64,000 nucleotides of DNA. Origin: Streptomyces chattanoogensis (GTDB lineage Bacteria; Actinomycetota; Actinomycetes; Streptomycetales; Streptomycetaceae). The stretch spans positions 1 to 64,000 of the forward strand of contig NZ_LGKG01000013.1 of the NCBI RefSeq assembly GCF_001294335.1, in the 5' to 3' direction. Below the pieces are notes generated by a model. That model was given only the letters and a program-made list of their open reading frames with translations, did no database searches and was not told the DNA's origin. Shown in pieces: positions 1 to 64,000 of the stretch. Position 1 is the stretch's first letter; the number at the start of each line of letters is the position of its first letter. The position numbers and the translations under genes were made by a program.

Positions 1-1
1 A

Positions 2-190
2 CGCCTTCCCCGGCCCCCCCCCACCCCCGCCCTGCCGCACAGCCGTCCCCCGGTGGCCCACAAACCCCGCTCCGGGCGCTCCATGGTGACCCGGACCCTG
101 CTGGTCACCGCCCCGGCCGTGCTGGCCGGCGCCGCGCTCCGTCCCCGTTCGAGCTCCTCGTCCGGTTCCGCCGGGCGCCGCTCCTCGTAG
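2..190 (+). CDS. possible 3' end of an upstream ORF or short leader ORF
   Basis: This frame is open from the left edge of the window to a TAG at 188-190, only nine bases before the next start codon. An internal ATG at 83 would give a 35-residue peptide with a short hydrophobic stretch followed by Arg/Ser. The composition is Pro/Arg-rich, which any open frame in GC-rich DNA can show, so it may be non-coding. Its stop overlaps the ribosome binding site of the following gene, so the two could be coupled if it is real. Confidence 0.2.
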   Translation, partial: RLPRPPPTPALPHSRPPVAHKPRSGRSMVTRTLLVTAPAVLAGAALRPRSSSSSGSAGRRSS

Positions 191-199
191 GAGGTTTCC

Positions 200-958
200 A
201 TGTCGCAATGGCTGGTACTGACCATCGCCATGGCCGCTGCCTGCAGCGTCGTCCTGGCCATCACGGTCCTCAAACAGCGCCGGATCGGCGAGGACGACGA
301 CCCGTCCGAAACACCCGATGTCATCGAGTACATGACGATGATGGTGGGCGTCGTCTACGCCATCGTCCTGGGGCTGGCCATCGCCGGCGTCTGGGAGGCC
401 CGGAGCGCCGCCGAGGACACCGTACGGACCGAGGCGCAGGCGCTGCACGAGGTCGGCACGCGGGCGGCGGCCTATCCGGCGCCGGTACGCGACCGGATCC
501 GCTCGGACGTCGACGCCTATGTCGGCTATGTCGTCCACAAGGAATGGCCGGTGATGACCGAGCAGCAGCAGCTCACGCAACGCGGTACGGATCTGCTGGC
601 CAAGGTCCGCGCCGATGTCATCGGCTACCACCCGCGCAACGACTACGAGGGGCAGTCCTACCAGCCGCTCGTCGACCAGGTCGGGGTGGCCGACGACGCC
701 CGGAACAGCCGTGCCGACGCGGCCGGTTCGACGCTGCCCGGTGTGGTGTGGTTCGGGCTGATCGCCGGGGCCGCCATCACCATCGGCCTCATCTTCACGC
801 TGCAGATCCGGCGTTCGGCGCGCGAGCTGCTGATGGCCGGACTCTTCAGCGCGCTGATCGCCTTTCTGCTGTTCCTGGTCTGGGACTTCGACGCCCCGTT
901 CAGCCGGGGCATCTCGGCCGGTTCCGAAGCCCTGACCGATCTGTTCCCGCACGTGTGA
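200..958 (+). CDS. DUF4239 (bestrophin-like) membrane protein
   Basis: A 252-residue integral membrane protein of the DUF4239 type. Hydrophobic segments lie at about residues 4-22, 44-64, 178-199 and 205-225, with a soluble helical region of about 110 residues between the second and third. This two-plus-two arrangement is what the family shows. Its function is unknown; a distant relationship to bestrophin channels has been suggested, so an ion-conducting role is only an inference. The ATG at 200 is preceded by a strong TAGGAGG at 188-194. Nothing suggests a specific substrate. It converges with the aldolase-like gene across a shared hairpin terminator. Confidence 0.8.
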   Translation: MSQWLVLTIAMAAACSVVLAITVLKQRRIGEDDDPSETPDVIEYMTMMVGVVYAIVLGLAIAGVWEARSAAEDTVRTEAQALHEVGTRAAAYPAPVRDRIRSDVDAYVGYVVHKEWPVMTEQQQLTQRGTDLLAKVRADVIGYHPRNDYEGQSYQPLVDQVGVADDARNSRADAAGSTLPGVVWFGLIAGAAITIGLIFTLQIRRSARELLMAGLFSALIAFLLFLVWDFDAPFSRGISAGSEALTDLFPHV

Positions 959-972
959 ACGAGCCCGCCTGA

Positions 973-997
973 GGGGGCGCCCCTGGCGGGCGCCCCC
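973..997. terminator. bidirectional hairpin terminator
   Basis: A perfect 10-bp stem (973-982 pairing with 988-997) with a 5-base loop lies between the convergent DUF4239 and aldolase-like genes. There is no T-run, as is common in Streptomyces terminators. Confidence 0.7.
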
Positions 998-1031
998 GTC
1001 CGGGCGAAGAGGTCCGGCCGCCGGACAGGCC

Positions 1032-1817
1032 CTAGGTGAACAGCTCCGGCTCGCTCCGTGCGATCTGCTGGTAGAGCGGCTGGTAGTTGATCCACGCGAC
1101 GAGATCGTTGCCGAGCTGCTCGCGCGTGTGCACCGCCTGGTGGTGGTCGATCAGCACCGGCTTGCCGGCCGCCTTCGCGGTCAGTTGCACCTGGCAGGAC
1201 CGCTCCATCGTGATGAACCACCAGGCCGCCGCGTCCACCGAATCGCCGACCGTCAACAGCCCGTGATTGCGCAGGATCACGGCCTTGTGCGGCCCGAGCG
1301 CGGCCGCGATCCGGCGGCCCTCCTCCTCGTCCACCACCACGCCCGTGTAGTCGTCGAAGAGCGCATGGTCCTCGTAGAAGGCGCAGACGTCCTGGGTGAT
1401 CGGGTCCAGCAGCTCCCCCAGCGAGGACAGCGCCCGGCCGTACGTGGAGTGGCTGTGGGCCGCGGCGACCACGTCCGGGCGGGCCTGGTGGACCTGGGAG
1501 TGGATGGCGAACGCCGCCTGGTTGACGTGGTGGCGGCCCTCGACGACCTTGCCCTGCGCGTTCACCAGGATCAGATCGCCGACCGTGAGGTGGCGGAAGG
1601 ACATCCCGAAGGGATTGACCCAGAAGCAGTCGGTGAACTCCGGGTCGCGGGCGGTGATATGGCCCGCCACACCCTCCTCGAACCCGAAGCGTCCGAACAG
1701 GCGCAGCGCCGCGACCAGGCGCTCCTTGCGATAGCGCCGCTCGTCGTCGACGGTCTCGTGCGTCGGCGGCAGCGCGAACTGCAGCAGCTCGGTGGGTATG
1801 GGCGTCGGCTCGGGCAT
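1032..1817 (-). CDS. class II aldolase/adducin family protein
   Basis: A 261-residue protein of the class II (metal-dependent) aldolase/adducin fold. The zinc-binding pair of the HSHS motif is at residues 121 and 123, and the third ligand His (RNHGLLTVG) is at about 185. In true sugar-phosphate aldolases a catalytic Glu lies four residues before a conserved His (PSSE...H). Here the equivalent segment reads NQAAFAIH, with Ala at that position, so this belongs with the adducin-like or decarboxylase-like members. The substrate cannot be told. The ATG at 1817 has GAGGAGAG in front; an upstream ATG at 1847 in the same frame lacks one. The gene stands alone. Confidence 0.85.
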   Translation of the reverse strand: MPEPTPIPTELLQFALPPTHETVDDERRYRKERLVAALRLFGRFGFEEGVAGHITARDPEFTDCFWVNPFGMSFRHLTVGDLILVNAQGKVVEGRHHVNQAAFAIHSQVHQARPDVVAAAHSHSTYGRALSSLGELLDPITQDVCAFYEDHALFDDYTGVVVDEEEGRRIAAALGPHKAVILRNHGLLTVGDSVDAAAWWFITMERSCQVQLTAKAAGKPVLIDHHQAVHTREQLGNDLVAWINYQPLYQQIARSEPELFT

Positions 1818-1957
1818 CGCGGCTCTCCTCTGGCACATAAGGCTCACAGCGCTCCCCCTAGGGGCGGAAGCTACCCTCCGGTACTACAGAGGGCCAGGCC
1901 TGTGACGGGCATCGGTGCCCGACCACAGGAACGCCGCCCGGCCCGGAAGGGGACACC

Positions 1958-2419
1958 ATGAGGTCGATATCGGTCAGCAGGGACATCGCCGCCACCCCGC
2001 AACGGCTCTTCGCCGTCCTGCGGGACCCGGCCCGCCACGCCGGCCTGGACGGCTCGGGCATGCTGCGCGGCCGCCCCGACGGCCCGTCACCCCTGGGTCC
2101 CGGGGACCGGTTCAGCATGGGGATGCAGCAGGGGCGGATCCCCTACCGATCGGTGAATGTCGTGGTGGAGTACGAGAAGGACCGGCTGATCGCCTGGGAG
2201 ACCTGGGGCGAGTTCCGCGGGCGGCGGCTCGTCGGCGGCCAGCGCTGGCGTTACGAGCTGAGCGCCGACGGCGGGGACACCACGCACGTCACCCACACCT
2301 ACGACTGGTCCCGCGCCCGTTTCCCCCGCCTGGTCATCGAACTCCCCGGCTACCCGCGGCGGATGGGCCCGGCGATGGCCACCACGCTGGAACGCCTGGC
2401 GGCCGCCGTACGGGACTGA
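1958..2419 (+). CDS. SRPBCC family protein
   Basis: A 153-residue single-domain protein of the START/Bet v1-like (SRPBCC) superfamily, which folds as a helix-grip around a hydrophobic ligand cavity. It opens with the typical beta strand plus TPQRLFAVLRDP segment, and ends with the long C-terminal helix MATTLERLAAAV. Catalytic residues are not conserved in this family, so ligand and role are unknown. The ATG at 1958 follows GGAAGGGG. It is divergent from the aldolase-like gene. The end of the coding sequence and its stop lie at the head of a 13-bp tandem repeat. Confidence 0.75.
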   Translation: MRSISVSRDIAATPQRLFAVLRDPARHAGLDGSGMLRGRPDGPSPLGPGDRFSMGMQQGRIPYRSVNVVVEYEKDRLIAWETWGEFRGRRLVGGQRWRYELSADGGDTTHVTHTYDWSRARFPRLVIELPGYPRRMGPAMATTLERLAAAVRD

Positions 2420-2454
2420 CGTACGGGTCTGACGTACGGGTCTGACGTACGGGA
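2406..2454. repeat. 13-bp tandem repeat across a stop codon
   Basis: Nearly four copies of CGTACGGGTCTGA run from the last codons of the SRPBCC gene into the intergenic space. Each copy carries a TGA. The 13-bp period puts successive copies in different frames. Confidence 0.85.
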
Positions 2455-2491
2455 CCGGGGGACGCGGACAACGGGCGGGACCGGGGGCGGG

Positions 2492-3376
2492 CTAGTCCCG
2501 CCCGTAACCGCTCAGCAGCTCCACACCGCGCAGCAGCGCCGAGTGGTCGAGGGCGCCGTCGCCGCGGGCCACGGCGGAGGCGATGAGCTGGGCCGCGGCG
2601 GCCCCGACCGGCAGCGGGGCGCCGACGGCGCGGGCGGCGTCGAGGGCGTTGCCCATGTCCTTGTGGTGCAGCTCCAGTTTGAAGCCCGGGGTGAAGTCGC
2701 GGGTGAGGAGGTTGTCCTTCTTACGGGCCAGGACGGCGGAACCGGCCAGTCCGCCGCCCAGGACCTCCAGCGCGGCGGCGAGGTCGACGCCGGACTTCTC
2801 GAGGAAGACCACGGCCTCCGCGACGGCCTGCAGATTCACCGCGACGATCAGCTGGTTGGCGGCCTTGACGGTCTGCCCGGCGCCGTGCGGCCCGCAGTGC
2901 ACCACCGTCGTGCCGACGGCCTCGAAGACGGGCGCCGCGGCGTCGAAGTCCGCCCGGTCTCCGCCGACCATGATCGACAGTACGCCCTCGACGGCGCCCG
3001 CCTCACCGCCCGATACGGGGGCGTCCAGCACCCGGATGCCCTTTCCCGCGGCGGCCCTGGCCAGGTCGGCGGAGGTCTGCGGGGTGATGGAGGAGTGGTC
3101 GATCAGCAGCGCGCCCGGCCGGGCGTTCTCCAGAATGCCGTCGGGGCCGTAGGCGACGGCCTCGACCTGCGGCGATGCGGGAACCATGGTGATGACGACA
3201 TCGGCCTCACGGACCGCCTCGGCGATCGACCCGGCCTCTGTGCCCCCGGCCGCGATCAGCGCATCCGCCCGCCCGGGACTGCGGTTCCAGCCGCGGACGG
3301 TGTGCCCGGCCTTGGCGAGGTTGACGGCCATGGGGCTGCCCATGATGCCGAGGCCGATGAAGCCGATGGTGCTCAC
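2492..3376 (-). CDS. 2-hydroxy-3-oxopropionate reductase / beta-hydroxyacid dehydrogenase
   Basis: A 294-residue NAD(P)-dependent beta-hydroxyacid dehydrogenase, most like tartronate semialdehyde reductase (GarR/GlxR), which reduces tartronate semialdehyde to D-glycerate in glyoxylate or glucarate breakdown. The dinucleotide motif GLGIMG is at residues 8-13, the substrate-binding segment DAPVSGG at about 118-124, and the catalytic Lys at 171 in KAANQ. 3-Hydroxyisobutyrate dehydrogenase is the main alternative, since the family is hard to separate by motif. No glyoxylate carboligase or hydroxypyruvate isomerase gene is beside it. The start is GTG. The unusually AT-rich stretch at 3405-3440 probably holds the promoter. 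Confidence 0.85.
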   Translation of the reverse strand: MSTIGFIGLGIMGSPMAVNLAKAGHTVRGWNRSPGRADALIAAGGTEAGSIAEAVREADVVITMVPASPQVEAVAYGPDGILENARPGALLIDHSSITPQTSADLARAAAGKGIRVLDAPVSGGEAGAVEGVLSIMVGGDRADFDAAAPVFEAVGTTVVHCGPHGAGQTVKAANQLIVAVNLQAVAEAVVFLEKSGVDLAAALEVLGGGLAGSAVLARKKDNLLTRDFTPGFKLELHHKDMGNALDAARAVGAPLPVGAAAAQLIASAVARGDGALDHSALLRGVELLSGYGRD

Positions 3377-3463
3377 TGCGCCACCCCACTCACTTCCGCA
3401 TGACAGAATTAATCTATCGCTATTCGAAATCCATGATGTGTGGCGCGGAGTAGGGCGTCAACC

Positions 3464-4048
3464 TCAGAGCTCGTCGATGGCGGTCAGATCGATGTCGATG
3501 TCGTAGGGGACAGAGAGCTTGAGGCGGTTGCGGTAGGTGCCAGTGGGGACATAGACGCGCGCCTCCGCATCCAGCTCGAAGACATGGACGACCGGGTGGT
3601 CATCCGCACCACCCATCTCGATCCGCCAGAAATACGGGATCCCTGCGTTGGCGTACTTGTGCGGCTTGGTGTCACGGTCGCGGGCCTCGGACTCGGGAGA
3701 GACCACCTCGCAGGCGAGCATCACATCCCTGACCTGGAAGTGGGTCTGGGTCCGGCTGCGCACCGCCGCAGCGCGCACCACCGAGACATCCGGTTCCGGG
3801 CCGTTGCGCCTGTCGATCACCACGGTGATCTCCCGCTTGACCTTCAGCTCGGGCGGTACGGTGTGGCGCAGCCCGCTCACCAGCAAGTCGATGGTGTCGC
3901 TGTGGAAAATGCGCTGCGGACTCACGAAAACCAGACTCCCGTCGATCAACTCCGTGTGCGGCGGGAGGTCGGGCAGCGTCAGCAGGTCGTCCACGGTGTA
4001 ACCGTCCTGCGGCGGCACCGGCCAGTGGTGCGCGGTCTCAGCGGTCAT
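3464..4048 (-). CDS. Uma2 family endonuclease-fold protein (DUF820)
   Basis: A 194-residue protein of the Uma2/DUF820 family, a PD-(D/E)XK nuclease-fold group that is abundant in Streptomyces and of unknown cellular role. The core motif elements are visible: PDVSVV (the Asp), CEVVSP (the Glu) and the downstream DTKPHKYANAGIPYFW with the Lys. The chosen ATG at 4048 has GGGAGG seven bases upstream. The in-frame ATG at 4117 would add 23 residues without homology to the family and has no site. No partner gene is adjacent. A nuclease activity is inferred from the fold only. Confidence 0.85.
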   Translation of the reverse strand: MTAETAHHWPVPPQDGYTVDDLLTLPDLPPHTELIDGSLVFVSPQRIFHSDTIDLLVSGLRHTVPPELKVKREITVVIDRRNGPEPDVSVVRAAAVRSRTQTHFQVRDVMLACEVVSPESEARDRDTKPHKYANAGIPYFWRIEMGGADDHPVVHVFELDAEARVYVPTGTYRNRLKLSVPYDIDIDLTAIDEL

Positions 4049-4106
4049 AAGTCCTCCCATGGACGGGATTCTGGGCCGTATCGCCAGCGTAGCGAGGGCA
4101 AACGAC

Positions 4107-4140
4107 AACGCCGCCACTCAAACGAATGAGCGACGGCGTT
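4107..4140. terminator. hairpin terminator downstream of guaA
   Basis: The arms AACGCCG (4107-4113) and CGGCGTT (4134-4140), strengthened by inner pairing of ACTC with GAG, form a hairpin just past the guaA stop. On the minus strand the tail is GTCGTTTG. Confidence 0.55.
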
Positions 4141-4174
4141 TCGCTTGCCTCAGCGGGAGGTCACCGAATGGTGA

Positions 4175-5758
4175 TCACTCCCACTCGATCGTCCCCGGCG
4201 GCTTGCTGGTGACATCCAGCACCACCCGGTTCACGTCCGGGACCTCGTTCGTGATGCGGGTCGAGATGCGCGCCAGCACCTCGTACGGCATCCGCGTCCA
4301 GTCCGCCGTCATCGCGTCCTCGGAGGACACCGGGCGGAGCACGATCGGGTGGCCGTAGGTGCGGCCGTCGCCCTGGACGCCGACCGAGCGGACGTCGGCG
4401 AGCAGGACCACCGGGCACTGCCAGATCTCGCGGTCCAGGCCGGCCGCGGTGAGCTCCTCGCGGGCGATGGCGTCGGCCTCGCGGAGCAGGTCGAGGCGGT
4501 CCCTGGTGACCTCGCCGACGATGCGGATACCCAGGCCGGGGCCGGGGAACGGCTGGCGGTGGACGATCTCGTCCGGCAGGCCGAGCTCCGAGCCGACCAT
4601 CCGGACCTCGTCCTTGAACAGCTGCCGCAGCGGCTCGACCAGCTCGAACTCGATGTCGTCGGGCAGACCGCCGACATTGTGGTGCGACTTGATGTTGGCG
4701 GTGCCGGTGCCGCCGCCGGACTCGACGATGTCCGGGTAGAGCGTGCCCTGGACCAGGAACGCCACGGGGTGGTCGTCGGGGGCCTCGGCGACGATCTCGG
4801 CCTGGGCCTGCTCGAAGACGCGGATGAACTCGCGGCCGATGATCTTCCGCTTGGTCTCGGGGTCGGAGACCCCGGCCAGCGCGGCCAGGAACCGCTCCTG
4901 GGCGTCGACGACCTTCAGCTGGACGCCGGTGGCGGCCACGAAGTCCTTCTCGACCTGCTCGGACTCGCCCTTGCGCATCAGACCGTGGTCGACATAGACG
5001 CAGGTCAGCTGATCGCCGATGGCCTTCTGGACGAGGGCGGCGGCGACCGCGGAGTCCACGCCGCCGGACAGCCCGCAGATCGCCCGCTTCTCGCCGACCT
5101 GCTCGCGGATCGCGGCGATCTGCTCCTCGACCACGTTGTGGGTGGTCCAGTTCGGCACGATGCCCGCACCGCGGTAGAGGAAGTGCTCCAGGACCTGCTG
5201 GCCGTGCGTGGAGTGCAGCACCTCGGGGTGGTACTGGACGCCGTACAGCTTCTTCTCGTCGTTCTCGAAGGCGGCGACGGGGACGACGTCGGTCGACGCG
5301 GTGACCGTGAAGCCCTCGGGAGCGGCGCTGCACGCGTCGCCGTGGGACATCCACACCGACTGCTCGGCGGGGGTGCCCTCGAAGAGCGTGGAGCCCGGCT
5401 TGGAGACCGTCAGCGGGGTACGGCCGTACTCGCGCGCACCGGTGTTGTCGACGGTGCCGCCGAGGGTGGTGGCCATGAGCTGGAAGCCGTAGCACATGCC
5501 GAAGACCGGGACGCCGGACTCGAAGAGCGAGCGGTCGAGGCTGGGGGCGCTTTCGGCGTAGACCGACGAGGGACCGCCGGAGAGGATGATCGCCTTCGGG
5601 TTCTTGGCGAGCATCTCGGCCACCGGCATGGTGGACGGCACGATCTCGCTGTAGACCCGGGCCTCGCGGACGCGGCGGGCGATGAGCTGGGCGTACTGAG
5701 CGCCGAAGTCGACAACGAGGACGACGTCCGGGGCGGCGGCAGGGGGCGCTGATGGCAC
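4175..5758 (-). CDS. guaA: GMP synthase (glutamine-hydrolysing)
   Basis: GuaA (527 residues) converts XMP, ATP and glutamine to GMP, the last step of guanine nucleotide synthesis. The N-terminal class I glutamine amidotransferase has the nucleophile Cys in GMCYGFQ (about residue 92) and the His/Glu pair in QYHPEV (about 180). The ATP-pyrophosphatase domain follows with the P-loop SGGVDS (about 236-241), and the C-terminal dimerisation domain ends in KPPGTIEWE, as in other GuaA proteins. Length and domain order are normal. The start is GTG at 5758 with GGAAGG upstream. It is divergent from the chorismate mutase leader, and the two promoters share the space 5770-5826. Confidence 0.98.
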
Positions 5759-5789
5759 TTCGGCGGCCTTCCGGCGGTGTGGAGCGGGG

Positions 5790-5819
5790 TTGGACTTTCG
5801 ATTCTAACCGGCTCATACT
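5790..5819 (+). promoter_or_regulatory. promoter of the leader-chorismate mutase transcript
   Basis: A TTGGAC -35 box (5790-5795) and a CATACT -10 box (5814-5819) are separated by 18 bp. The expected transcription start, seven to eight bases later, falls on the A of the leader ATG at 5827, so the transcript is probably leaderless. This agrees with the absence of a Shine-Dalgarno sequence before that ATG. Confidence 0.6.
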
Positions 5820-5826
5820 GTGGCCC

Positions 5827-5898
5827 ATGTTCCAGCAGCTGACCTTCGTCTTTACCTATGGCACCGGCCCGTCCGGCTGCCATGGTCGTGCTGCTTGA
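5827..5898 (+). CDS. Phe/Tyr-rich leader peptide (attenuator)
   Basis: A 23-residue ORF whose first 11 residues are MFQQLTFVFTY: three Phe and one Tyr codon within ten codons after the start. It is followed by a hairpin terminator and then the chorismate mutase gene, which supplies prephenate for Phe and Tyr. This is the layout of a ribosome-mediated attenuator: when charged tRNA-Phe or tRNA-Tyr is scarce, the ribosome would stall in the leader and block terminator formation. The ORF is too short to judge by codon statistics. The argument rests on codon content, position, promoter and hairpins. Confidence 0.65.
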   Translation: MFQQLTFVFTYGTGPSGCHGRAA

Positions 5899-5949
5899 TC
5901 GACTGACAAGCGACTTCCCAGGCGCCCCGGGCCGACAAGGCCCGGGGCG
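5866..5949 (+). promoter_or_regulatory. attenuator: antiterminator segment and terminator hairpin
   Basis: The terminator is a perfect 11-bp stem (5923-5933 with 5939-5949) around GACAA, followed by TTCTGCATTC. Just past the Phe/Tyr codons, GGCCCG (5866-5871) can pair with CGGGCC inside the left terminator arm (5928-5933). This gives a mutually exclusive antiterminator. GGCA...TGCC around 5860-5881 can form a competing pause hairpin. Confidence 0.6.
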
Positions 5950-6009
5950 TTCTGCATTCGGGATCACGTCGGCTCCGGGGCCCGCACCCACACCCCAGGA
6001 GATACGGAT

Positions 6010-6306
6010 ATGAGCACCGAGACCGCGACCGCCGTCCCCGACACCGGCGCCCGCACCCCGCAGGCGGCGGAGCTGATCACCGACGCCCGCAGCCGCATCG
6101 ACGATCTCGACGGCCGGATCATCGGCCTCGTGCAGGAACGGATGGCCGTCTCCGCCGTCATCCAGCGCGAGCGGATCGCCTCCGGCGGGCGGCGGGTGAA
6201 CCTCACGCGGGAGATGGAGATCCTGGCGCACTACCGCGATCAGCTCGGCAGGCCGGGCACCGCGCTGGCGATGACCCTGCTGGAGCTGTCGCGGGGGCAG
6301 ATCTGA
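6010..6306 (+). CDS. chorismate mutase (AroQ class)
   Basis: A 98-residue all-helical chorismate mutase of the AroQ type, converting chorismate to prephenate, the branch point to Phe and Tyr. The first long helix RSRIDDLDGRIIGLVQERM holds the conserved Arg, Asp and Arg of the family. The second segment has the RE...ILAHYRDQ pattern, and the C-terminal helix follows. It is a free-standing enzyme without a fused dehydratase or dehydrogenase. The ATG at 6010 has AGGAGA upstream. Expression is probably controlled by the leader-peptide attenuator at 5827-5949. Confidence 0.9.
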   Translation: MSTETATAVPDTGARTPQAAELITDARSRIDDLDGRIIGLVQERMAVSAVIQRERIASGGRRVNLTREMEILAHYRDQLGRPGTALAMTLLELSRGQI

Positions 6307-6898
6307 GGCACGCCTACCGCCTCCGCGGCACACCCTCTCCGGCATGGCTGGATATCACCGTCCGCCGGGGGCGCGCGGAACCCCGGCGGGCGACCGGCGC
6401 AGGGGCCAAATCTGAGTTCGGTTGGCGACTCACCCGTACGGCGCGTGACCGGCCGCCGCGGGGGTTCGTTGTTCCCGGTGCCACGCCAGCCAGGCGCGGC
6501 CTGCAGGACTACGCGTAGACGCCGCCCCACGGGCGGAAAGCCGGAGCGATGAGACGCCGGCCGCTTGCAGCGGTCCGCGTCGTGGGACCTCGCTTTGGTG
6601 CCGTGGCCGGTCAGCAGGGGACAGCAGCCCGGTCACATCCGATGGGGTGGTCGGTCCTGGGGACGCCCGGGACCGACCGCATCCGGTCGAAACGGTTGCG
6701 CCGGGTGAGGCGCATCCAGGACGATGCTTGACGTACCGCTTCCCGTGCCCGGTACGGCCCTCGGCATTGCCATTGGTCCAACCGCAGCGCGGGCGCACCA
6801 CCGCGAAACATCACGCACCATCCCATAGCCAGCGGCGCTACCCCCCCCCAGCGCCGCCCCTCGGTGCCGGCGCTGCCCTGACGCCGGCGCCGAAAGCC

Positions 6899-6953
6899 AA
6901 GGGCCCCGTGGCCGTCCGCACTCCCCCCCTTGCGGACGGCGTCTCGGGGCCCT
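6899..6953. terminator. long two-part hairpin
   Basis: AAGGGCCCCG pairs with CGGGGCCCTT (outer arms at 6899-6908 and 6944-6953), and CGTCCGCA pairs with TGCGGACG inside. No gene ends directly before it on either strand, so it may terminate an RNA rather than a known CDS. Confidence 0.5.
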
Positions 6954-6973
6954 TCGCTGTGCCCGCCCGGGGC

Positions 6974-7012
6974 CTGTGTGCCCCCTGTGTGATGCCTGTG
7001 CGCCCCCTGTGA
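6974..7012. repeat. direct repeat, 22-bp period
   Basis: Two copies of CTGTGYGCCCCCTGTG (6974-6989 and 6996-7011) lie immediately before the Crp-like site. Confidence 0.7.
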
Positions 7013-7016
7013 GAGA

Positions 7017-7032
7017 TGTGACGGGCATCACG
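7017..7032. promoter_or_regulatory. Crp-like binding site
   Basis: TGTGACGGGCATCACG matches the Crp family palindrome TGTGA-N6-TCACA with only the last base different. It lies 148 bp before the LAETG protein start. Streptomyces Crp is a cAMP receptor protein that recognises this type of site. Confidence 0.55.
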
Positions 7033-7179
7033 GCGCCCTTCCCGGTCCGTCGAACAACCTTTTTCAGCCATGGCTGGTCATGTACCTGCAATCGCACGGC
7101 CCTACCGCGCCCCCCACCGCGACGGCCCGCACCAACCTGTGCCGCCCCCGCGGCACATTGGACCCGAGAGGTCTTCTCG

Positions 7180-8220
7180 ATGAAGCTTCGCCGTGCCCTG
7201 ACGGCTGCCGCAGCTGCGGCAGTCCTCACCCCCGCCGCTCTGATGGCGGCCCCCGCCGCGTACGCGAGCGACCCCGAGACCGGGACCGCGACCGGCACCG
7301 AGTCCAGCGCGAGCGCCGACCCCGCGCCGGCCACCCCCGATGCGGAGCAGACGGGCGGCGCCACCGCGCCCGCCGACGAGTCCACCACCGCGCCCGCGGA
7401 GTCCGCTGAGCCCACCGCGCCGGCGGACGAGCCCACCACCGGCGCCCCCAGCGAGAAGCCGACCGCCGAGCCGACGGACAAGCCGACCGGCAGCGCCTCC
7501 CCCACCGCGAAGCCGACCGCGGAGCCCTCCGACGAGCCGGAGTGCGCCAAGGACTCGGACGAGCTGGCCATCTCCACCGAGCTGCGCGGCCTGCCCAGCA
7601 AGGTCGTGGCAGGCTCCGGCTGGAAGAACTTCACCTTCCGCGCCACCAACACCTCCGACAAGGTGATGAAGTCGGTCGACGCGTACCTCGCGCTGGGCGC
7701 CATCAGCGGCGGCTCCTTCGATGACGTCTCCCGGCACCTGACGGTGCAGTGGTTCAACGAGGACTCCGGCACCTGGGAGGCCGCCACCGACGACGAGGGC
7801 TACTTCGGCACCATCTACGACCTGGGGCCCGATGAGTACGCCGACGCCAAGCTGCGTCTGAAGGTCGACGCCGCCACCCCGGGCAGCTACGGCTTCGCGT
7901 TCACCATCGGCGCGTACCACGACGAGGACGACGTCTGCGGCTACTCCGACGTCGCGGAGTACGACTTCGACATCCTGGCCGCGGGCAGCAAGCCGGGCAC
8001 CGTGCCGCCGGCCAAGGGCAAGCCGGGCAAGGCCAAGGGCAACAAGCCCGCGCCGCAGGGTGAGCTCCAGAAGCTGCCGGTCACCGGCAAGCTCGCCGAG
8101 ACCGGTTCGTCGTCCGCGCTGCCGGTCATCGGCATGGTGGGCGGCATCGCCATGGCCGTGGGCGCCGGTGCGATCTTCGTCGTGCGCCGTCGCAAGACGG
8201 ACGGTGCGGCCGCCGCGTAA
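7180..8220 (+). CDS. LAETG-anchored cell-surface protein
   Basis: A 346-residue secreted, wall-anchored protein. Residues 1-28 form a signal peptide (KLRR, then an Ala-rich core, then AAPAAYA). Residues 30-125 are a Thr/Pro/Glu/Ala-rich, repeat-like stalk. Residues 125-265 form a folded domain with a Cys pair (at about 124 and 255). A Lys/Pro/Gly-rich spacer leads to LAETG, then a hydrophobic segment and RRRK tail: a complete cell-wall sorting signal. LAxTG is the motif used by class E sortases in Streptomyces. An LPVTG lies just before it and might be a second site. The ATG at 7180 follows GAGAGG; longer in-frame versions lack a signal peptide at the N terminus. A Crp-like site lies upstream. 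Confidence 0.85.
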   Translation: MKLRRALTAAAAAAVLTPAALMAAPAAYASDPETGTATGTESSASADPAPATPDAEQTGGATAPADESTTAPAESAEPTAPADEPTTGAPSEKPTAEPTDKPTGSASPTAKPTAEPSDEPECAKDSDELAISTELRGLPSKVVAGSGWKNFTFRATNTSDKVMKSVDAYLALGAISGGSFDDVSRHLTVQWFNEDSGTWEAATDDEGYFGTIYDLGPDEYADAKLRLKVDAATPGSYGFAFTIGAYHDEDDVCGYSDVAEYDFDILAAGSKPGTVPPAKGKPGKAKGNKPAPQGELQKLPVTGKLAETGSSSALPVIGMVGGIAMAVGAGAIFVVRRRKTDGAAAA

Positions 8221-8233
8221 CGAGTGAGGGCAA

Positions 8234-8263
8234 GGGGCCGCACCGTTTCCCGGGTGCGGCCCC
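8234..8263. terminator. bidirectional hairpin terminator
   Basis: GGGGCCGCACC pairs with GGTGCGGCCCC (8234-8244, 8253-8263) between the convergent LAETG and GMC oxidoreductase genes. Confidence 0.75.
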
Positions 8264-8291
8264 TCGTCGCATCTGCCGCGCTCTGTGCGCG

Positions 8292-10157
8292 CTAGGTGAG
8301 GGACTTCCTCGGCGGTACCTGCGGGACGGGCACGAACGGCAGCTTCAGCGCGCCGAACGCCTTCTCCGGGACCGCGGGCCGCACCGGCGCGACCGGTGCC
8401 ACCCGCCGGTACGGCCGGCCCGGTGCGGGGCGCGGATCCGGCTCGCCCTTGTTCGGCCACAGGGACATCGCGCGCTCGGCCTGGGCCGTGATCGTCAGGG
8501 ACGGATTGACGCCCAGGTTGGCGCTGACCGCGGCGCCGTCGACCACCAAGATCCCCGGGTGGCCGTAGAGGCGGTGATACGGGTCGAGCACGCCGTGGTC
8601 CGCGTCCGCGCCGATCGGGCAGCCGCCCAGGAAGTGCGCGGTCAGCGGCGTCCCCATCAGCTCGCCGACATTGCTGCCCGCGAAGCCGTTGATCTCCTCG
8701 GCGAGCAGGGTGGCCGCCTGCGTGGCCTCGGGGATCTGGTTGGGGTTCGGGGCGCCGTGGCCCTGGCGCGCGGTGAGCAGGCCCTTGCCGAGCCCCTTCG
8801 GCTTCCGGTACGTCGTCAGGGAGTTGTCCAGCGACTGCATCACCAGGCCGATGATGGTGCGCTCGGACCAGCGGCGGTTGGAGAGGGAACGGACGGCGAG
8901 CCAGGGATGCCGGGCCATGTTCGCCAGCCAGCCCGCGACCCGCCCGGACGGACGGTACGGCACCTGAAGGACCGTCAGCGAGCCCATCGCATTGGAGCCC
9001 TTGCCGTAACGGACGGGTTCGATATGGGTGTTCTCGTCGGGGTGGATCGAGGAGGTGATCGCCACGCCCTTGGTGAAGTCGACCCGGTCCGCACCGTGCC
9101 GCTTGCGGTAGCGGCGGTTGTCGCTCTGCGCGCCCACCAGGGCCTCGGAGTTGGTTCGGGTCAGCGAGCCGAGCCGCCCGGAGAGGTACGGGAGCAGGCC
9201 GCAGTCCTTCATACGGTGCAGCAGGGTCTGCGTCCCGTACGTACCGGCCGCGATGACGACGCGGCGGGCGGTGAACGTCCGGCCCGCCCCCTTCTTCTTG
9301 TTGTCGGTCGGGAGGGTGCCGACGGCGAAGCCGCCGCGCGAGTCCTCGGTGACGGTGACGACGGAGGTCATGGGGTGGATGACGGCTCCGGCCCGCTCCG
9401 CGAGATGGAGATAGTTCTCGTTGAGGGTGTTCTTGGCGCCGTGGCGGCAGCCCGTCATGCACTCACCGCACTCGGTGCAGGCCTTGCGGGAGGGGCCCGC
9501 ACCGCCGAAGTACGGGTCGGCGACCTCGTCTCCGGGCGCTGCCTTGGCGCTCCCGGCCCCGTCCCCGCCGACGGCGTCCCTGCCGTCCCCGAAGAACACC
9601 CCGACCGGCGCCATGTGGAAGGAGTCGCCGACACCCATGGCCTCGGCGGTCGCCTTCAGGTGGACGTCGGACGGCGTCATCGTCGGGTTGAGCCGCACGC
9701 CGAGCATCCGCTGGGCCTGGTCGTAGTACGGCTTGAGCTCCTCCTGCCAGTCGGTGATGTCCTTCCACTGCGGATCGTCGAAGAACGGCTTCGGCGGTAC
9801 GTAGAGGGTGTTGGCGTAGTTCAGCGAACCGCCGCCGACTCCGGCGCCCGCCAGGACCATCACATTGCCCAGGAGATGGATGCGCTGGATGCCGTAGAGG
9901 CCGAGCGCCGGGGCCCACAGGTAGTTCCTGAGGTCCCAGGAGTTCTTGGGAAGGGTCTCGCGGGTGAAGCGCCGGCCCGCCTCGAGGACGCCGACGCGGT
10001 AGCCCTTCTCGGTCAGGCGCAGCGCGGAGACGGAGCCGCCGAAGCCGGAGCCGATGACGAGGACGTCGTAGTCGTAGTCGTACTCGTCCCCGTATCCGTC
10101 GTCCGGTGACGGGTTCGGCTCCGGGTCCTGATTCTGGGCAGAGTTCTCCTGGGGCAC
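8292..10157 (-). CDS. GMC-family FAD oxidoreductase (cholesterol-oxidase-like)
   Basis: A 621-residue flavoprotein of the GMC oxidoreductase superfamily, close to the actinobacterial ChoD-like group. The FAD-binding motif GSGFGGSVSALRL lies near residue 35. A second conserved block AGAGVGGGSLNYANTLY is near 100, and the C-terminal block DGAAVSANLGVNPSLT near 545 carries the Asn of the active site. A four-Cys cluster C-x2-C-x2-C-x3-C (CTECGECMTGC) sits at about 225-235, ferredoxin-like but also known from ChoD relatives. The likely substrate is an alcohol, sterol or otherwise. The GTG at 10157 has GGGAG at the right distance; a TTG at 10181 directly after the upstream stop lacks one. It is co-transcribed with the aldehyde dehydrogenase. 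Confidence 0.88.
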   Translation of the reverse strand: MPQENSAQNQDPEPNPSPDDGYGDEYDYDYDVLVIGSGFGGSVSALRLTEKGYRVGVLEAGRRFTRETLPKNSWDLRNYLWAPALGLYGIQRIHLLGNVMVLAGAGVGGGSLNYANTLYVPPKPFFDDPQWKDITDWQEELKPYYDQAQRMLGVRLNPTMTPSDVHLKATAEAMGVGDSFHMAPVGVFFGDGRDAVGGDGAGSAKAAPGDEVADPYFGGAGPSRKACTECGECMTGCRHGAKNTLNENYLHLAERAGAVIHPMTSVVTVTEDSRGGFAVGTLPTDNKKKGAGRTFTARRVVIAAGTYGTQTLLHRMKDCGLLPYLSGRLGSLTRTNSEALVGAQSDNRRYRKRHGADRVDFTKGVAITSSIHPDENTHIEPVRYGKGSNAMGSLTVLQVPYRPSGRVAGWLANMARHPWLAVRSLSNRRWSERTIIGLVMQSLDNSLTTYRKPKGLGKGLLTARQGHGAPNPNQIPEATQAATLLAEEINGFAGSNVGELMGTPLTAHFLGGCPIGADADHGVLDPYHRLYGHPGILVVDGAAVSANLGVNPSLTITAQAERAMSLWPNKGEPDPRPAPGRPYRRVAPVAPVRPAVPEKAFGALKLPFVPVPQVPPRKSLT

Positions 10158-10181
10158 TGGCTCTCCCTGGGGTCGGGGCAA

Positions 10182-11837
10182 CTACCGGAGTCGGAACGCC
10201 TTCATCGCGCGCAGGCTGAGCGACATGAACGCCGCGTACTTCTCGTCGTCCATCCCGAAGGCCGGTGCGAGCGGCATGATCCGCTGGTGGGCGACGGTCT
10301 GGGCCTCGGTGTACTTGAGGATGCCCTCGGAGCCGTGCCGGCGGCCGAGTCCGGAGTCGCCCATGCCGCCCATCGGGGACTGCACACTGCCGTAGCCCGC
10401 CGCATACGACTCGTTGACGTTGACGGTTCCGGTGCGCAGCCGCGCGGCGACCGCCCGGCCCCGTCGCCCGTCCTTGGTCCAGACGCTCGAATTCAGGCCG
10501 TACGGCGTGGCGTTGGCGAGCGCTACCGCCTCGTCCTCGTCGCTGAAGCGGTAGACCGAGACGACCGGGCCGAAGGTCTCCTCGGCGCACACGGCCATCG
10601 GGGCCTCGACGCCGTCCAGGATGGTGGGCTCGTAGAAGAGGGGGCCGATGTCCGGGCGGGGGCGGCCGCCTGCGACGAGCCTGGCGCCCTTGGCGACGGC
10701 CTCCTCGACATGCCGGGTGACGTTCTCCAGCTGCCGCTCGCCCACCAGGGAGCCCATGTCGGCGCCGTAGGCGAGGGCGCTGCCCAGGCGCATGGCCTTC
10801 GTACGGGCGGCGAAGCGCCGGACGAAGTCGTCGGCGATGGACTCGTGGACGTAGAGCCGCTCGATGGAGATGCACAGCTGGCCGGCGGAGGAGAAGCAGC
10901 CGCGGACCGCGCCGGCGGCCGCCTTTTCCACATCGGCGTCGTGCAGCACCAGCATGGCGTTCTTGCCGCCCAGTTCGAGCGAGCAGCCCACCAGGCGGGC
11001 CGCGGCGCTCTGGGCGACCTCGCGGCCAGTGTGGGTGGAGCCGGTGAAAGAAACGTAATCCGCGTGCTTGACGACCTCGGGGCCGACGACCGGGCCGTCA
11101 CCGATGACGACCTGCCACACCTCGGGCGGCAGTCCGGCCTCGATGAGCTGCTCGCGGGCCCACAGGGCGGTCAGCGCGGTCTCCGTGTCGGGCTTCATGA
11201 CGACGGCGTTGCCCGCGGCGAAGGCGGGGAGGGCGTCGCCGACGGAGAGCTCGAAGGGGTAGTTCCAGGGGGCTATCTGTCCCACCACGCCCTTCGGCTG
11301 GCGCAGTTCGGTGACCTTGGTGAGGGTCGGTACGACGCCGGTGTGGCCCTTCGGCCTGAGGTACGAGGGCGCCTTGCGGCCGTAGTGCCGGGCGGCGACG
11401 GCGACCGCCTGCACCTCCTCGTGGGCGTGCAGCCGGGCCTTGCCGGTCTCCAGCTGGATGAGGTCGAGGACCTCGGCCTGGCGCTGGAGGACGAGGTCGT
11501 GGAAGCGGAGCAGGACGGCGGCGCGGCGCCTGACCGGGACGCGCGCCCAGCTCTCCTGGGCGGCGCGGGCACGCTCGAAGGCGGTGGCGACGTCCTCGGG
11601 GGTGGACTCGGGCAGGTCCGCGAGCTTCTCGCCGGTGAACGGCGTGTGGTTGGCGGTCTTGCCGGTGCCGACCACACCGCGGGTCAGACGGGCGGCCACC
11701 TCCGGGGTGACCACATCGGCGGCGGTACGGGTCCCGGCGGCGGGGGGCGCCACGGGGTTCCCGGCGGGCGTCGCTGCGGCGTCCTGGGCGGTGTCCTGGG
11801 TGTCCTGCCGGTCCGTGGTGTCCTGCGAGTCCGTCAT
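10182..11837 (-). CDS. succinic semialdehyde / aldehyde dehydrogenase
   Basis: A 551-residue NAD(P)-dependent aldehyde dehydrogenase. Catalytic residues are visible: Asn192 in PWNYP, Glu288 in LELGG and Cys322 in GQLCIS. It resembles the succinic-semialdehyde dehydrogenase group of actinobacteria, though substrate choice cannot be read from motifs. About 40 N-terminal residues, rich in Asp/Gln/Thr, are extra to the fold. The ATG at 11837 has GGGAGGAA rather far upstream. The GMC oxidoreductase follows within about 25 bp, so one transcript could oxidise an alcohol to an aldehyde and then to an acid. Confidence 0.88.
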   Translation of the reverse strand: MTDSQDTTDRQDTQDTAQDAAATPAGNPVAPPAAGTRTAADVVTPEVAARLTRGVVGTGKTANHTPFTGEKLADLPESTPEDVATAFERARAAQESWARVPVRRRAAVLLRFHDLVLQRQAEVLDLIQLETGKARLHAHEEVQAVAVAARHYGRKAPSYLRPKGHTGVVPTLTKVTELRQPKGVVGQIAPWNYPFELSVGDALPAFAAGNAVVMKPDTETALTALWAREQLIEAGLPPEVWQVVIGDGPVVGPEVVKHADYVSFTGSTHTGREVAQSAAARLVGCSLELGGKNAMLVLHDADVEKAAAGAVRGCFSSAGQLCISIERLYVHESIADDFVRRFAARTKAMRLGSALAYGADMGSLVGERQLENVTRHVEEAVAKGARLVAGGRPRPDIGPLFYEPTILDGVEAPMAVCAEETFGPVVSVYRFSDEDEAVALANATPYGLNSSVWTKDGRRGRAVAARLRTGTVNVNESYAAGYGSVQSPMGGMGDSGLGRRHGSEGILKYTEAQTVAHQRIMPLAPAFGMDDEKYAAFMSLSLRAMKAFRLR

Positions 11838-11960
11838 GCGGGGGAGCGTATTCCTCCCGGGACGCTTTGTGTACCCGGGAGTAACGAGATTTTCGCGGCG
11901 CCCGTCATCACGCCAGTGATTGCTGGCCGTAAAGGCTCTGGTCAGGGCGTTTTCGGTGAT

Positions 11961-13841
11961 CTACACCCCGATGAGCCGGAAGGAGTTCAGTGCGGTGTCG
12001 AAGTACCGCTTGGCCTCCGCCTGCGAGGCGACCGGTGAGGAGATCCAGACGTCGATCATCTTTCCGCCCTCGTTCCAGCTCAGGTCGTAGGTGTACCGGG
12101 AGCCGCCGTCCTCCTTACTGCCGTCCCACACGAACTCCCAGAGCCCGGCCTGGTATCCCTTGTGCGTCGTCTCGGTGACCTTGCCCTGGCGATAGCCCGC
12201 GTAGTCGGGCTTCGCATCGGCCTTGCGCATCGCGCCGATCGGCCCCTCCGGCACCGGCCGCTGCAGCTGGACGCCGATCCGGAACCGCTTGCCCTGGGAG
12301 TAGAAGTAGACCCGGGGGTTCTCGTACGAGCGGGTGAAGCCGTCCGGGACGGCGAGCGCGAAGCCGACCGGGTCGCGGACGACGTGGTAACCGGCGGGAG
12401 CGTTGGGGGCGTTGACGCCCTTGGGCTTCGTGACGGTCGCGCCCGGTCCGGGCGTGCCGCTCGCGGAGCTTCCGGACTGCGACCCCACCGCCGATTCCGG
12501 GTGGGACCGCGCGTGCGAGGGCGACCGGGACGCACCGGGCGTGCCCGCCCTGCCCTGGTCGGTCCTGTCGCCGTTCTGGTCCATGACCAGGGCGGTGATG
12601 CCCGCGCCCCCGCCGCCGAGGACGACCACCGCGAGCGCGGCGAGCAGCAGGGTGCGGGCGCGGCCGGGGCGACCGGAGCCCGGTTCCGCCGGTGCCCGGC
12701 GGTCGTGGTAGCCGGTGGGGGCGACGGGGGTGCTGCCGGGAGACGGGGGGTCGGCATCGGCCGGGGTGCCCTGGGGCGGGCGCCCGCCGGGGGTACCGCC
12801 GCCGGGAAGGCCGCCCTTGGGAGCGTCGGCACCGGGAAGGCCGTCACCGGGGAGGTCGTCGCTGTGGCCGTCGTAGAAGGGATCGCGGGCCCCGGGAACG
12901 GAGGGCCGGGGGCCGGCCGGTGGCGCGCCCGCGGCGGCCGCCTCGCCGAAGCCCGCGGCCGCGGACCGGCCGCGCCCCCAGTGCCCGGCGGAACCGCGTT
13001 CCGGGGCGCGCCCCGTCCGCAGATACCCCTCCAGCAGCCGCTCCGTCTCCGCCACGTCCAGCCGTCGCCCGGGGTCCCGCTCCAGCAGCCCCTCGATGAC
13101 GGCGAGCAGCGGCCGGGCGGCCTCGGGGATCTCGATCTCGTCGTACACGACGGCATGCAGGACGCCGCCGATCGAGTCCCGGCGGAACGGCGATTCACCG
13201 CTCAGCGCGGCACACAGCAGCACCCCGAGCGACCACAGGTCCGCCTCCGGTCCGGTGCCGCGGCCGGCCATCCGCTCCGGCGCGGTGTATTCGGGCGAGC
13301 CGACGAACCCGCCGGTCTCGGTCAGGGTCGTCGCCCCCGGTACCTGGGCGATACCGAAATCGGTGAGGACGACCCGGTTCGTCCCGGACTCCATCAGGAC
13401 GTTGGCGGGCTTGATGTCCCGGTGCAGCACCCCGCGGGCGTGCGCGGCCTGCAGCGCACCCAGCAGCGCGAGTCCGATCCGGGCCGCCTCGAGCGGGGCG
13501 AGCGGTCCGCCGCTGTAGAGCCGGTCGGCCAGCGACGGGCCGTCCACCAGCTCCATCACGATCCACGGCCTGCCGTCCTGCTCGACGACGTCGTGCACGA
13601 CGATCACGTTCGGATGCTTGACCTGGGCGACGGTGCGCGCCTCCCGCATCGCCCGTTCCCGCTGCACCCGCGCCTCGGGTTCGGCCGTCGCCTCGTCCAA
13701 GTGCAGTTCTTTCACCGCGACCTGACGACCCAACAGTTCGTCCGTGGCCCGCCAGACCGTCCCCATTCCGCCGCGGCCCAGCCGTATGTCCAGGCGATAC
13801 CGGCCACCCACCAGCTGGCCCTCGCCCCCGAATATCCCCAT
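11961..13841 (-). CDS. transmembrane serine/threonine protein kinase
   Basis: A 626-residue PASTA-less Pkn-type kinase. The kinase domain spans residues 10-275: glycine loop GRGGMG, VAVKEL Lys, catalytic HRDIKPANV and DFG, and the activation segment with GSPEYTAPE. A long Pro/Gly-rich linker leads to one membrane segment (LLLAALAVVVLGGGGAGITALV) at about 405-430. An extracellular domain of about 150 residues follows, with no family I can name. The ATG at 13841 (MGIFGGEG) starts the kinase domain; longer in-frame starts run into the divergent gene. Stimulus and targets are unknown. Confidence 0.9.
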   Translation of the reverse strand: MGIFGGEGQLVGGRYRLDIRLGRGGMGTVWRATDELLGRQVAVKELHLDEATAEPEARVQRERAMREARTVAQVKHPNVIVVHDVVEQDGRPWIVMELVDGPSLADRLYSGGPLAPLEAARIGLALLGALQAAHARGVLHRDIKPANVLMESGTNRVVLTDFGIAQVPGATTLTETGGFVGSPEYTAPERMAGRGTGPEADLWSLGVLLCAALSGESPFRRDSIGGVLHAVVYDEIEIPEAARPLLAVIEGLLERDPGRRLDVAETERLLEGYLRTGRAPERGSAGHWGRGRSAAAGFGEAAAAGAPPAGPRPSVPGARDPFYDGHSDDLPGDGLPGADAPKGGLPGGGTPGGRPPQGTPADADPPSPGSTPVAPTGYHDRRAPAEPGSGRPGRARTLLLAALAVVVLGGGGAGITALVMDQNGDRTDQGRAGTPGASRSPSHARSHPESAVGSQSGSSASGTPGPGATVTKPKGVNAPNAPAGYHVVRDPVGFALAVPDGFTRSYENPRVYFYSQGKRFRIGVQLQRPVPEGPIGAMRKADAKPDYAGYRQGKVTETTHKGYQAGLWEFVWDGSKEDGGSRYTYDLSWNEGGKMIDVWISSPVASQAEAKRYFDTALNSFRLIGV

Positions 13842-13952
13842 GGGGCCATCTTGCCGCACCGCCGCCGGGCCGGGAGGGGCGGTCCCCCTTGAGTTACCGC
13901 GGGTTCGGCGGGATGCGCCCCTGACCTGGGAACGGTGTGATCCACTGCCCTC

Positions 13953-14423
13953 ATGGAGGCAGTTGTCGCAAGCATCGTGGCCGTCATAGGCACCCTGCTG
14001 GGTTCCGCCGTCACCCATGTCTTCCAGAGCCGGGCGGCCGACCGCAGCGAGCGGTTCGCCCGCGCGGAGCGGCTCCGCCAGGAACGTATCGATGCATACT
14101 GCGCGTACGCGGGCGCCCTTCTCGACTACCGCCGGGTCCTCGTCCACCGCTGGTTCGTCCTCAACGACGAGAACCGCTGCGACGAGGACTCCCCCGCGCT
14201 GCGCGAGGAGATGTACAAGACCCGCTATACGGCCCAAGAAGCCATGTTCCGGGCGCAGATGGTGACCGACGACGCGGAGGTGCTCGCCCGCGCCGAGCAG
14301 GTGATGTCCGATGTCACCGAGCTGCACTGGGCCGAGGACCGGGAGACCCTGACCGCCCTGCGGGCCGCCACCCGGCAGGGCATCCGCGACTTCGTCGCGG
14401 CCACCGCGCCCCGGGTGCGCTGA
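13953..14423 (+). CDS. conserved hypothetical protein with N-terminal membrane anchor
   Basis: A 156-residue protein. Residues 1-22 are hydrophobic (VVASIVAVIGTLLGSAVTHVF), and the rest is strongly charged and helical, probably coiled-coil (DRSERFARAERLRQERIDAY). It looks like a cytoplasmic helical protein tethered by one N-terminal segment. No catalytic motif is visible. Similar short anchored proteins are widespread in Streptomyces without assigned roles. It is divergent from the kinase at a distance of 111 bp. No clear ribosome binding site precedes the ATG, so the mRNA could be leaderless. Confidence 0.7.
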   Translation: MEAVVASIVAVIGTLLGSAVTHVFQSRAADRSERFARAERLRQERIDAYCAYAGALLDYRRVLVHRWFVLNDENRCDEDSPALREEMYKTRYTAQEAMFRAQMVTDDAEVLARAEQVMSDVTELHWAEDRETLTALRAATRQGIRDFVAATAPRVR

Positions 14424-14595
14424 AACCGTCCGCAGCAGGCCAGTTGGCCGCTCACGGCACATGCCGCGCACGACACACGGAGGGAACCTCCCCCGCCCTT
14501 ACGGCCGTCCTTGACACAGTGAGGCCGGTGAGGCCGTCGTACGGAAACGGCGGCCGGCAGGTGCGGCGGGCCGGTACGACGGAACGGGGGCGGCC

Positions 14596-15612
14596 ATGGT
14601 GATGCAGGACGGCGGAACGGTGGACGTCCGTCCGGGCGCCGACCCGGTCCGGGCCGCCCCCGAACACAGCGGCGCCTATCTGGCGGCCGGGCTGTGCCTG
14701 GTCCTCTACGGCGGCGCGCTGCTCGCCTGGACCCTCTACGGCATCGCCCAGGGCGAGGGCACCGGCTGGGACTTCGTCGAGGGCCTCTTCAACCCGGGCG
14801 CCTCCCCCGCGCCCCAGGCGCTCGGCCCCTACGAATGGGCCTTCACGGTGGCCTTCCTGGCCGTCGGCGGCCTCTCCCTGGCGCAGCGCCGCGCCGCGCG
14901 CAGCGGCGCCCTGCTGTGCGCCTTCCTCCTTCTGGCCGTCTCCCTCCGCGAGGGCGTCGGACTGCTGAACGCCGCCTACCGCGACCAGTACAGCAACGAC
15001 CCCCTGGGCGGCTGGGCCCTCGCCACCCGCGGGCTCGGTCTGCTGACGGCCCTGGTCGTACCGACCGTCCTGTCGCCGGCCACGGAACGCCGCGACGGCT
15101 CCGCACCCTCCCCCGCTCCCGGCTTCGAACCCCGCCGGCGCCGCCTCTTCCGCATCTGCGGCGTCCTCTTCCTGATCACCGCCGCCGCCCGCACCGGCTG
15201 GACCGTCTGGGACCTCGCCTCCAGCAACATGGACACCGGCCGCTACCTGCGCGGCGCGTTCGACGGCTCCTTCCTCAGCACCCTCGACCTCTCGGCCTCC
15301 TCCGAGTTCACGAACGTCAGCTCGGTCCTCGTCCTCCTGGTCCTCGGCGTGATCGCCCTCCGGGGGCGCCGGGACATCCGGGGCGCGCTGCTCCTGTTCG
15401 CCGCCGTCGAGCTGTATCTGACCGTGCGGACGGTGGTCTGGCTGGCCGTGACGGACTTCTTCAGCCTCTCCTCCGAGACGGTGGAGGGGGCGACGTCGGT
15501 GGCGACGACGGCGTACGAGCTGGCGGCGATGACGTCGGTGGTGCTGCTGGTCACGGGGCGGAGTTTCGGGGCTCCCGATCGGTCGCCTGCCTTGAGCGCC
15601 TCCGCGAGCTGA
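14596..15612 (+). CDS. multi-pass membrane protein of unknown function
   Basis: A 338-residue protein with about eight hydrophobic segments (roughly residues 28-48, 80-96, 102-120, 145-162, 185-205, 245-262, 267-290 and 300-322). A long hydrophilic loop with Pro/Arg-rich sequence lies in the middle (about 165-185). I recognise no domain. The ATG at 14596 (or the ATG two codons later) is preceded by GGGGGCGG. A TTGACA occurs at 14511 upstream, without a clear -10. A hairpin follows the gene. Confidence 0.65.
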   Translation: MVMQDGGTVDVRPGADPVRAAPEHSGAYLAAGLCLVLYGGALLAWTLYGIAQGEGTGWDFVEGLFNPGASPAPQALGPYEWAFTVAFLAVGGLSLAQRRAARSGALLCAFLLLAVSLREGVGLLNAAYRDQYSNDPLGGWALATRGLGLLTALVVPTVLSPATERRDGSAPSPAPGFEPRRRRLFRICGVLFLITAAARTGWTVWDLASSNMDTGRYLRGAFDGSFLSTLDLSASSEFTNVSSVLVLLVLGVIALRGRRDIRGALLLFAAVELYLTVRTVVWLAVTDFFSLSSETVEGATSVATTAYELAAMTSVVLLVTGRSFGAPDRSPALSASAS

Positions 15613-15639
15613 CGGCGTCGGGAGGCCGGCGGCGCAGCA

Positions 15640-15673
15640 GCAGCGCCCACACCGGCTTCGGCGTGGGCGCTGC
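15640..15673 (+). terminator. hairpin terminator
   Basis: GCAGCGCCCAC (15640-15650) pairs with GTGGGCGCTGC (15663-15673), 28 bases after the membrane-protein stop. Confidence 0.6.
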
Positions 15674-16074
15674 GGGAGGGGTACCAGACGGTGTCGTGGC
15701 GGCAGTTGGCCGGCCGGGCGTCGAGGCCGCTGGTGATGTGGGGGGTGAAAGGGCCGGGTGGGCGGTGCGGGGGAGATCCCCCTCCGAACCGCCCCCGCAC
15801 GCCGATCGGCGGCCGCCGCGTGTGGGGGGCGCGGCGGTCGCCGATGTGAACTGCAACGCGTCGTGGGCTTGTGGCCTCTTCAGTGGTGCAGCATGTGGAC
15901 CACTCTGCCGGAGCGGACCACTCCATGGCATCGTTCGCAGGTCGCGGGATCACCCCCGCCGGTCGGCGGGGGTGCGGGGCCGTCTTGGGGCGGACCCCGG
16001 TGACAGGGCACGGAGCCGCGCAGCGCCGGGTGGTTCCGTGGGCCGGTATGGGTGCGGAGGAGAAAGGGGCGCCG
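15674..16074. other. intergenic region before the two-component system
   Basis: About 400 bp without a credible gene. A second large imperfect hairpin lies at about 15804-15845 (ATCGGCGGCCGCCGCG and its complement). The rest shows nothing I can name; a promoter for the response regulator must lie here. Confidence 0.4.
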
Positions 16075-16737
16075 GTGATCCGTGTCGCTGTGGTGGACGA
16101 TGAGCGGCTCGTCAGATCCGGGTTGCGGATGATTCTGGGGACCGCCCCGGATATCGAGATGGTCGCGGACTGCGGTGGCGCGGAGGCCGTGGACACCGTG
16201 CTGCGCAGCGGTGCGGAAGTGGTGCTGCTCGACATCCGGATGCCGGACGTGGACGGGCTGACCGTGCTGCAGCGGCTGCGGGCGACTCCGGAACCTCCCG
16301 CGGTGGCGATGCTGACGACCTTCGACGCCCAGGAGTACCTGACCGCGGCGCTGCGGAAGGGGGCGGCCGGGTTTCTGCTCAAGGACTCGGATCCGGAGCA
16401 GCTCGTACGGGCCGTACGGACGCTGGCCGCGGGCGGGAGCGTGCTGGACCCCGGCGTGACGCGAGCGGTGATCGGCGGCTATCTGACGGCCGAGGACCAG
16501 GCGGCCGCGGCGCGGGCGGTGAGCGGGCTGACGCCGCGGGAATCGGAGGTCCTGGCGCTGCTCGGGGAGGGGCTGGGCAACGCCCAGATCGCGGGGCGGA
16601 TGGGGCTGGCGCCCAGCACGGTCAAGGACCACGTGCGGGCGCTGCTCGGGAAACTGGGCGGGATCAACCGCATACAGGCCGCGATCGTGGCCGACCGGGC
16701 GGGCCTGGTGGCCGGCGGACCGCGGGGGTCGTGGTGA
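16075..16737 (+). CDS. NarL/FixJ family response regulator
   Basis: A 220-residue two-component response regulator. The receiver domain has acidic residues DDE at 8-10, the phospho-acceptor Asp53 in LLDIRMPD, and Lys in LLKDSD at about 103. The C-terminal LuxR-type helix-turn-helix starts at TPRESEVL (about 155) with the recognition region APSTVKDHV. The GTG at 16075 begins VIRVAVVDDE, the usual family N terminus, with AAAGGGG in front. An ATG at 16048 would add nine residues. It overlaps the sensor kinase gene by four bases, so the pair is co-translated. The regulon is unknown. Confidence 0.92.
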   Translation: MIRVAVVDDERLVRSGLRMILGTAPDIEMVADCGGAEAVDTVLRSGAEVVLLDIRMPDVDGLTVLQRLRATPEPPAVAMLTTFDAQEYLTAALRKGAAGFLLKDSDPEQLVRAVRTLAAGGSVLDPGVTRAVIGGYLTAEDQAAAARAVSGLTPRESEVLALLGEGLGNAQIAGRMGLAPSTVKDHVRALLGKLGGINRIQAAIVADRAGLVAGGPRGSW

Positions 16738-17957
16738 GCGCCTCGGGGAGCCCGGAGGGCATACGGGCGCGGGCGGCGGCGCGGAGGCGGGCGCTTGCGC
16801 GGGGGGCGTTGGGGCAGCGGGTGCGGCGGATCGCCCCGGTGGTGGTGCCGGTCCTGCTGGCCATCGCCGACGCGGTGCTGGTCAACGGCGTGGAACTCGC
16901 CCTGGAGCTGGGGGTTTCGGTGGTCGCCGCGACGGCCCTGCTGCTGCGCCGCCGGTTTCCGCTGCCGGTTTTCCTGTTCACCCTCCCCGGTCTCTACATC
17001 GGCTACATCTGGTTCGCGCCGATGATCGCGCTGTACACGCTGGCCGCCCGCCGGCCCGTCCGGACCCGGCTCGGGATCTGCGCCGTACTGCTGATCGCCG
17101 CGCATTTCTTCCCGTACCCGATTGCGGACTTCGAGCCGACCCACTACCGGGAGAACACTCTGGTGCTGATCGACGCCTGCGTCTCCTCCGCCGCGCCGAT
17201 CGCCATGGGGCTGCTGGTCCGTACGCGCGGGGAGCTGGCCGTCCGGGTCGAGGACCTGACGCGCAGCCTGCGCCGCGAGGACCGGCTGCTGGCGGACCGG
17301 GTGAAGACCACCGAACGGGCGCGGCTCGCCCGGGAGATGCACGATGTCGTGGCCCATCAGGTGAGCCTGATCAGCCTGCAGGCGGGCGCGGTGCAGGTGA
17401 GTACGCAGGACGAGACGGCGCGGGCGGGGGCGCGGACGATCCGGGAGCTGTCCGTACGGACGCTGGACGAGCTGCGGCACATGGTCGGGGTGCTGCGGGC
17501 GGACGGCGGGGAGGCGGCGGAGCTCCAGGGGCTGGCGCCCCAGCCGGACCTGGAGGAGCTGCCGCGGCTGATCGAGATGAGTGCTCTGGATGTGACGTAC
17601 GAGGGGGGTGTGGTGGCCGGCGCGAGCGGCGCCAAGGCGGTGGAGCGGGCGGCGTTCCGTACGGTCCAGGAGGCGCTCACCAATGTGCGCAAGCACGCAC
17701 CGGGGGCGCAAGTGCGGGTGCGGGTCGGGCCCGGCGGCTCCGGGGAGAGCGAACGCCTGCGGGTCGAGATACGCAACGGGCCGCCGGACGAGTCGGCCAT
17801 GGCCCCCGCGCTCCCTGGTGGCGGGCACGGGCTGGTGGGGCTGCGCGAGCGGGCCCAGAGCCTCGGGGGGACGCTGGAGGCGCGGCACACGTCCGACGGG
17901 GGGTTCGTGGTACGGGCGGAGTTTCCGTACGGGGGGACGCCCAACGGGGCGGGGTGA
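16734..17957 (+). CDS. sensor histidine kinase (HisKA_3)
   Basis: A 407-residue sensor kinase, partner of the preceding regulator. The N-terminal half has four to five membrane segments (about residues 34-52, 56-72, 78-105, 112-128 and 142-162) with almost no extracytoplasmic domain, so it may sense membrane state. A short coiled coil leads to the HisKA_3 dimerisation segment, with the phosphorylatable His at about 203 in REMHDVVAH. The HATPase domain carries the N box (EALTNVRKHA) and G box (GHGLVGLRERA). The start is the GTG overlapping the regulator stop in GTGA; the GTG one codon earlier is possible. Confidence 0.92.
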   Translation: MSASGSPEGIRARAAARRRALARGALGQRVRRIAPVVVPVLLAIADAVLVNGVELALELGVSVVAATALLLRRRFPLPVFLFTLPGLYIGYIWFAPMIALYTLAARRPVRTRLGICAVLLIAAHFFPYPIADFEPTHYRENTLVLIDACVSSAAPIAMGLLVRTRGELAVRVEDLTRSLRREDRLLADRVKTTERARLAREMHDVVAHQVSLISLQAGAVQVSTQDETARAGARTIRELSVRTLDELRHMVGVLRADGGEAAELQGLAPQPDLEELPRLIEMSALDVTYEGGVVAGASGAKAVERAAFRTVQEALTNVRKHAPGAQVRVRVGPGGSGESERLRVEIRNGPPDESAMAPALPGGGHGLVGLRERAQSLGGTLEARHTSDGGFVVRAEFPYGGTPNGAG

Positions 17958-18032
17958 GGCGGGCGGTCACTGCGAGGGCGGTTCCTGCGAGGGCGGCGCC
18001 GCGTCCCGGCCCCCGGCCGGCGGCGGGGCCGC

Positions 18033-18407
18033 TCAGGCCGACAGCGGGGCCGCCGCCTCGTCCACGGCCGTGTGCAGGTCCGGGTAGACCTCGAAGAGCC
18101 GGCGGACGCCGAGCGCCGCCAGGACGCGGTTGACGTGGGAGCCGTCGACGGCACCCTGTGCGGGGAGGATCAGCCGCAGCCGTCCCTGACAGGAACGCAT
18201 CAGTCTGCGGGCGGCGATCAGTACGCCGACGCCGCTGGAGTCGCAGAACCGGACCTCGGAGAGATCGAGCACCAGACTCCGCCGGCCGTCGGCCACCGCG
18301 TCGTGCACATGCTGGCGCACCGCGGGCGACGTGACCAGGTCCATCTCGCCGGAAACCTGCAGCACCGCCCAACGGCCCTGTTCGCCCTCTGCCACCTTCA
18401 ACGACAC
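18033..18407 (-). CDS. STAS-domain anti-sigma factor antagonist
   Basis: A 124-residue single STAS domain of the SpoIIAA/RsbV/BldG type. The phosphorylatable serine is in DSSGVG, residues 56-61, after VLDLSEVRF. Unphosphorylated forms bind an anti-sigma kinase and release its sigma factor. Codon 1 is GTG with GAAAGG at some distance. It converges with the sensor kinase and is divergent from the sigma factor locus. A functional link to that sigma factor is possible but not shown; no RsbW-type kinase gene is in the window. Confidence 0.88.
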   Translation of the reverse strand: MSLKVAEGEQGRWAVLQVSGEMDLVTSPAVRQHVHDAVADGRRSLVLDLSEVRFCDSSGVGVLIAARRLMRSCQGRLRLILPAQGAVDGSHVNRVLAALGVRRLFEVYPDLHTAVDEAAAPLSA

Positions 18408-18764
18408 GCGCTCGAAGCCTTTCGCTCGCTTTCGGACCGGATGCGCCCCGGATCTGTCCGGAACACACCCTTCCCCGGCTCGACTGCCCGGCCTCTCTCC
18501 CCTGAAACTCTTCCGAATCCTTGGCGCAACAGGCCGTTCTGCCCAAGGCTATGCCCAGTGGGCGGTGACTATTCCCCGATATCCGGTCACACACGGGTAA
18601 CACCTCGGCGGATACAGGGGAGATGTGGGCGCGAACGATGCGCATTACCCCCGTCAATCGATCACTTTCGATCCCCGTCGATCGGGGGACACCACCCCGT
18701 AGTGACAGCTCCCTTACCATCCGTATCCCCCTGAAGAACGTGGTTTGCGGCAAAGGAGCGTGCG
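18408..18764. other. divergent promoter region, STAS / sigma locus
   Basis: This 357-bp spacer contains an inverted repeat around GATCCCCGTCGATCGGGG (about 18669-18686) and, further down, GTGACA - 16 bp - TATCCC as a weak candidate promoter for the sORF-sigma transcript. No coding sequence is supported. Confidence 0.4.
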
Positions 18765-18845
18765 TTGTCAGACCCTCGCATTACATTCGATGCGTACGGC
18801 TTCGATGTGAACGGCGGCGTGACCGACGAGGCAACTGAGGTGTGA
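18765..18845 (+). CDS. 26-residue ORF translationally coupled to the sigma factor gene
   Basis: A TTG start at 18765 has an excellent AAAGGAG six bases upstream. The peptide, beginning MSDPRITFDAYGFDVNG and ending TDEATEV, is acidic and unlike random GC-rich translation. Its TGA overlaps the GTG start of the sigma factor in GTGA. It may be a real small protein, or a leader ORF whose translation opens the sigma-factor start. It is too short for confident assignment by itself. Confidence 0.55.
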   Translation: MSDPRITFDAYGFDVNGGVTDEATEV

Positions 18846-19603
18846 GCACAGCGACGACGGACAGGAATAGGGGTCCGATGGGAAACGACACACCCCCGCG
18901 CTGGGACAGGCGGATGCAGCAGCGGCTGGCCCGCGGCGAGGCGGCCGCGCTGGGCGAGCTCTACGACCGCTTCGCCTCCCTCGTGCACAGCCTCGCGCAC
19001 CGCGTCCTGGACGACGAGGACGCCGCCGACCGCATCACCCGCGAGGTCTTCGGCTACCTCTGGGAGAACCCGCAGTCCTACGACCCCAAACAGGGCTCGC
19101 TGCGCTCGTGGATCGCCGCGGTCACCCGCCATCAGGCCGTCCAGCGGCTGCGCCAGACCGAGGCCGCCTCGGCGCGGGACGGCGGTCCGCAGGCGCCCGC
19201 GCAGGCCGAGATGGAGCAGAAGATCCGCGAGGCCTCCACGGCTGCCCGCGCCGACTACATCGTCACCTCCATGCCCGCGCCGCTGCGCAAGGCGCTCGAG
19301 CTGGCGTACTTCCAGCGCCGGGACTACCGTCAGACCGCCGCCGACCTGGGCGTCACCGAGGACGAGGCCCGGCGGCGGCTCCGCCTGGGGCTGCAGCTGC
19401 TCTCCACCGCCCACAACCACCCGGCCCTGCCGCCCTCCGCGGCCCGGTCCTCCCATCTGCCCCGGACGGCGCCCGGCTCCCGTACGCCTTCCCACACATC
19501 CCAGCCGCCGCACAGACCCCACGGCCCGCGCCCACCCCATACGTCGCAGCCCGCCGGACCGGGCAACGCCCCGCCCGGCACGGGCCACGGACGGCCGCTG
19601 TGA
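18842..19603 (+). CDS. ECF-like RNA polymerase sigma factor
   Basis: A 253-residue sigma-70 family protein of the ECF class. Region 2 covers about residues 30-100 (LGELYDRFASLVHSLAHRVL, DAADRITREVFGYLW), and region 4 about 135-190 (PLRKALELAYFQRRDYRQTAADLGVTEDEARRRL). A Pro/His/Ser-rich tail of about 55 residues follows, unusual for ECF factors. The GTG at 18842 overlaps the upstream sORF stop. An ATG at 18878 with AGGAATAGGGG before it is an equally good start and would drop 12 residues. It overlaps the anti-sigma gene by GTGA, the classical sigma/anti-sigma arrangement. Confidence 0.85.
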   Translation: MSTATTDRNRGPMGNDTPPRWDRRMQQRLARGEAAALGELYDRFASLVHSLAHRVLDDEDAADRITREVFGYLWENPQSYDPKQGSLRSWIAAVTRHQAVQRLRQTEAASARDGGPQAPAQAEMEQKIREASTAARADYIVTSMPAPLRKALELAYFQRRDYRQTAADLGVTEDEARRRLRLGLQLLSTAHNHPALPPSAARSSHLPRTAPGSRTPSHTSQPPHRPHGPRPPHTSQPAGPGNAPPGTGHGRPL

Positions 19604-20934
19604 ACGGCCCCGACGAGTGGGAGGGCCCCGAACGGCCCGGCGGGCCAGGTGAACGGCCCCGGATACCGGCTCCGCGCGCCGCCGCCGAGGACCGCGGACC
19701 GCTGCCGGACCTCCGGCCCGCCCCCGAACCGGAAGCGAAACCCGAACCGGATTCCATGACGACCGACGCCACTGGCCCGGCCCCCGGGGAGACCCCGCCC
19801 GAGCCCTCGCACCCCGCCCCGGCCGCCCCGCCGCACAAGGTCCTCAAGTCGCTTCTCGGTGCCTGGGCGCTGGCCGCCTGCAGCGCCGAGGAGACCGCCG
19901 CCGTGGAGACGCATCTCACCGACTGCGCCTCCTGAGCGGACGAAGCGCTGCGGCTGCGCGACGCCGTCGGCCTGCTGCATCCCGCCGACAGCCTCGATCT
20001 CGACCCGCTGCTGCGCTCCCGCGTCCTGGAGGGCTGTCTGGGCCGCCGCCCGGCCCGTATCCCCGTGCCGGAGTGGGCGACGCCGTACGACGCGGAGACC
20101 GCGAAGCTCGATGCGCTGCTGCACGACATGGGCGAGTCGGAGTGGCGCGCTCCGGTGCGGCTGCGCTGGTTCGAGGACGAGCGGGCGGTGGAGCGCGAGA
20201 CCACCGTCGCCGGTGTCATCGGCCATCTGATGACCGTCGACGGCCTGGTGGCGACGGCGCTCGGCCTGCCCGATCCGCTGGGCGCCGACGCCCCGCCCGG
20301 CACCCCGGGGCCGACGCGCCGTACGGAGGCCTACTGGCGGGCGGCGGGCAAGGAGCCCGGCCGGCTCGCCACGCACCGGCCGTGGCGCGAACAGAGCTAT
20401 GCGCTGATAAGGACCGTCTCCTTCGCGGGCGGCGGCGCCGGCGAACTCCTCGTCCCCTACGGCAGCTTGCAGCTCCCGATGTGCGATTCCTTCCTGGACC
20501 GCGCCTTCGGGTGCTGGGTGCACGCCGGGGACATCGCGGACGCGGTGGACTACCCGTACGAGCCGCCGTCCGCCCGGCATGTCCACCAGCTGATCGACCT
20601 CGCCACCCGGCTGCTGCCCACCACCCTGGCCCACCGCCGCCGGGCCGGGCTCGCCTCACCGGCGCAGAAGCTGGTCGAGGCGGGCGCCCCGGGCCGCACC
20701 CTCCACCTGGAGGTCGAGGGCAGCGGCGGCGGGCACTGGTACATACCGCTGGACTCCCCGGCAGCCCTCGGCGCCAAGGAGCACACGGTCGCGCATATCG
20801 CGCTGGACAGCACGGAGTTCTGCCAGCTGGCCGCGGGCCATGTGTCCCCGGAGGAAGCCGCCGCGGGCCAGGACGGTGAGCGCGAGGCAATCCGCGATGT
20901 GCTGTTCGCGACCGCATCGCTGTCGCGGCTCTGA
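19600..20934 (+). pseudogene. zinc-finger anti-sigma / MDMPI-domain protein interrupted by an in-frame TGA
   Basis: One frame runs 444 codons from a GTG overlapping the sigma factor stop, but codon 112 (19933-19935) is TGA. The surrounding frame reads H-x3-C-A-S-stop-A-D-E. Anti-sigma zinc fingers have H-x3-C-x2-C, so the stop stands exactly where the second Cys (TGC or TGT) belongs. N-terminal part: a Pro-rich region, then the anti-sigma helix (KVLKSLLGAWALAACS). C-terminal part: a mycothiol-dependent maleylpyruvate isomerase-like (MDMPI/DinB) domain with GHLMTVDG, fully open to 20934 and restartable at a GTG at 20065. Options: recent nonsense mutation, sequencing error, two separate products, or recoding as selenocysteine; the last is unlikely because no clear SECIS hairpin follows. 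Confidence 0.75.
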
Positions 20935-20990
20935 ACCGCCCGGCGGGGCGCCGGCAGGCCGGGCGCCCGGGCCGGGCGGCCCGTCAGGCG

Positions 20991-21884
20991 CTAGGCGAAG
21001 ACAACCGTCCGGCTGCCGTTCAGCAGCACCCGGTGCTCGCTGTGCCACTTCACGGCCCGCGCCAGCGCCTGGCACTCCACGTCCCGGCCGATCGCCACGA
21101 GCTGGTCGGGCCTGACGTCGTGCCCGACGCGCTCGACCTCCTGCTCGATGATCGGGCCCTCGTCGAGATCGGCGGTCACGTAATGCGCGGTGGCCCCGAT
21201 GAGCTTCACCCCGCGCGCATGCGCCTGGTGGTAGGGCTTGGCGCCCTTGAAGCTCGGGAGGAAGGAGTGGTGGATGTTGATGATCCGGCCGGAGAGCGCC
21301 TTGCAGAGGTCGTCGGAGAGGACCTGCATATAGCGCGCCAGCACCACCAGCTCGACCTGCTCCTCGCGCACCAACTCCAGCAGCTGCGCTTCGGCCTCGG
21401 GCTTGTTGTCGCGGCTGACCGGGATGTGGTGGAAGGGGATGTCGTACGAGCCGACCAGCTCGGCGAAGTCGGTGTGGTTGGAGACCACACCCGCGATCTC
21501 CACCGGCAGCGCGCCGATCCGGGAACGGAAGAGCAGATCGTTGAGGCAGTGCCCGAACTTGGACACCATCAGGATGATCCGCATCTTCTCGTCGGCCCGG
21601 TGGATCTGCCAGTCCATCGCGAACGAGTCGCCCACCGCCGAGAAGCTGGCCCGCAGCTTCTCCAGGTCCACCGAGGCGTCCGCGCCGAAGTGGACCCGCA
21701 TGAAGAACAGCCCGGTGTCACGGTCGCCGAACTGCTGGCTGTCCTCGATGTTGCAGCCGGTGATGAAGAGGTAGCTGGACACGGCGTGCACGATCCCCTG
21801 CTTGTCGGGGCAGGACAGCGTGAGGACGTACTGATCGCTCCGGTCGCGGCGGCCGGACGGCTGGGTGGGCTGGGACTCGTTCAT
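20991..21884 (-). CDS. purU: formyltetrahydrofolate deformylase
   Basis: PurU (297 residues) hydrolyses 10-formyl-THF to formate and THF, balancing one-carbon pools and feeding formate to purine synthesis. Residues 15-95 form an ACT domain (YVLTLSCPDKQGIVHAVS). The formyltransferase domain follows, with the catalytic Asn-His-Asp set visible in NIHHSFLPSFKGA (about 214-226) and TADLDEGPII (about 253-262). The ATG at 21884 (MNESQPTQ) is preceded by GAGGTC. It converges with the anti-sigma gene and lies just downstream of the following hypothetical gene. Confidence 0.95.
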   Translation of the reverse strand: MNESQPTQPSGRRDRSDQYVLTLSCPDKQGIVHAVSSYLFITGCNIEDSQQFGDRDTGLFFMRVHFGADASVDLEKLRASFSAVGDSFAMDWQIHRADEKMRIILMVSKFGHCLNDLLFRSRIGALPVEIAGVVSNHTDFAELVGSYDIPFHHIPVSRDNKPEAEAQLLELVREEQVELVVLARYMQVLSDDLCKALSGRIINIHHSFLPSFKGAKPYHQAHARGVKLIGATAHYVTADLDEGPIIEQEVERVGHDVRPDQLVAIGRDVECQALARAVKWHSEHRVLLNGSRTVVFA

Positions 21885-21916
21885 GACCTCATAGGGTCGC
21901 ACACCTGCGGGGATGC

Positions 21917-22423
21917 TCAGGCCGGCGCGTCCGCCGTACCGGTCATGATGGCCAGCACCTCCAGCGAGTGCGGCGGGACGTCGGGGTCCTCGCCGTCCGC
22001 CACGGCCAGCCGCAGATGCGCCTCCCGGGCCGCCCGTACGGCCTCCGGCCAGGCCTGATGCTCCATGTACGCGGCGACCGGGGCGTCCGCGCCGACCTGG
22101 TGCATGATCCGCAGCACGCTCAGCACGGCGGCGTCGACCAGCTGCGCCTCCTGGGCGTCGCGGAAGACCGTGCCGAGGTATTTGTCGGCGGACCAGTTGT
22201 CCAGCCAGGTGTCCTCGACGAGCCGGTAGACGGCATCGGTGACGTCTCCGTACCCGGGGTGGCCGGCCAGCCAGGTCTCCTGCTGGAAGACGGGGTCGGA
22301 GAGCATGTGCAGCGCGGAGCGCACATTGCGGCGCCAGCGCCACCACGGCATGTCGTTGAGTGGCATACCGCCCATGGTGGTCGAGCGGCGGCCGCGACGG
22401 GAAGACTTCTCCGAACCTTGCAC
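21917..22423 (-). CDS. conserved hypothetical protein (SCO4402-like)
   Basis: A 168-residue soluble protein rich in Trp, His and Asp (MPWWRWRRNVRSALHMLSDP, then an acidic helical body). From memory it matches the Streptomyces family named after SCO4402, found next to purU; function unknown. Codon 1 is GTG at 22423, without a Shine-Dalgarno but with AATACT directly upstream that could serve as the -10 of a leaderless transcript. In-frame ATGs at 22375 and 22366 are alternatives. It is divergent from the substrate-binding lipoprotein gene. Confidence 0.75.
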   Translation of the reverse strand: MQGSEKSSRRGRRSTTMGGMPLNDMPWWRWRRNVRSALHMLSDPVFQQETWLAGHPGYGDVTDAVYRLVEDTWLDNWSADKYLGTVFRDAQEAQLVDAAVLSVLRIMHQVGADAPVAAYMEHQAWPEAVRAAREAHLRLAVADGEDPDVPPHSLEVLAIMTGTADAPA

Positions 22424-22546
22424 AGTATTCGATCGTACGTTCCTCGACGATGATCTCCCCAGGGCCCCCGGAGTTCACCTCCACGTCACCAACCGTTGCC
22501 GTGACGTCACTCATCCGTTGTAGGCGGAACGGAAGGGTGGTGCGCC

Positions 22547-23902
22547 ATGACCGGACGGCGACGCTCCTCCCCCCGCCCCTTTTCCCATGCTCCCGCGGTC
22601 GCGATCGCCTCGGCGGTGGCATGTACGGCGGTCATCGCGTCGCTGCTCTCCGGCTGCGGCTCCCTCCCCGGGTCGGGGGATCCCGGGGAGAAGGAGCCGG
22701 TCACCGTCATGACCTGGGCGCCCGAGGGCACCAAGGCGACCAATATGCCGGGCATGCCGGCCATGGCGCAGGCCTACGCCCGGTGGGTCAACTCCCGCGG
22801 CGGTATCCGCGGCCATCGCCTGCGGGTGCTCACCTGCAACGAACGCAACGACACGGTGGCCGCCGCACAGTGCGCCCAGCGTGCGGTGGACCGGGGTGCG
22901 GTCGCGGTCGTCGGCTCCTACAGCCAGTTCGGCCGCTCGTTCATGTCGCCGCTGGAGGTCAAGGGCGTCCCGTTCATCGGCGGTTACGGCGCCTCCGACG
23001 AGGAGTTCGAAAGCCCCCTCTCCTACCCGGTGAACGGCGGCCAGGCCTCCCTTCTCGCCGGAAACGGGCGGCAGTTGGCGGGCAACTGCACGCGCGTCGC
23101 CCTGGTGCGGCCGGACACCATCTCGGGCGACCAGATGCCGTCGCTGCTCAACTCCGGTCTGCACAACGGCCATCGGCGATCGGCCGAGGACATCAAGGCG
23201 CCCGAGGACGGCACCGACTACACGCCACAGGTGACCGCCGCCTTGGACCGGGTGGGCGCGGACCCGGCGGTCCACGGCACCGCGGCGAACGGCGGCAAGG
23301 CGCCCGGCTCGTGTGTGACCGCCATGCTCGGCGACCACACGGACGCGTTCTTCGACTCCTTCCGGCGGCTCCAGGAGGACAGCCCCCGGGTGCATGTCGC
23401 CTCCGTCCTGGGCAGCGTCAGCCAGTCGCTGGTGAACCGTACGGGCGGCCGGTCGGGCCCGCTGGAGGGCGCGTATCTCACCGGCTGGTACCCGGTCGCG
23501 AGCGATCCCCGCTGGCAGCCGATGCGCAAGGTCATCAACGACTTCGCCTTCGGCGACAACCGCATCGACCCGGCCGACCAGGGCGTCCAGACCACCTGGA
23601 TCGCCTATACGGTGCTGCGCGCGCTGATCGAGCAGCTCGACGACGCGGGCGTCGAGGAGATCACCCCGCACGCCCTGCAGACCACCCTGGACGACGGCGA
23701 ACGCGCCATCGGCACCGGAGGCCTGACCCCGAAGCTGCGCTGGCGCGAGACCGACATGCTCGCCGTCCAGAACTTCCCGCGCATAGTGAACGGGATGGTG
23801 ACCTATCAGGTCGTACGGGACGGGGAGCTGGTCGCCGCGCAGGACGGCTTCGTGAATGTGACGAGGACACTGGAGCGGCGGGACACGGACGGCGAGGGCT
23901 GA
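22547..23902 (+). CDS. ABC-type substrate-binding lipoprotein (branched-chain amino acid type)
   Basis: A 451-residue periplasmic-binding-protein-like lipoprotein (Peripla_BP_6 type I fold). The N terminus is RRRSS then a hydrophobic segment and the lipobox LLSGC, with the lipidated Cys at residue 37. The ligand domain begins VTVMTWAPEGTKATNMPG and includes the two-lobed pattern (AVDRGAVAVVGSYSQF, GVPFIGGYG). This family binds amino acids, amides or urea. No permease or ATPase genes adjoin, so it may work with a transporter elsewhere or as a sensor. The ATG at 22547 follows GGAAGGG. Confidence 0.85.
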   Translation: MTGRRRSSPRPFSHAPAVAIASAVACTAVIASLLSGCGSLPGSGDPGEKEPVTVMTWAPEGTKATNMPGMPAMAQAYARWVNSRGGIRGHRLRVLTCNERNDTVAAAQCAQRAVDRGAVAVVGSYSQFGRSFMSPLEVKGVPFIGGYGASDEEFESPLSYPVNGGQASLLAGNGRQLAGNCTRVALVRPDTISGDQMPSLLNSGLHNGHRRSAEDIKAPEDGTDYTPQVTAALDRVGADPAVHGTAANGGKAPGSCVTAMLGDHTDAFFDSFRRLQEDSPRVHVASVLGSVSQSLVNRTGGRSGPLEGAYLTGWYPVASDPRWQPMRKVINDFAFGDNRIDPADQGVQTTWIAYTVLRALIEQLDDAGVEEITPHALQTTLDDGERAIGTGGLTPKLRWRETDMLAVQNFPRIVNGMVTYQVVRDGELVAAQDGFVNVTRTLERRDTDGEG

Positions 23903-23945
23903 GCGCGTCCGCAGTGCGGCAAGGGCCGGACGCATCCGCCGAGCG

Positions 23946-23975
23946 GGGCCGGGCGGCCGGTGAGCCGCCCGGCCC
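23946..23975. terminator. bidirectional hairpin terminator
   Basis: A perfect 12-bp stem GGGCCGGGCGGC / GCCGCCCGGCCC (23946-23957, 23964-23975) lies between convergent genes. Confidence 0.75.
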
Positions 23976-23981
23976 GGCCGT

Positions 23982-25754
23982 TCACAGCGCGGTCGGCTGA
24001 CGCGCCGTCAGGTGGTACTGCTGGGCGATCGGGTTCCAGATCCTGGCCGCCTGCTGCTTGGCCTTGGTCGCCGCGCCGCTGGCCGCGACACCCTGGACGT
24101 ACTGCCGGGTGTTCCGGGCCTTGCCCTTGTGGCAGCCCTTCTTGCCGCCCACCTGGCCGGCCCAGGCCGCGAAGTGGTTGTCCGCGGCGGCCGAGGACTG
24201 CCAGGCCTTGGTCAGCGCGGCGGTCAGCTGCGCATGGTTCGGGATCTTGTCGACGGGCAGCTGCTGGAGCCGTGTCACCAGGTCGTTGCGCTGCTTGGCC
24301 GCGTCCCGCAGATCCTTGGCCGCGCCGCCGAGGTTGTCGCAGGAGCCGATGTTGCGGACGGCGTTGACCACGGAGGTACGGCTGTTGCCGCTGTCGCCGA
24401 GCAGCGCGTCCAGCCCCTTGGCCTGCGCCTCGGCCGGGTCGGCGGACGGCTTGGGCTGCGTCTTCTCCTTCGCCGGCTTGGTGGTGCCGGTGTCCTTCTT
24501 CTTCGCGGTGTCGTCGTCGCTGCCGCCGCTGAGCATCCAGCCGACGCCGAGACCGACGCCCAGCAGCGCGACGATGACCACGCCGATGACCGCGGCGGCG
24601 GGCACCCGGCGACGGCCGCCCCGGTCGTCGTCGTACGGCTGGTCGTAGGGCTGGTCATAGCCCTGCTGCTCGTAGCCCTGCTGGCCGTATCCCTGGCCGT
24701 ACGGCTGCCGGCCCGGGTCCTCGAAGCGCGGCAGCTGCGCGGTGGCGTCCGGTGCGGCGGGCGCGCCCGGCACCCCCGGCCCGTCACGGAACAGGCCCTC
24801 GAACTCGGCGGGGGTCGGACGGTCCTCCGGCGCACCGGGACGGATCCCGAACGGTGCGCCGGGCGGCGGAGCCGGCGTCCCCGCGCCGACCGGGGAGATC
24901 AGCTGGGTGGCCTCGGAGTCGCCCGGCGGGGCGGCGCCGGGCATCGGCTGGGACTGCGGCTGCGGCATGGGCTGGGCCTGGCCGCCCGGCCCCTGGGCCT
25001 GCGGCTTGATCACCCGCAGCATGGTCGTGGACTCGCCGGGCGATTCCGGCTTCGCGGCCGCCTGGGGCGGCAGCGGCGCGCCCGCCCGGTCGGCTATCGG
25101 GGATATCAGCGCGGTCGCGTCCGCGTCGCCCTCGGTGGGCGGCAGCGGGGCGCCGGCCTGCGGGGTCGCGCGCACCAGCTCCCCGGACCGCTCGGGCTGG
25201 GGCTGCGGGGGCTGCTGACGGTAGGGCTGCGGTGGGGGCGCCTGCTTCTCCAGGGAGAAGGGCCGGGGCTCCGGCTGGGGCTGCGAGACCGGGGGCTGGG
25301 GCGGGGCCTGCTGGGCTTGCGGGGCCTGCTGGCCGTATGGCTGCGGCTGCGGAGCCTGCTGCCCGTACGGTTCCGGCTGCGGCTGACCGCCGTACGGCTG
25401 CGGCTGACCGGCTCCGTACGGGCCCCCGGGCGGCAGCGGAGCGGCCGGGGGCTGCTGCGGCGGCAGGGGCGGCTGCCCCTGAGGCGGCGGGAAGGCCTCG
25501 CCCTGCGGCGGGAGCGCCTGCTGGGGCTGGGGCGCGTAGCCCTGGCCGGGGGCCTGGTCGTACCCCTGCGGCTGGGCGGGAGGCTGACCGCCCTGCTGGC
25601 CGGGCCCCCAGGGCTGGCCCCACGGCTGGCCGGCCGGCGGCGCGGCCTGGTGGTCGGGAACCCACGGCTCACCGTTGGCGGGCAGCACAATGCCCTCTCG
25701 CGCGGGGCCGGCCGCAGAATTCTGCGGGTCGTGCCCCTGTCCGCTCTGCGTCAC
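23982..25754 (-). CDS. Pro/Gln-rich single-pass membrane protein
   Basis: A 590-residue protein with three parts. Residues 1-370 are low-complexity and Pro/Gln/Gly/Tyr-rich, with repeated QPYG and PQPQP units. One membrane segment (AAAVIGVVIVALLGVGLGVGWML) sits at about 375-400. An extracytoplasmic helical domain of about 190 residues has two Cys (NIGSCDNLGG and GGKKGCHKG) and ends ARQPTAL. The layout matches the many Streptomyces proteins with a disordered cytoplasmic head and a small outer domain; function unknown. The GTG at 25754 follows TAGGAGT; ATG at 25769 would add five residues. Confidence 0.75.
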   Translation of the reverse strand: MTQSGQGHDPQNSAAGPAREGIVLPANGEPWVPDHQAAPPAGQPWGQPWGPGQQGGQPPAQPQGYDQAPGQGYAPQPQQALPPQGEAFPPPQGQPPLPPQQPPAAPLPPGGPYGAGQPQPYGGQPQPEPYGQQAPQPQPYGQQAPQAQQAPPQPPVSQPQPEPRPFSLEKQAPPPQPYRQQPPQPQPERSGELVRATPQAGAPLPPTEGDADATALISPIADRAGAPLPPQAAAKPESPGESTTMLRVIKPQAQGPGGQAQPMPQPQSQPMPGAAPPGDSEATQLISPVGAGTPAPPPGAPFGIRPGAPEDRPTPAEFEGLFRDGPGVPGAPAAPDATAQLPRFEDPGRQPYGQGYGQQGYEQQGYDQPYDQPYDDDRGGRRRVPAAAVIGVVIVALLGVGLGVGWMLSGGSDDDTAKKKDTGTTKPAKEKTQPKPSADPAEAQAKGLDALLGDSGNSRTSVVNAVRNIGSCDNLGGAAKDLRDAAKQRNDLVTRLQQLPVDKIPNHAQLTAALTKAWQSSAAADNHFAAWAGQVGGKKGCHKGKARNTRQYVQGVAASGAATKAKQQAARIWNPIAQQYHLTARQPTAL

Positions 25755-25900
25755 CGGGACTCCTACCATCGTGCAACCTACGAAACCGTCGGCTCACGCT
25801 ACCGGGTCGCAGCAACGTTCGACCACGAGCCCTGGTCACCACCCCGCCGGCCCCTGGCCGCATCGGGCGGGACGGACCATCCGCCCCGCCCCGCCGCCGG

Positions 25901-27295
25901 TCAGGCCGCCGCGGCCCGCAGCTCTATCCGTGCGCTGAATTCCCGTACGACCGGTTCGTCCCGGTACGGCTCGAGGCGCAGCCGGAAGTCCTCCAGATAC
26001 TCCGCGCCCCGGTCCGAACGCAGCCCGCCGAGCAGCTCCACGGCCTGGGTGCCCGTATGACAGGCCTGCTCGATCTCGCGCTGCTGCACCTGCGCACCGG
26101 CCAGCAGCACCAGCCCGATGGCGCGGCGCCGCGCCCGGCTCTCCGGGTGTCCGTCCAGCGCCTCCTGGGCCCGCTGCATGGCCGGGCCCGGCTGCCCCAG
26201 GTCCCGGTGGCAGTGGGCGAGTTCATCAGCGAGATACGCCTGGTCGAAGTGGCCGATCCAGGCCGGGTCGTCGCCCGAGTCACCGTCCGCCGCGGCGCGT
26301 TCCATCGCCGCGAGCGCCCGGCCCGCCACCGCCTGGAAGGCCCGGCCGTCGCCCATCAGGGCGTGCCCGCGCGCCTCCGCCGCGTAGAACATCGCCTCCG
26401 CCCGCGGTGTGACATGCCCGCGCGCGCCCTCCTGCGCGGCCCGCGCGAGCTGGGCGATCTCCCGCGGATTGCCGAGCGAGGCGGCGAGATGGCTCATGCT
26501 CGCGGCCAGCACATAGCCGCCGTAACCGCGGTCGCCGGCCGCCTGCGCCAGCCGCAGCGCCTGGATGTAGTAGCGCTGCGCCAGGCCCGGCTGCCCGGTG
26601 TCGACGGCCATGTAGCCGCCGAGCTCCGTCAGCCGGGCGACGGCGGCGAAGAGTTCACGCCCCACGGACTCGCGGTACGAGCCCGCCAGCAGCCCGGAGA
26701 CGACGCTGTTGAGGTAGTGCACCACGACCGGCCGGACGTGTCCCGCCCCGAAACGGTGGTCGAGATCGCTGAGCGCCGCGGTCATGGCCCGCACCGCCGC
26801 CACGTCCGCCATCCCCACCCGGGCCCCCGCGCTCCGCGCGACCTGGGTGTCCGCGCCGGTGATCAGCCAGTCGCGGCTCGGCTCCACCAGGGCGGAGGCC
26901 GCCACCGTGGAGCCGCTGAGGAAGTCGCGCCGCCCGACGTCGCTGCGCCACAGCTCACAGACCTGCTCGATCGCCCCGAGGACGGTCGGGGAGAACTGGA
27001 GCCCCACCCCGGACGCGAGATTCTTGCCGTCGGCCATCCCGATCTCGTCGATGGTGACCGTACGCCCCAGTTTCCGGCCCAGCGCCTCCGCGATGACGGC
27101 CGGGGCACGGCCGCGCGGCTGCTGCCCACGCAGCCACCGGGCCACGGAGGTCTTGTCGTACCGCAGGTCGAGTCCGTGCTCCGCACCGCACATGTTGACG
27201 CGGCGGGCGAGCCCGGCATTGGAGCAGGCGGCTTCCTGGATCAGCGCCTGCAGCCTCTCATTGGGCTGCCGCGCGACTAGTGGCCTGGCGGCCAT
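25901..27295 (-). CDS. NsdA-like TPR-type transcriptional regulator
   Basis: A 464-residue protein with an N-terminal helix-turn-helix-like region (residues 10-75; RLQALIQEAACSNAGLARRV, TSVARWLRGQQPRG). A body of about 350 residues of TPR-like helical repeats follows (LAQRYYIQALRLAQAAGD, and similar units). It is very close to the NsdA family of Streptomyces, whose founder represses aerial-mycelium formation and antibiotic production in S. coelicolor. Whether this is the orthologue or a paralogue cannot be settled here. The ATG at 27295 has AGGGGG at good distance. Two direct repeats lie upstream at 27369-27406. Confidence 0.85.
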   Translation of the reverse strand: MAARPLVARQPNERLQALIQEAACSNAGLARRVNMCGAEHGLDLRYDKTSVARWLRGQQPRGRAPAVIAEALGRKLGRTVTIDEIGMADGKNLASGVGLQFSPTVLGAIEQVCELWRSDVGRRDFLSGSTVAASALVEPSRDWLITGADTQVARSAGARVGMADVAAVRAMTAALSDLDHRFGAGHVRPVVVHYLNSVVSGLLAGSYRESVGRELFAAVARLTELGGYMAVDTGQPGLAQRYYIQALRLAQAAGDRGYGGYVLAASMSHLAASLGNPREIAQLARAAQEGARGHVTPRAEAMFYAAEARGHALMGDGRAFQAVAGRALAAMERAAADGDSGDDPAWIGHFDQAYLADELAHCHRDLGQPGPAMQRAQEALDGHPESRARRRAIGLVLLAGAQVQQREIEQACHTGTQAVELLGGLRSDRGAEYLEDFRLRLEPYRDEPVVREFSARIELRAAAA

Positions 27296-27759
27296 GCTGT
27301 ACCCCCTGTGCTGCTGCGCGTTCACCGTCGAACGCCGTTCCCCGTGATCAATTCCCCAGACATATGCCGGATATCCGAGACATCCCGGATACCTGAGCAG
27401 ACATCCTGGATGTGCGCGATGCGGGCGATGCCAGATGCGTCCGGGTGTGCGGTGCCGGTGCGCGGTGCTGGTCCACAGGACGGCGCGGGAGCCGGCCCAT
27501 GGGGACGCAATTCCGGGACATCCCGGGGCGTTTCGGAGCGGAGAATGGCGCGCGGTGCCCGTGAGCGGATCACGACGACGCCATGGCCCGGACTCTCCGG
27601 TGCGCACCGCGGACCGCCGCGTGGGCGGCCTCTCCGCCCGTCACGCAGGTGGCTACCCGCTCCCCGGTGGATCGCCGCATATGCGCCCCCGCCCATGCAC
27701 CCATGCGCCCCAGGTGCAAGAACGATGCGCCGGGGGTGTCCCCCATTCGGCCGTAACCC
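27296..27759. other. divergent intergenic region with direct repeats
   Basis: This 464-bp stretch lies between the NsdA-like gene and the primase-like gene. It holds two imperfect copies of GGATAYCYGAG(CA)GACATCC (27369-27385 and 27387-27406), placed as operator sites would be. Nothing else is evident. Confidence 0.45.
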
Positions 27760-28455
27760 TTGGTGACAAGCGAAGTTGTCCAGGGCGTGGAAGAGACCAT
27801 AGGAGTCACAGGAGCCCCGTCGATCCCCCAGCAGCGCGGCGAGCAGCTACTCGAGACCGCGGTGCGTTACGCGGAAGAGCGGCATTGGGATGTGTTCGCC
27901 GGCGCATGGCTGGAGCACGACGGGGACACCCCGCGCTGCTCGTGCAACGCCGCCGACTGCACCGCGCCGGGCGCGCACGCCATAGCGCCGGGCTGGGCCG
28001 GACAGGCCAGCGGCAGCGCCACGGCCGTGCGCCGGATGTGGACCAAGCACCCGCACGCATCGATCCTGCTGCCGACGGGGCGCGCCTTCGAAGCGCTCGA
28101 CGTACCCGAGATCTCGGGCTGCCTGGCGCTGGCCCGTATGGAGCGGATGGAGCTGCCGCTCGGCCCGGTCACCCGCACCCCCGACCGCCGCATGCTCTTC
28201 CTCGTCCTGCCCGGCGCCTCGGCGAAGGTGCCGGATCTGATCCGGAATCTGGGCTGGCCGCCGGCCGCGCTGGATCTGATCTGCCGCGGCGAGGGCGAGT
28301 ACATCGCCGCCCCGCCGACCCGGATGGCGCCGCACGGCTCGGTGCAGTGGGTGCGCCGCCCCACCGCCACCAACCGCTGGCTGCCGGACGCGGAGGATCT
28401 GATCAGCCCGCTGGCGTACGCGTGCGGGCGGGACGCGAAGCTCCGGGGGCGCTGA
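27760..28455 (+). CDS. bifunctional primase/polymerase N-terminal domain protein
   Basis: A protein of about 231 residues resembling the prim-pol (AEP) N-terminal domain: ERHWDVFAGAWLE, a Cys-rich insert with two Cys three residues apart (CSCNAADC), a region PTGRAFEALDVPE where active AEPs have catalytic acids, and APPTRMAPHGSVQW. The helicase half of phage-type primases is missing, and the acidic metal-binding pair is not clearly preserved. Stand-alone copies like this are common on Streptomyces chromosomes and may be regulatory rather than replicative. The start could be TTG 27760, GTG 27763 or GTG 27787; none has a strong ribosome binding site. Confidence 0.7.
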   Translation: MVTSEVVQGVEETIGVTGAPSIPQQRGEQLLETAVRYAEERHWDVFAGAWLEHDGDTPRCSCNAADCTAPGAHAIAPGWAGQASGSATAVRRMWTKHPHASILLPTGRAFEALDVPEISGCLALARMERMELPLGPVTRTPDRRMLFLVLPGASAKVPDLIRNLGWPPAALDLICRGEGEYIAAPPTRMAPHGSVQWVRRPTATNRWLPDAEDLISPLAYACGRDAKLRGR

Positions 28456-28591
28456 GGTCCGGCCGGCGCTCGGTCCGGCCGGCGCCGAACGCGCGGCCCG
28501 GAGCGGCGGTGTCAGTGGCCGCCCGTATCGTGGGGGCGTCGGGCGGGGGCCGTGACCGGGGCCCCTGCGGGGACGTCGGAAGGCGGGGCCG

Positions 28592-29455
28592 GTGGCCAAC
28601 GAACCGGAGCGGAGCGGGCCTGTGGGGCCCCAGGACGGCAAGGAGCGGACCGCCGGGGCCGCCGCGGAGGCCACTGACGCCGGTCCGCCGCCCGCCGTCC
28701 GCATCCAGGGCCTGTGGAAGAAGTTCGGCGAGCAGGTCGCCGTCTCCGGCATCGATCTGACCCTCCCCGCGGGCCGCTTCATCGGCCTGGTCGGCCCCAA
28801 TGGCGCGGGCAAGACGACCACGCTGTCGATGGTGACGGGGCTGCTGCGGCCGGATGCCGGGCAGGTCGAGATCGGCGGCCATGACGTCTGGCGGGACCCG
28901 GTCGCCGTCAAGTCCCGCATCGGCGTGCTTCCCGAGGGACTGCGCCTGTTCGAGCGGCTCGCCGGCCGCGAACTCCTCGCCTATACAGGGCGCTTGCGCG
29001 GCCTCCCCGGCGACGAGGTCGACAAGCGGGCCGACCAGCTGCTGGACGTACTGGACCTCTCCGGCGCCCGGAACAAACTGGTCGTCGACTACTCCACGGG
29101 TATGCGCAAGAAGATCGGCCTGGCCGCGGCGCTGCTCCACAACCCCGAAATCCTCTTTCTCGACGAGCCCTTCGAGGGCGTCGACCCGGTGTCGGCGCAG
29201 ACCATCCGGGGCGTCCTGGAGCGCTACACCTCCTCCGGGGCGACGGTGATCTTCTCCAGCCATGTGATGGAGCTGGTGGAGTCGCTCTGCGACTGGGTCG
29301 CGGTGATGGCCGCCGGCCGGATCCGCGCGGACGGCCCGCTGGAGCGGGTGCGCGGCGATGCGTCCTCCCTGCAGGAGGCCTTCCTCGGACTCGTCGGCGC
29401 GAGCGACCGCGGCGCGGACCAGAATCTGGACTGGCTGGGCGGCGGCACCCGATGA
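28592..29455 (+). CDS. ABC transporter ATP-binding protein
   Basis: A 287-residue ABC ATPase. Walker A GPNGAGKT is at residues 68-75, the signature STGMRKK at about 168-174, Walker B ILFLDEP at about 187-193, and the switch His at about 221 (FSSHVMEL). The sequence is of the drug/lipid exporter (CcmA/NatA-like) type. The first 30 residues are an extra polar extension. The GTG at 28592 follows GGAAGGC. It overlaps the permease gene by ATGA, so the two proteins form one exporter complex at the membrane. Substrate unknown. Confidence 0.92.
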   Translation: MANEPERSGPVGPQDGKERTAGAAAEATDAGPPPAVRIQGLWKKFGEQVAVSGIDLTLPAGRFIGLVGPNGAGKTTTLSMVTGLLRPDAGQVEIGGHDVWRDPVAVKSRIGVLPEGLRLFERLAGRELLAYTGRLRGLPGDEVDKRADQLLDVLDLSGARNKLVVDYSTGMRKKIGLAAALLHNPEILFLDEPFEGVDPVSAQTIRGVLERYTSSGATVIFSSHVMELVESLCDWVAVMAAGRIRADGPLERVRGDASSLQEAFLGLVGASDRGADQNLDWLGGGTR

Positions 29456-31068
29456 CCACCGAATCCCCGGCCGCCCCCTCCCTGACCCCCGTCTTCCTAC
29501 GCCTCAAGCTCTCGCTGCTGCGCAACGGCCTGCGCCAGTCGACGGGCCGCGCCCTCGCCTACGTCGCCTCCATCGTCGTCGGCCTGCTGTGTGCGGCCGG
29601 CGTCGCCGTGGGCCTGATCGCGCTGCGCGGCAACGCCCACGCCGGCGCCCTGGCCGTTCTCCTCACCGGCATCCTCACCCTCGGCTGGGCGGTGATGCCG
29701 CTGTTCTTCCCCTCCGGGGACGAGACCCTGGACCCGACGCGGCTGGTCATGCTGCCGCTGCGCCCGCGCCCGCTGATCGTTTCGCTTCTGGCGGCGTCGC
29801 TGGTCGGTATCGGCCCGGTCTTCACACTGGCGCTGGTCACCGGTTCGGTGATCATGCTCGCCCACGGCACGGCCGCCGCGGTCGCCGGCGTACTGGCCGT
29901 CGTCCTGGTGGTGCTGGTCTGCGTGTCCCTGGCACGCGCGGTCGCCACCGCTTCCGTACGGCTGCTGACCAGCCGCCGCGGCCGCGATCTCGCCGTACTG
30001 AGCGGCCTGTTCGTCGCGATCGGCGCACAGGGCGTCAACATCGCCGCCCAGAGGCTCGGACGGCCGGACGGCCTGTCCGTGCTGGAACCGCTGGGCGAGG
30101 TGCTGCGCTGGGTGCCGCCGGCCTCCGCGATCGGCGCGGTGGACGACGCGGGCCGGGGCGCGTACGGGCGCGCGGCGGCGGGTCTGGCGCTCACCGCACT
30201 GACCCTGGCTCTCCTCCTCCACTGGTGGCAGCGCACGCTGACCACTCTGATGACCTCCCCCGACGCCTCCACGCTCCAGGCCGTCGAGAAGGACAGCGCA
30301 CGGGGGTCCGGTGCCGGTGACCGGGGGCTCGCCCGCCTCCTGCCCGGCGGGCGCACCGGCACGGTGATGCTCCGTACGCTGCGCTACGCCTGGCGCGACC
30401 CGAAGTCCAAGATGGCCTGGGCCACGGCGCTCGCCATCGGTCTCCTGGTCCCGATCGTGTCGTCGGTCCAGGGCAGGGGCAGCATCTACACCGCCTTCTC
30501 GGCGTCCGCGCTGCTCGGCATGCAGATGTACAACCAGTTCGGCCAGGACACCTCGGCCTTCTGGATGGTCGCCTCGGCCATCGCCACCCCGCGCGACGCC
30601 TATGAGGAGCTCCGCGCCCGCGCGCTGACGCTGGCCCTGGTGGCCGTGCCCTATGTGACGCTGGTCGTCATCGGCACCGCGGCCTTCATCGGTCCCTGGT
30701 CGGCCTTCCTCGAGGTGTACGGCCTTTCGCTGGCCCTGCTGGGCACGCTGCTGGCCACCGGCGCGGTCACCTCGGCGCTCTTCCCGTACTCCATCCCCTC
30801 CGAGGGCAACAAGAACGTCGCCCCGGGGCAAGGCGCGATCGCCTGGTTCAGTCTGTTCGGCGGGTTCCTGGTGGGCGTCGTGCTGTGCCTGCCTCTGCTG
30901 GGCCTGACGATCTGGCTCCATGTGGCGGGTCTGCACGGCCTGTTGTGGGTGCTGCTGCCGGTCGGCGCGGTCTACGGGCTCGGCGTGGCGGAAGCGGGAC
31001 TGCGGGTGGCGGCGCCCCGGGTGGCGGGGCGGCTGCCGGAGATCCTGGCGGCGGTCAGCAAGGGGTGA
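29452..31068 (+). CDS. ABC transporter permease
   Basis: A 538-residue integral membrane partner of the preceding ATPase. About 12 hydrophobic segments are visible, grouped as six in residues 30-260 and six in 315-525, with a cytoplasmic loop around 265-310. It belongs to the large ABC-2-like permeases paired with stand-alone ATPases. Its ATG overlaps the ATPase stop (ATGA). No regulator is adjacent. A strong hairpin terminator follows ten bases after the stop. Confidence 0.9.
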   Translation: MTTESPAAPSLTPVFLRLKLSLLRNGLRQSTGRALAYVASIVVGLLCAAGVAVGLIALRGNAHAGALAVLLTGILTLGWAVMPLFFPSGDETLDPTRLVMLPLRPRPLIVSLLAASLVGIGPVFTLALVTGSVIMLAHGTAAAVAGVLAVVLVVLVCVSLARAVATASVRLLTSRRGRDLAVLSGLFVAIGAQGVNIAAQRLGRPDGLSVLEPLGEVLRWVPPASAIGAVDDAGRGAYGRAAAGLALTALTLALLLHWWQRTLTTLMTSPDASTLQAVEKDSARGSGAGDRGLARLLPGGRTGTVMLRTLRYAWRDPKSKMAWATALAIGLLVPIVSSVQGRGSIYTAFSASALLGMQMYNQFGQDTSAFWMVASAIATPRDAYEELRARALTLALVAVPYVTLVVIGTAAFIGPWSAFLEVYGLSLALLGTLLATGAVTSALFPYSIPSEGNKNVAPGQGAIAWFSLFGGFLVGVVLCLPLLGLTIWLHVAGLHGLLWVLLPVGAVYGLGVAEAGLRVAAPRVAGRLPEILAAVSKG

Positions 31069-31077
31069 GCATGACGG

Positions 31078-31108
31078 CGGCCGCCGCCCGGGGTGCGGGC
31101 GGCGGCCG
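31078..31108. terminator. bidirectional hairpin terminator
   Basis: CGGCCGCCGCCC pairs with GGGCGGCGGCCG (31078-31089, 31097-31108) between the convergent permease and LppU-like genes. Confidence 0.75.
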
Positions 31109-31124
31109 GGGAGTGCACCGGGGG

Positions 31125-31652
31125 TCAGACCTTGGTGAAGCACCTCGTGTAGTGGGTGTGCCGCCCAGTGGTCGTGATGGAGGTGGTGTACGGGGCCCCG
31201 CAACTCTCGCCGCCGTACACCGTCTTGCCGTACTTGTACTGGGCTTCCGCGGAATCACAGCCGACGATCGTCACCTCCGGACTGTCGTCCGGGCCCGTGA
31301 TCTTGACGCAGTCGCCTGCCTTCGGGTTGTGCTTCTTGTCGTACGCCTCGTCCGCGGCGGCCGAGGCGGACGCCGCGGCCTCCGCCTTGGCCTTGCCGCC
31401 GTGGGGGTTGGTGTTGTAGTCCCAGATGTACCAGCCCACGCCGACGACGACGGCCAGGACGATGATGACGCCGCGCAGTCGCTGCAACAGAGTCGGCTGC
31501 GGGCGCTGGGGCCGCTGCGGGCCGCGCGGCGGCTGCGGCTGGCCGTACTGCTGCTGCGGCGGGGCTTGCTGATACCCGTACGGCTGCTGCGGGGGCTGCT
31601 GGTATCCGTACGGCTGCTGCGGCTGGTTCTGGTAGGGCGGCGGTGCGGACAC
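31125..31652 (-). CDS. LppU/SCO3897-like membrane protein
   Basis: A 175-residue protein. Residues 1-50 are Pro/Gln/Tyr-rich with PYGYQQ repeats, then comes a membrane segment (LRGVIIVLAVVVGVGWYIW) at about 60-78. The outer domain has paired cysteines in AGDCVKI, VGCDSAE, ESCGAPY and TRCFTKV, as in the LppU/SCO3897 family. The two disulfides and the GDC/C pattern suggest a small folded extracytoplasmic module; function unknown. The GTG at 31652 follows GGGGGAG. Organisation mirrors the larger Pro/Gln-rich protein at 23982. Confidence 0.82.
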   Translation of the reverse strand: MSAPPPYQNQPQQPYGYQQPPQQPYGYQQAPPQQQYGQPQPPRGPQRPQRPQPTLLQRLRGVIIVLAVVVGVGWYIWDYNTNPHGGKAKAEAAASASAAADEAYDKKHNPKAGDCVKITGPDDSPEVTIVGCDSAEAQYKYGKTVYGGESCGAPYTTSITTTGRHTHYTRCFTKV

Positions 31653-31793
31653 GGCTTTACTCCCCCATGGTTGACTGCGTGAACGAAGGTCAATGCGATG
31701 TTGACCGGTGCAGGGTACCGTCCGGCCTCTCTCCGCCGGTCAGTGGTCCCGTTGCATGGACCTCCACGCCAGTGCCCCGGCCGTGCCGGGGAG

Positions 31794-31802
31794 TTGTCCA
31801 CA
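31794..31802 (+). promoter_or_regulatory. perfect DnaA box
   Basis: TTGTCCACA is the preferred Streptomyces DnaA box. It is single and intergenic, not part of an oriC-like cluster. Confidence 0.5.
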
Positions 31803-31870
31803 GGGTTCCGCGCGGTTCCGGCGTGAGCGGTAGCGTCATGGGAACGGACGAACGACGGGGCGGTGGAGCG

Positions 31871-32599
31871 ATGCAGCGAGCCGGATCGGTGCTGGCGGCG
31901 GGATGGCTGGCGGTGCCCGATGCGCCGGGTGCCCCGCTGCCGCGGATGCTGGCGCTCGTCATCGGGCCGGCCCTGCTGCTTGCGGCCGTGGGGCTGCTGC
32001 TGCGCCGCCGGGCGCGGCTGCGCGGCGAGTTCGCCGCCCCCTTCGCCCTGCCGCGCTCGGTCTTCGACGCCGCGCACGGCGCCGACGAGGCCGGGCTCCG
32101 GGAGCGCGCCGCCGAAGAGGTCGTACGGCTCGGTGAGGAGTCCCGCACGGCCGGGGGCGAGCCGGCGGGCGTCGAACGCGCTTTGGAGGCCTGTGCCGCG
32201 GCGGGCACGGTCCTGGACGACGCCCGCGGAGTCCCGGATCTGGCGGGCGTGTTCGCGCTGATAGCCGAGGGCCGCGCGGCGCTGTCCGGGACCCCTGTTG
32301 CGCTGCCGCTGTGTTTCTTCCATCCGCTGCACGGCCCCGCCGCCCGCCGCATACCCTGGCGCGCGCCCGGCCGCCATGAGCTCCAGCGGGTGGCCGCGTG
32401 CGAGACCTGCATACGGGCGATACGGACCCGCCGCGCGCCGGAGGTCCTCGTCGACCGGCGGGACGGCCGGCCGGTCCCGTACTTCGAGGTGCCCGCCGAG
32501 GAAAGCCTCTGGGCGGCCACCGGGTACGGCTCGCTGCTCGGCGGTGACTCCCTCGCCGCCCGCGTCCAGCGAGGGGAATTCACACGGACGTTGACATAG
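31871..32599 (+). CDS. hypothetical protein with one membrane segment
   Basis: A 242-residue protein. A hydrophobic stretch MLALVIGPALLLAAVGLLL lies at about 26-44, followed by an Arg-rich turn and a cytoplasmic body of about 195 residues. The body has regular charged helices (DEAGLRERAAEEVVRLGEE) and a later segment with CFFHPLHGPAARRIPW and CETCIRAIRTRR. The CxxC and the His could bind a metal. I do not recognise the family. The ATG at 31871 has GGAG close by; an ATG at 31841 in the same frame is possible. Confidence 0.65.
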   Translation: MQRAGSVLAAGWLAVPDAPGAPLPRMLALVIGPALLLAAVGLLLRRRARLRGEFAAPFALPRSVFDAAHGADEAGLRERAAEEVVRLGEESRTAGGEPAGVERALEACAAAGTVLDDARGVPDLAGVFALIAEGRAALSGTPVALPLCFFHPLHGPAARRIPWRAPGRHELQRVAACETCIRAIRTRRAPEVLVDRRDGRPVPYFEVPAEESLWAATGYGSLLGGDSLAARVQRGEFTRTLT

Positions 32600-32624
32600 C
32601 GGGATGACCTGGCGGGAGGGGGCA

Positions 32625-32664
32625 CGTCCGGAGTGGTCAGACCGCGTCCGGAGTGGTCAGACCG
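32625..32664. repeat. 20-bp tandem duplication at a stop codon
   Basis: Two perfect copies of the 20-bp unit CGTCCGGAGTGGTCAGACCG. The right copy contains the TGA that ends the kinase gene; the left copy is its downstream duplicate. Confidence 0.85.
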
Positions 32665-34966
32665 CGGGGAGCCCGTAGATCTCGTCGCCGTGGGTGACCA
32701 GCAGCCGCTGCCCGGAGGCGGTGATATGCCACTCCTCCATTCTTTCGGTGTTGTCGTTGTAGTGCCAACGGGCCTTGCCGGTCCGCGGATCGAGGGCGAA
32801 GATGCCGCCTTCGTCGTCGTACGACGCGCCGTAGAGGGTGTCGCCGACGAGGACGAACTCCGTGGGCGCCCGGCGCGCGCCGGGGTCCTCGCACAGCCAC
32901 CGCTTCTTGCCGCGTACGGGGTCCACGGCCCAGACACCGCCGCTGTGGTCCGCGGCGTAGAGGACGCCGCCGACGACCATGGGCTGGTAGAAGCTGCGGC
33001 GCCCGCCGGAGGGCAGCGACCAGGCGGGCTTGCCGGTGTCGAGGTGCACCGCACGCAGCCGGTCGCCGCCGAGGAAGATCCGCTTGGCGTGCACGGCCGG
33101 ACGCCAGGCGATGTCGTCGCCGATCTTCTGCGTCCACAGCTGGCGGCCGGTCGCCGTATCGCGCACCGTGACATTGCGGCGGGCATCGGTGTAGACGAGC
33201 CGCCCGTCCGCGACGACGCCTTCGAGGTCGTAGTCCTTGGTGCCCTTGTCCCGCGGCTTCTGCCATTCCGGTTTGCCGGTACGGATGTCGATGGCGGCGA
33301 TCGCCGTGAGATGGACCCTGATGTCCTCGGTGCGCACCGAGGCGATGACATAGATGCGCTGCTCATCGGCGGCGAGGATCTCCTCGACCGTCAGTTTGCC
33401 GCCCAGCCTGCTGCGCCAGGCCTCCTTGCCGGTGTCCGGGTCGAGGCCGATGACATCGCCGTCGTACTCCGTGCTGACGAAGAAGAGCTTGCCGGCGGCG
33501 AGGATCAGCGGGGCGCCCGCGGGCGCGACTTCCTTGCGGGTCCATTTCCGCTTGCCGGTGACGGCGTCCCGGGCGACCAGAGGATCGCCGCTGGCCAGCA
33601 GCAGACCGTTGTGGGCCAGCAGTGGGCGGCCGGTGGCGAGGCTGTCCGTCTCGGCGGTGCGGTGCCACAGGACCTGCGGGGCGGTGCCGGGCGGCGGCGT
33701 GCTGAACGTCTCCTGCGGCGTGCCCGGTGCCTTGCCGTCACCGGCCGCGCCCTTGCCCGCGTTCCGGTCCTTGTCCTTGCCCCCGAACGCCCAGACGCCT
33801 GCCCCGCCGACGACCCCGACACCGACCGCGGCGCCCGCGGCCAGCCCGAGGAAGCGGCGGCGGGAGGGAGCGACGGCCGGGGCGGCGGCGGTCGCGCCGG
33901 GGACGTCCGCCACGGTGGCCCCGGCACCGGCCGTCGGCGCCGCCGTGGCCTTCGGCACGCCCAGCACATACGTGGGCGCGGTCCCGAACCCGCCCTGCCC
34001 GGCGGCCGGAGGCGTCGCGGGCGCAGCGGGCGTCCCCGGTGCACCGGGCGCGGCGACGGCGGGCGTGCCGTGCTCCGGCGTCTCCAGGTCCAGAATGCGC
34101 GCCGCATGTGTGGCGATGGTCGAGGAGACCGCCCCCGGCAGCCAGTTGGCGAACACCGCTTCCGTCCCCTGCGGCGCCAGCGTCTCCAGTACCTGCTGCG
34201 GCGTGGGCCGCCCCGCCGGTTCCCGGTGCAGACAGGAGGCGATGAGCTCGTGCAGCTGCTCCGGTACGCCCGTCAGGTCCGGCTCGCCGTGGACGACCTG
34301 GTAGAGGACGGCGGCCGGGGTGGTGTCCCCGTAGGCCGTGTGGCCGGTGGCGGCATAGGCGAGGACGGCACCGAGCGCGAAGACGTCACCGGCGGTGCCG
34401 ACCTGCTGCCCGAGCGCCTGCTCCGGCGGGATATAGCCGGGCGAGCCGACGACCACGCCGGTCTGGGTCATCCGGTCGCCGTCGACGGCACGCGCGATGC
34501 CGAAGTCGATGACCCGGGGGCCGTCGGCGGCCAGCAGCACATTGGACGGTTTGAGGTCGCGGTGCACCAGCCCGACGGCATGGATCTCGGTGAGCGCCGC
34601 GGCCAGCCCGGCTCCGAGGGCGCGCACGCTGTCTTCGGGCAAGGCCCCGTGGCCGTCGACCACTTCGGTCAGCGAGGGGCCGAGGACGAAGGCGGTGGCG
34701 AGCCAGGGCAGCGCGGCGTCCGTGTCGGCGTCGACGACGGGGGCCGTATAGCGGCCGGACACCGCCCGCGCGATCTCGGCCTCCTGCCGGAACCGCCCCC
34801 GGAACGCCGTGTCCTGGGCCAGATCCGGCCGTACGACCTTGACCGCGACCGTACGCCCGCCCGTCGACCGCGCCAGATAGACCCGGCCCATGCCGCCGGC
34901 GCCGATCCGGCCCAGCAGGCGGTACGGCCCGAGGGACTGCGGGTCATCCGGAAGCAACGGGTCCAT
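32657..34966 (-). CDS. Ser/Thr protein kinase with PQQ-like beta-propeller domain
   Basis: A 769-residue receptor-type kinase. The kinase domain spans residues 14-270: glycine loop GAGGMG, catalytic HRDLKPSNV at 135-143, DFG at 154-156, [10 protein letters not shown] Pro/Ala-rich linker covers 300-365. Then SRRRFLG (368-374) followed by a hydrophobic stretch to about 395 forms the membrane segment. The outer part (about 435-769) has seven to eight PQQ-like propeller repeats (e.g. [33 protein letters not shown]). The propeller probably binds a ligand outside and signals to the kinase. ATG at 34966 with GGGGGAG; an ATG at 34981 is weaker. Confidence 0.92.
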
Positions 34967-35154
34967 CTCGGTCTCCCCCATCGAGCGAACGTGGCACGAC
35001 GCTGCGCACACTCCGCAAGGGCTGCGGGACGGCCGGGCCAGGACGCCGCATCGTAACGTCGCGCTTCCGGAGGCCACTTGCCGAGGTCCGGTGGGCGGCG
35101 AGTGCGCGAGACGGCATTGCCGCCGGGCGAGTCGTACGGCGCGCGGCGCGCGCG

Positions 35155-36057
35155 TCAGTCCAAAGGCGTGCCCGTGGCCGTGGCCGTGCGGAGGAACGGT
35201 TCGATGGCGCGGCACCAGGCGTCGGGCTGTTCCCAGGGGAGCAGATGGCCGGCGTCGGGGATTTCGGCGTACTCGCCGCGCGGCAGCACCCGGACCATCT
35301 CCTGGGCCTCGGCGCGGCCCAGCTCGGCGTCCAGGCCGCGGACGACGAGGGCCGGGCACCGCACCTGCGCCAGCTCCTCCCAGTGCGCGTCGTACACCCA
35401 GGTCTCGCGTGCCCGGAGCATCTGACGGCGTGAGAAGACCGGCCGCCAGCCGTCGGCCCGTTCCGCCATCACCTCCGCGAAGAACTCCCCGCGGACCGGC
35501 CTGGGCCGCTCCAGCGTCGGGTCGTCCTCGCCGAACCACTTACGGACATCGGCGAGCGTGGCGAACGGGACCGGCCAGGAGCGGAACCACTCCGTCCATT
35601 CGTGCTGCGAGGCCCCGCCCAGGGCCGAGGCCCGCATGTCGCAGATGACCAGCGCGCTCACCAGATCCGGCCGCCGGGCCGCGACCTGCCATGCCGTCAG
35701 GGCGCCCATGGCATGTCCGATCAGGGCGACCGGGGCCAGCTCGAGCTGCTCGATGGCCGCAATGGCGTCATCGACATAGGCCTCCCGGTCGTACGGCCCC
35801 TCCCCCGGCTTCTCGCTGCGGCCGTGGCCGCGCTGATCGAGGCCGACCGGGCGGTGGCGTGCGCTGAGCCGGCGGGCGGTGTCCGCCCAGTGCGCCGCGC
35901 GGCCCATCAGGCCGTGGAGCATCAGCACGCCCGGGCCGCGCGCGGCCCCCTCCGCCCCGCCGTTCTTGGGCGGATCGGTGAACTCCCAGGCAGCGAGCCG
36001 TACCCCGCCGGCCCCTGCCACATCGATGCGTCGCACCATCTGCCCCGGCACCCCCAT
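35155..36057 (-). CDS. alpha/beta-hydrolase fold protein lacking the nucleophile Ser
   Basis: A 300-residue alpha/beta hydrolase fold protein. It shows the oxyanion region [12 protein letters not shown], the DQRGHGRS motif, and the catalytic His in [10 protein letters not shown] near residue 275. At the nucleophile elbow the sequence is GHAMGA; the codon at 35710-35712 is GCC (Ala) where Ser, Asp or Cys is needed. It is thus either catalytically dead, a ligand-binding or regulatory member, or uses another mechanism. The cap region is normal in length. ATG at 36057 with AAGGA nearby; ATG at 36039 is an alternative. Monocistronic. Confidence 0.82.
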
Positions 36058-36190
36058 TCGTCCTTGGTGAGCCCCACACCCACACTATCGAACCTTTATT
36101 CGAACGCACCGTTCTCGGCCCCAACACCCCTCGTTCGAGTGACCTCGCCCAAGGATTGACCGCGCCCGGCGGGGGGAGACATGTGCCGGG

Positions 36191-36531
36191 AGGCGGGCCC
36201 TACCGGGAAGGGGGCCCGTGGGGCAGCAAGACCCTGGGAGCTCGGGGCTCCGGGTCTTGGCGGGGGGACATGGGGAGGCAGGGCCCCGGCTGCTCGCAGC
36301 GCCGGGGCCCTGGCCGTCCCAGGACACAGCTGTCCGACGCATCCGAGCCCCTCCCCACCCCGGAGAGCCGACACTCCGCACCCGGGCAACGCCTCATGCC
36401 GACATATGCCACCGCGTCAGCGCCAGCGTGGCACGACACCGGCCGAATCGCACGGGTTCCCACAAGTTCGTTCAACGCACAAACAGTTGACGAGCCCGCC
36501 GACGGCGCATCGGCGCAGCTCAGCGGGCTCG
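36191..36531. repeat. cluster of four strong hairpins
   Basis: In the 557-bp gene-free stretch between the hydrolase start and the dmdR stop lie four inverted repeats: CGGGCCC at 36194-36200 with 36212-36218; CAAGACCC..GGAGC at 36227-36259; a perfect 12-bp stem CAGGGCCCCGGC at 36279-36290 with 36301-36312; and CGAGCCCGC at 36491-36499 with 36523-36531. The last is placed to terminate dmdR on the minus strand. The first three form a dense group with no adjacent gene end. Confidence 0.65.
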
Positions 36532-36614
36532 TGGGGAAAAGCAAAAGACTGCTTCAAAACGAAGCACGGGGAGGGCGGGGAAGCGGGAGGCCGGCCCCGG
36601 CACCCCGGACGGCC

Positions 36615-37307
36615 TCAGCGCTTGGCGACGAACACGTGCGAGGCGATATCGGCATGCAGCTCGGCGGCCTCACCGCTGCTGCCGACCAGCACCCCGGCCG
36701 GCGACTCCGTCACGCTCACCACGGCGCCCGGCTGCACACCGGCCCGCCGCAGGGTGTACATCAGCTGGGCGTCGGCCTGGATCGGCTCGCCGATACGGCG
36801 CACCACGACCGTCTTCCCGTCGCTCCCGGGGTCCAGATCCATCAGGCTCACCATCCCGGCGTCCAGGAACGGATCGGCCTCGGCCTTCTCGCCCAGCTCC
36901 TCCAGGCCCGGGATGGGGTTGCCGTACGGCGATTCCGTCGGATGCCGCAGCAGCTCCACGACGCGGCGCTCGACCGCCTCGCTCATCACATGCTCCCAGC
37001 GGCAGGCCTCGGCGTGCACCTGCTCCCACTCCAGCCCGATGACGTCGACGAGCAGGCACTCGGCGAGGCGGTGCTTGCGCATCACCCGCGTCGCCAGCCG
37101 GCGGCCCTCCTCCGTCAGCTCCAGATGACGGTCGCCCGCGACCGTCAGCAGGCCGTCTCGCTCCATGCGCGCGACGGTCTGGCTGACCGTCGGGCCGCTC
37201 TGTTCGAGCCGCTCCGCGATGCGGGCGCGCATGGGGACCACACCTTCCTCTTCCAGTTCGAGGATGGTGCGGAGATACATCTCCGTGGTGTCGATCAGTC
37301 CGGACAT
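36615..37307 (-). CDS. DmdR/IdeR-type iron-dependent repressor
   Basis: A 230-residue DtxR-family metalloregulator. The N-terminal winged helix (LVDTTEMYLRTI-like start, ARIAERLEQSGPTVSQTVARMERDGLL) is nearly identical to IdeR. The metal-binding and dimerisation domain contains RKHRLAECLLVDVIGL, HAEACRWEHVMSE with Cys, Glu and His ligands, and HPTESPYGNPIPG. The C-terminal SH3-like domain spans about 150-230. With Fe(II) bound, such proteins repress siderophore and iron-uptake genes; in S. coelicolor this is DmdR1. ATG at 37307 with GAGGGG. A long ORF lies antiparallel across the whole gene. Confidence 0.95.
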   Translation of the reverse strand: MSGLIDTTEMYLRTILELEEEGVVPMRARIAERLEQSGPTVSQTVARMERDGLLTVAGDRHLELTEEGRRLATRVMRKHRLAECLLVDVIGLEWEQVHAEACRWEHVMSEAVERRVVELLRHPTESPYGNPIPGLEELGEKAEADPFLDAGMVSLMDLDPGSDGKTVVVRRIGEPIQADAQLMYTLRRAGVQPGAVVSVTESPAGVLVGSSGEAAELHADIASHVFVAKR

Positions 37308-37594
37308 GCGTGCCCCTCGATGTGTGGTGCGGTGGCCCTGAACTCAATTCTGACGCATCCCACCGACAACGGTGCCGTCCCGTCCGCACACCGGACGTGC
37401 ACCGGCGCGCACCGGGCCCCGCGCACCGAGGTGCGCCCGTGTTGACACGGCGCTGGTCCAGACCGCAACGTGATCCGCGCCACGACCGCCGCGCCCGGCC
37501 CACCGACCTGCCCGGACGCGGGATGCCGTCGTGTGCGGCTGCGCGAGGGGATCCGGCGACGTCCGGTGACATCCGACGAGAGGGGACCGCGGCA

Positions 37595-38362
37595 ATGCCC
37601 GAGACCGACCGAAGTGACCAACTGGCCGGGGAGTTCTTCGACGCCGCGATCGGCCTGCTGCGGCGGGTACGGGACGGGTCGGGCGACCGGATCACCGCCG
37701 CCGGGCAGCTGATCGCCGACACCGTCGAGGCGGGCGGGCGGGTGTTCTCCTTCGGCGCCGGGCACTCCTCGCTGCCCGCCCAGGACACCGTCTACCGGGC
37801 GGGCGGCCTGGCCGTCATGAACCTGCTGTCGGTCCCCGGGGTCGTCGGCGTGGACGTGCGGCCCGCGACGCTCGGCAGCGCCCTGGAGCGGGTCGACGGA
37901 CTCGCCGCGGCCGTCCTGGACACCAGCCCGCTGGAGCCCGGCGACGTACTGGTGATCATCTCGCTCTCCGGGCGCAATGCGCTGCCGGTGGAGATGGCGA
38001 TGAACGCACGGGCGCTCGGCATCAAGGTCATCGGCGTGACATCGGTGGCGTACGCGGAGGGCACCACGTCCCGGCACGCCTCGGGCAGCTTCCTCAAGGA
38101 CCACTGCGACATCGTCCTGGACAGCGCGATCACGGTCGGCGACGCCGAACTGACCGCGCCGGGCATCGGTGCGCCGTTCGCCCCCGCCTCCACCGTCGTC
38201 ACCAGCGCGATCATGCAGGCCATGGTGGCCACGGCCGCGGGGGCGCTCGCCGAACGGGGCATCGAACCGCCGCTGCTGCGCTCCGGGAACGTCGACGGCG
38301 GGCACGACTGGAACGCCCGGGTGATGAGCGACTACGCGGACCGGATCTTCTACCGGCAGTAG
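37595..38362 (+). CDS. SIS-domain sugar isomerase-like protein
   Basis: A 255-residue protein with a single SIS (phosphosugar isomerase/binding) domain. The phosphate-binding signature FGAGHSSL is at about 50-57, the second element ISLSGRNALPVEMAM at about 124-138, and IKVIGVTSVAYA follows. It resembles the YfhH/GmhA-related group often annotated as sugar isomerase or N-acetylglucosamine-6-phosphate related. Substrate unproven. ATG at 37595 (MPETDRSDQ) with AGGGG upstream. It is divergent from dmdR across about 290 bp. Confidence 0.85.
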   Translation: MPETDRSDQLAGEFFDAAIGLLRRVRDGSGDRITAAGQLIADTVEAGGRVFSFGAGHSSLPAQDTVYRAGGLAVMNLLSVPGVVGVDVRPATLGSALERVDGLAAAVLDTSPLEPGDVLVIISLSGRNALPVEMAMNARALGIKVIGVTSVAYAEGTTSRHASGSFLKDHCDIVLDSAITVGDAELTAPGIGAPFAPASTVVTSAIMQAMVATAAGALAERGIEPPLLRSGNVDGGHDWNARVMSDYADRIFYRQ

Positions 38363-38377
38363 CGGAGTCGTGTCCGC

Positions 38378-39871
38378 TCAGCCGCCCGCCGCGCCGCTCC
38401 CCGCGCCCGCCAGGTCCAGCGCCGCCGCGATGCGGGCCGCGACCTCCTCGGCGTAGTCCGCGTCCGCACGGTCGAAGGGGCGGCGCGAGGGCACCCGCAG
38501 GAACGTCACGACGCCCAGCGTCCGGCCGCGGCTGCGCAGGACCACGCACAGGCCGTGCACCGTGCCGTCCGGCCATTTGCGGGCGGCCGCCCAGTCGTCG
38601 GCCGCGCCCGGCCCCGCGCTGGTGCGCACCGATCCGCGCCGCTCGTACGCCTGGGCCGCCGGATGGCCCGGCGGGTACGCCATCGGGATGCCGGTCGCCG
38701 GGAAGGCCTCGGCGGGCCCCGGCGCCCCGGCCGGGGAGGCCAGTGCGCGCACCAGCCGTGGCGTCCGCCCGGCCGCGGAGGCGGGCCGCGGACAGCGGTC
38801 CCCGTCCTCGGCCCCGTCCCTGTCCCTGTCCCCGTCCATGTCCGCGGCCTCCTCCAGCGCTCTGTACGGCGCCGCCGCCGGGACCGGCGCGAGGTCCACC
38901 AGGCCGTGATCGGCGAACCCCGCCAGGGCGAAATCCAGGTGGACGGCGGCGGCCTCGGCCGGGTCCGGGCACTCCGCGGCTGCCCGTCCGGCACGGTGCA
39001 GCTGGTGGGCGCGGAACCGCAGCAGGGAGCCGTCCTGTTCGGCGCGCTTGACATCCGTCACGTCCTGGAAGAGCCAGGCGGCGCCGAGCGGCACCGGCTC
39101 CTCGGCCAGCGGCGACGCCAGCCGGACGAATCCGCCGCGCCAGCACCGGCGCGCCCGGCCGGCGTCCTCCGAGCGCAGCGTCACCCACAGCTCGGCGGCG
39201 GCCGGCGGCGCGCCCTCGGCGAGGACATGCTGCAGTGCGCCCTCCAGCTCCTCCACGCCCTGCGTCAGCAGATCGCCCAGCGGGCATCCCAGCAGGGCCG
39301 TACGCCCGACCCCCAGGGCGCGGGCCGCGTGGGCGTTCAGGACGGCGAGCCGCAGGTCGGCGTCCACCAGGACCACGCCCCAGGAACCGTCGTCGAACAG
39401 CGCCTCGCTGAGCGCGATGGAACGCTCCAGGTCGAGCTGGGCGTGCACCTCGCTGAAGGCGCAGTACACCCCGCCCGCCCGGCCGCCGGGCCCGCGGACC
39501 GCCGAGATCTGGGTACGGACCAGGACCCGGCGGCCGTCCTTGGTCAACAGGGCGAATTCGCGCACCTGGCGGCCCGGGGAGCGCATCGCGGCCGTGAGCA
39601 CCGCCTGGATCTCGTCGGCGTCCTCCTTGCGGGCCGCCCAGCCCGCCAGACCGCGGCGGCCGACCGCCTCGGCCGCGGTCCAGCCCAGGATGTGCTCGGC
39701 CTCGTGGTTCCAGTGGGTGAGCGTGCCGTCGGGCCCGAAGGCGGCGAGGGCCGCGTCCATGCCGTCCAGGAGCGCGGTGAGCAGAGCGGAGTCGTCGGAT
39801 CCGTCGCTCTCGTCGGCCGGCCGGGCGGAGGATGACGCGGACGAGGCAGAAGAAGCTGACGAAGCGGTCAC
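38378..39871 (-). CDS. PAS/PAS/GAF-type signalling protein
   Basis: A 497-residue cytoplasmic protein built as PAS domain 1 (about 28-140; ALLDGMDAALAAFGPDGTLTHWN), PAS domain 2 (about 148-265; DDGSWGVVLVDADLRLAVLN), and a GAF-like domain (about 275-480) carrying a low-complexity DGDRDRDG insertion. No kinase, phosphatase or GGDEF output follows, so it may act by protein-protein contact or have lost its output domain. The GTG at 39871 has AAGGGG five bases upstream; another GTG lies two codons earlier. The N terminus has a run of Ser/Ala. It converges with the SIS gene. Confidence 0.8.
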   Translation of the reverse strand: MTASSASSASSASSSARPADESDGSDDSALLTALLDGMDAALAAFGPDGTLTHWNHEAEHILGWTAAEAVGRRGLAGWAARKEDADEIQAVLTAAMRSPGRQVREFALLTKDGRRVLVRTQISAVRGPGGRAGGVYCAFSEVHAQLDLERSIALSEALFDDGSWGVVLVDADLRLAVLNAHAARALGVGRTALLGCPLGDLLTQGVEELEGALQHVLAEGAPPAAAELWVTLRSEDAGRARRCWRGGFVRLASPLAEEPVPLGAAWLFQDVTDVKRAEQDGSLLRFRAHQLHRAGRAAAECPDPAEAAAVHLDFALAGFADHGLVDLAPVPAAAPYRALEEAADMDGDRDRDGAEDGDRCPRPASAAGRTPRLVRALASPAGAPGPAEAFPATGIPMAYPPGHPAAQAYERRGSVRTSAGPGAADDWAAARKWPDGTVHGLCVVLRSRGRTLGVVTFLRVPSRRPFDRADADYAEEVAARIAAALDLAGAGSGAAGG

Positions 39872-40006
39872 TGGCACCCCTTAGGAACACCGCTCGAGAC
39901 CACGGCTCATTTACGCCGCCGCACGTGCTGTACCTCGCCTTATTCAACTGGAACGTGACTCAGCACACACCCGATTCACGGAAATCGTTGTGTGCGGGAA
40001 ATTCGG

Positions 40007-40035
40007 TTGTCCGGGGCCGGGCGGCTGCCTAACGT
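40007..40035 (+). promoter_or_regulatory. promoter of the orphan 12-residue ORF
   Basis: TTGTCC (40007-40012), 17 bp, TAACGT (40030-40035). The expected start is near 40042, giving a 5' leader of about 27 bases before the ATG. Confidence 0.55.
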
Positions 40036-40068
40036 GTGGGGCACACGAGAAGGGAGGTGGTTCGGCCA

Positions 40069-40107
40069 ATGATCAAGTACCGGACGCGTGAGGTGGCTGC
40101 GGGCTAG
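40069..40107 (+). CDS. 12-residue ORF with strong promoter and RBS
   Basis: ATG at 40069, TAG at 40105-40107, peptide MIKYRTREVAAG. The Shine-Dalgarno GGGAGGTGG (40052-40060) is one of the best in the window, and a good promoter stands upstream. A bulged hairpin (40144-40168) follows. No gene lies downstream on this strand for 1.3 kb, so it is not an ordinary leader ORF. It may be a micro-protein, or the transcript may be a small regulatory RNA. Confidence 0.45.
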   Translation: MIKYRTREVAAG

Positions 40108-40135
40108 CGGCCCGTCGCTTCACCGAAGTGCGGTG

Positions 40136-40174
40136 CCGGACCCGCGCACACCAGGAACGCTGGTGCGCAGCCGG
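40136..40174 (+). terminator. hairpin after the 12-residue ORF
   Basis: GCGCAC(AC)CAG pairs with CTGGTGCGC around GAACG, extended by GCCGG/CCGGC outside. It probably ends the short transcript. Confidence 0.5.
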
Positions 40175-40327
40175 CCCAATTCCCAGCAGTCACCCGACCC
40201 GCGGGCCGCCGGTTCGTCCGACCGGCCCTTCGCGCCACCGAGCGCGGAGGACACGGCCCGCGGGTCGTCTGCGTGCGCGCCCGGTCACGGGCAGCTGCCC
40301 GGTTACGGGGCGTACGCCGGCCGCGCC

Positions 40328-41023
40328 TCAGGGCGCCAGCCGCTCCACCCGCCAGCCGTCGGCGGGCGCGTCGTGGACGTACCGCAGCCGGTCGTGCAGC
40401 CGGTTGAGGCGGCCCTGCCAGAACTCCACCGCCTCGGCGACGACCCGGTACCCGCCCCAGTGCGGCGGCGCCGGGACCTGCTCCCCTTCGGGGTAGCGGG
40501 CCGCCAACTCCTCGTAGGCATGCTCCAGTTCGGCGCGCGAGGTGACGACGGCGGACTGGTCGCTGGCCCAGGCGCCCAGCTGGGAGCCGTGCGGGCGGGT
40601 GCGGAAGTAGGCGGCGGTCTCGTCGCGGCCGATGCGTTCCGCGGTGCCGCTCACGATCACCTGGCGGGCGAGCGGATGCCAGGGGAACAGCAGCGAGACA
40701 TGGGGATTTTCCGCCAGTTCGCGGCCTTTGCGGCTGGTGTAGTTGGTGTAGAAGACGAAGCCGCGGTCGTTGAACGCCTTCAGGAGGACGGTTCTTGAAC
40801 TCGGCCGGCCGTCGGGCCCGACCGTCGAGACGACCATCGCGTTCGGCTCGTGCAGACCGGCCGCGACCGCTTCCTTGAACCAGCGCGCGAACTGACCGTA
40901 CGGATCGGCCGCGAGATCGGCTTCGGCGAGTCCCTCGGCGCGGTAGTGCGCGCGCATGGGTGACGGGTCGGGGGTCTCGTAAAAGGGCGCGTCGGCAGGG
41001 TGCACGGCCTCATCTTGCAGCAT
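40328..41023 (-). CDS. pdxH: pyridoxamine 5'-phosphate oxidase
   Basis: PdxH (231 residues) uses FMN and oxygen to oxidise pyridoxamine or pyridoxine phosphate to PLP. Family blocks are all visible: the N-terminal [13 protein letters not shown]-binding [45 protein letters not shown], and the C terminus [12 protein letters not shown]...WRVERLAP. Length is normal. ATG at 41023 without a clear ribosome binding site; a GTG six codons later has GAGG. It is divergent from citrate synthase, an arrangement I recall as usual in Streptomyces. Confidence 0.95.
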
Positions 41024-41484
41024 CGGGTCCGCCCGGGGCAGCCGGAAGGGGCGGAAGTCTGCCCGCCGTCGACCGCACGTAACCCTCTCGTCAGAGAATC
41101 GACCAGTGTGCCGGATGTCACGCCGCCCGGCAGGTGACGAACCGGCCAAAATCGCGGGCCCGCCCACTGTGGCCTGTGGACATCGGCGGCTATCGTGTCC
41201 GGCCTGAAGGGACGCGCAGCCATGCACCGCGCGCCCTGAAGAAAGAGACCGAACACCACAGCACCACACCGACGCACCACACGCACCGTGCCCGCCCGCG
41301 GCCCGACCCACCGCGAGCGGCACCCCCGCGTGACCCATGCCCTGGCGGGGCATCACCGGGGCGACCGGTACGGACCGCGAGCTGCCCGCGCAGCCGCGTA
41401 ACCGCGCCGCCGCCCGTACCAGAGTCGACTGCACGGCATCCGGTCCCAGGCCGAGTGCCGTCCCCATTCATGAGGAGCCGCCTG
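41024..41484. other. pdxH-citrate synthase divergent intergenic region
   Basis: A 461-bp spacer carrying both promoters. Open frames here are extensions of the two genes without homology to them. I see no clear -35/-10 pair, repeat or RNA element. Confidence 0.4.
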
Positions 41485-42594
41485 ATGTCCGACTTCGTAC
41501 CCGGACTTGAGGGAGTCGTCGCGTTCGAGACGGAGATCGCCGAACCGGACAAGGAAGGCGGCGCGCTGCGCTATCGCGGCGTCGACATCGAGGATCTCGT
41601 CGGTCAGGTGTCCTTCGGGAACGTCTGGGGGCTGCTGGTCGACGGGGCGTTCAACCCCGGTCTGCCGCCGGCCGAGCCGTTCCCGATCCCGGTGCACTCG
41701 GGTGACATCCGCGTCGATGTGCAGTCCGCACTGGCCATGCTCGCGCCCGTGTGGGGCCTGAAACCGCTCCTGGACATCGACGAGGCGGAGGCCCGCGACA
41801 ACCTCGCCCGAGCGGCCGTCATGGCGCTGTCGTACGTTGCCCAGTCGGCGCGCGGCCAGGGCCTGCCGATGGTGCCGCAGCGGGAGATCGACAAGGCGGA
41901 GACCGTCGTGGAGCGCTTCATGAAGCGCTGGCGCGGCGAGCCCGACCCCCGGCACGTCAAGGCCGTCGACGCCTACTGGACCTCGGCCGCCGAGCACGGC
42001 ATGAACGCCTCCACCTTCACCGCCCGGGTCATCGCCTCCACCGGCGCCGATGTCGCGGCCGCGCTCTCCGGTGCGGTCGGCGCGATGTCCGGCCCGCTGC
42101 ACGGCGGCGCGCCGTCCCGCGTCCTCGGCATGATCGAGGAGATCGAGCGCACCGGTGACGCCACCGCGTACGTCAAGAAGGCCCTGGACCGCGGCGAGCG
42201 GCTGATGGGCTTCGGGCACCGCGTCTACCGCGCCGAGGACCCGCGTGCGCGTGTGCTGCGGCGCACCGCAAAGGAGCTGGGTGCGCCGCGCTTCGAGGTC
42301 GCCGAGGCGCTGGAGAAGGCCGCGCTGGAGGAGCTGCACAACCGCCGCCCGGACCGGGTGCTGGCCACCAACGTCGAGTTCTGGGCCGCCATCACCCTGG
42401 ACTTCGCCGAGGTCCCGGCCCACATGTTCACCTCGATGTTCACCTGCGCCCGTACGGCCGGCTGGAGCGCCCACATCCTGGAGCAGAAGCGCACCGGCCG
42501 CCTCGTGCGCCCCTCGGCCCGCTATGTGGGCCCCGCGGCCCGCAACCCGCGCGAGATCGAGGGATACGAGGACATCGCCGCCGGCACGCGCTGA
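41485..42594 (+). CDS. citrate synthase (type II-like, CitA)
   Basis: A 369-residue citrate synthase, which condenses oxaloacetate with acetyl-CoA. Active-site elements are visible: the His in EHGMNASTF, the conserved GPLHGGAPSRV, the CoA/oxaloacetate His in GFGHRVYRAEDPRA, and the Asp near ATNVEFWAAITLDFAEV. It is the shorter, second citrate synthase type of actinobacteria; a methylcitrate synthase activity cannot be excluded. ATG at 41485 with GAGGAG. The gene stands alone. Confidence 0.93.
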   Translation: MSDFVPGLEGVVAFETEIAEPDKEGGALRYRGVDIEDLVGQVSFGNVWGLLVDGAFNPGLPPAEPFPIPVHSGDIRVDVQSALAMLAPVWGLKPLLDIDEAEARDNLARAAVMALSYVAQSARGQGLPMVPQREIDKAETVVERFMKRWRGEPDPRHVKAVDAYWTSAAEHGMNASTFTARVIASTGADVAAALSGAVGAMSGPLHGGAPSRVLGMIEEIERTGDATAYVKKALDRGERLMGFGHRVYRAEDPRARVLRRTAKELGAPRFEVAEALEKAALEELHNRRPDRVLATNVEFWAAITLDFAEVPAHMFTSMFTCARTAGWSAHILEQKRTGRLVRPSARYVGPAARNPREIEGYEDIAAGTR

Positions 42595-42622
42595 TCCGTT
42601 CGGCCGCGGGGCTCGGGGGCTG

Positions 42623-43201
42623 TCAGAGCTTGCCCTCGAGCTCCACGCTGCGGTGTCCGCCGAGGCGCCGGGTGAGTTCCGCGACGAATTCGGGTCGCAG
42701 GGCGTCCCAGTTCCAGAAGGCGAACCCGAGGTGGCCGAAGGCGAAGTGGTCGTCCGCCCATATCCACCGGTGCACGGGGGCCGAGGTGCCGCACGACGGG
42801 CAGCGCACGGGCGCGGGGTCCTCGGACCCGGCCCAGGTCTGGACGGCTTCCGCGAACAGGCCCCAGGCCTCGTCGTCCAGGTCCCGGTCCTCGTCCATCA
42901 GCTCGACCCGCGCCGAGCAGTGCGGGCAGGTCACGGCCTCGGGATCGCCCTGGCCGGCGTCGAAAACCGTCCGGCCGACATGCAGGGACAGCCCGAGGGC
43001 CCGGTCGGGATCGCCGCGGAACGCCTTCCCGCACTGCGGTCCGGGTGCATAGCCGTCGCCCTCGATGTCGAACGCGGGCGCGCTGGGCTCGGGCTCCACG
43101 ATGCCCTCCGCCACCAGCCAGCTCAGCACCTCCGCCGCGAGCCGTGGTGCGTCCTCCGCCGTGGCGTCGACGTCCACGACGGTGTCGAAGTAGTCCCCCA
43201 T
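42623..43201 (-). CDS. putative zinc-ribbon hypothetical protein
   Basis: A 192-residue acidic protein with a single Cys in GPQC (about 57) and two CxxC knuckles, CPHC (about 94-97) and CPSC (about 135-138). The paired knuckles probably bind one zinc. The C-terminal half is Trp-rich (FGHLGFAFWNWDALRPEFV). This is a Streptomyces family of unknown function. ATG at 43201 has AGGGG; longer in-frame versions lack it. It converges with citrate synthase. Confidence 0.72.
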   Translation of the reverse strand: MGDYFDTVVDVDATAEDAPRLAAEVLSWLVAEGIVEPEPSAPAFDIEGDGYAPGPQCGKAFRGDPDRALGLSLHVGRTVFDAGQGDPEAVTCPHCSARVELMDEDRDLDDEAWGLFAEAVQTWAGSEDPAPVRCPSCGTSAPVHRWIWADDHFAFGHLGFAFWNWDALRPEFVAELTRRLGGHRSVELEGKL

Positions 43202-43378
43202 GATCCCCTGTGCCCCCGCCCGTTGTCCCCGTTCCTCACCGTCACGGAAAACGATACGGACGGCCACTGACAATCCCGCGGCCCGGCCGCCTGCCCGCCG
43301 GGCGCGGACGGTCGGCCCGTCCGCGGCCGGGGCGCGGACCCCCGCCGTGGGTCTCCGCGCGAATCCGTCGCCGAGACG

Positions 43379-43879
43379 TCAGTCGAGGTCCTTCGAGTAG
43401 TCGGTCGTGACGCAGCCCTCGATCTCGGCCTCGTCGGTCGAGCTGCTCGCCGGTGCCTTGAAGTCCGGGGCGCAGTTGAGGAACACCAGACCGGCCTTGA
43501 GGAGCAGCCGCCGCTGGTCGTCGCTGCTCGGGTCGACGGCGAAGTCGTCGCCGATCATGAGGTCGTCCTGTTCGCCCTCGTCCTTCTTGACGGCGTTCTG
43601 GAAGGCCTCCATGTCCTCGACGGTCAGGAAGTCGACGTCACCGCCGCCGCCCGCCGGGTCGTCGCATTCGCCGCCGCCGTTGATGCCCGTCATCCCCATG
43701 GCGTTGGCCTGCTGCACCTCGCGGGGCGAGGCGAAGTCGATGCCCTCGCAGCTGAGCGTCGACTTGAGGAACTGCCCGGCGTCCTCCGGCGAACCCGCGG
43801 AGGGCAGACCGCCACAGGCGGAAACCGATGCCAGGGCGAAGAGGGTCCCGACGATGGCAAGTGATCGGTGGAATCGCAT
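43379..43879 (-). CDS. small secreted lipoprotein of unknown function
   Basis: A 166-residue predicted lipoprotein. The N terminus is RFHRS, then the hydrophobic LAIVGTLFALASVSAC with the lipidated Cys at about residue 22. The mature part is Asp/Glu-rich and contains four further Cys (LSCEGIDF, GECDDP, LNCAPDF, EGCVTTD), possibly two disulfides. No known domain. ATG at 43879 follows AAAGGAA; the longer in-frame ORF upstream has no signal. Confidence 0.75.
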   Translation of the reverse strand: MRFHRSLAIVGTLFALASVSACGGLPSAGSPEDAGQFLKSTLSCEGIDFASPREVQQANAMGMTGINGGGECDDPAGGGGDVDFLTVEDMEAFQNAVKKDEGEQDDLMIGDDFAVDPSSDDQRRLLLKAGLVFLNCAPDFKAPASSSTDEAEIEGCVTTDYSKDLD

Positions 43880-44119
43880 GACGTTCCTTTGCAGATGAGG
43901 CTTCGAGCCGAACGCACCGGCCGGATGCGGCGGCGCCTCGGCCGCGAGGGTGAAGAAAGCCATCTGCTCTCCCCCGTTCCCCCCGCCGAGAGCGATTGAC
44001 CGGGACATGATAGGCGGAGTCGCAGGTCGGAGGAGGCACGGTTTTCGATGCCGGGCTGCCCGTGATACGGCGTCAGGTCCGGTCGGGGCCGGGGGCGTCC
44101 ACGCCTCCGGCCGACGGCC

Positions 44120-44743
44120 TCAGGGGTTCAGCACCCCGTCAATGATCTTCGCCCACTGCTCCACGACCCGGTCCCGGCGGGCCGAGTCGTCCGTCAGCAG
44201 ATTGGCCAGGCCCAGCCCCCGCGCCATGTCCAGCAGCCCCTGGACGGTTTCCCGTACGCCGGGCACCGTCTCGTCGGCCTCCAGCAGCGCCACCGCCGTA
44301 CGGTGCGCCTCCCGCCCGACCCGAGCCTCCAGGGCCGTGACGCGGTCGCGCAGCTGTTCCTCGTCGGAGGCGGCCACCCACAGATGGAGCGCGGCCCGGA
44401 ACAGCGGTCCCGTGTAGAGACCGACCAGCTCCTCGACGATGATCCAGGTGCGGGCGATCGATCCGGCCGGCGGCAGGTTGTGCGCGACGGCCTTCAGCGC
44501 ACCCTGCCGCTTCTCCGCGACATGCTCGACGGCCGCCGTGAAGAGGTCCTCCCGGGTGCGGAAGTGATGCTGGGCCGCACCCCGCGACACCCCCGCCCGT
44601 TCCGCCACCACGGCGACCGTACTGCCGCTCCAGCCGCGCTCCGCCAGGCAGGAGACGGCCGCCTCCAGGAGCTTGAGCCGGGTGGCCCGGCTGCGTTCCT
44701 GCTGGGGCTGCTTGGGGCCGCGGGCCGGGGTCAGCGCACCCAT
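44120..44743 (-). CDS. TetR family transcriptional regulator
   Basis: A 207-residue TetR repressor. The DNA-binding domain is residues 18-64 (RLKLLEAAVSCLAERGW, TVAVVAERAGVSRGAAQHHF), then a helical ligand domain. Its ATG lies inside the 3' end of the enoyl-CoA hydratase gene (13-base overlap), so it is the last gene of the acyl-CoA operon and probably regulates it in response to an acyl-CoA or acid. This parallels AtuR/LiuR-type control in pseudomonads, though those regulators are not all of the same family. Confidence 0.9.
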   Translation of the reverse strand: MGALTPARGPKQPQQERSRATRLKLLEAAVSCLAERGWSGSTVAVVAERAGVSRGAAQHHFRTREDLFTAAVEHVAEKRQGALKAVAHNLPPAGSIARTWIIVEELVGLYTGPLFRAALHLWVAASDEEQLRDRVTALEARVGREAHRTAVALLEADETVPGVRETVQGLLDMARGLGLANLLTDDSARRDRVVEQWAKIIDGVLNP

Positions 44744-45522
44744 GCCGGGGCCCGTCGCTCCAGGAAGGCGGTCATGCCCTCGTGTGCCTCGGCGGAGCCG
44801 AAGAGCCGCGCGGACTGTTCGGCGAGCGCGTCGGTGTCGCGGTCGAAGGTGCGCAGCACCTCGGCGGTGACCAGCTTCTTCGACTCGGCCAGCCCCTGTG
44901 GCGAGCCTTTCCGCAGCCCCTCCAGTACGGGATCGAGCCCGGCGTCCACATCGTCCGCCGCCAGCGTCACCAGCCCGATCCGGGCCGCCTCCGCCGCGCC
45001 GAACTTCTCCCCGGTGAGGTAGTAGCGGCCGGCGGCGCGCGGGTCCAGCCGCGGCAGCAGCGGCATCGAGATCACGGCGGGCGCGAGCCCGAGCCGCGCC
45101 TCGGTGAAGGCGAACGTCGCCTCCGGTCCGGCCACCGAGATGTCGCAGGCGCCGAGCAGTCCCAGCCCCCCGGCCCGGACATGTCCGGTGACCCGGGCGA
45201 CGACGGGCCGGGGCAGCTCCACGATGGCGCGCAGCAGCCGGGCCAGCCCCAGCGGCCCGTCCTTCGCCGTGCCGGAGGTGGCCTCGGACAGATCCGCACC
45301 GGCGCAGAACGTGCCGCCCATGTGCGTGAGCACCACGGCGCGGGTGCCGTCGTCGGCCGCGGCGTCCGCGAGCCCGCGGTGGAGTTCGGCCACCAGGCGG
45401 GCGGAGAGCGCATTGCGGTTGTGCGGCGAGTTCAGGGTGAGGGTGGTGATACCGCGCTGGTGGGAGCGGGTGACGAGGGGGGCGGCGGGTGCCCCGGTCG
45501 TTTCGGAGGATGTCTCGGTCAT
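44731..45522 (-). CDS. enoyl-CoA hydratase/isomerase family protein
   Basis: A 263-residue crotonase. The oxyanion-hole segments are NRNALSARLV (about 36-45) and HMGGTFCAGADLSE (about 70-83); HVRAGGLGLLGACDI is at about 115-129. One of the two usual catalytic Glu positions in the HVRAGG region is replaced, and the second (ARLGLAPA) also lacks Glu, as in some side-branch crotonases such as 3-methylglutaconyl or isohexenylglutaconyl hydratases. In this operon it would hydrate the carboxylated enoyl-CoA. ATG at 45522 after AAAGGAG. Confidence 0.88.
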   Translation of the reverse strand: MTETSSETTGAPAAPLVTRSHQRGITTLTLNSPHNRNALSARLVAELHRGLADAAADDGTRAVVLTHMGGTFCAGADLSEATSGTAKDGPLGLARLLRAIVELPRPVVARVTGHVRAGGLGLLGACDISVAGPEATFAFTEARLGLAPAVISMPLLPRLDPRAAGRYYLTGEKFGAAEAARIGLVTLAADDVDAGLDPVLEGLRKGSPQGLAESKKLVTAEVLRTFDRDTDALAEQSARLFGSAEAHEGMTAFLERRAPAWVR

Positions 45523-45620
45523 CGTTACGTCGAGCTCCTTTCCCTGGCGCGCGGTCCGCGCCGCAGAATCTAGCCGGTCGGCCGGGCCCGCTGTCATGGC
45601 GGCCCCGGCCCGCCGCCTCC

Positions 45621-45660
45621 GTACGTCCTCAGTACGTCCTCAGTACGTCCTCAGTACGAC
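45621..45660. repeat. 11-bp tandem repeat at the acyl-CoA dehydrogenase stop
   Basis: Three perfect copies of GTACGTCCTCA plus a partial fourth, where the fourth includes the last codons and stop of the dehydrogenase gene. Confidence 0.9.
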
Positions 45661-46814
45661 TTCGGCAGCCCCAGCGACTGGTGCGAGACGAAGTTGAGGA
45701 TCATCTCGCGGCTGACAGGTGCGATCCGCGCCACCCGGGCTGCCGTGATCAGGGAGGCCAGGCCGTACTCCCGGGTGAGGCCGTTGCCGCCGAGGGTGTG
45801 CACGGACTGGTCGACGGCGTGCACCGCCGCCTCCGCCGCCGCGTATTTGGCCATGTTGGCGGCCTCGCCCGCGGCCATGTCGTCGCCCGCGTCGTAGAGG
45901 TGTGCCGCCTTCTGCATCATCAACCGGGCCAGTTCCAGCTCGATATGGGCCTGCGCGAGCGGATGGGCGATGGCCTGGTGGGCGCCGACGGGCTCCTTCC
46001 AGACCTGGCGGGTACGGGCGTAGTCGACGGCCCGGTCGAGGGCGTAGCGGCCCATGCCGAGCGCGAAGGCGGCGGTCATGATGCGCTCGGGGTTGAGCCC
46101 GGCGAAGAGCTGCAGCAGTCCGGCGTCCTCGTCGCCCACCAGCGCGTCGGCGGGCAGCCGCACCTCGTCCAGGGTCAGCTCGAACTGCTTTTCCGGGGCG
46201 GCCAGTTCCATGGGAAGCAGACTGCGACCGAACCCGGATGTTTCACGTGGAACAATGAAAAGGCACGGCTTGAGCCGCCCGGTCCGGGCGTCCTCCGTGC
46301 GGCTGACGATCAGCGTCGCCTCGGCGATGTCGACGCCCGAGATGAACACCTTCCGCCCGTTGAGGATCCAGTCCGTCCCCTCCCGCCGGGCGGTGGTCGT
46401 GATGCGGTGCGAGTTGGACCCGGCATCCGGCTCGGTGATCCCGAACGCCATCTTGCGGGAGCCGTCCGCCAGCCCCGGCAGCCAGGTCCGCTTCTGTTCC
46501 TCGGTACCGAACCGCGCGATCACCGTGCCGCAGATCGCGGGCGAGACGACCAGCATCAGCAACGGGCAGCCCGCCGCGCCCAGTTCCTCCAGCACGATCG
46601 AGAGTTCGGCTATGCCGCCGCCTCCGCCGCCGTACTCCTCGGGAAGGTTGACGCCGAGGTAGCCGAGCTTGGCGGCCTCCGTCCAGAGTTCGTCGGTGTG
46701 CTGGCCCTCGGCGACGACACGGGCGAAGTACTCGCGGCCGTAGCGGCGGCCGAGCGCGGCGACGGCTTCGCGCAGGGCGCGGTGTTCCTCGGTCTCGATC
46801 ACAGGGTTGCGCAT
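45651..46814 (-). CDS. acyl-CoA dehydrogenase
   Basis: A 387-residue FAD-dependent acyl-CoA dehydrogenase. Typical blocks: NLPEEYGGGGGGIAELSIVLEE, AFGITEPDAGSN (FAD/substrate loop), WILNGRKVFISG, and HTLGGNGLTREYGL near the C terminus. The catalytic base is not assignable with certainty; a Glu lies in TREYGLA, where isovaleryl-type enzymes differ from short-chain ones. With the neighbouring carboxylase it probably desaturates a branched acyl-CoA (isovaleryl, citronellyl). A parS-like sequence lies within the gene. Confidence 0.92.
   Translation of the reverse strand: MRNPVIETEEHRALREAVAALGRRYGREYFARVVAEGQHTDELWTEAAKLGYLGVNLPEEYGGGGGGIAELSIVLEELGAAGCPLLMLVVSPAICGTVIARFGTEEQKRTWLPGLADGSRKMAFGITEPDAGSNSHRITTTARREGTDWILNGRKVFISGVDIAEATLIVSRTEDARTGRLKPCLFIVPRETSGFGRSLLPMELAAPEKQFELTLDEVRLPADALVGDEDAGLLQLFAGLNPERIMTAAFALGMGRYALDRAVDYARTRQVWKEPVGAHQAIAHPLAQAHIELELARLMMQKAAHLYDAGDDMAAGEAANMAKYAAAEAAVHAVDQSVHTLGGNGLTREYGLASLITAARVARIAPVSREMILNFVSHQSLGLPKSY
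46239..46254. promoter_or_regulatory. parS-like ParB binding site
   Basis: TGTTTCACGTGGAACA differs by one base from the bacterial parS consensus TGTTTCACGTGAAACA. It is inside the acyl-CoA dehydrogenase coding sequence. Streptomyces carry parS sites in genes and spacers around oriC, where ParB loads for chromosome segregation. Confidence 0.7.
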
Positions 46815-46884
46815 GATGGCTCCTTCTGGGGAGGGGTCCGGGCGTGCGTCCTGCGGTGGGAGGGTCCGGGCGGGTGCCCGGGCT

Positions 46885-48804
46885 TCAGTCCGTGACGACG
46901 GCGAGCAGTGCGCCCATCTCGACCTGTCGGCCGGTGCGGGCGGGCAGCGAGGTGAGGGTGCCGGCGGCCGGGGCGGTGATCTTGTGTTCCATCTTCATGG
47001 CCTCCAGCCAGAGCAGCGGCTGGCCGGCCTCGACCCGGTCGCCCTCGGCGAGGCCGGGCGCGATCCGTACGACGGTGCCGGGCATCGGGGCGAGCAGCGA
47101 GCCGGGTTCGGTACGGGCGGCGGGGTCGGGGAAGCGGGGCAGGGCGGTGAGGGTGCGGGCGCCCGGCGTGGGGGCGCCGCCGGACGCGGGCGGAGAGTCG
47201 ACATGGATCTGGTCGCCGTAGCGGGAGACCGTGAACTGCCGCCGCAGTCCGTCGACTTCGAGCGTCACTTCGCCCGGCGTCAGACCGGCCAGCCGTACGC
47301 CCGGGAATCCCTCGGCGGCCAGCCCGTCCCGCCCCAGCCGGTAGCGGACCTCGTACGCGCCGCCGGCACAGGCGTAGGTCTTGGTCTGCGGCCCGGAGGG
47401 GACGTTGCGGAAACCCCCGAAACGGGAGCGGCCGTGCGCGTCCGCGAGGGCGGCGGCGAGCGCGAAGAGCTCGGCGCCGGCGGCTTCGGCCTTGGTCAGC
47501 GCGGCGAGGTGGCGGTCGTAGAAGCCGGTGTCCAGCCCGGTGGCCTCGGCGAACTCCGGGTGCCGCAGGGACCGTACGAGCAGCTCGCGGTTGGTGACCG
47601 GGCCGTGGATACGGGCCCGCTCCAGGGCGCCGGCCAGCTTCCGTACGGCCTCGTCGCGGGTCGGCGCCCAGGCGATGACCTTGGCGAGCATCGGGTCGTA
47701 GTGGACGGTGACGGTGTCGCCGTCGGTGACGCCGGAGTCGAGGCGCACGCCGTCGGGCAGTGCGAGGCGGTGCAGGGTGCCGGTCTGGGGGCGCCAGCCG
47801 GCCACGGGGTCCTCGGCGTAGAGGCGGGCCTCCACGGCGTGCCCGGAGGGAGCGGGCGGCTCGGCGTCCAGCGCCCGCCCCTCCGCCACCTGCACCTGGA
47901 GGGCGACGAGATCGAGGCCGTAGATCTCCTCGGTGACCGGATGTTCCACCTGGAGGCGGGTGTTCATCTCGAGGAAGTACACCCGGCCGTCGGGCGGGAC
48001 CAGGAACTCCACCGTGCCCGCGCCCCGGTAGCCGATGGCGCGGGCGGCCTGGGCGGCGGCCCCGTGCAGCGTGTCGCGCAGCGCGTCGGGCAGTCCGGGG
48101 GCGGGGGCCTCCTCGATGACCTTCTGGTGACGTCGCTGGAGCGAGCAGTCGCGGGTGCCGAGTGTCCAGACGGTGCCATGGGCGTCGGCGAGGATCTGCA
48201 CCTCGATATGCCGCCCGCCCACCACATACGGCTCGACGAAGACCTCCCCGTCGCCGAAGGCCGCGGCGGCCTCGGCCTCGGCGGCCTGCAACGCGCCGGG
48301 CAGGTCGGCCAGTCCGGTGACCACGCGCATTCCGCGACCGCCCCCGCCCGCCGCCGCCTTCACCAGCAGCGGCAGGTCCGCCTCGGTGGCCGTCGCGGGA
48401 TCGACGGGCGCCATCAGCGGCACCCCGGCCGCCGCCATCAGCTCCTTGGCCCGGGTCTTGGACGCCATCGCCTCGATGGCGTCCGTCGGCGGCCCGATCC
48501 AGACCAGGCCCGCACCGGCCACGGCGGCCGCGAACCCGGCGTTCTCGGAGAGGAAGCCATAGCCCGGGTGGACGGCGTCCGCACCCGCCGCGAGCGCGGC
48601 CCGCACGATCAGATCGCCGCGCAGATAGGTGTCGGCCGGGGCGTCGCCCGGAAGCCGTACGGCGGTGTCCGCCTCCCGCACGTGGGCCGCGCCGGCATCC
48701 GCGTCCGAGTACACCGCGACAGTGGAAATGCCCAGCTCACGGCACGTACGGAAGACACGGCGGGCGATCTCGCCCCGGTTGGCGACCAGGAGGGTTCTGA
48801 TCAC
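46885..48804 (-). CDS. acyl-CoA carboxylase alpha subunit (biotin carboxylase + BCCP)
   Basis: A 639-residue biotin-dependent carboxylase alpha chain. The biotin carboxylase N terminus is TLLVANRGEIARRVFRT; the ATP-grasp glycine loop is KAAAGGGGRGMR; active-site blocks are GAGTVEFLV and EMNTRLQVEHPVTEE. The C-terminal carrier domain has the biotinylated Lys in EAMKMEHK (about 606-613). This is the methylcrotonyl-/geranyl-CoA carboxylase layout rather than the short housekeeping AccA. The GTG at 48804 has GGAAAGAGA; a GTG six codons upstream is possible. Works with the beta chain encoded just before it. Confidence 0.93.
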   Translation of the reverse strand: MIRTLLVANRGEIARRVFRTCRELGISTVAVYSDADAGAAHVREADTAVRLPGDAPADTYLRGDLIVRAALAAGADAVHPGYGFLSENAGFAAAVAGAGLVWIGPPTDAIEAMASKTRAKELMAAAGVPLMAPVDPATATEADLPLLVKAAAGGGGRGMRVVTGLADLPGALQAAEAEAAAAFGDGEVFVEPYVVGGRHIEVQILADAHGTVWTLGTRDCSLQRRHQKVIEEAPAPGLPDALRDTLHGAAAQAARAIGYRGAGTVEFLVPPDGRVYFLEMNTRLQVEHPVTEEIYGLDLVALQVQVAEGRALDAEPPAPSGHAVEARLYAEDPVAGWRPQTGTLHRLALPDGVRLDSGVTDGDTVTVHYDPMLAKVIAWAPTRDEAVRKLAGALERARIHGPVTNRELLVRSLRHPEFAEATGLDTGFYDRHLAALTKAEAAGAELFALAAALADAHGRSRFGGFRNVPSGPQTKTYACAGGAYEVRYRLGRDGLAAEGFPGVRLAGLTPGEVTLEVDGLRRQFTVSRYGDQIHVDSPPASGGAPTPGARTLTALPRFPDPAARTEPGSLLAPMPGTVVRIAPGLAEGDRVEAGQPLLWLEAMKMEHKITAPAAGTLTSLPARTGRQVEMGALLAVVTD

Positions 48805-48900
48805 GAGAGAGTCTCTTTCCACTAGATCACCGCAACCATCAATTGAGGAATCACGACGGCGAGCAACCAGGTCCGCGAGAGCGGCGCCGGTTCAGGCGCA

Positions 48901-50499
48901 CTAGAGGCGGAAGACGCCGAAGCCGCCCCGTGCGCCCTCGACCGGCGCGGTGTGGAGGGCGGACAGACACAGGCCGAGGACGGTACGGGTGTCGCGCGGG
49001 TCGATGACGCCGTCGTCGTAGAGCCGCCCGGACAGGAACATCGGCAGCGACTCGGACTCGATCTGCTGCTCCACCATGGCGCGCAGCCCGGCGTCCGCCT
49101 CCTCGTCGTACGGCTGCCCCTTGGCGGCGGCCGAAGCGCGGGCGACGATCGACAGCACGCCCGCCAGCTGCTGCGGCCCCATCACGGCGGACTTGGCGCT
49201 CGGCCAGGCGAACAGGAACCGGGGGTCGTACGCCCGGCCGCACATGCCGTAGTGCCCGGCGCCGTACGAGGCTCCCATCAGGACGGACAGATGCGGCACC
49301 CTCGAATTCGACACGGCATTGATCATCATCGCGCCGTGTTTGATGATGCCGCCCTGCTCGTATTCCTTGCCGACCATGTAGCCGGTGGTGTTGTGGAGGA
49401 ACAGGAGGGGAATGTCGCGCTGATTCGCCAACTGGATGAACTGCGCGGCCTTCTGGGATTCGGCGCTGAACAGCACGCCCTGCGCATTGGCGAGAATACC
49501 GACGGGATAGCCGTGCAGCTCGGCCCAGCCGGTGGCCAGGCTCGGCCCGTACAGCGGTTTGAACTCGTCGAAGTCCGAGCCGTCCACGATCCGGGCGATG
49601 ACCTCGCGCGGGTCGAACGGCGCCTTGAGGTCGCCGGGGACGATGCCGAGCAGCTCGTCCTCGTCGTACGCGGGCGGTGCGGCGGGCCCGGGGTCGGGCT
49701 GTGCCTTGCGCCAGTTGAGGCGTGCCACCACCCGCCGCGTCTGCCGCAGCGCATCCGGCTCGTCGACGGCGAAATAGTCCGCCAGCCCGGAGGTACGGGC
49801 GTGCATTTCGGCGCCGCCCAGCGACTCGTCGTCGCTCTCCTCCCCGGTCGCCATCTTCACCAGGGGCGGTCCGCCGAGAAACACCTTGGCCCGTTCCTTG
49901 ACCATGATGACGTGGTCGGACATCCCGGGGACATAGGCACCCCCCGCCGTCGAATTGCCGAACACCACGGCCACGGTGGGAATTCCGGCGGCCGACAGCC
50001 GCGTGAGGTCCTTGAACAGCGCGCCGCCCGGGATGAAGATCTCCTTCTGGCCGGTCAGATCGGCACCGCCGGACTCGACCAGCGAGACCACCGGCAGCCG
50101 GTTGGCGTAGGCGATCTCGTTCGCCCGCAGCGCCTTCTTCAGCGTCCAGGGGTTGCTGGCGCCGCCGCGTACGGTCGGGTCATTGGCCGTGACCAGGCAC
50201 TCCACCCCCTCGATCACCCCGATTCCGGTGACCAGGGACGCCCCGACCGCGTAGTCACTGCCCCAGGCGGCGAGCGGGGACAGTTCGAGGAAGGGGGTGT
50301 CGGGGTCCAGGAGGAGTTCGATGCGCTCACGGGCCAGGAGCTTGCCGCGCGCCCGGTGGCGGGCGGTGTATTTCTCACCGCCCCCGGCCACCGCCTTGCC
50401 GTGTGCGGCCTCGACCTCCGCCAGTTTCGCGAGCATCGCCGTACGGCGCTCCGCATACTCGGCGCTCGTCGGATCGAGCGCGGTTCCCAGCACGGTCAC
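48901..50499 (-). CDS. acyl-CoA carboxylase beta subunit (carboxyltransferase)
   Basis: A 532-residue carboxyltransferase, moving CO2 from carboxybiotin to an acyl-CoA. It begins TALDPTSAEYAERRTAML; the crotonase-fold halves contain AVVFGNSTAGGAYVPGMSD, VFLGGPPLVK, and MMINAVSNSRVPHLSVLMGASYGAGHYGMCGRAY. These resemble methylcrotonyl-CoA/geranyl-CoA carboxylase beta chains (LiuB/AtuC). Its GTG overlaps the AtuA-like stop as GTGA. Substrate by context: a branched enoyl-CoA. Confidence 0.93.
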   Translation of the reverse strand: MTVLGTALDPTSAEYAERRTAMLAKLAEVEAAHGKAVAGGGEKYTARHRARGKLLARERIELLLDPDTPFLELSPLAAWGSDYAVGASLVTGIGVIEGVECLVTANDPTVRGGASNPWTLKKALRANEIAYANRLPVVSLVESGGADLTGQKEIFIPGGALFKDLTRLSAAGIPTVAVVFGNSTAGGAYVPGMSDHVIMVKERAKVFLGGPPLVKMATGEESDDESLGGAEMHARTSGLADYFAVDEPDALRQTRRVVARLNWRKAQPDPGPAAPPAYDEDELLGIVPGDLKAPFDPREVIARIVDGSDFDEFKPLYGPSLATGWAELHGYPVGILANAQGVLFSAESQKAAQFIQLANQRDIPLLFLHNTTGYMVGKEYEQGGIIKHGAMMINAVSNSRVPHLSVLMGASYGAGHYGMCGRAYDPRFLFAWPSAKSAVMGPQQLAGVLSIVARASAAAKGQPYDEEADAGLRAMVEQQIESESLPMFLSGRLYDDGVIDPRDTRTVLGLCLSALHTAPVEGARGGFGVFRL

Positions 50500-52280
50500 A
50501 GCAACACCTCCGGTATGTCCATGTGCCGCGAACGCAGCCACTCCCCCACGGCCTTGGCCTGCGGATCGAACCGTGCCTGCGCCGCGACGCCCGCGCCGAG
50601 CAGCCCGTCGACGACGAAGTTCAGGGCGCGGAGGTTCGGCAGGACATGGCGGTCGACGGGCAGGCCGGCGCATTCGGGGAGGAGTTCGCGCAGCCGGTCG
50701 GCCGTCAGGGCGTGGGCCAGCCAGCGCCAGGCCTCGTCGGTACGGGCCCAGACGCCGATGTTCGCCGAGCCGCCCTTGTCGCCACTGCGGGCCCCGGCGA
50801 CGAGTCCGAGGGGCGCGCGGCGGGTGGGGAGGGCGGGGTCGAGCGGCTCGGGCGGAGCCGGGTCGGCCAGCCGCGCCAACTCCCTCGTCTTCCCGGCCGG
50901 TTGAAGGGCAACTCGGGTGCCGTCCGGCAGTACGGCCGTGTGCGGGACCTCGGCCGCGTCCACCGCCACCGCCTCGAAGACGCCGTACGGAGTGCCCTTG
51001 CCCGGCGGCGCGGTGACGTGGAAGCCGGGGTGACTGGCCAGCGCCAGCTCGATCGCGGCGCCGCTGACCGCGCGCCCCACCGCGTCCTGATCGGCGTCCC
51101 GCACCACCAGCCGCAGCAGCGCGCTTGCCTCCTCCTGGACGTCCGCGTCCGCCCGGTCGGTCCGGGCCAGCGTCCAGCGCACCTCGTCGGGCCGGTGGGC
51201 GGCGGCGTCGAGGGCCGCCTCCATCTGCGCACGGACCAGCTCCGCCTTGGCCTCGACGGCGAGCCCGGTCAGCACGAAGGTGACCTCGTTGCGCCAGCCG
51301 CCCAGGCGGGTCAGCCCGGCCTTGAGCGTCGGCGGCGGCGCCTCGCCGCGCACCCCCGCGATCCGGACCCGGTCGGGCCCGTCCCCGGTCAGCCGTACGG
51401 TGTCGAGCCGGGCCGTCACCTCCGGTCCGGCGTACCGCGCGCCGGCCGTCTCGTACAGGAGTTGGGCGGTGACCGTGCCGGTGGTGACCGCGCCGCCGGT
51501 ACCGGGGTGCTTGGTGATCACGGACGAGCCGTCCTCGGCGATCTCGGCGAGGGGAAAGCCGGGGCGGAGAAGTCCGGGGCGGAGAAGTCCGGATCCGTGG
51601 CGGGTCCCGAAAGACTCATCGGTGTCGAAGAAGGCGTAGTTCCCGCCGGTGGCCTGGGTGCCGCACTCCAGCACATGTCCGGCGACGACGGCGCCGGCCA
51701 GCCGGTCCAGGTCCTGCGGCCGCCAGCCGAAGTGGGCCGCGGCCGCCCCGCTGACCAGCGCCGCGTCCGTCACCCGCCCGGTGACCACCACATCGGCCCC
51801 GGCCCGCAGACACTCCGTGATCCCCCCGCCGCCCAGATAGGCGTTGGCGGTCAGCACCCCGTCTCCCCACGGCCGGTGCCGCATCAGGTCGTCGCCCTCG
51901 ACATGGGCCACCCGCACCGGAACGCCGGTCTTCTGCGCCAGCTCCCTCACGGCATCGGCCAGTCCGGCCGGATTGAGCCCGCCCGCATTGGTGACGATCC
52001 GCACCCCGCGCTCGACGGCCAGCCCCAGGCCGTCCTCCAGCTGCCGCAGAAAGGTCGTGGCGTAGCCGCGTCCGGGGTCCTTGAGGCGGTCCCGGCCGAG
52101 GATGAGCATGGTCAGCTCGGCGAGATAGTCGCCGGTCAGTACGTCGAGGGGGCCGCCGGTGAGCATCTCGCGGAAGGCGTCGAAGCGGTCGCCGTAGAAA
52201 CCGGAGGCGTTGCCGATACGGAGGACGGCGGGGTCGGCGCCTATGGGGCGCGGGGCCCCGGCTGTCGGACCGCCGGTCAC
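50496..52280 (-). CDS. AtuA-like (DUF1446) protein
   Basis: A 594-residue protein of the acyclic-terpene-utilisation AtuA family (DUF1446). It begins [18 protein letters not shown] and contains [31 protein letters not shown] and the C-terminal part [17 protein letters not shown]. In pseudomonads AtuA is needed for citronellol/geraniol use, its reaction unresolved. A short in-frame duplication (LLRP-G twice) is visible near residue 255. GTG at 52280 overlaps the upstream stop (GTGA) and its own stop overlaps the carboxyltransferase start, so three genes are tightly coupled. Confidence 0.9.
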
Positions 52281-53086
52281 CGGGCACCGCCCTCGGCCCG
52301 CGGCCCCCGGCCCTTCCCCGGCGGCCCCGCGAAGGCCTGCGCAATGCCCAGCCACCGCTCCGCGTCCGCCCCGTGGGCCCGTACGCTCGGCAGATCGGCG
52401 CGATGCGCCCGCTGTGTCACCAGCAGACAGAACTCCAGAGCATCCCCGGTCACCCGCTGCGCCGCGTCCTGGGGGCCGTACGCCCAGACCGACCGCCCTC
52501 CCGGCGCCCGCAGCTCCACCCGGAACTCGTCGGCGGGCGGGGCAAGTTCATGAACCGCGAAGGCGAAGTTCCGGGTCCGTACCCCGATCCGGGCGATATG
52601 GCGCAGCCGGTCGGTGGGGATCCGCGTGACCCCCAGCGCATCGGCGATGTCCTGGCCGTGCGCCCAGGTCTCCATCAGCCGCGCGGTCGCCATCGACGCC
52701 ACGCTCATCGGCGGCCCGTACCAGGGCAGTTTCTCGCCCGCCGGCCACGCCGCGAGCGCCCGCCACAGCGTCTCGCGCCCGGTGCGCCAGTCCGCGAGCA
52801 GCTCCGCGGGCGGCGCCTGCGCCCCCTCCTGTGCCCCGTCGTCCACAAAGGTCAGCGGCGAGGCGAGGGCCTCCTGCACGGCCACCCGGGTGAAACGGTC
52901 CGGGTCGGTGGCGGCGAGCAGCGCCTGCCGGTCGGTCCAGGCCAGATGGGCGATCTGGTGGGCGAGGGTCCAGCCCTCGGCCGGGGTCGGCGTCGCCCAC
53001 CGCCCGGCCGGAAGCCCGGCGACGAGGGCGTCCAGCTCCTCGCTCTCGTCCCTGAGGTCGGCCAGTACGGCGCCGGGGTCGGACAC
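52277..53086 (-). CDS. TIGR03084-like DinB/MDMPI-fold protein
   Basis: A 269-residue protein of the mycothiol-dependent maleylpyruvate isomerase / DinB superfamily (TIGR03084 type). Metal-binding His residues are visible in [15 protein letters not shown] (about 39-53) and [15 protein letters not shown] (about 139-153). It is the first gene of the acyl-CoA operon. Its role there is unknown; the fold suggests a metal- and thiol-dependent step, or binding of a small acid. GTG at 53086 after AGGGGAG. Confidence 0.85.
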
Positions 53087-53323
53087 GCGACACTCCCCTC
53101 ATCACGCCAACTGCCGCTTGAGCAGGGCGCGTTGACATCGGCGTACGGATATACGGATGCGCGGCGGTACGGGTGGTCCTGGTGCGCTCCGAGCGTGGCA
53201 GCGACGGCAAAAACAATCAAGCATGCCTGCATGATTTTCTGGACGAGGGCGGCGCGGGCCCCGAGGCATCGGACACGGGTATCGGCGCACACCTCGCGCC
53301 GCCCGTTGCATTTCCCTTCACCA

Positions 53324-53343
53324 ATGTAGTACTTCTTATACAT
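53324..53343. promoter_or_regulatory. inverted repeat over the XRE gene start
   Basis: ATGTA and TACAT, ten bases apart, straddle the probable -10 region and end on the start codon of the XRE gene: an operator-like position suited to autorepression. Confidence 0.45.
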
Positions 53344-53587
53344 GAGTGAGCAGGTGCACAACAGGCTGGCGATGGTGCGCGCGGAACGTAAGGTGTCGCG
53401 GCAGGCGCTGGCCGAAGCGGTGGGCGCCCACTACCAGACCATTGGCTACATCGAGCGCGGGCAGTACAACCCCAGCCTCGATCTGGCCCTGCGCATCGCC
53501 GAGTTCTTCGATCTGCCGGTGGAGGCTCTCTTCTCCCTCCGGCCGTTCCGCCCGCTCACGGACGAGGTTTACGGGAGGAAGCAGTGA
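53342..53587 (+). CDS. XRE-family helix-turn-helix regulator
   Basis: An 81-residue Cro/CI-type DNA-binding protein, a single HTH domain (NRLAMVRAERKVSRQALAEAVGAHYQTIGYIERGQYNPSLDLALRIAEFF) with a short tail. It is of the YozG/'small XRE' type that is usually paired with a membrane protein. No Shine-Dalgarno precedes the ATG, so the mRNA is probably leaderless. Its TGA overlaps the GTG of the membrane protein gene. An inverted repeat overlaps its start. Confidence 0.9.
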   Translation: MSEQVHNRLAMVRAERKVSRQALAEAVGAHYQTIGYIERGQYNPSLDLALRIAEFFDLPVEALFSLRPFRPLTDEVYGRKQ

Positions 53588-54123
53588 CCACCACAGGCAC
53601 GACCGAACAAGCCCGGCGCACGCGCTACGACGAGCGCATGTTCGCCATCATGAACGACCGTACGGCGGCCCCCCTGTATGCGACGGCGGCCCGCCGCCGC
53701 GCGGCGGTCGCGGCCCACGTGGCGCTCACAGCGGCGACCGTGGCGGCAGGCGCCGGCATGTACGTGACCGACACGCCCTGGCTCGCCTACGTCATGCTCG
53801 CCCTGGTCGCCCCCTGGTGCCTGGCCACCGGCGTGATCAACGGCGCCACCCGCGGCCTCCTCGAACTGAGGACGCACGCCCTGGACGAACGCCAACTGGC
53901 GGAGCGGGACCGGGTACGCGCACAAGCACACCGCCTGACCACCTACCTGCTGGCGGCCGCCGTCGTCTGCATCGCGGCGGGCAAGTGGTTCGGCCACGTA
54001 CAGGCCGGGACCCTGCTCGTTCCCGTCCTGGTCGCCGTGTTCGTCGCGCACTGGCTGATGCCGATGTGGGTGGCCGGTCTGGCGGTTCGGGACGAGCCGA
54101 CTGAGGAGCAGGAGGAACTCTAG
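53584..54123 (+). CDS. multi-pass membrane protein paired with XRE regulator
   Basis: A 179-residue protein with four hydrophobic segments (about residues 42-60, 64-85, 122-140 and 145-165) separated by a charged helix (LDERQLAERDRVRAQAH). Genes of this form follow small XRE regulators in many actinobacteria and bacilli; function unknown, perhaps a membrane stress or permeability factor. The GTG overlaps the regulator stop as GTGA. No extra domain. Confidence 0.8.
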   Translation: MTTTGTTEQARRTRYDERMFAIMNDRTAAPLYATAARRRAAVAAHVALTAATVAAGAGMYVTDTPWLAYVMLALVAPWCLATGVINGATRGLLELRTHALDERQLAERDRVRAQAHRLTTYLLAAAVVCIAAGKWFGHVQAGTLLVPVLVAVFVAHWLMPMWVAGLAVRDEPTEEQEEL

Positions 54124-54202
54124 GGCCGTTTTCCGGGGGGGGGTCGGCGGGCGGACCGGATCACCGTACGGCTCACCGGGCGGGTCCGTCTCGCGCGCCG
54201 TC

Positions 54203-55240
54203 TCACCCCTGCGAGGAAGACCCCGCGCCCCGTACCGCCCCCACACTCGCCACCACGACCAGCCCGATGGCCAGCACCTCGGCCCAGCCCAGCGCCTGGT
54301 GCAGGACCAGGAAGCCGGCGGTGGCCCCCGCGGCCGGCTCCAGGCTCATCATCACCGCGAAACCGGAGGCCGGAAGCTTGCGCAGGGCGAGCAGCTCCAG
54401 CGTGTAGGGCAGGACGGACGACATCAGGGCGACGGCCGCGCCCAGGCCCAGGGTGACCGGGTCCAGCAGCGCGGCCCCCGCGCTGAAGATCCCAAGCGGC
54501 AGGCTGAGCACCGCCGCCACCGTCATCGCCAGCGCCAGCCCGTCCGCCTGCGGGAAGCGCTGTCCCGTACGGGCGGAGAGCAGGATGTACGCGGCCCACA
54601 GCCCGCCGGCCGCCAGGGCGTACGCCGCGCCGACGAGGTCGATCCCGTCGAACCCCTCGCGTCCCAGCAGCGCCACGCCCCCCAGCGCCAGCGCCGCCCA
54701 CACCAGGCTCAGCAGCCGCCGCGAGGTGGCCACCGAAAGGATCAGCGGCCCGAGGAACTCCAGGGTGACCGCCGCGCCCAGCGGAATACGGTCGATCGCC
54801 TGGTAGAAGAGGGAGTTCATCACGACCAGGGCGACACCGAAGGCCACGACCGTGCCCCAGTCGCCCCGCGTGTATCCCCGCAGCTTCGGCCGGCAGACGA
54901 GCATCAGCACCAGCGACGCCACGGCCAGCCGCAGCGTGACGACCCCGAGCGCACCGGCCCGCGGGAAGAGCATCACCGCCACCGACGCGCCGAACTGCAG
55001 CGAGACGATGCCGCCGATCACCAGCGCCACCGCCGCGACCCGCCCGCGCGCTCCGGCCGCCCCGCCGGCGCCGGCCGCGGCCTCCGCCGTCAGCACCTCC
55101 GGGGACGCCGGCACGGGATGCGGGATTCCGCCGTCGCCGGGGAGGGGGGACGAGGCGGCAGTGGCGCCCGTGGGCGGGGTGACGGAGGAGACGGGACCGG
55201 CCGGTATACGACCTTCGGAAGGGGCAGGCTCATGATGCAC
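54203..55240 (-). CDS. EamA/RhtA-family inner-membrane exporter
   Basis: A 345-residue member of the drug/metabolite transporter superfamily. After an unusual 65-residue Pro/Ala/Gly-rich cytoplasmic head come ten membrane helices in two EamA repeats (about 68-200 and 205-335). It resembles RhtA-type exporters of amino acids or small metabolites. The start is GTG at 55240 with GGGGG upstream; given the low-complexity head, a later start is possible though none is well placed. It is divergent from a LysR regulator that probably controls it. Confidence 0.85.
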   Translation of the reverse strand: MHHEPAPSEGRIPAGPVSSVTPPTGATAASSPLPGDGGIPHPVPASPEVLTAEAAAGAGGAAGARGRVAAVALVIGGIVSLQFGASVAVMLFPRAGALGVVTLRLAVASLVLMLVCRPKLRGYTRGDWGTVVAFGVALVVMNSLFYQAIDRIPLGAAVTLEFLGPLILSVATSRRLLSLVWAALALGGVALLGREGFDGIDLVGAAYALAAGGLWAAYILLSARTGQRFPQADGLALAMTVAAVLSLPLGIFSAGAALLDPVTLGLGAAVALMSSVLPYTLELLALRKLPASGFAVMMSLEPAAGATAGFLVLHQALGWAEVLAIGLVVVASVGAVRGAGSSSQG

Positions 55241-55309
55241 ACCCCCACGCTAAGACCCACCCTTCCGCTCCGTGAAATGCGGTTTCCCCCGTTGTTATGC
55301 TCCCCACGC

Positions 55310-56185
55310 ATGACCGTCGAGCTGCGTCACTTCCGCTGCTTTCTCGCCATCGCCGACACCCTCAGCGTGACCCGCGCCGCCGAACGCCTGCATCTGACCC
55401 AGCCCGCCGTCTCCCGTACGCTCCGTCAGCTGGAACAGGAGCTGGGCGTGCGCCTCGTCGACCGCTCCACCCACCACCTCGCGCTCACCCCGGACGGCCT
55501 CAGCTTCCGCGACCAGGCGGCCATCGCGGTCACCGCCTTCGACCGCGCCCTCGGCCAGGCCCGGCGCGCCGCCTGGCCGCTGCGCCTGGGCCACGCCTGG
55601 TCCGCCGCCGGTACGTACACCACCGCCCTGCTCCGCCGCTGGCACGAGGAGCACCCCGACACCCCGCTCGAACTCCTCCGCATCGACGACCGCACGGCCG
55701 GCCTGGCCCGCGGCGACGTGGACGCGGCCCTGCTCCGCGGCGAGGTACGGACCCCGGGCCTGCTCACCGAGCGGCTGACCACAGAACCCCGGGTCGTCGG
55801 CCTCCCCGCCGACGACCCCCTCGCCCGGCGCTCCGTCCTCTCTCTCGCCGACCTGGCCGACCGCACCCTCGCCCTCAACTCCGTCTCCGGCATCACCACC
55901 CTGGACCTCTGGCCCACCGCCGCCCGCCCAGCCTCCACCATCACCATCGGCAACACCGACGACTGGATCGCCGCCATCACCGGCGGCCGCGCGGTCGGCG
56001 TCACCACCTCCGCTACCGCCGGAATGCACCCCCACCCCGCCATGGCCTACGTCCCTCTCGCCGACACCCCGCCCGTCCCGGTGGTCATCGCCTGGCGCGA
56101 CGGCCCCGGGCATCCACGGATCCCTGATCTGATCAGGCTGGCCCGTGAGGCCCTGGGCGGGCCGGACGACGAGCCTCCGCGCTGA
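55310..56185 (+). CDS. LysR family transcriptional regulator
   Basis: A 291-residue LysR-type regulator. The winged HTH is residues 1-60 (LRHFRCFLAIADTLSVTRAAERLHLTQPAVSRTLRQLEQEL), and the periplasmic-binding-like effector domain spans about 90-285. Divergent to the EamA transporter gene with a 69-bp spacer, the classic layout for LysR control of a neighbour. TATGCT (55297-55302) placed eight bases before the ATG suggests a leaderless transcript. Effector unknown. Confidence 0.92.
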   Translation: MTVELRHFRCFLAIADTLSVTRAAERLHLTQPAVSRTLRQLEQELGVRLVDRSTHHLALTPDGLSFRDQAAIAVTAFDRALGQARRAAWPLRLGHAWSAAGTYTTALLRRWHEEHPDTPLELLRIDDRTAGLARGDVDAALLRGEVRTPGLLTERLTTEPRVVGLPADDPLARRSVLSLADLADRTLALNSVSGITTLDLWPTAARPASTITIGNTDDWIAAITGGRAVGVTTSATAGMHPHPAMAYVPLADTPPVPVVIAWRDGPGHPRIPDLIRLAREALGGPDDEPPR

Positions 56186-56222
56186 AGCACGTCCCCGCCA
56201 TATCAAGCCGAATTAATCCCGC

Positions 56223-56292
56223 GATGCCGCGATCCCGCGATGCCGTGATATCGCGATCCCGCAATATCGCGATCCCGCAATACCGATGCCGC
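56223..56292. repeat. octamer tandem array
   Basis: Nine consecutive units of about 8 bp following GATCCCGC: GATGCCGC, GATCCCGC, GATGCCGT, GATATCGC, GATCCCGC, AATATCGC, GATCCCGC, a 6-bp unit AATACC, and GATGCCGC. Units differ by one to three bases. Confidence 0.8.
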
Positions 56293-56410
56293 AAAAGGGA
56301 GACACCCCCGGCGCCCAAAACCCGGGACGCCCGATTCCGCTCGATTCACCGTTCACCCGAACGGCTCCACCCGAGGCGAAATGGGCCACCCGGGCATGCA
56401 TGGTGATTCC

Positions 56411-56629
56411 ATGAACACCACCACACAGCACAAGCGCCAGAAGAAATCCGTTTCCCGAATACTCGCGGTGAGCGCGGCCCTGGGCTTCGCCCTTGCGGCC
56501 GGCACGGCGACAGCCGCATCCGCCGCGGCCGAGCCGCCCACCACCCCCCACTACGCCAAAACCGCTGGCTACGGAGGCGGTGGCGGCGGTGACGACTGCA
56601 GCGCCGTCATCAACATCATCTGCCTGTGA
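56411..56629 (+). CDS. small secreted two-cysteine peptide
   Basis: A 72-residue precursor. The signal peptide is residues 1-40 (KRQKKSVSR, then LAVSAALGFALAAGTATA, cleavage after ASA). The mature peptide of about 32 residues begins EPPTTPHYAKTAGYGGGGGG and ends DDCSAVINIICL, with two Cys seven residues apart near the C terminus and a Gly-rich middle. It looks like a secreted peptide with one disulfide or a modified Cys pair; no enzyme or immunity gene adjoins. I cannot place it in a known RiPP or chaplin class. ATG at 56411 has only a weak GGTGA; a strong terminator follows. Confidence 0.65.
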   Translation: MNTTTQHKRQKKSVSRILAVSAALGFALAAGTATAASAAAEPPTTPHYAKTAGYGGGGGGDDCSAVINIICL

Positions 56630-56652
56630 CGGTTGATCCCGCATAGGCACGA

Positions 56653-56704
56653 GCCGGGCGGAGGAGGCGGGAAATACGCCCAGGTAATACCTCCTCCGCC
56701 CGGC
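56653..56704 (+). terminator. strong hairpin terminator after the small peptide
   Basis: A perfect 15-bp stem (56653-56667 with 56690-56704; GCCGGGCGGAGGAGG) around a 22-base loop, 24 bases after the stop codon. Confidence 0.75.
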
Positions 56705-56833
56705 CGGTATCTGAATTGCCGGCACGCGAATTCAGCACCCGCGAATGCCAGAATTCCTCACCCAATACTCCAGCCGCAGATCGCGACCTTCATTGCCGTT
56801 GAGCTACTTGCCGGTGGCACACAGCAGCACAAA

Positions 56834-56867
56834 GGGTGGCCACGGTCCGATGAGACCGGGGCCACCC
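56834..56867 (-). terminator. hairpin terminator of the EF-hand gene
   Basis: GGGTGGCC (56834-56841) pairs with GGCCACCC (56860-56867), just past the EF-hand gene stop on the minus strand. Confidence 0.6.
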
Positions 56868-56880
56868 TCGTCATGCCGAC

Positions 56881-57081
56881 TCAGCGAACGAACTTGGCGT
56901 ACTCGTCGTAGTCGATCTTCTTGTCGCCGTTCTCGTCGGCCATCCGCACGATCATCTTGGCATTATCATCCGAAACCTTCCCGCCGCTGGTCTGGAGAGA
57001 CGCCTTGAATTCGTCGGCGGTGATGTATCCGTCCCTGTCGGTGTCGATCTTGTCGAAGGCTGCGCGCTTGTCGTCACTCAC
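56881..57081 (-). CDS. EF-hand calcium-binding protein
   Basis: A 66-residue protein of two EF-hands: loop 1 DTDRDGYITADEF (about 13-25) and loop 2 DENGDKKIDYDEY (about 49-61), both with complete acidic ligand positions. It is like the CabB-type small calmodulin-like proteins of Streptomyces, which buffer or sense calcium in the cytoplasm. The GTG at 57081 follows GGGAG. It overlaps the end of the upstream ORF by eight bases, so they may share a transcript. Confidence 0.9.
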   Translation of the reverse strand: MSDDKRAAFDKIDTDRDGYITADEFKASLQTSGGKVSDDNAKMIVRMADENGDKKIDYDEYAKFVR

Positions 57082-57466
57082 CTGGGGTCTCCCTCAAGCC
57101 GTAGATCTCGTCGTCGGTTAACGACCAACCGCACGTGGCAGGCACGGGCGGCCGAATCGGCGTTTGGGTGAGCCGTGAAACGTGGTGTGCCAGTTGGCCA
57201 TATAGGTGTTCCAGTTGGCCATATAAGCGGCCACCGACCTGAGGATCCCGGCGGGTCAGAACGAGAAGTACCCCCCTCCAGGTACGCCGCCGCGCGGTCC
57301 CCGCGATCCGAACGGCCGGCTTCAGCAGCCAGTCCGCGCATTCCAGCGGCATCACCTGCGCGGAGCGGAACTCCGGGTGCCCTGACCGCCGATGAGCATC
57401 GCCCGGTTTCACGAGGACATCACCATGACCGAGCCAGACGTAGGCGTGGTGGTGGGGTCGTGTCAT
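57074..57466 (-). CDS. hypothetical protein with a seven-residue duplication
   Basis: A 130-residue ORF with ATG at 57466 and AGGGAG five bases before it. The protein has a basic central part (RIAGTARRRTWRGVLLVL) and a tandem heptad LYGQLEHLYGQLAHH encoded by a 21-bp direct repeat (57185-57225). The C terminus SLTDDEIYGLRETPGE runs into the EF-hand gene start. Codon use is less GC-biased than in the core genes. No family recognised; start signal and plausible composition support it. Confidence 0.5.
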   Translation of the reverse strand: MTRPHHHAYVWLGHGDVLVKPGDAHRRSGHPEFRSAQVMPLECADWLLKPAVRIAGTARRRTWRGVLLVLTRRDPQVGGRLYGQLEHLYGQLAHHVSRLTQTPIRPPVPATCGWSLTDDEIYGLRETPGE

Positions 57467-57683
57467 TTCACTCCCTGCTCTGCACGCGTGTCCCGCATCT
57501 ACGACGACAGGTCCGCGTCAAATGGAGGGGAGCCCTACCGGCAAGGAAGGGGAGCCGGTGAGGCCAAAGCACAACCCCATTCGCGGGGGGGGTGAGCTTT
57601 GAGGACGCACCTACCAGCGTCCAGCCGACAGGCTGAGGTGTTGTAGCTCGCCGCCCCTCAGCCGGCGCGTCCCGGCGGCTGGC

Positions 57684-57863
57684 CTACTTGCCGTCCCCGC
57701 CTTGCGGCTGGGGCTCACGCGGAGCCTCCGGAGGCATGGGGCCTCCGTCGTGCTTCCCGCCTTCCGCTTCCATGGCGACCGGGTGCCTGAATGGGATGCC
57801 GCGCCATCCATCGGCATCGGGCGTGCGCGTCTCGTACGTATCGACGCTCACAGCAGCACTCAC
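57684..57863 (-). CDS. small hypothetical protein (59 residues)
   Basis: A GTG at 57863 with a textbook GAGGAGG five bases upstream opens a 59-residue frame ending at TAG 57684-57686. The peptide (SVDTYETRTPDADGWRGIPF..., ending PQPQGGDGK) is hydrophilic, has few Arg and reads like a real accessory protein. Overlapping frames are Arg/Cys-rich. No known domain. Confidence 0.5.
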   Translation of the reverse strand: MSAAVSVDTYETRTPDADGWRGIPFRHPVAMEAEGGKHDGGPMPPEAPREPQPQGGDGK

Positions 57864-58026
57864 ACCAACCTCCTCTTTCGTGAGGGGCCATACCGCCGTA
57901 CCGTCGGAGGCATGGCCCGTAGGCCCGCAGGAGTTTCCCTGCGGTGGTCACCCCGTCCCGGCTGCTCGACTGTCCAGGTTTCCGCCGCCGGGGCGGGAGT
58001 CTCGATACGGAACCACCCTTAGCGCT

Positions 58027-58194
58027 CTACAGCTGCGCCTCGTGCGCCCTGCGATGCCGCGCAATGAGGACGTTGAAGTCGGTCACCCGGCTGAGATCCC
58101 GCTCCGCCTCGGCCTGCTCAATGCCGTGCTCTAGGTCTTGGCACTCGAGGCAGGGGTGTTCCGGCACCGTCTTCGTGGACGTGGGAGTGCTCAT
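58027..58194 (-). CDS. small conserved Streptomyces protein (55 residues)
   Basis: ATG at 58194 with GGAGGGG upstream. The peptide starts MSTPTSTKTVPEHPCLECQ (a CxxC pair) and continues as a charged helix ending ARHRRAHEAQL. Similar short proteins accompany XRE-DUF397/DUF6879 loci in Streptomyces. It is divergent from the 86-residue gene at 58430. The longer in-frame ORF upstream has no support. Confidence 0.65.
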   Translation of the reverse strand: MSTPTSTKTVPEHPCLECQDLEHGIEQAEAERDLSRVTDFNVLIARHRRAHEAQL

Positions 58195-58429
58195 GCGAAC
58201 CCCTCCGTTGGTAGTCCCCCCTCCTGAGCGCAACCCGTATCGAGCGCACAAGGCCGGGGCTGCGTTGGGTAACGACGCTAGAGAGATAGTGTGCACTGTT
58301 GCTAGTGATGTGCAGATATGTGCATGAAAACTATTTAGCCAGATCAGTGACCACTTCATGCCCTTGACCCTCCACAACTTCGGCGGCACGGTGTTGCACA
58401 CCACTGCACAGCGCTAGACGGAGGCTGAC
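58195..58429. promoter_or_regulatory. divergent regulatory region with TGTGCA repeats
   Basis: An AT-richer 235-bp spacer. TGTGCA occurs three times between 58290 and 58326 (GTGTGCAC, ATGTGCAG, ATGTGCAT), and GTTGCACACC...CTGCAC lies near the 58430 start. The spacing suggests operators for the nearby XRE regulators. Confidence 0.45.
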
Positions 58430-58690
58430 ATGTCGTTACAGTTCATCGGCATCGACCCGAGCAGCGAAGAAGGCGACAGCCCAACGGTGTGGACAGACCA
58501 GGCTCGCCAAGAGCTGGTGTTCCAGGGATGGAAGGCCGGCACAGAACTCACGTCAGAATGTGCCGCGTTCGAGATCCCAGGCCACGCGAAGGGCATTCCG
58601 GACGACGAAACAGTGGTCCGCATTCCCGCCAGGATGATCGACATCATTAGGGAGGCATGCGATGCCATCGAGAGTCCTCACCTGGGATGA
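58430..58690 (+). CDS. small hypothetical protein of the DUF6879/XRE locus
   Basis: An 86-residue acidic protein (SLQFIGIDPSSEEGDSPTVW..., IPDDETVVRIPARMIDII). Proteins like this precede DUF6879 genes in Streptomyces regulatory loci. ATG at 58430 with GGAGG. It overlaps the DUF6879 gene by 29 bases. Function unknown; the arrangement suggests a regulator or antagonist working with the XRE protein. Confidence 0.75.
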   Translation: MSLQFIGIDPSSEEGDSPTVWTDQARQELVFQGWKAGTELTSECAAFEIPGHAKGIPDDETVVRIPARMIDIIREACDAIESPHLG

Positions 58691-59189
58691 GCTCCTAGGG
58701 TCAGCGCAGGCGTCCGCCGTGCATCTGGAGATGCGGGATTCCTACGCCGTCGACGTTGAGAACGGCCCGTTCGCAAACTGGCGTGCGGGCACCCGACTCG
58801 ATCCCGAGGACCGCGCGTCCTGGTGGCGGCCCTGGCACTCACTGATTTCCGACACGACAGGTCGAGGTGTTGTCGTGCGCCGCGCTCGCATCGTTTCCGA
58901 GCCGGTCAGCGAGTACACCCGCTTCCTGCATCACGGCACGTTGAAGAACATCATCGCGGGTGAGCAGGTTCGGTGGCTGCCCCGTCGCCAAGCCTCGGAC
59001 ATTCCGTTGCCAGGCAACGATTTCTGGCTCATCGACAACCGCCTAGTCCGGTGGAACCACTTCACAGGTGAAGGCTCCCCAGCAGACGGAGAGATGAACG
59101 AAGATCCCTCCACGGCGAAGTTGTGCGCCGACGCGTTCGAGGCCGTATGGTCACGAGGCATACCGCACGACCAATACGAGATCCGCTAG
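58662..59189 (+). CDS. DUF6879 family protein
   Basis: A 175-residue protein with the DUF6879 start pattern (TWDELLGSAQASAVHLEMRD) and internal RWLPRRQASDIPLPGNDFW. In actinobacteria it travels with XRE-DUF5753 regulators. Its biochemical role is unknown, though a partner or anti-regulator function is often supposed. ATG at 58662 with AGGGAGG. Confidence 0.85.
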   Translation: MPSRVLTWDELLGSAQASAVHLEMRDSYAVDVENGPFANWRAGTRLDPEDRASWWRPWHSLISDTTGRGVVVRRARIVSEPVSEYTRFLHHGTLKNIIAGEQVRWLPRRQASDIPLPGNDFWLIDNRLVRWNHFTGEGSPADGEMNEDPSTAKLCADAFEAVWSRGIPHDQYEIR

Positions 59190-59213
59190 CAAAGGCACCG
59201 ACACAGCCAGCTC

Positions 59214-60068
59214 ATGCCCGCCTCACCGTCCTCGTCAGCACAAGCCGCCCGCGAAGCTGTCGCGCATCGGCTACGCGATCTGCGCAAGGGCACTGGGTTG
59301 ACAGTCACCGAGCTGGCTGACCGGTGCGGCTGGCACCACGCCAAGACCTCCCGAATCGAGAATGCCCGCACCGCACCGTCCGCCAGGGACATCAAGCTGT
59401 GGTGCCGGGCGTGTGAGGCGAACGACGAGGCAGATGGTCTGATCACACAGTCGCTGAACGCCGAGTCGATGTATACCGAGTGGCGCCACCAGGTGCGCAG
59501 CGGGCTCAAACAACTGCAGACCGGGTCAATACAGTTCTTCCGCGAAACTCAGCTTTTCCGGGTGTATTCCTCGACCCTGGTTCCGGGCCTGCTGCAGACC
59601 GAGGGTTACGCGGCCGCAGTGCTTCGAAGGGCCGCCCGCTTTCGAGAACTCCCCTTCGACGACAGCGCGGAGGCCGCTCAGGCAAGAGTGAAGCGATCTC
59701 AGGTCATCCACGAGCCGGGGCACCGATTCGTCATCCTCATCGAAGAAGCAGCGCTGCATTACCAGATCCCAGATGCTGACACGATGGCCGGGCAACTGGG
59801 ATACCTACTTACTGTCGGCACACTGCCGTCTGTGTCACTAGGCATCATTCCGATGGCGTCGCAAGAACGGGGGCAGGGGCCGCGGGAAACGTTCCACGTG
59901 TACGACGATGCTCTCGTGTCGATCGAGTTGGTTTCCGCACGGGTGAAGGTTACCCAACCCTCGGAAATCGCTCTGTATCTCAAGTCCTTCGAGGAAATGC
60001 GCAGCATCGCTGTTTACGGCGCGGAGGCGCGGGCGCTCATATTGAAAGCGCTTGAGGCATTGCGCTGA
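59214..60068 (+). CDS. XRE regulator with DUF5753 domain
   Basis: A 284-residue regulator. The helix-turn-helix is at residues 18-70 (RLRDLRKGTGLTVTELADRCGWHHAKTSRIE), and the DUF5753 effector domain spans 95-280 (VYSSTLVPGLLQTEGYAAAVLRR, LHYQIPDADTMAGQLGYLL). This architecture is a Streptomyces speciality, often linked to development. It follows DUF6879 with a 24-bp gap. A damaged second copy follows directly. Confidence 0.88.
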   Translation: MPASPSSSAQAAREAVAHRLRDLRKGTGLTVTELADRCGWHHAKTSRIENARTAPSARDIKLWCRACEANDEADGLITQSLNAESMYTEWRHQVRSGLKQLQTGSIQFFRETQLFRVYSSTLVPGLLQTEGYAAAVLRRAARFRELPFDDSAEAAQARVKRSQVIHEPGHRFVILIEEAALHYQIPDADTMAGQLGYLLTVGTLPSVSLGIIPMASQERGQGPRETFHVYDDALVSIELVSARVKVTQPSEIALYLKSFEEMRSIAVYGAEARALILKALEALR

Positions 60069-60095
60069 GCTGGGAAAGCTCAGCAGAATCCGACG

Positions 60096-60997
60096 TTGCA
60101 GCAACCCTGGATGAAAGTCACACAGTGCGGGCGAGTTCGCGGCAGTGGTCAACAACTGGCCGACCTCCTGGGCTGCTCCTACTCCAAGATCTACAAACTG
60201 GAGAACGGCCAGCAGACTGCCACGGTAGACGACGTGCGGGCGTGGGCCGAGGCCACCGGCCATCCCGAGGCAACGGATGAACTACTCGCTAGCCTGACTG
60301 CTCTCGAACCGCCTGCCCACTCATGGCGCACTCGCCTGACATTCGGCCACCTTCCAGTGCAACAGACCTGGACACAGAAGTAGCGCGATCCAAGGTCATT
60401 TACAACTGGGAGGAGGCCATCATCCCAGGCATGTTGCAGACCGCCGACTACGGCCGTCACGTATTCATCCGTTGCGCGGAATTCGCAAATTCCAAGCCCG
60501 ATGCGGACGAAGCGGCGTGGGCAAGGCTGAAACGACAGGAGTGGCTCTACCAACCAGGAAACAAGCTGCATGTTCTTATGTGGCAAGCAGCCCTCCACGT
60601 CCGTCTCTGCCCACCACCAGTACTCGCTGCCCAGCTCGACCGACTCGTCGAGGTGATCGACATGGACACGGTGTCCCTGGGAATCGTCCCTCTGGGAGCT
60701 TCACTGAGGATCGCCCCCGCCAACGGATTTTGCATCCTCGACAACCGAGTGGCGGTCACTGAGGACCCGCTCACAGAGCAGCGGTTGGACGACACGCACA
60801 GCATCGCCACGTACATGAAGGCATGGAGCACGCTCCGGGAGTCAGCGGCATTCGGAGCGGACGCACAGAACCTCACCCTCTCTGAGGGACTCGGGGCCGC
60901 GGCAGTTGGCGGCCCCGCCCGGTGTTCAGGAGAGCACCGGGCGGGGCCTTTTCCCTCACCGCATGACGCGAGCGGCATCCGTGAAGAGCGCGCCTAG
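60096..60997 (+). pseudogene. frameshifted XRE-DUF5753 regulator
   Basis: Two overlapping frames together give one regulator. The first (60096-60383) holds the HTH with YSKIYKLENGQQTATVDDVRAWAE and stops after LPVQQTWTQK. The second (from about 60335) holds the intact DUF5753 core (RSKVIYNWEEAIIPGMLQTADYG, AALHVRLCPPPVLAAQLD). The shift lies near 60350-60375. The N terminus is short compared with usual members and the natural stop is lost: the second frame reads on through the terminator. Either a decayed gene or a sequencing indel. Confidence 0.8.
60911..60952 (+). terminator. rho-independent terminator
   Basis: A perfect 14-bp stem (60911-60924 with 60935-60948; GGCCCCGCCCGGTG) followed by TTTT. 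It ends the XRE/DUF6879 transcript. Confidence 0.9.
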
Positions 60998-61141
60998 GAC
61001 TGCGCTCCGCGGGACGGACCGGGGCGAGAGCTGAGCCCGTCGGCTCAGACGGGACACGTTCTGTCCCTGCTCAGGGCTATTCCGGTCGGGGGAGTCGAAG
61101 GGTCGGGGTGGTTCGTCCCGCTCGACGGCCCCCGACCCGGT

Positions 61142-61360
61142 CTACTGGGGTGAGCGTGTGTCTTCCGGGCACCCGTATTCCTTGCGCGTCCCCATAATGG
61201 CGAATACCTCCCCCGAAGCGGGGTTGTCCTGCGCCTGGAGCACTTCACTCAATTGCTCCCTCAACACAGCGCATTCGGGGCAGTCGCGAGGCAGGTCGAG
61301 TTGCAGATCACCGTAGGCGCCGGCTGCCACCTGGCGGACCGCACGACCCTTGGTCGTCAT
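61142..61360 (-). CDS. small conserved protein, third of a coupled trio
   Basis: A 72-residue protein (MTTKGRAVRQVAAGAYGD, then CPECAVLREQLSEVLQ). The CPEC could bind metal. The ATG shares one base with the stop of the preceding gene in TGATG, so translation is coupled. Similar small proteins sit opposite XRE-DUF397 pairs in Streptomyces; function unknown. Confidence 0.65.
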   Translation of the reverse strand: MTTKGRAVRQVAAGAYGDLQLDLPRDCPECAVLREQLSEVLQAQDNPASGEVFAIMGTRKEYGCPEDTRSPQ

Positions 61361-61554
61361 CAACGCACCGCCTTGGGGTGGGGGTGAGGGTGACGGCGGA
61401 TCTCGATGTTGCGGTCGGACGCCTTGGACTTGTCACCGTTGGCGTAGGCCTCCGCGCGCTGCCGGGCCAGGGCCATGCAGACATCGCATCCGGGCACCGG
61501 CTCCGGATCCGCCGCTGGTTCTCCCAGGTGCACGGGGTGGCACGTGCGAGCCAT
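61360..61554 (-). CDS. small conserved protein, second of a coupled trio
   Basis: A 64-residue protein starting MARTCHPVHLGEPAADPE with the Cys pair GCDVC and a basic C terminus (RRHPHPHPKAVR). Both its start and stop are in TGATG overlaps with its neighbours. Function unknown. Confidence 0.65.
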   Translation of the reverse strand: MARTCHPVHLGEPAADPEPVPGCDVCMALARQRAEAYANGDKSKASDRNIEIRRHPHPHPKAVR

Positions 61555-61880
61555 CAGCCCACCACCTCCACACCATGAATCCACCGCGGCCCGGCATCGA
61601 TCCCATGCACGGCCAGCCACAGCGCCCGCCGACGCCCGCGCTGCAATCGCCGTTCCCGACTCGCCTGCCATTCCTCGGGGGTGAGGACGTAGGGGCGGAC
61701 GAGAACCGAGTCCTCGCCACGCAGCGGCGGCAAGTGCCGGACGGGCGCGCGCCGACGGACGGACGTCGGTGCGTCCTCGCGGCTTGCGGCGGGCGGTGCG
61801 CCGGCCAACCGATGGCGGCCCGCCGCTGGCAGTAACCAATGCAACAGTGCCTCGACGAGACGGGCGATACAGTTCCGCAT
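61554..61880 (-). CDS. small basic protein, first of a coupled trio
   Basis: A 108-residue protein (MRNCIARLVEALLHWLLPAAG, an amphipathic or membrane-associated N-terminal helix), then Arg-rich sequence, LRGEDSVLVRPYVLTPEEW and RRRALWLAVHGIDAGP. It is a recurrent Streptomyces hypothetical near XRE/DUF397 genes. ATG at 61880 after GAGAGCAGG; divergent from the XRE gene across 229 bp. Confidence 0.7.
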   Translation of the reverse strand: MRNCIARLVEALLHWLLPAAGRHRLAGAPPAASREDAPTSVRRRAPVRHLPPLRGEDSVLVRPYVLTPEEWQASRERRLQRGRRRALWLAVHGIDAGPRWIHGVEVVG

Positions 61881-62109
61881 GTCGACCTGCTCTCTCAGGT
61901 TGGCCACGCCCCCGGACGCTTCCCCGTCGCGGGGGTTTTCGCGTGGCGATCGGTCCTTGTCCGGACGCACCCTGCCGAATACCGGGTGTAGTCCGTTGCT
62001 CACCAGAACAACGCAACTTCCAGTAGGATCGGGATACTTCAGCGCAGAAAACTGAAGTCGCCACTCGTGCGGCTTTCCGCCCGTGATCACATGATGAGAG
62101 GTCACAGCG

Positions 62110-62946
62110 TTGGACGAGACGATCCCAGCCGAAGACTTCAGTCAACCCGTAGGACCGTTACAGCGCTTCGGGGCGGACGTCAGACGTGTGCGCCTCGGTC
62201 GCAAGATCACACAGAAGCAGCTGGGCAGAACGTCGGGTTACTCAGAGTCGTACATCAGCCAGGTCGAGTCCGGGAAGCTTCTGCCGAGCGAGAAGTTCGC
62301 CAACGCCTGTGACCTGATGTTCGGGACGAACGGGCTGTTCGCGGGTTTGCTCCATCGCATCGAGGAGGGGGACCACCCCTCACAGTTCGTGCCGTACGTC
62401 CACTTGGAGCGAAAGGCTTCGGGCATCCTTGGCTTCTCGACCACGAGGGTCATGGGACTGCTTCAAACGCAGGAGTACGCGCGTGCCATCTTCCGCGCCG
62501 GGCACCCGTGCGTGACGGACGAGGCAATCGAGGGCAAGGTAGCCGCGCGCATAAGGCGACGCGAAGTCCTCAACCAGGACCGGCCGCCTACTCTGTGGAC
62601 AGTGCTGCACGAGGCGTGCCTCCGCAGTCACGTGGGCGGTCCGACGGTCATGGCCAGTCAGCTCGAGTACCTGGTGGAGTTGGCCGCTCGCCCCGGCATC
62701 GATCTCCAGGTGATCCCCTTCGCCGCTGGGGCGGCTGCCGCTCACTCTGTGGCATTCACGCTGCTCGCCTTCAAGGATTCGCCCACAGTGCTCTATGCGG
62801 ACGATCCGCAAGGAGGCAGGCTGTGCCGCAGGGCGGCGCCGGTTGCGACCGCCATGCAGAACTACGATCGGCTGCGGGCGCACGCGCTGCCCCCTGACGA
62901 GTCGCTGGCCTTCATCAAGACTGTGTGCGAGGAGTACACGCCATGA
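62110..62946 (+). CDS. XRE regulator with DUF5753 domain (DUF397 partner)
   Basis: A 278-residue regulator: HTH at residues 18-70 (FGADVRRVRLGRKITQKQLGRTSGYSESYISQVESG), DUF5753 at 90-275 (GLLQTQEYARAIFRA, LEYLVELAARPGIDLQVIPF). It overlaps the DUF397 gene by ATGA. XRE-DUF397 pairs such as WhiJ/BldB-like loci affect Streptomyces development. The start is TTG at 62110 with GAGAGG. A -10-like GATACT or TAGGAT lies at about 62025-62037. Confidence 0.88.
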   Translation: MDETIPAEDFSQPVGPLQRFGADVRRVRLGRKITQKQLGRTSGYSESYISQVESGKLLPSEKFANACDLMFGTNGLFAGLLHRIEEGDHPSQFVPYVHLERKASGILGFSTTRVMGLLQTQEYARAIFRAGHPCVTDEAIEGKVAARIRRREVLNQDRPPTLWTVLHEACLRSHVGGPTVMASQLEYLVELAARPGIDLQVIPFAAGAAAAHSVAFTLLAFKDSPTVLYADDPQGGRLCRRAAPVATAMQNYDRLRAHALPPDESLAFIKTVCEEYTP

Positions 62947-63161
62947 GCCCTGATCGGGAACTGACATCTGCTGTTTGGATCAAGTCGTCTTACAGCTCAT
63001 CGTCGGGCGGCGAGTGCGTGGAGTTCTCGCGGAGCCTCGCAGTATCCGGTCTGGTCCCCATCAGGGACTCGAAGAACCCATACGGGCCTGTGCTGGCCAT
63101 CTCGACGGGCGCCTGGTCGTCGTTCGTCTCCGCCGTCAAGCACGAGGAGTTCCGAGCCTAG
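62943..63161 (+). CDS. DUF397 domain protein
   Basis: A 72-residue protein with the DUF397 core: WIKSSYSSSSGGECVEFS, then VPIRDSKNPYGPVLAIS and a C-terminal helix WSSFVSAVKHEEF. DUF397 proteins are small partners of XRE-DUF5753 regulators, thought to modulate their DNA binding. It overlaps the regulator stop (ATGA) and is followed by a terminator. Confidence 0.92.
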   Translation: MSPDRELTSAVWIKSSYSSSSGGECVEFSRSLAVSGLVPIRDSKNPYGPVLAISTGAWSSFVSAVKHEEFRA

Positions 63162-63190
63162 GCCCCTCCAAAAGTTCAACGAGTGCAAGT

Positions 63191-63218
63191 GAAGGCCCCC
63201 GTGATCGCGGGGGCCTTC
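63191..63218 (+). terminator. hairpin terminator
   Basis: GAAGGCCCCCG pairs with CGGGGGCCTTC (63191-63201, 63208-63218), followed by GTTGTGT. Confidence 0.8.
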
Positions 63219-63469
63219 GTTGTGTCGGCAGGCCGGCGGGGCCGGGTGGCGGGCTGCGCTGACCGCAGCCGCCTCCTGCCGAGCGGGACGCGCCCCGTCA
63301 GGCCGTACGCCTACCAGCACCCCGCCACCCAGGCCGTACCCCTAGCCAGGTGCTGTCCGGCCGACCAGGCAAGACCGCGGCCATCCGGGTGCGAGCACCC
63401 GGATGGCAGGCTTCGGCCAGGCCCGCCGGCTGGGACATATGGGAGGTCCACGGAGGAAGGAGCGGCCCC
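63219..63469. other. intergenic region before the cupin gene
   Basis: About 250 bp with no supported gene. It contains a near-perfect palindrome CCATCCGGGTGC-GA-GCACCCGGATGG at 63381-63406, 63 bp before the cupin start: operator, cruciform or terminator. Confidence 0.5.
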
Positions 63470-63943
63470 ATGGCGAAGAACGCCCACGTGCGCCATAGCG
63501 GTGACGGCAAGGCATTCTGGATGCTGAACGGCCTCTACGAGGTCAAGGCGTCGAGCGACGAGACCAACGGCGCGATGACCGTCGTGGAGATGACTGTCCC
63601 GGAGGGGATGGGCCCTCCGCCCCACATCCACCCTGGCACGGAGAGCGTCTACGTCATTGAGGGGACGCTTCGCTATCACATCGCCGGGGAGACAATCGAA
63701 GGCGGTCCCGGGTCCTTTTTCCACATCCCCGAGGGGACGTGGGAGCGGTTCGAGCCCACCAGCACAGTGCGGATGCTGACCACCTACACGCCGGGCGGTA
63801 TCGACGAATTCTTCGCCGAGGCGGGCGAACCCGCCGAGCGACGGGAGCTGCCGCCCTGGTCGGATACGCCCCCGGACTTCGACCGCATCATCGAGATCGC
63901 TGGGCGGCACGGAATTCAGATGCAGCCGATGCCTGACGCCTAG
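63470..63943 (+). CDS. cupin-domain protein
   Basis: A 157-residue single-cupin protein. The metal-binding motif 1 is PHIHPGTESVYVIEG (about 50-64), with His, His, Glu; motif 2 is PGSFFHIPEGTWERFEP (about 79-95), with the last His in FFHIPEGTWE. Such proteins are dioxygenases, isomerases or sensors; the substrate cannot be told. ATG at 63470 after GGAGGAAGGAG. A palindrome lies upstream. Confidence 0.85.
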   Translation: MAKNAHVRHSGDGKAFWMLNGLYEVKASSDETNGAMTVVEMTVPEGMGPPPHIHPGTESVYVIEGTLRYHIAGETIEGGPGSFFHIPEGTWERFEPTSTVRMLTTYTPGGIDEFFAEAGEPAERRELPPWSDTPPDFDRIIEIAGRHGIQMQPMPDA

Positions 63944-64000
63944 CTGTTGCGGGACATGAGGTTGTTGACGCCTGAGCAGATCGTCAACTCGTCGTAGGTG
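63940..64000 (-). CDS. partial C-terminal end of an ORF running off the window
   Basis: On the minus strand an open frame enters from the right edge and ends at TAG 63940-63942, reading TYDELTICSGVNNLMSRNS. It would overlap the cupin stop by three bases. It is too short to identify, and could be chance. Confidence 0.25.
   Translation of the reverse strand, partial: TYDELTICSGVNNLMSRNS

Follow-up and report, generated by a model that had tools for sequence, protein, structure and literature searches.

An in-frame TGA at a zinc-ligand codon of an anti-sigma factor gene in Streptomyces chattanoogensis looks like a strain-specific lesion or a sequencing error

The question raised by this locus is how an in-frame TGA should be read when it stands exactly where an anti-sigma factor is expected to carry a zinc-binding cysteine. 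In the window (the whole 64,000-nucleotide stretch of Streptomyces chattanoogensis contig NZ_LGKG01000013.1 that was analysed), a frame running from GTG 19600 to TGA 20932-20934 is interrupted by a TGA at 19933-19935, its codon 112, in the context H105-LTD-C109-AS-(TGA), and then stays open for 332 codons. The sequence-only reading had already placed this stop at the zinc-ligand Cys of an anti-sigma factor, with coordinates and codon counts that are right. The features of the locus are the following.

18842-19603, + strand: intact gene for an ECF-type sigma factor, 253 aa if counted from the first GTG (profile matches, ortholog)
19600-19935, + strand: anti-sigma factor, truncated to 111 aa when the standard code applies (GTGA shared by its start and the sigma stop)
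19834-19836, + strand: H79, probable first zinc ligand (near-invariance in relatives; spacing H-x25-H-x3-C-x2-C)
19912-19914, + strand: H105, zinc ligand (invariance in relatives)
19924-19926, + strand: C109, zinc ligand (near-invariance in relatives)
19933-19935, + strand: in-frame TGA, codon 112, at the fourth zinc ligand position (Cys, TGC or TGT in relatives)
19936-20934, + strand: rest of the frame, 332 codons, comprising the end of the anti-sigma domain and then a C-terminal domain (open frame)
20065-20067, + strand: first in-frame ATG, GTG or TTG past the TGA, a possible but unsupported restart (sequence inspection)
20089-20727, + strand: mycothiol-dependent maleylpyruvate isomerase/DinB-like domain, residues 164-376 (TIGR03083 below cut-off; PF11716 in relatives)

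The sigma gene matches Sigma70_r2, Sigma70_r4_2 and TIGR02937 above their cut-offs and has an ortholog in S. natalensis (87%); judged by eye, ATG 18881 is perhaps a likelier start than the first GTG. Its stop is overlapped by the anti-sigma start through the sequence GTGA (19600-19603). The gene that follows is convergent and resembles a formyltransferase (Formyl_trans_N above cut-off, ACT just below), so that polar effects are not expected. Upstream of the sigma gene, at 18744-18790 of the window, the block TTTGCGGCAAAG ... TTACATTCGA is well conserved in 22 aligned relatives and is perhaps a promoter or operator, and a gene for a STAS-domain protein (18033-18407, - strand, 56.4 bits), divergent from the sigma gene, possibly belongs to the same regulatory set. 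Elsewhere in the window, positions 40043-40273 (+ strand) match the Rfam actinobacterial sRNA Ms_IGR-5 (85.3 bits; gathering score 45).

Read through the TGA, the frame shows the ligand pattern H79-x25-H105-x3-C109-x2-C112, a zinc anti-sigma motif of the HHCC type, in which H79, 25 residues before H105, probably adds a further ligand to the H-x3-C-x2-C core, as its spacing suggests. The ZAS zinc motif H/C-x~25-H-x3-C-x2-C is thus present in the relatives and in the read-through frame, and the protein encoded under the standard code is without the fourth ligand, leaving the motif incomplete. The Pfam profile zf-HC2 matches the read-through frame with 26.5 bits (cut-off 22.2) and the 111-residue truncated product with 22.4 bits, barely above the same cut-off, while the NCBIfam 'anti-sigma factor' match of the read-through frame is far under its cut-off (37.1 of 100). 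The C-terminal domain did not reach the cut-off of the mycothiol-dependent maleylpyruvate isomerase family in either TIGR03083 (24.2 bits in the read-through frame and 29.8 with the part after the TGA alone, cut-off 50) or PF11716 (9.5 of 24.2 bits); many of the listed relatives carry a precomputed PF11716 assignment. A sequence search of solved structures gave four matches at E 0.45-0.83, none of them meaningful.

To compare codon 112 among relatives we used 147 proteins and 109 DNA loci (80 of them named), that is 256 rows of which 253 are distinct, one organism possibly occurring in both the protein and the DNA sets. The residue aligned with codon 112 is Cys in all 253 distinct relatives, in a set biased towards intact copies in that one of the six scan patterns demanded Cys at this codon (the other five did not) and the proteins predicted from genomes share such a bias. 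Among the loci read as DNA the codon is TGC in 93 of 109 and TGT in the other 16, and the aligned columns of all 109 loci are free of stops, in contrast to the window copy. The remaining ligands are conserved to a similar degree: H105 is His in all 252 distinct relatives with a residue there, C109 is Cys in 251 of 252, and H79 is His in 252 of 253, being invariant in a 51-sequence alignment. A search of 36 other genomes of the genus, which reads through stops, found a match in 35 of them (genome G032 being the one without), and the best match was free of stops in 35 of 35, three of these (G001, G008 and G010) falling short of codon 112; three weak and distant matches in the same scan do contain a TGA (E 1.5e-6 to 1.5e-4). 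The nearest protein among the matches listed, P0002, is annotated as Streptomyces chattanoogensis and has Cys at codon 112, with an identity to the window frame of 96% in the search and 98% over the aligned columns, and the nearest DNA, the S. natalensis locus L038 (89%), has TGC. The sequence-only reading had proposed to compare this codon in close relatives and had held that TGC or TGT there would make the stop an error or a strain-specific lesion, which is what the 109 loci and the nearest protein indicate.

The same reading had argued that the precise position of the stop makes it more than an ordinary broken gene, and this argument did not hold. Two of the 98 one-step nonsense changes possible in the frame hit the ligand Cys codons 109 and 112, a chance of about 2% once a nonsense change is taken to have broken the gene, with the mutation spectrum unweighted and codon 112 counted as a Cys codon. 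The position of the stop is mildly unusual, no more.

Other damaged zinc motifs were seen in the family. Locus L040 (S. sioyaensis DSM 40032) has Tyr in place of C109, the single exception at that position and another strain-specific loss of a ligand; three other S. sioyaensis proteins (P0008, P0010 and P0011) retain the Cys. In P0060, from Streptomyces sp. 769, an in-frame deletion of about 18 residues has removed H105 and C109; the remainder aligns well, the aligned 'Cys 112' being ambiguous owing to the gap. Recurrent selection against the zinc motif was considered and set aside, given that exceptions are not enriched in the ligand columns: the four of them hold two exceptions among 253 relatives (one each at H79 and C109, none at H105 and C112), or 0.5 per column, against 65 exceptions, or 0.53 per column, in the 122 columns of residues 79-444 with at most two exceptions, columns picked for having few exceptions, with the sp. 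769 deletion in neither count. A genuine stop allele under selection in nature or in culture, which keeps the sigma factor permanently on by removing its zinc anti-sigma partner, seems to us decidedly unlikely.

Readings in which the stop does not end the function of the gene have to be weighed against these data. A selenocysteine at the TGA, serving as a zinc or redox ligand, could chemically stand in for the Cys, and since S. incarnatus has been reported with selABCD and a selenocysteine-containing formate dehydrogenase (PMC4498112), the test was needed. SelA gave no match in the assembly (completeness 100), two of 14 controls, E. coli and M. jannaschii, being positive; SelB gave 10 matches, none above cut-off and the two best EF-Tu-like by eye, with two of 14 controls above cut-off. 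The tRNA-Sec model had four matches, and the only one above cut-off (47.6 of 47 bits) is a tRNA-Ser(TGA) according to ARAGORN, the next two being tRNA-Cys and tRNA-Gly; weak matches to this model are uninformative, as all 14 controls match it and five exceed the cut-off. For three stretches of RNA past the TGA, the predicted folding is no better than that of shuffled sequences (z 0.30, 0.79 and -0.08), which argues against a SECIS hairpin. With no SelA match, no SelB above cut-off and a tRNA-Ser as the one tRNA-Sec match above cut-off, the search for selA, selB and selC that the sequence-only reading had suggested turned up no recognisable selenocysteine machinery, and selenocysteine is effectively excluded in this assembly. 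It is also very unlikely that the locus now makes two working halves, a short anti-sigma stub and an isomerase-like protein restarted at GTG 20065. This codon sits just ahead of the C-terminal domain, and the part after the TGA has been constrained across species (dN/dS of 0.226 relative to S. natalensis), but that value is mostly a mirror of the time preceding the stop, the stub would be without the last ligand and the helices beyond it, and no Shine-Dalgarno sequence is visible by eye before the GTG. Furthermore, GTG stands at this position in 63 of 109 relatives (58%), against 49% of Val codons (1295 of 2654) in the same region, and is therefore not conserved as a start, so that the restart proposed from the sequence was rejected as a conserved internal start. 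Low-level read-through yielding some full-length anti-sigma factor is favoured by the intact downstream frame but is more improbable still, because a stop at this place occurs in no relative that was read and there is consequently no sign of a selected read-through site. Of the four options of the sequence-only reading, the nonsense lesion and the sequencing error stand, selenocysteine fails, and the restart is unsupported.

The choice between these two rests on the quality of the assembly and on the age of the stop. With a probability of about 0.72, we consider that this is a recent nonsense mutation, private to the strain or its immediate lineage, which cuts short the anti-sigma factor paired with an ECF sigma factor. 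A sequencing or assembly error, with the gene intact in the living strain, is considerably less probable, yet it has several points in its favour, namely that the assembly is a draft of 217 contigs, that the relatives read intact at codon 112, and that the part past the stop has not decayed. Using P0003 as the outgroup, the window branch shows after codon 112 one change (residue 280) and one ambiguous change (residue 251), and the S. chattanoogensis branch shows three (residues 148, 197 and 429). The lack of decay means that the stop is either very young or not real and, as expected, fits a very young lesion and an error equally well. Single-base errors are uncommon in draft consensus sequences, which counts against an error. 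Moreover, two large protein families of this assembly show few in-frame stops inside conserved domains, with none in 150 ABC-transporter matches (150 of 290 candidates scored) and one in 148 MFS matches (140 of 195 candidates scored, some genes in two pieces), or 1 in 298, a figure that bounds the substitution error rate only loosely. An assembly ridden with errors is unsupported given this rarity, which still leaves room for one wrong base. The one MFS transporter match with a stop, a single TGA, lies near a contig end (G000:C142:956-1570).

Elsewhere in the window, no other convincing lesion was found among the 34 window-matching S. natalensis ORFs (of 52 taken automatically), a comparison with no built-in positive control because the S. 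natalensis anti-sigma gene is absent from the automatic ORF sets; inspected directly, the aligned part of that gene (L038) is free of stops. A candidate second frameshift near 16007-16057 was discarded, as it is positioned upstream of the start of a response regulator, and so were two further stops, in the sigma gene and in the gene at 52283-53224, which fall in 5' extensions of S. natalensis ORFs, by eye before the likely starts.

The recent nonsense mutation that we favour would affect a well-known kind of gene. Like the ZAS factors RsrA of S. coelicolor, RsiW of B. subtilis and ChrR of R. sphaeroides, the gene overlaps an ECF sigma gene and encodes an H-x3-C-x2-C zinc motif plus another ligand some 25 residues before it, the HHCC form being that of ChrR and the CHCC form that of RsrA and RsiW (PMC5358783). 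The window frame lies beside an ECF sigma gene, as ZAS genes do, and the DNA fetched for the 80 named relative loci contained a sigma homolog in 79 cases. Unlike RsrA, RsiW and ChrR, the window protein has a C-terminal maleylpyruvate isomerase-like domain, and its fourth ligand codon is a stop. The full-length architecture is shared with Streptomyces proteins described as 'zf-HC2 / maleylpyruvate isomerase N-terminal domain', a family of at least 2592 proteins at E <= 0.001 among 7993 scored candidates (120 of them listed), from which, as far as the 109 relatives read as DNA are concerned, the window copy differs in having a stop. Our paper searches found no functional study of this ECF system. 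Its sigma factor may be the ortholog of SCO4409, and the excerpts of papers naming SCO4409 list a sigma factor without a function.

What the stop would do to the sigma factor can be judged from SigW/RsiW. According to the structural study (PMC5358783), the zinc ligands of RsiW are C3, H30, C34 and C37, of which C37 lies in helix 3', and helix 3', the linker and helix 4' fit the groove of the sigma factor; the zinc-free oxidised form of RsiW still binds its sigma factor, so that zinc loss alone brings no release. Motif alignment with RsiW would place the stop inside helix 3' or at its beginning. The AlphaFold model of the read-through protein (helices 79-90, 96-108, 110-124 and 137-146) is in line with this placement at low confidence, the model being poor (mean pLDDT 51). 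A private nonsense mutation would thus truncate the anti-sigma factor at the fourth ligand of the HHCC motif, and the 111-residue product could neither complete the zinc site nor supply the helices that would grip the sigma factor. Given these findings on RsiW, the argument depends on the truncation more than on the ligand: the product should lose its hold on the sigma factor chiefly through its missing helices, and less through the one missing ligand. Family and gene order suggest that the product of the frame inhibits the adjoining sigma factor which, if the stop is real, is probably unrestrained. The sigma gene being intact, its regulon may be constitutively active: the factor would be made without its inhibitor, and its regulon would be switched on as far as other controls allow. 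The isomerase-like domain at the C-terminus would not be made, or only at trace level.

Taken as a whole, the evidence points to a gene of a well-known kind that is broken in this strain in an ordinary way, or to a single sequencing error, and not to a new reading of the code. It carries a caution, since a stop at the exact codon of a ligand resembles recoding, but the relatives and the search for selenocysteine machinery indicate an error or a lesion private to the strain. Should the lesion prove real, this strain would be a ready-made anti-sigma loss mutant of the ECF system, whose regulon a comparison with a close intact strain could reveal.
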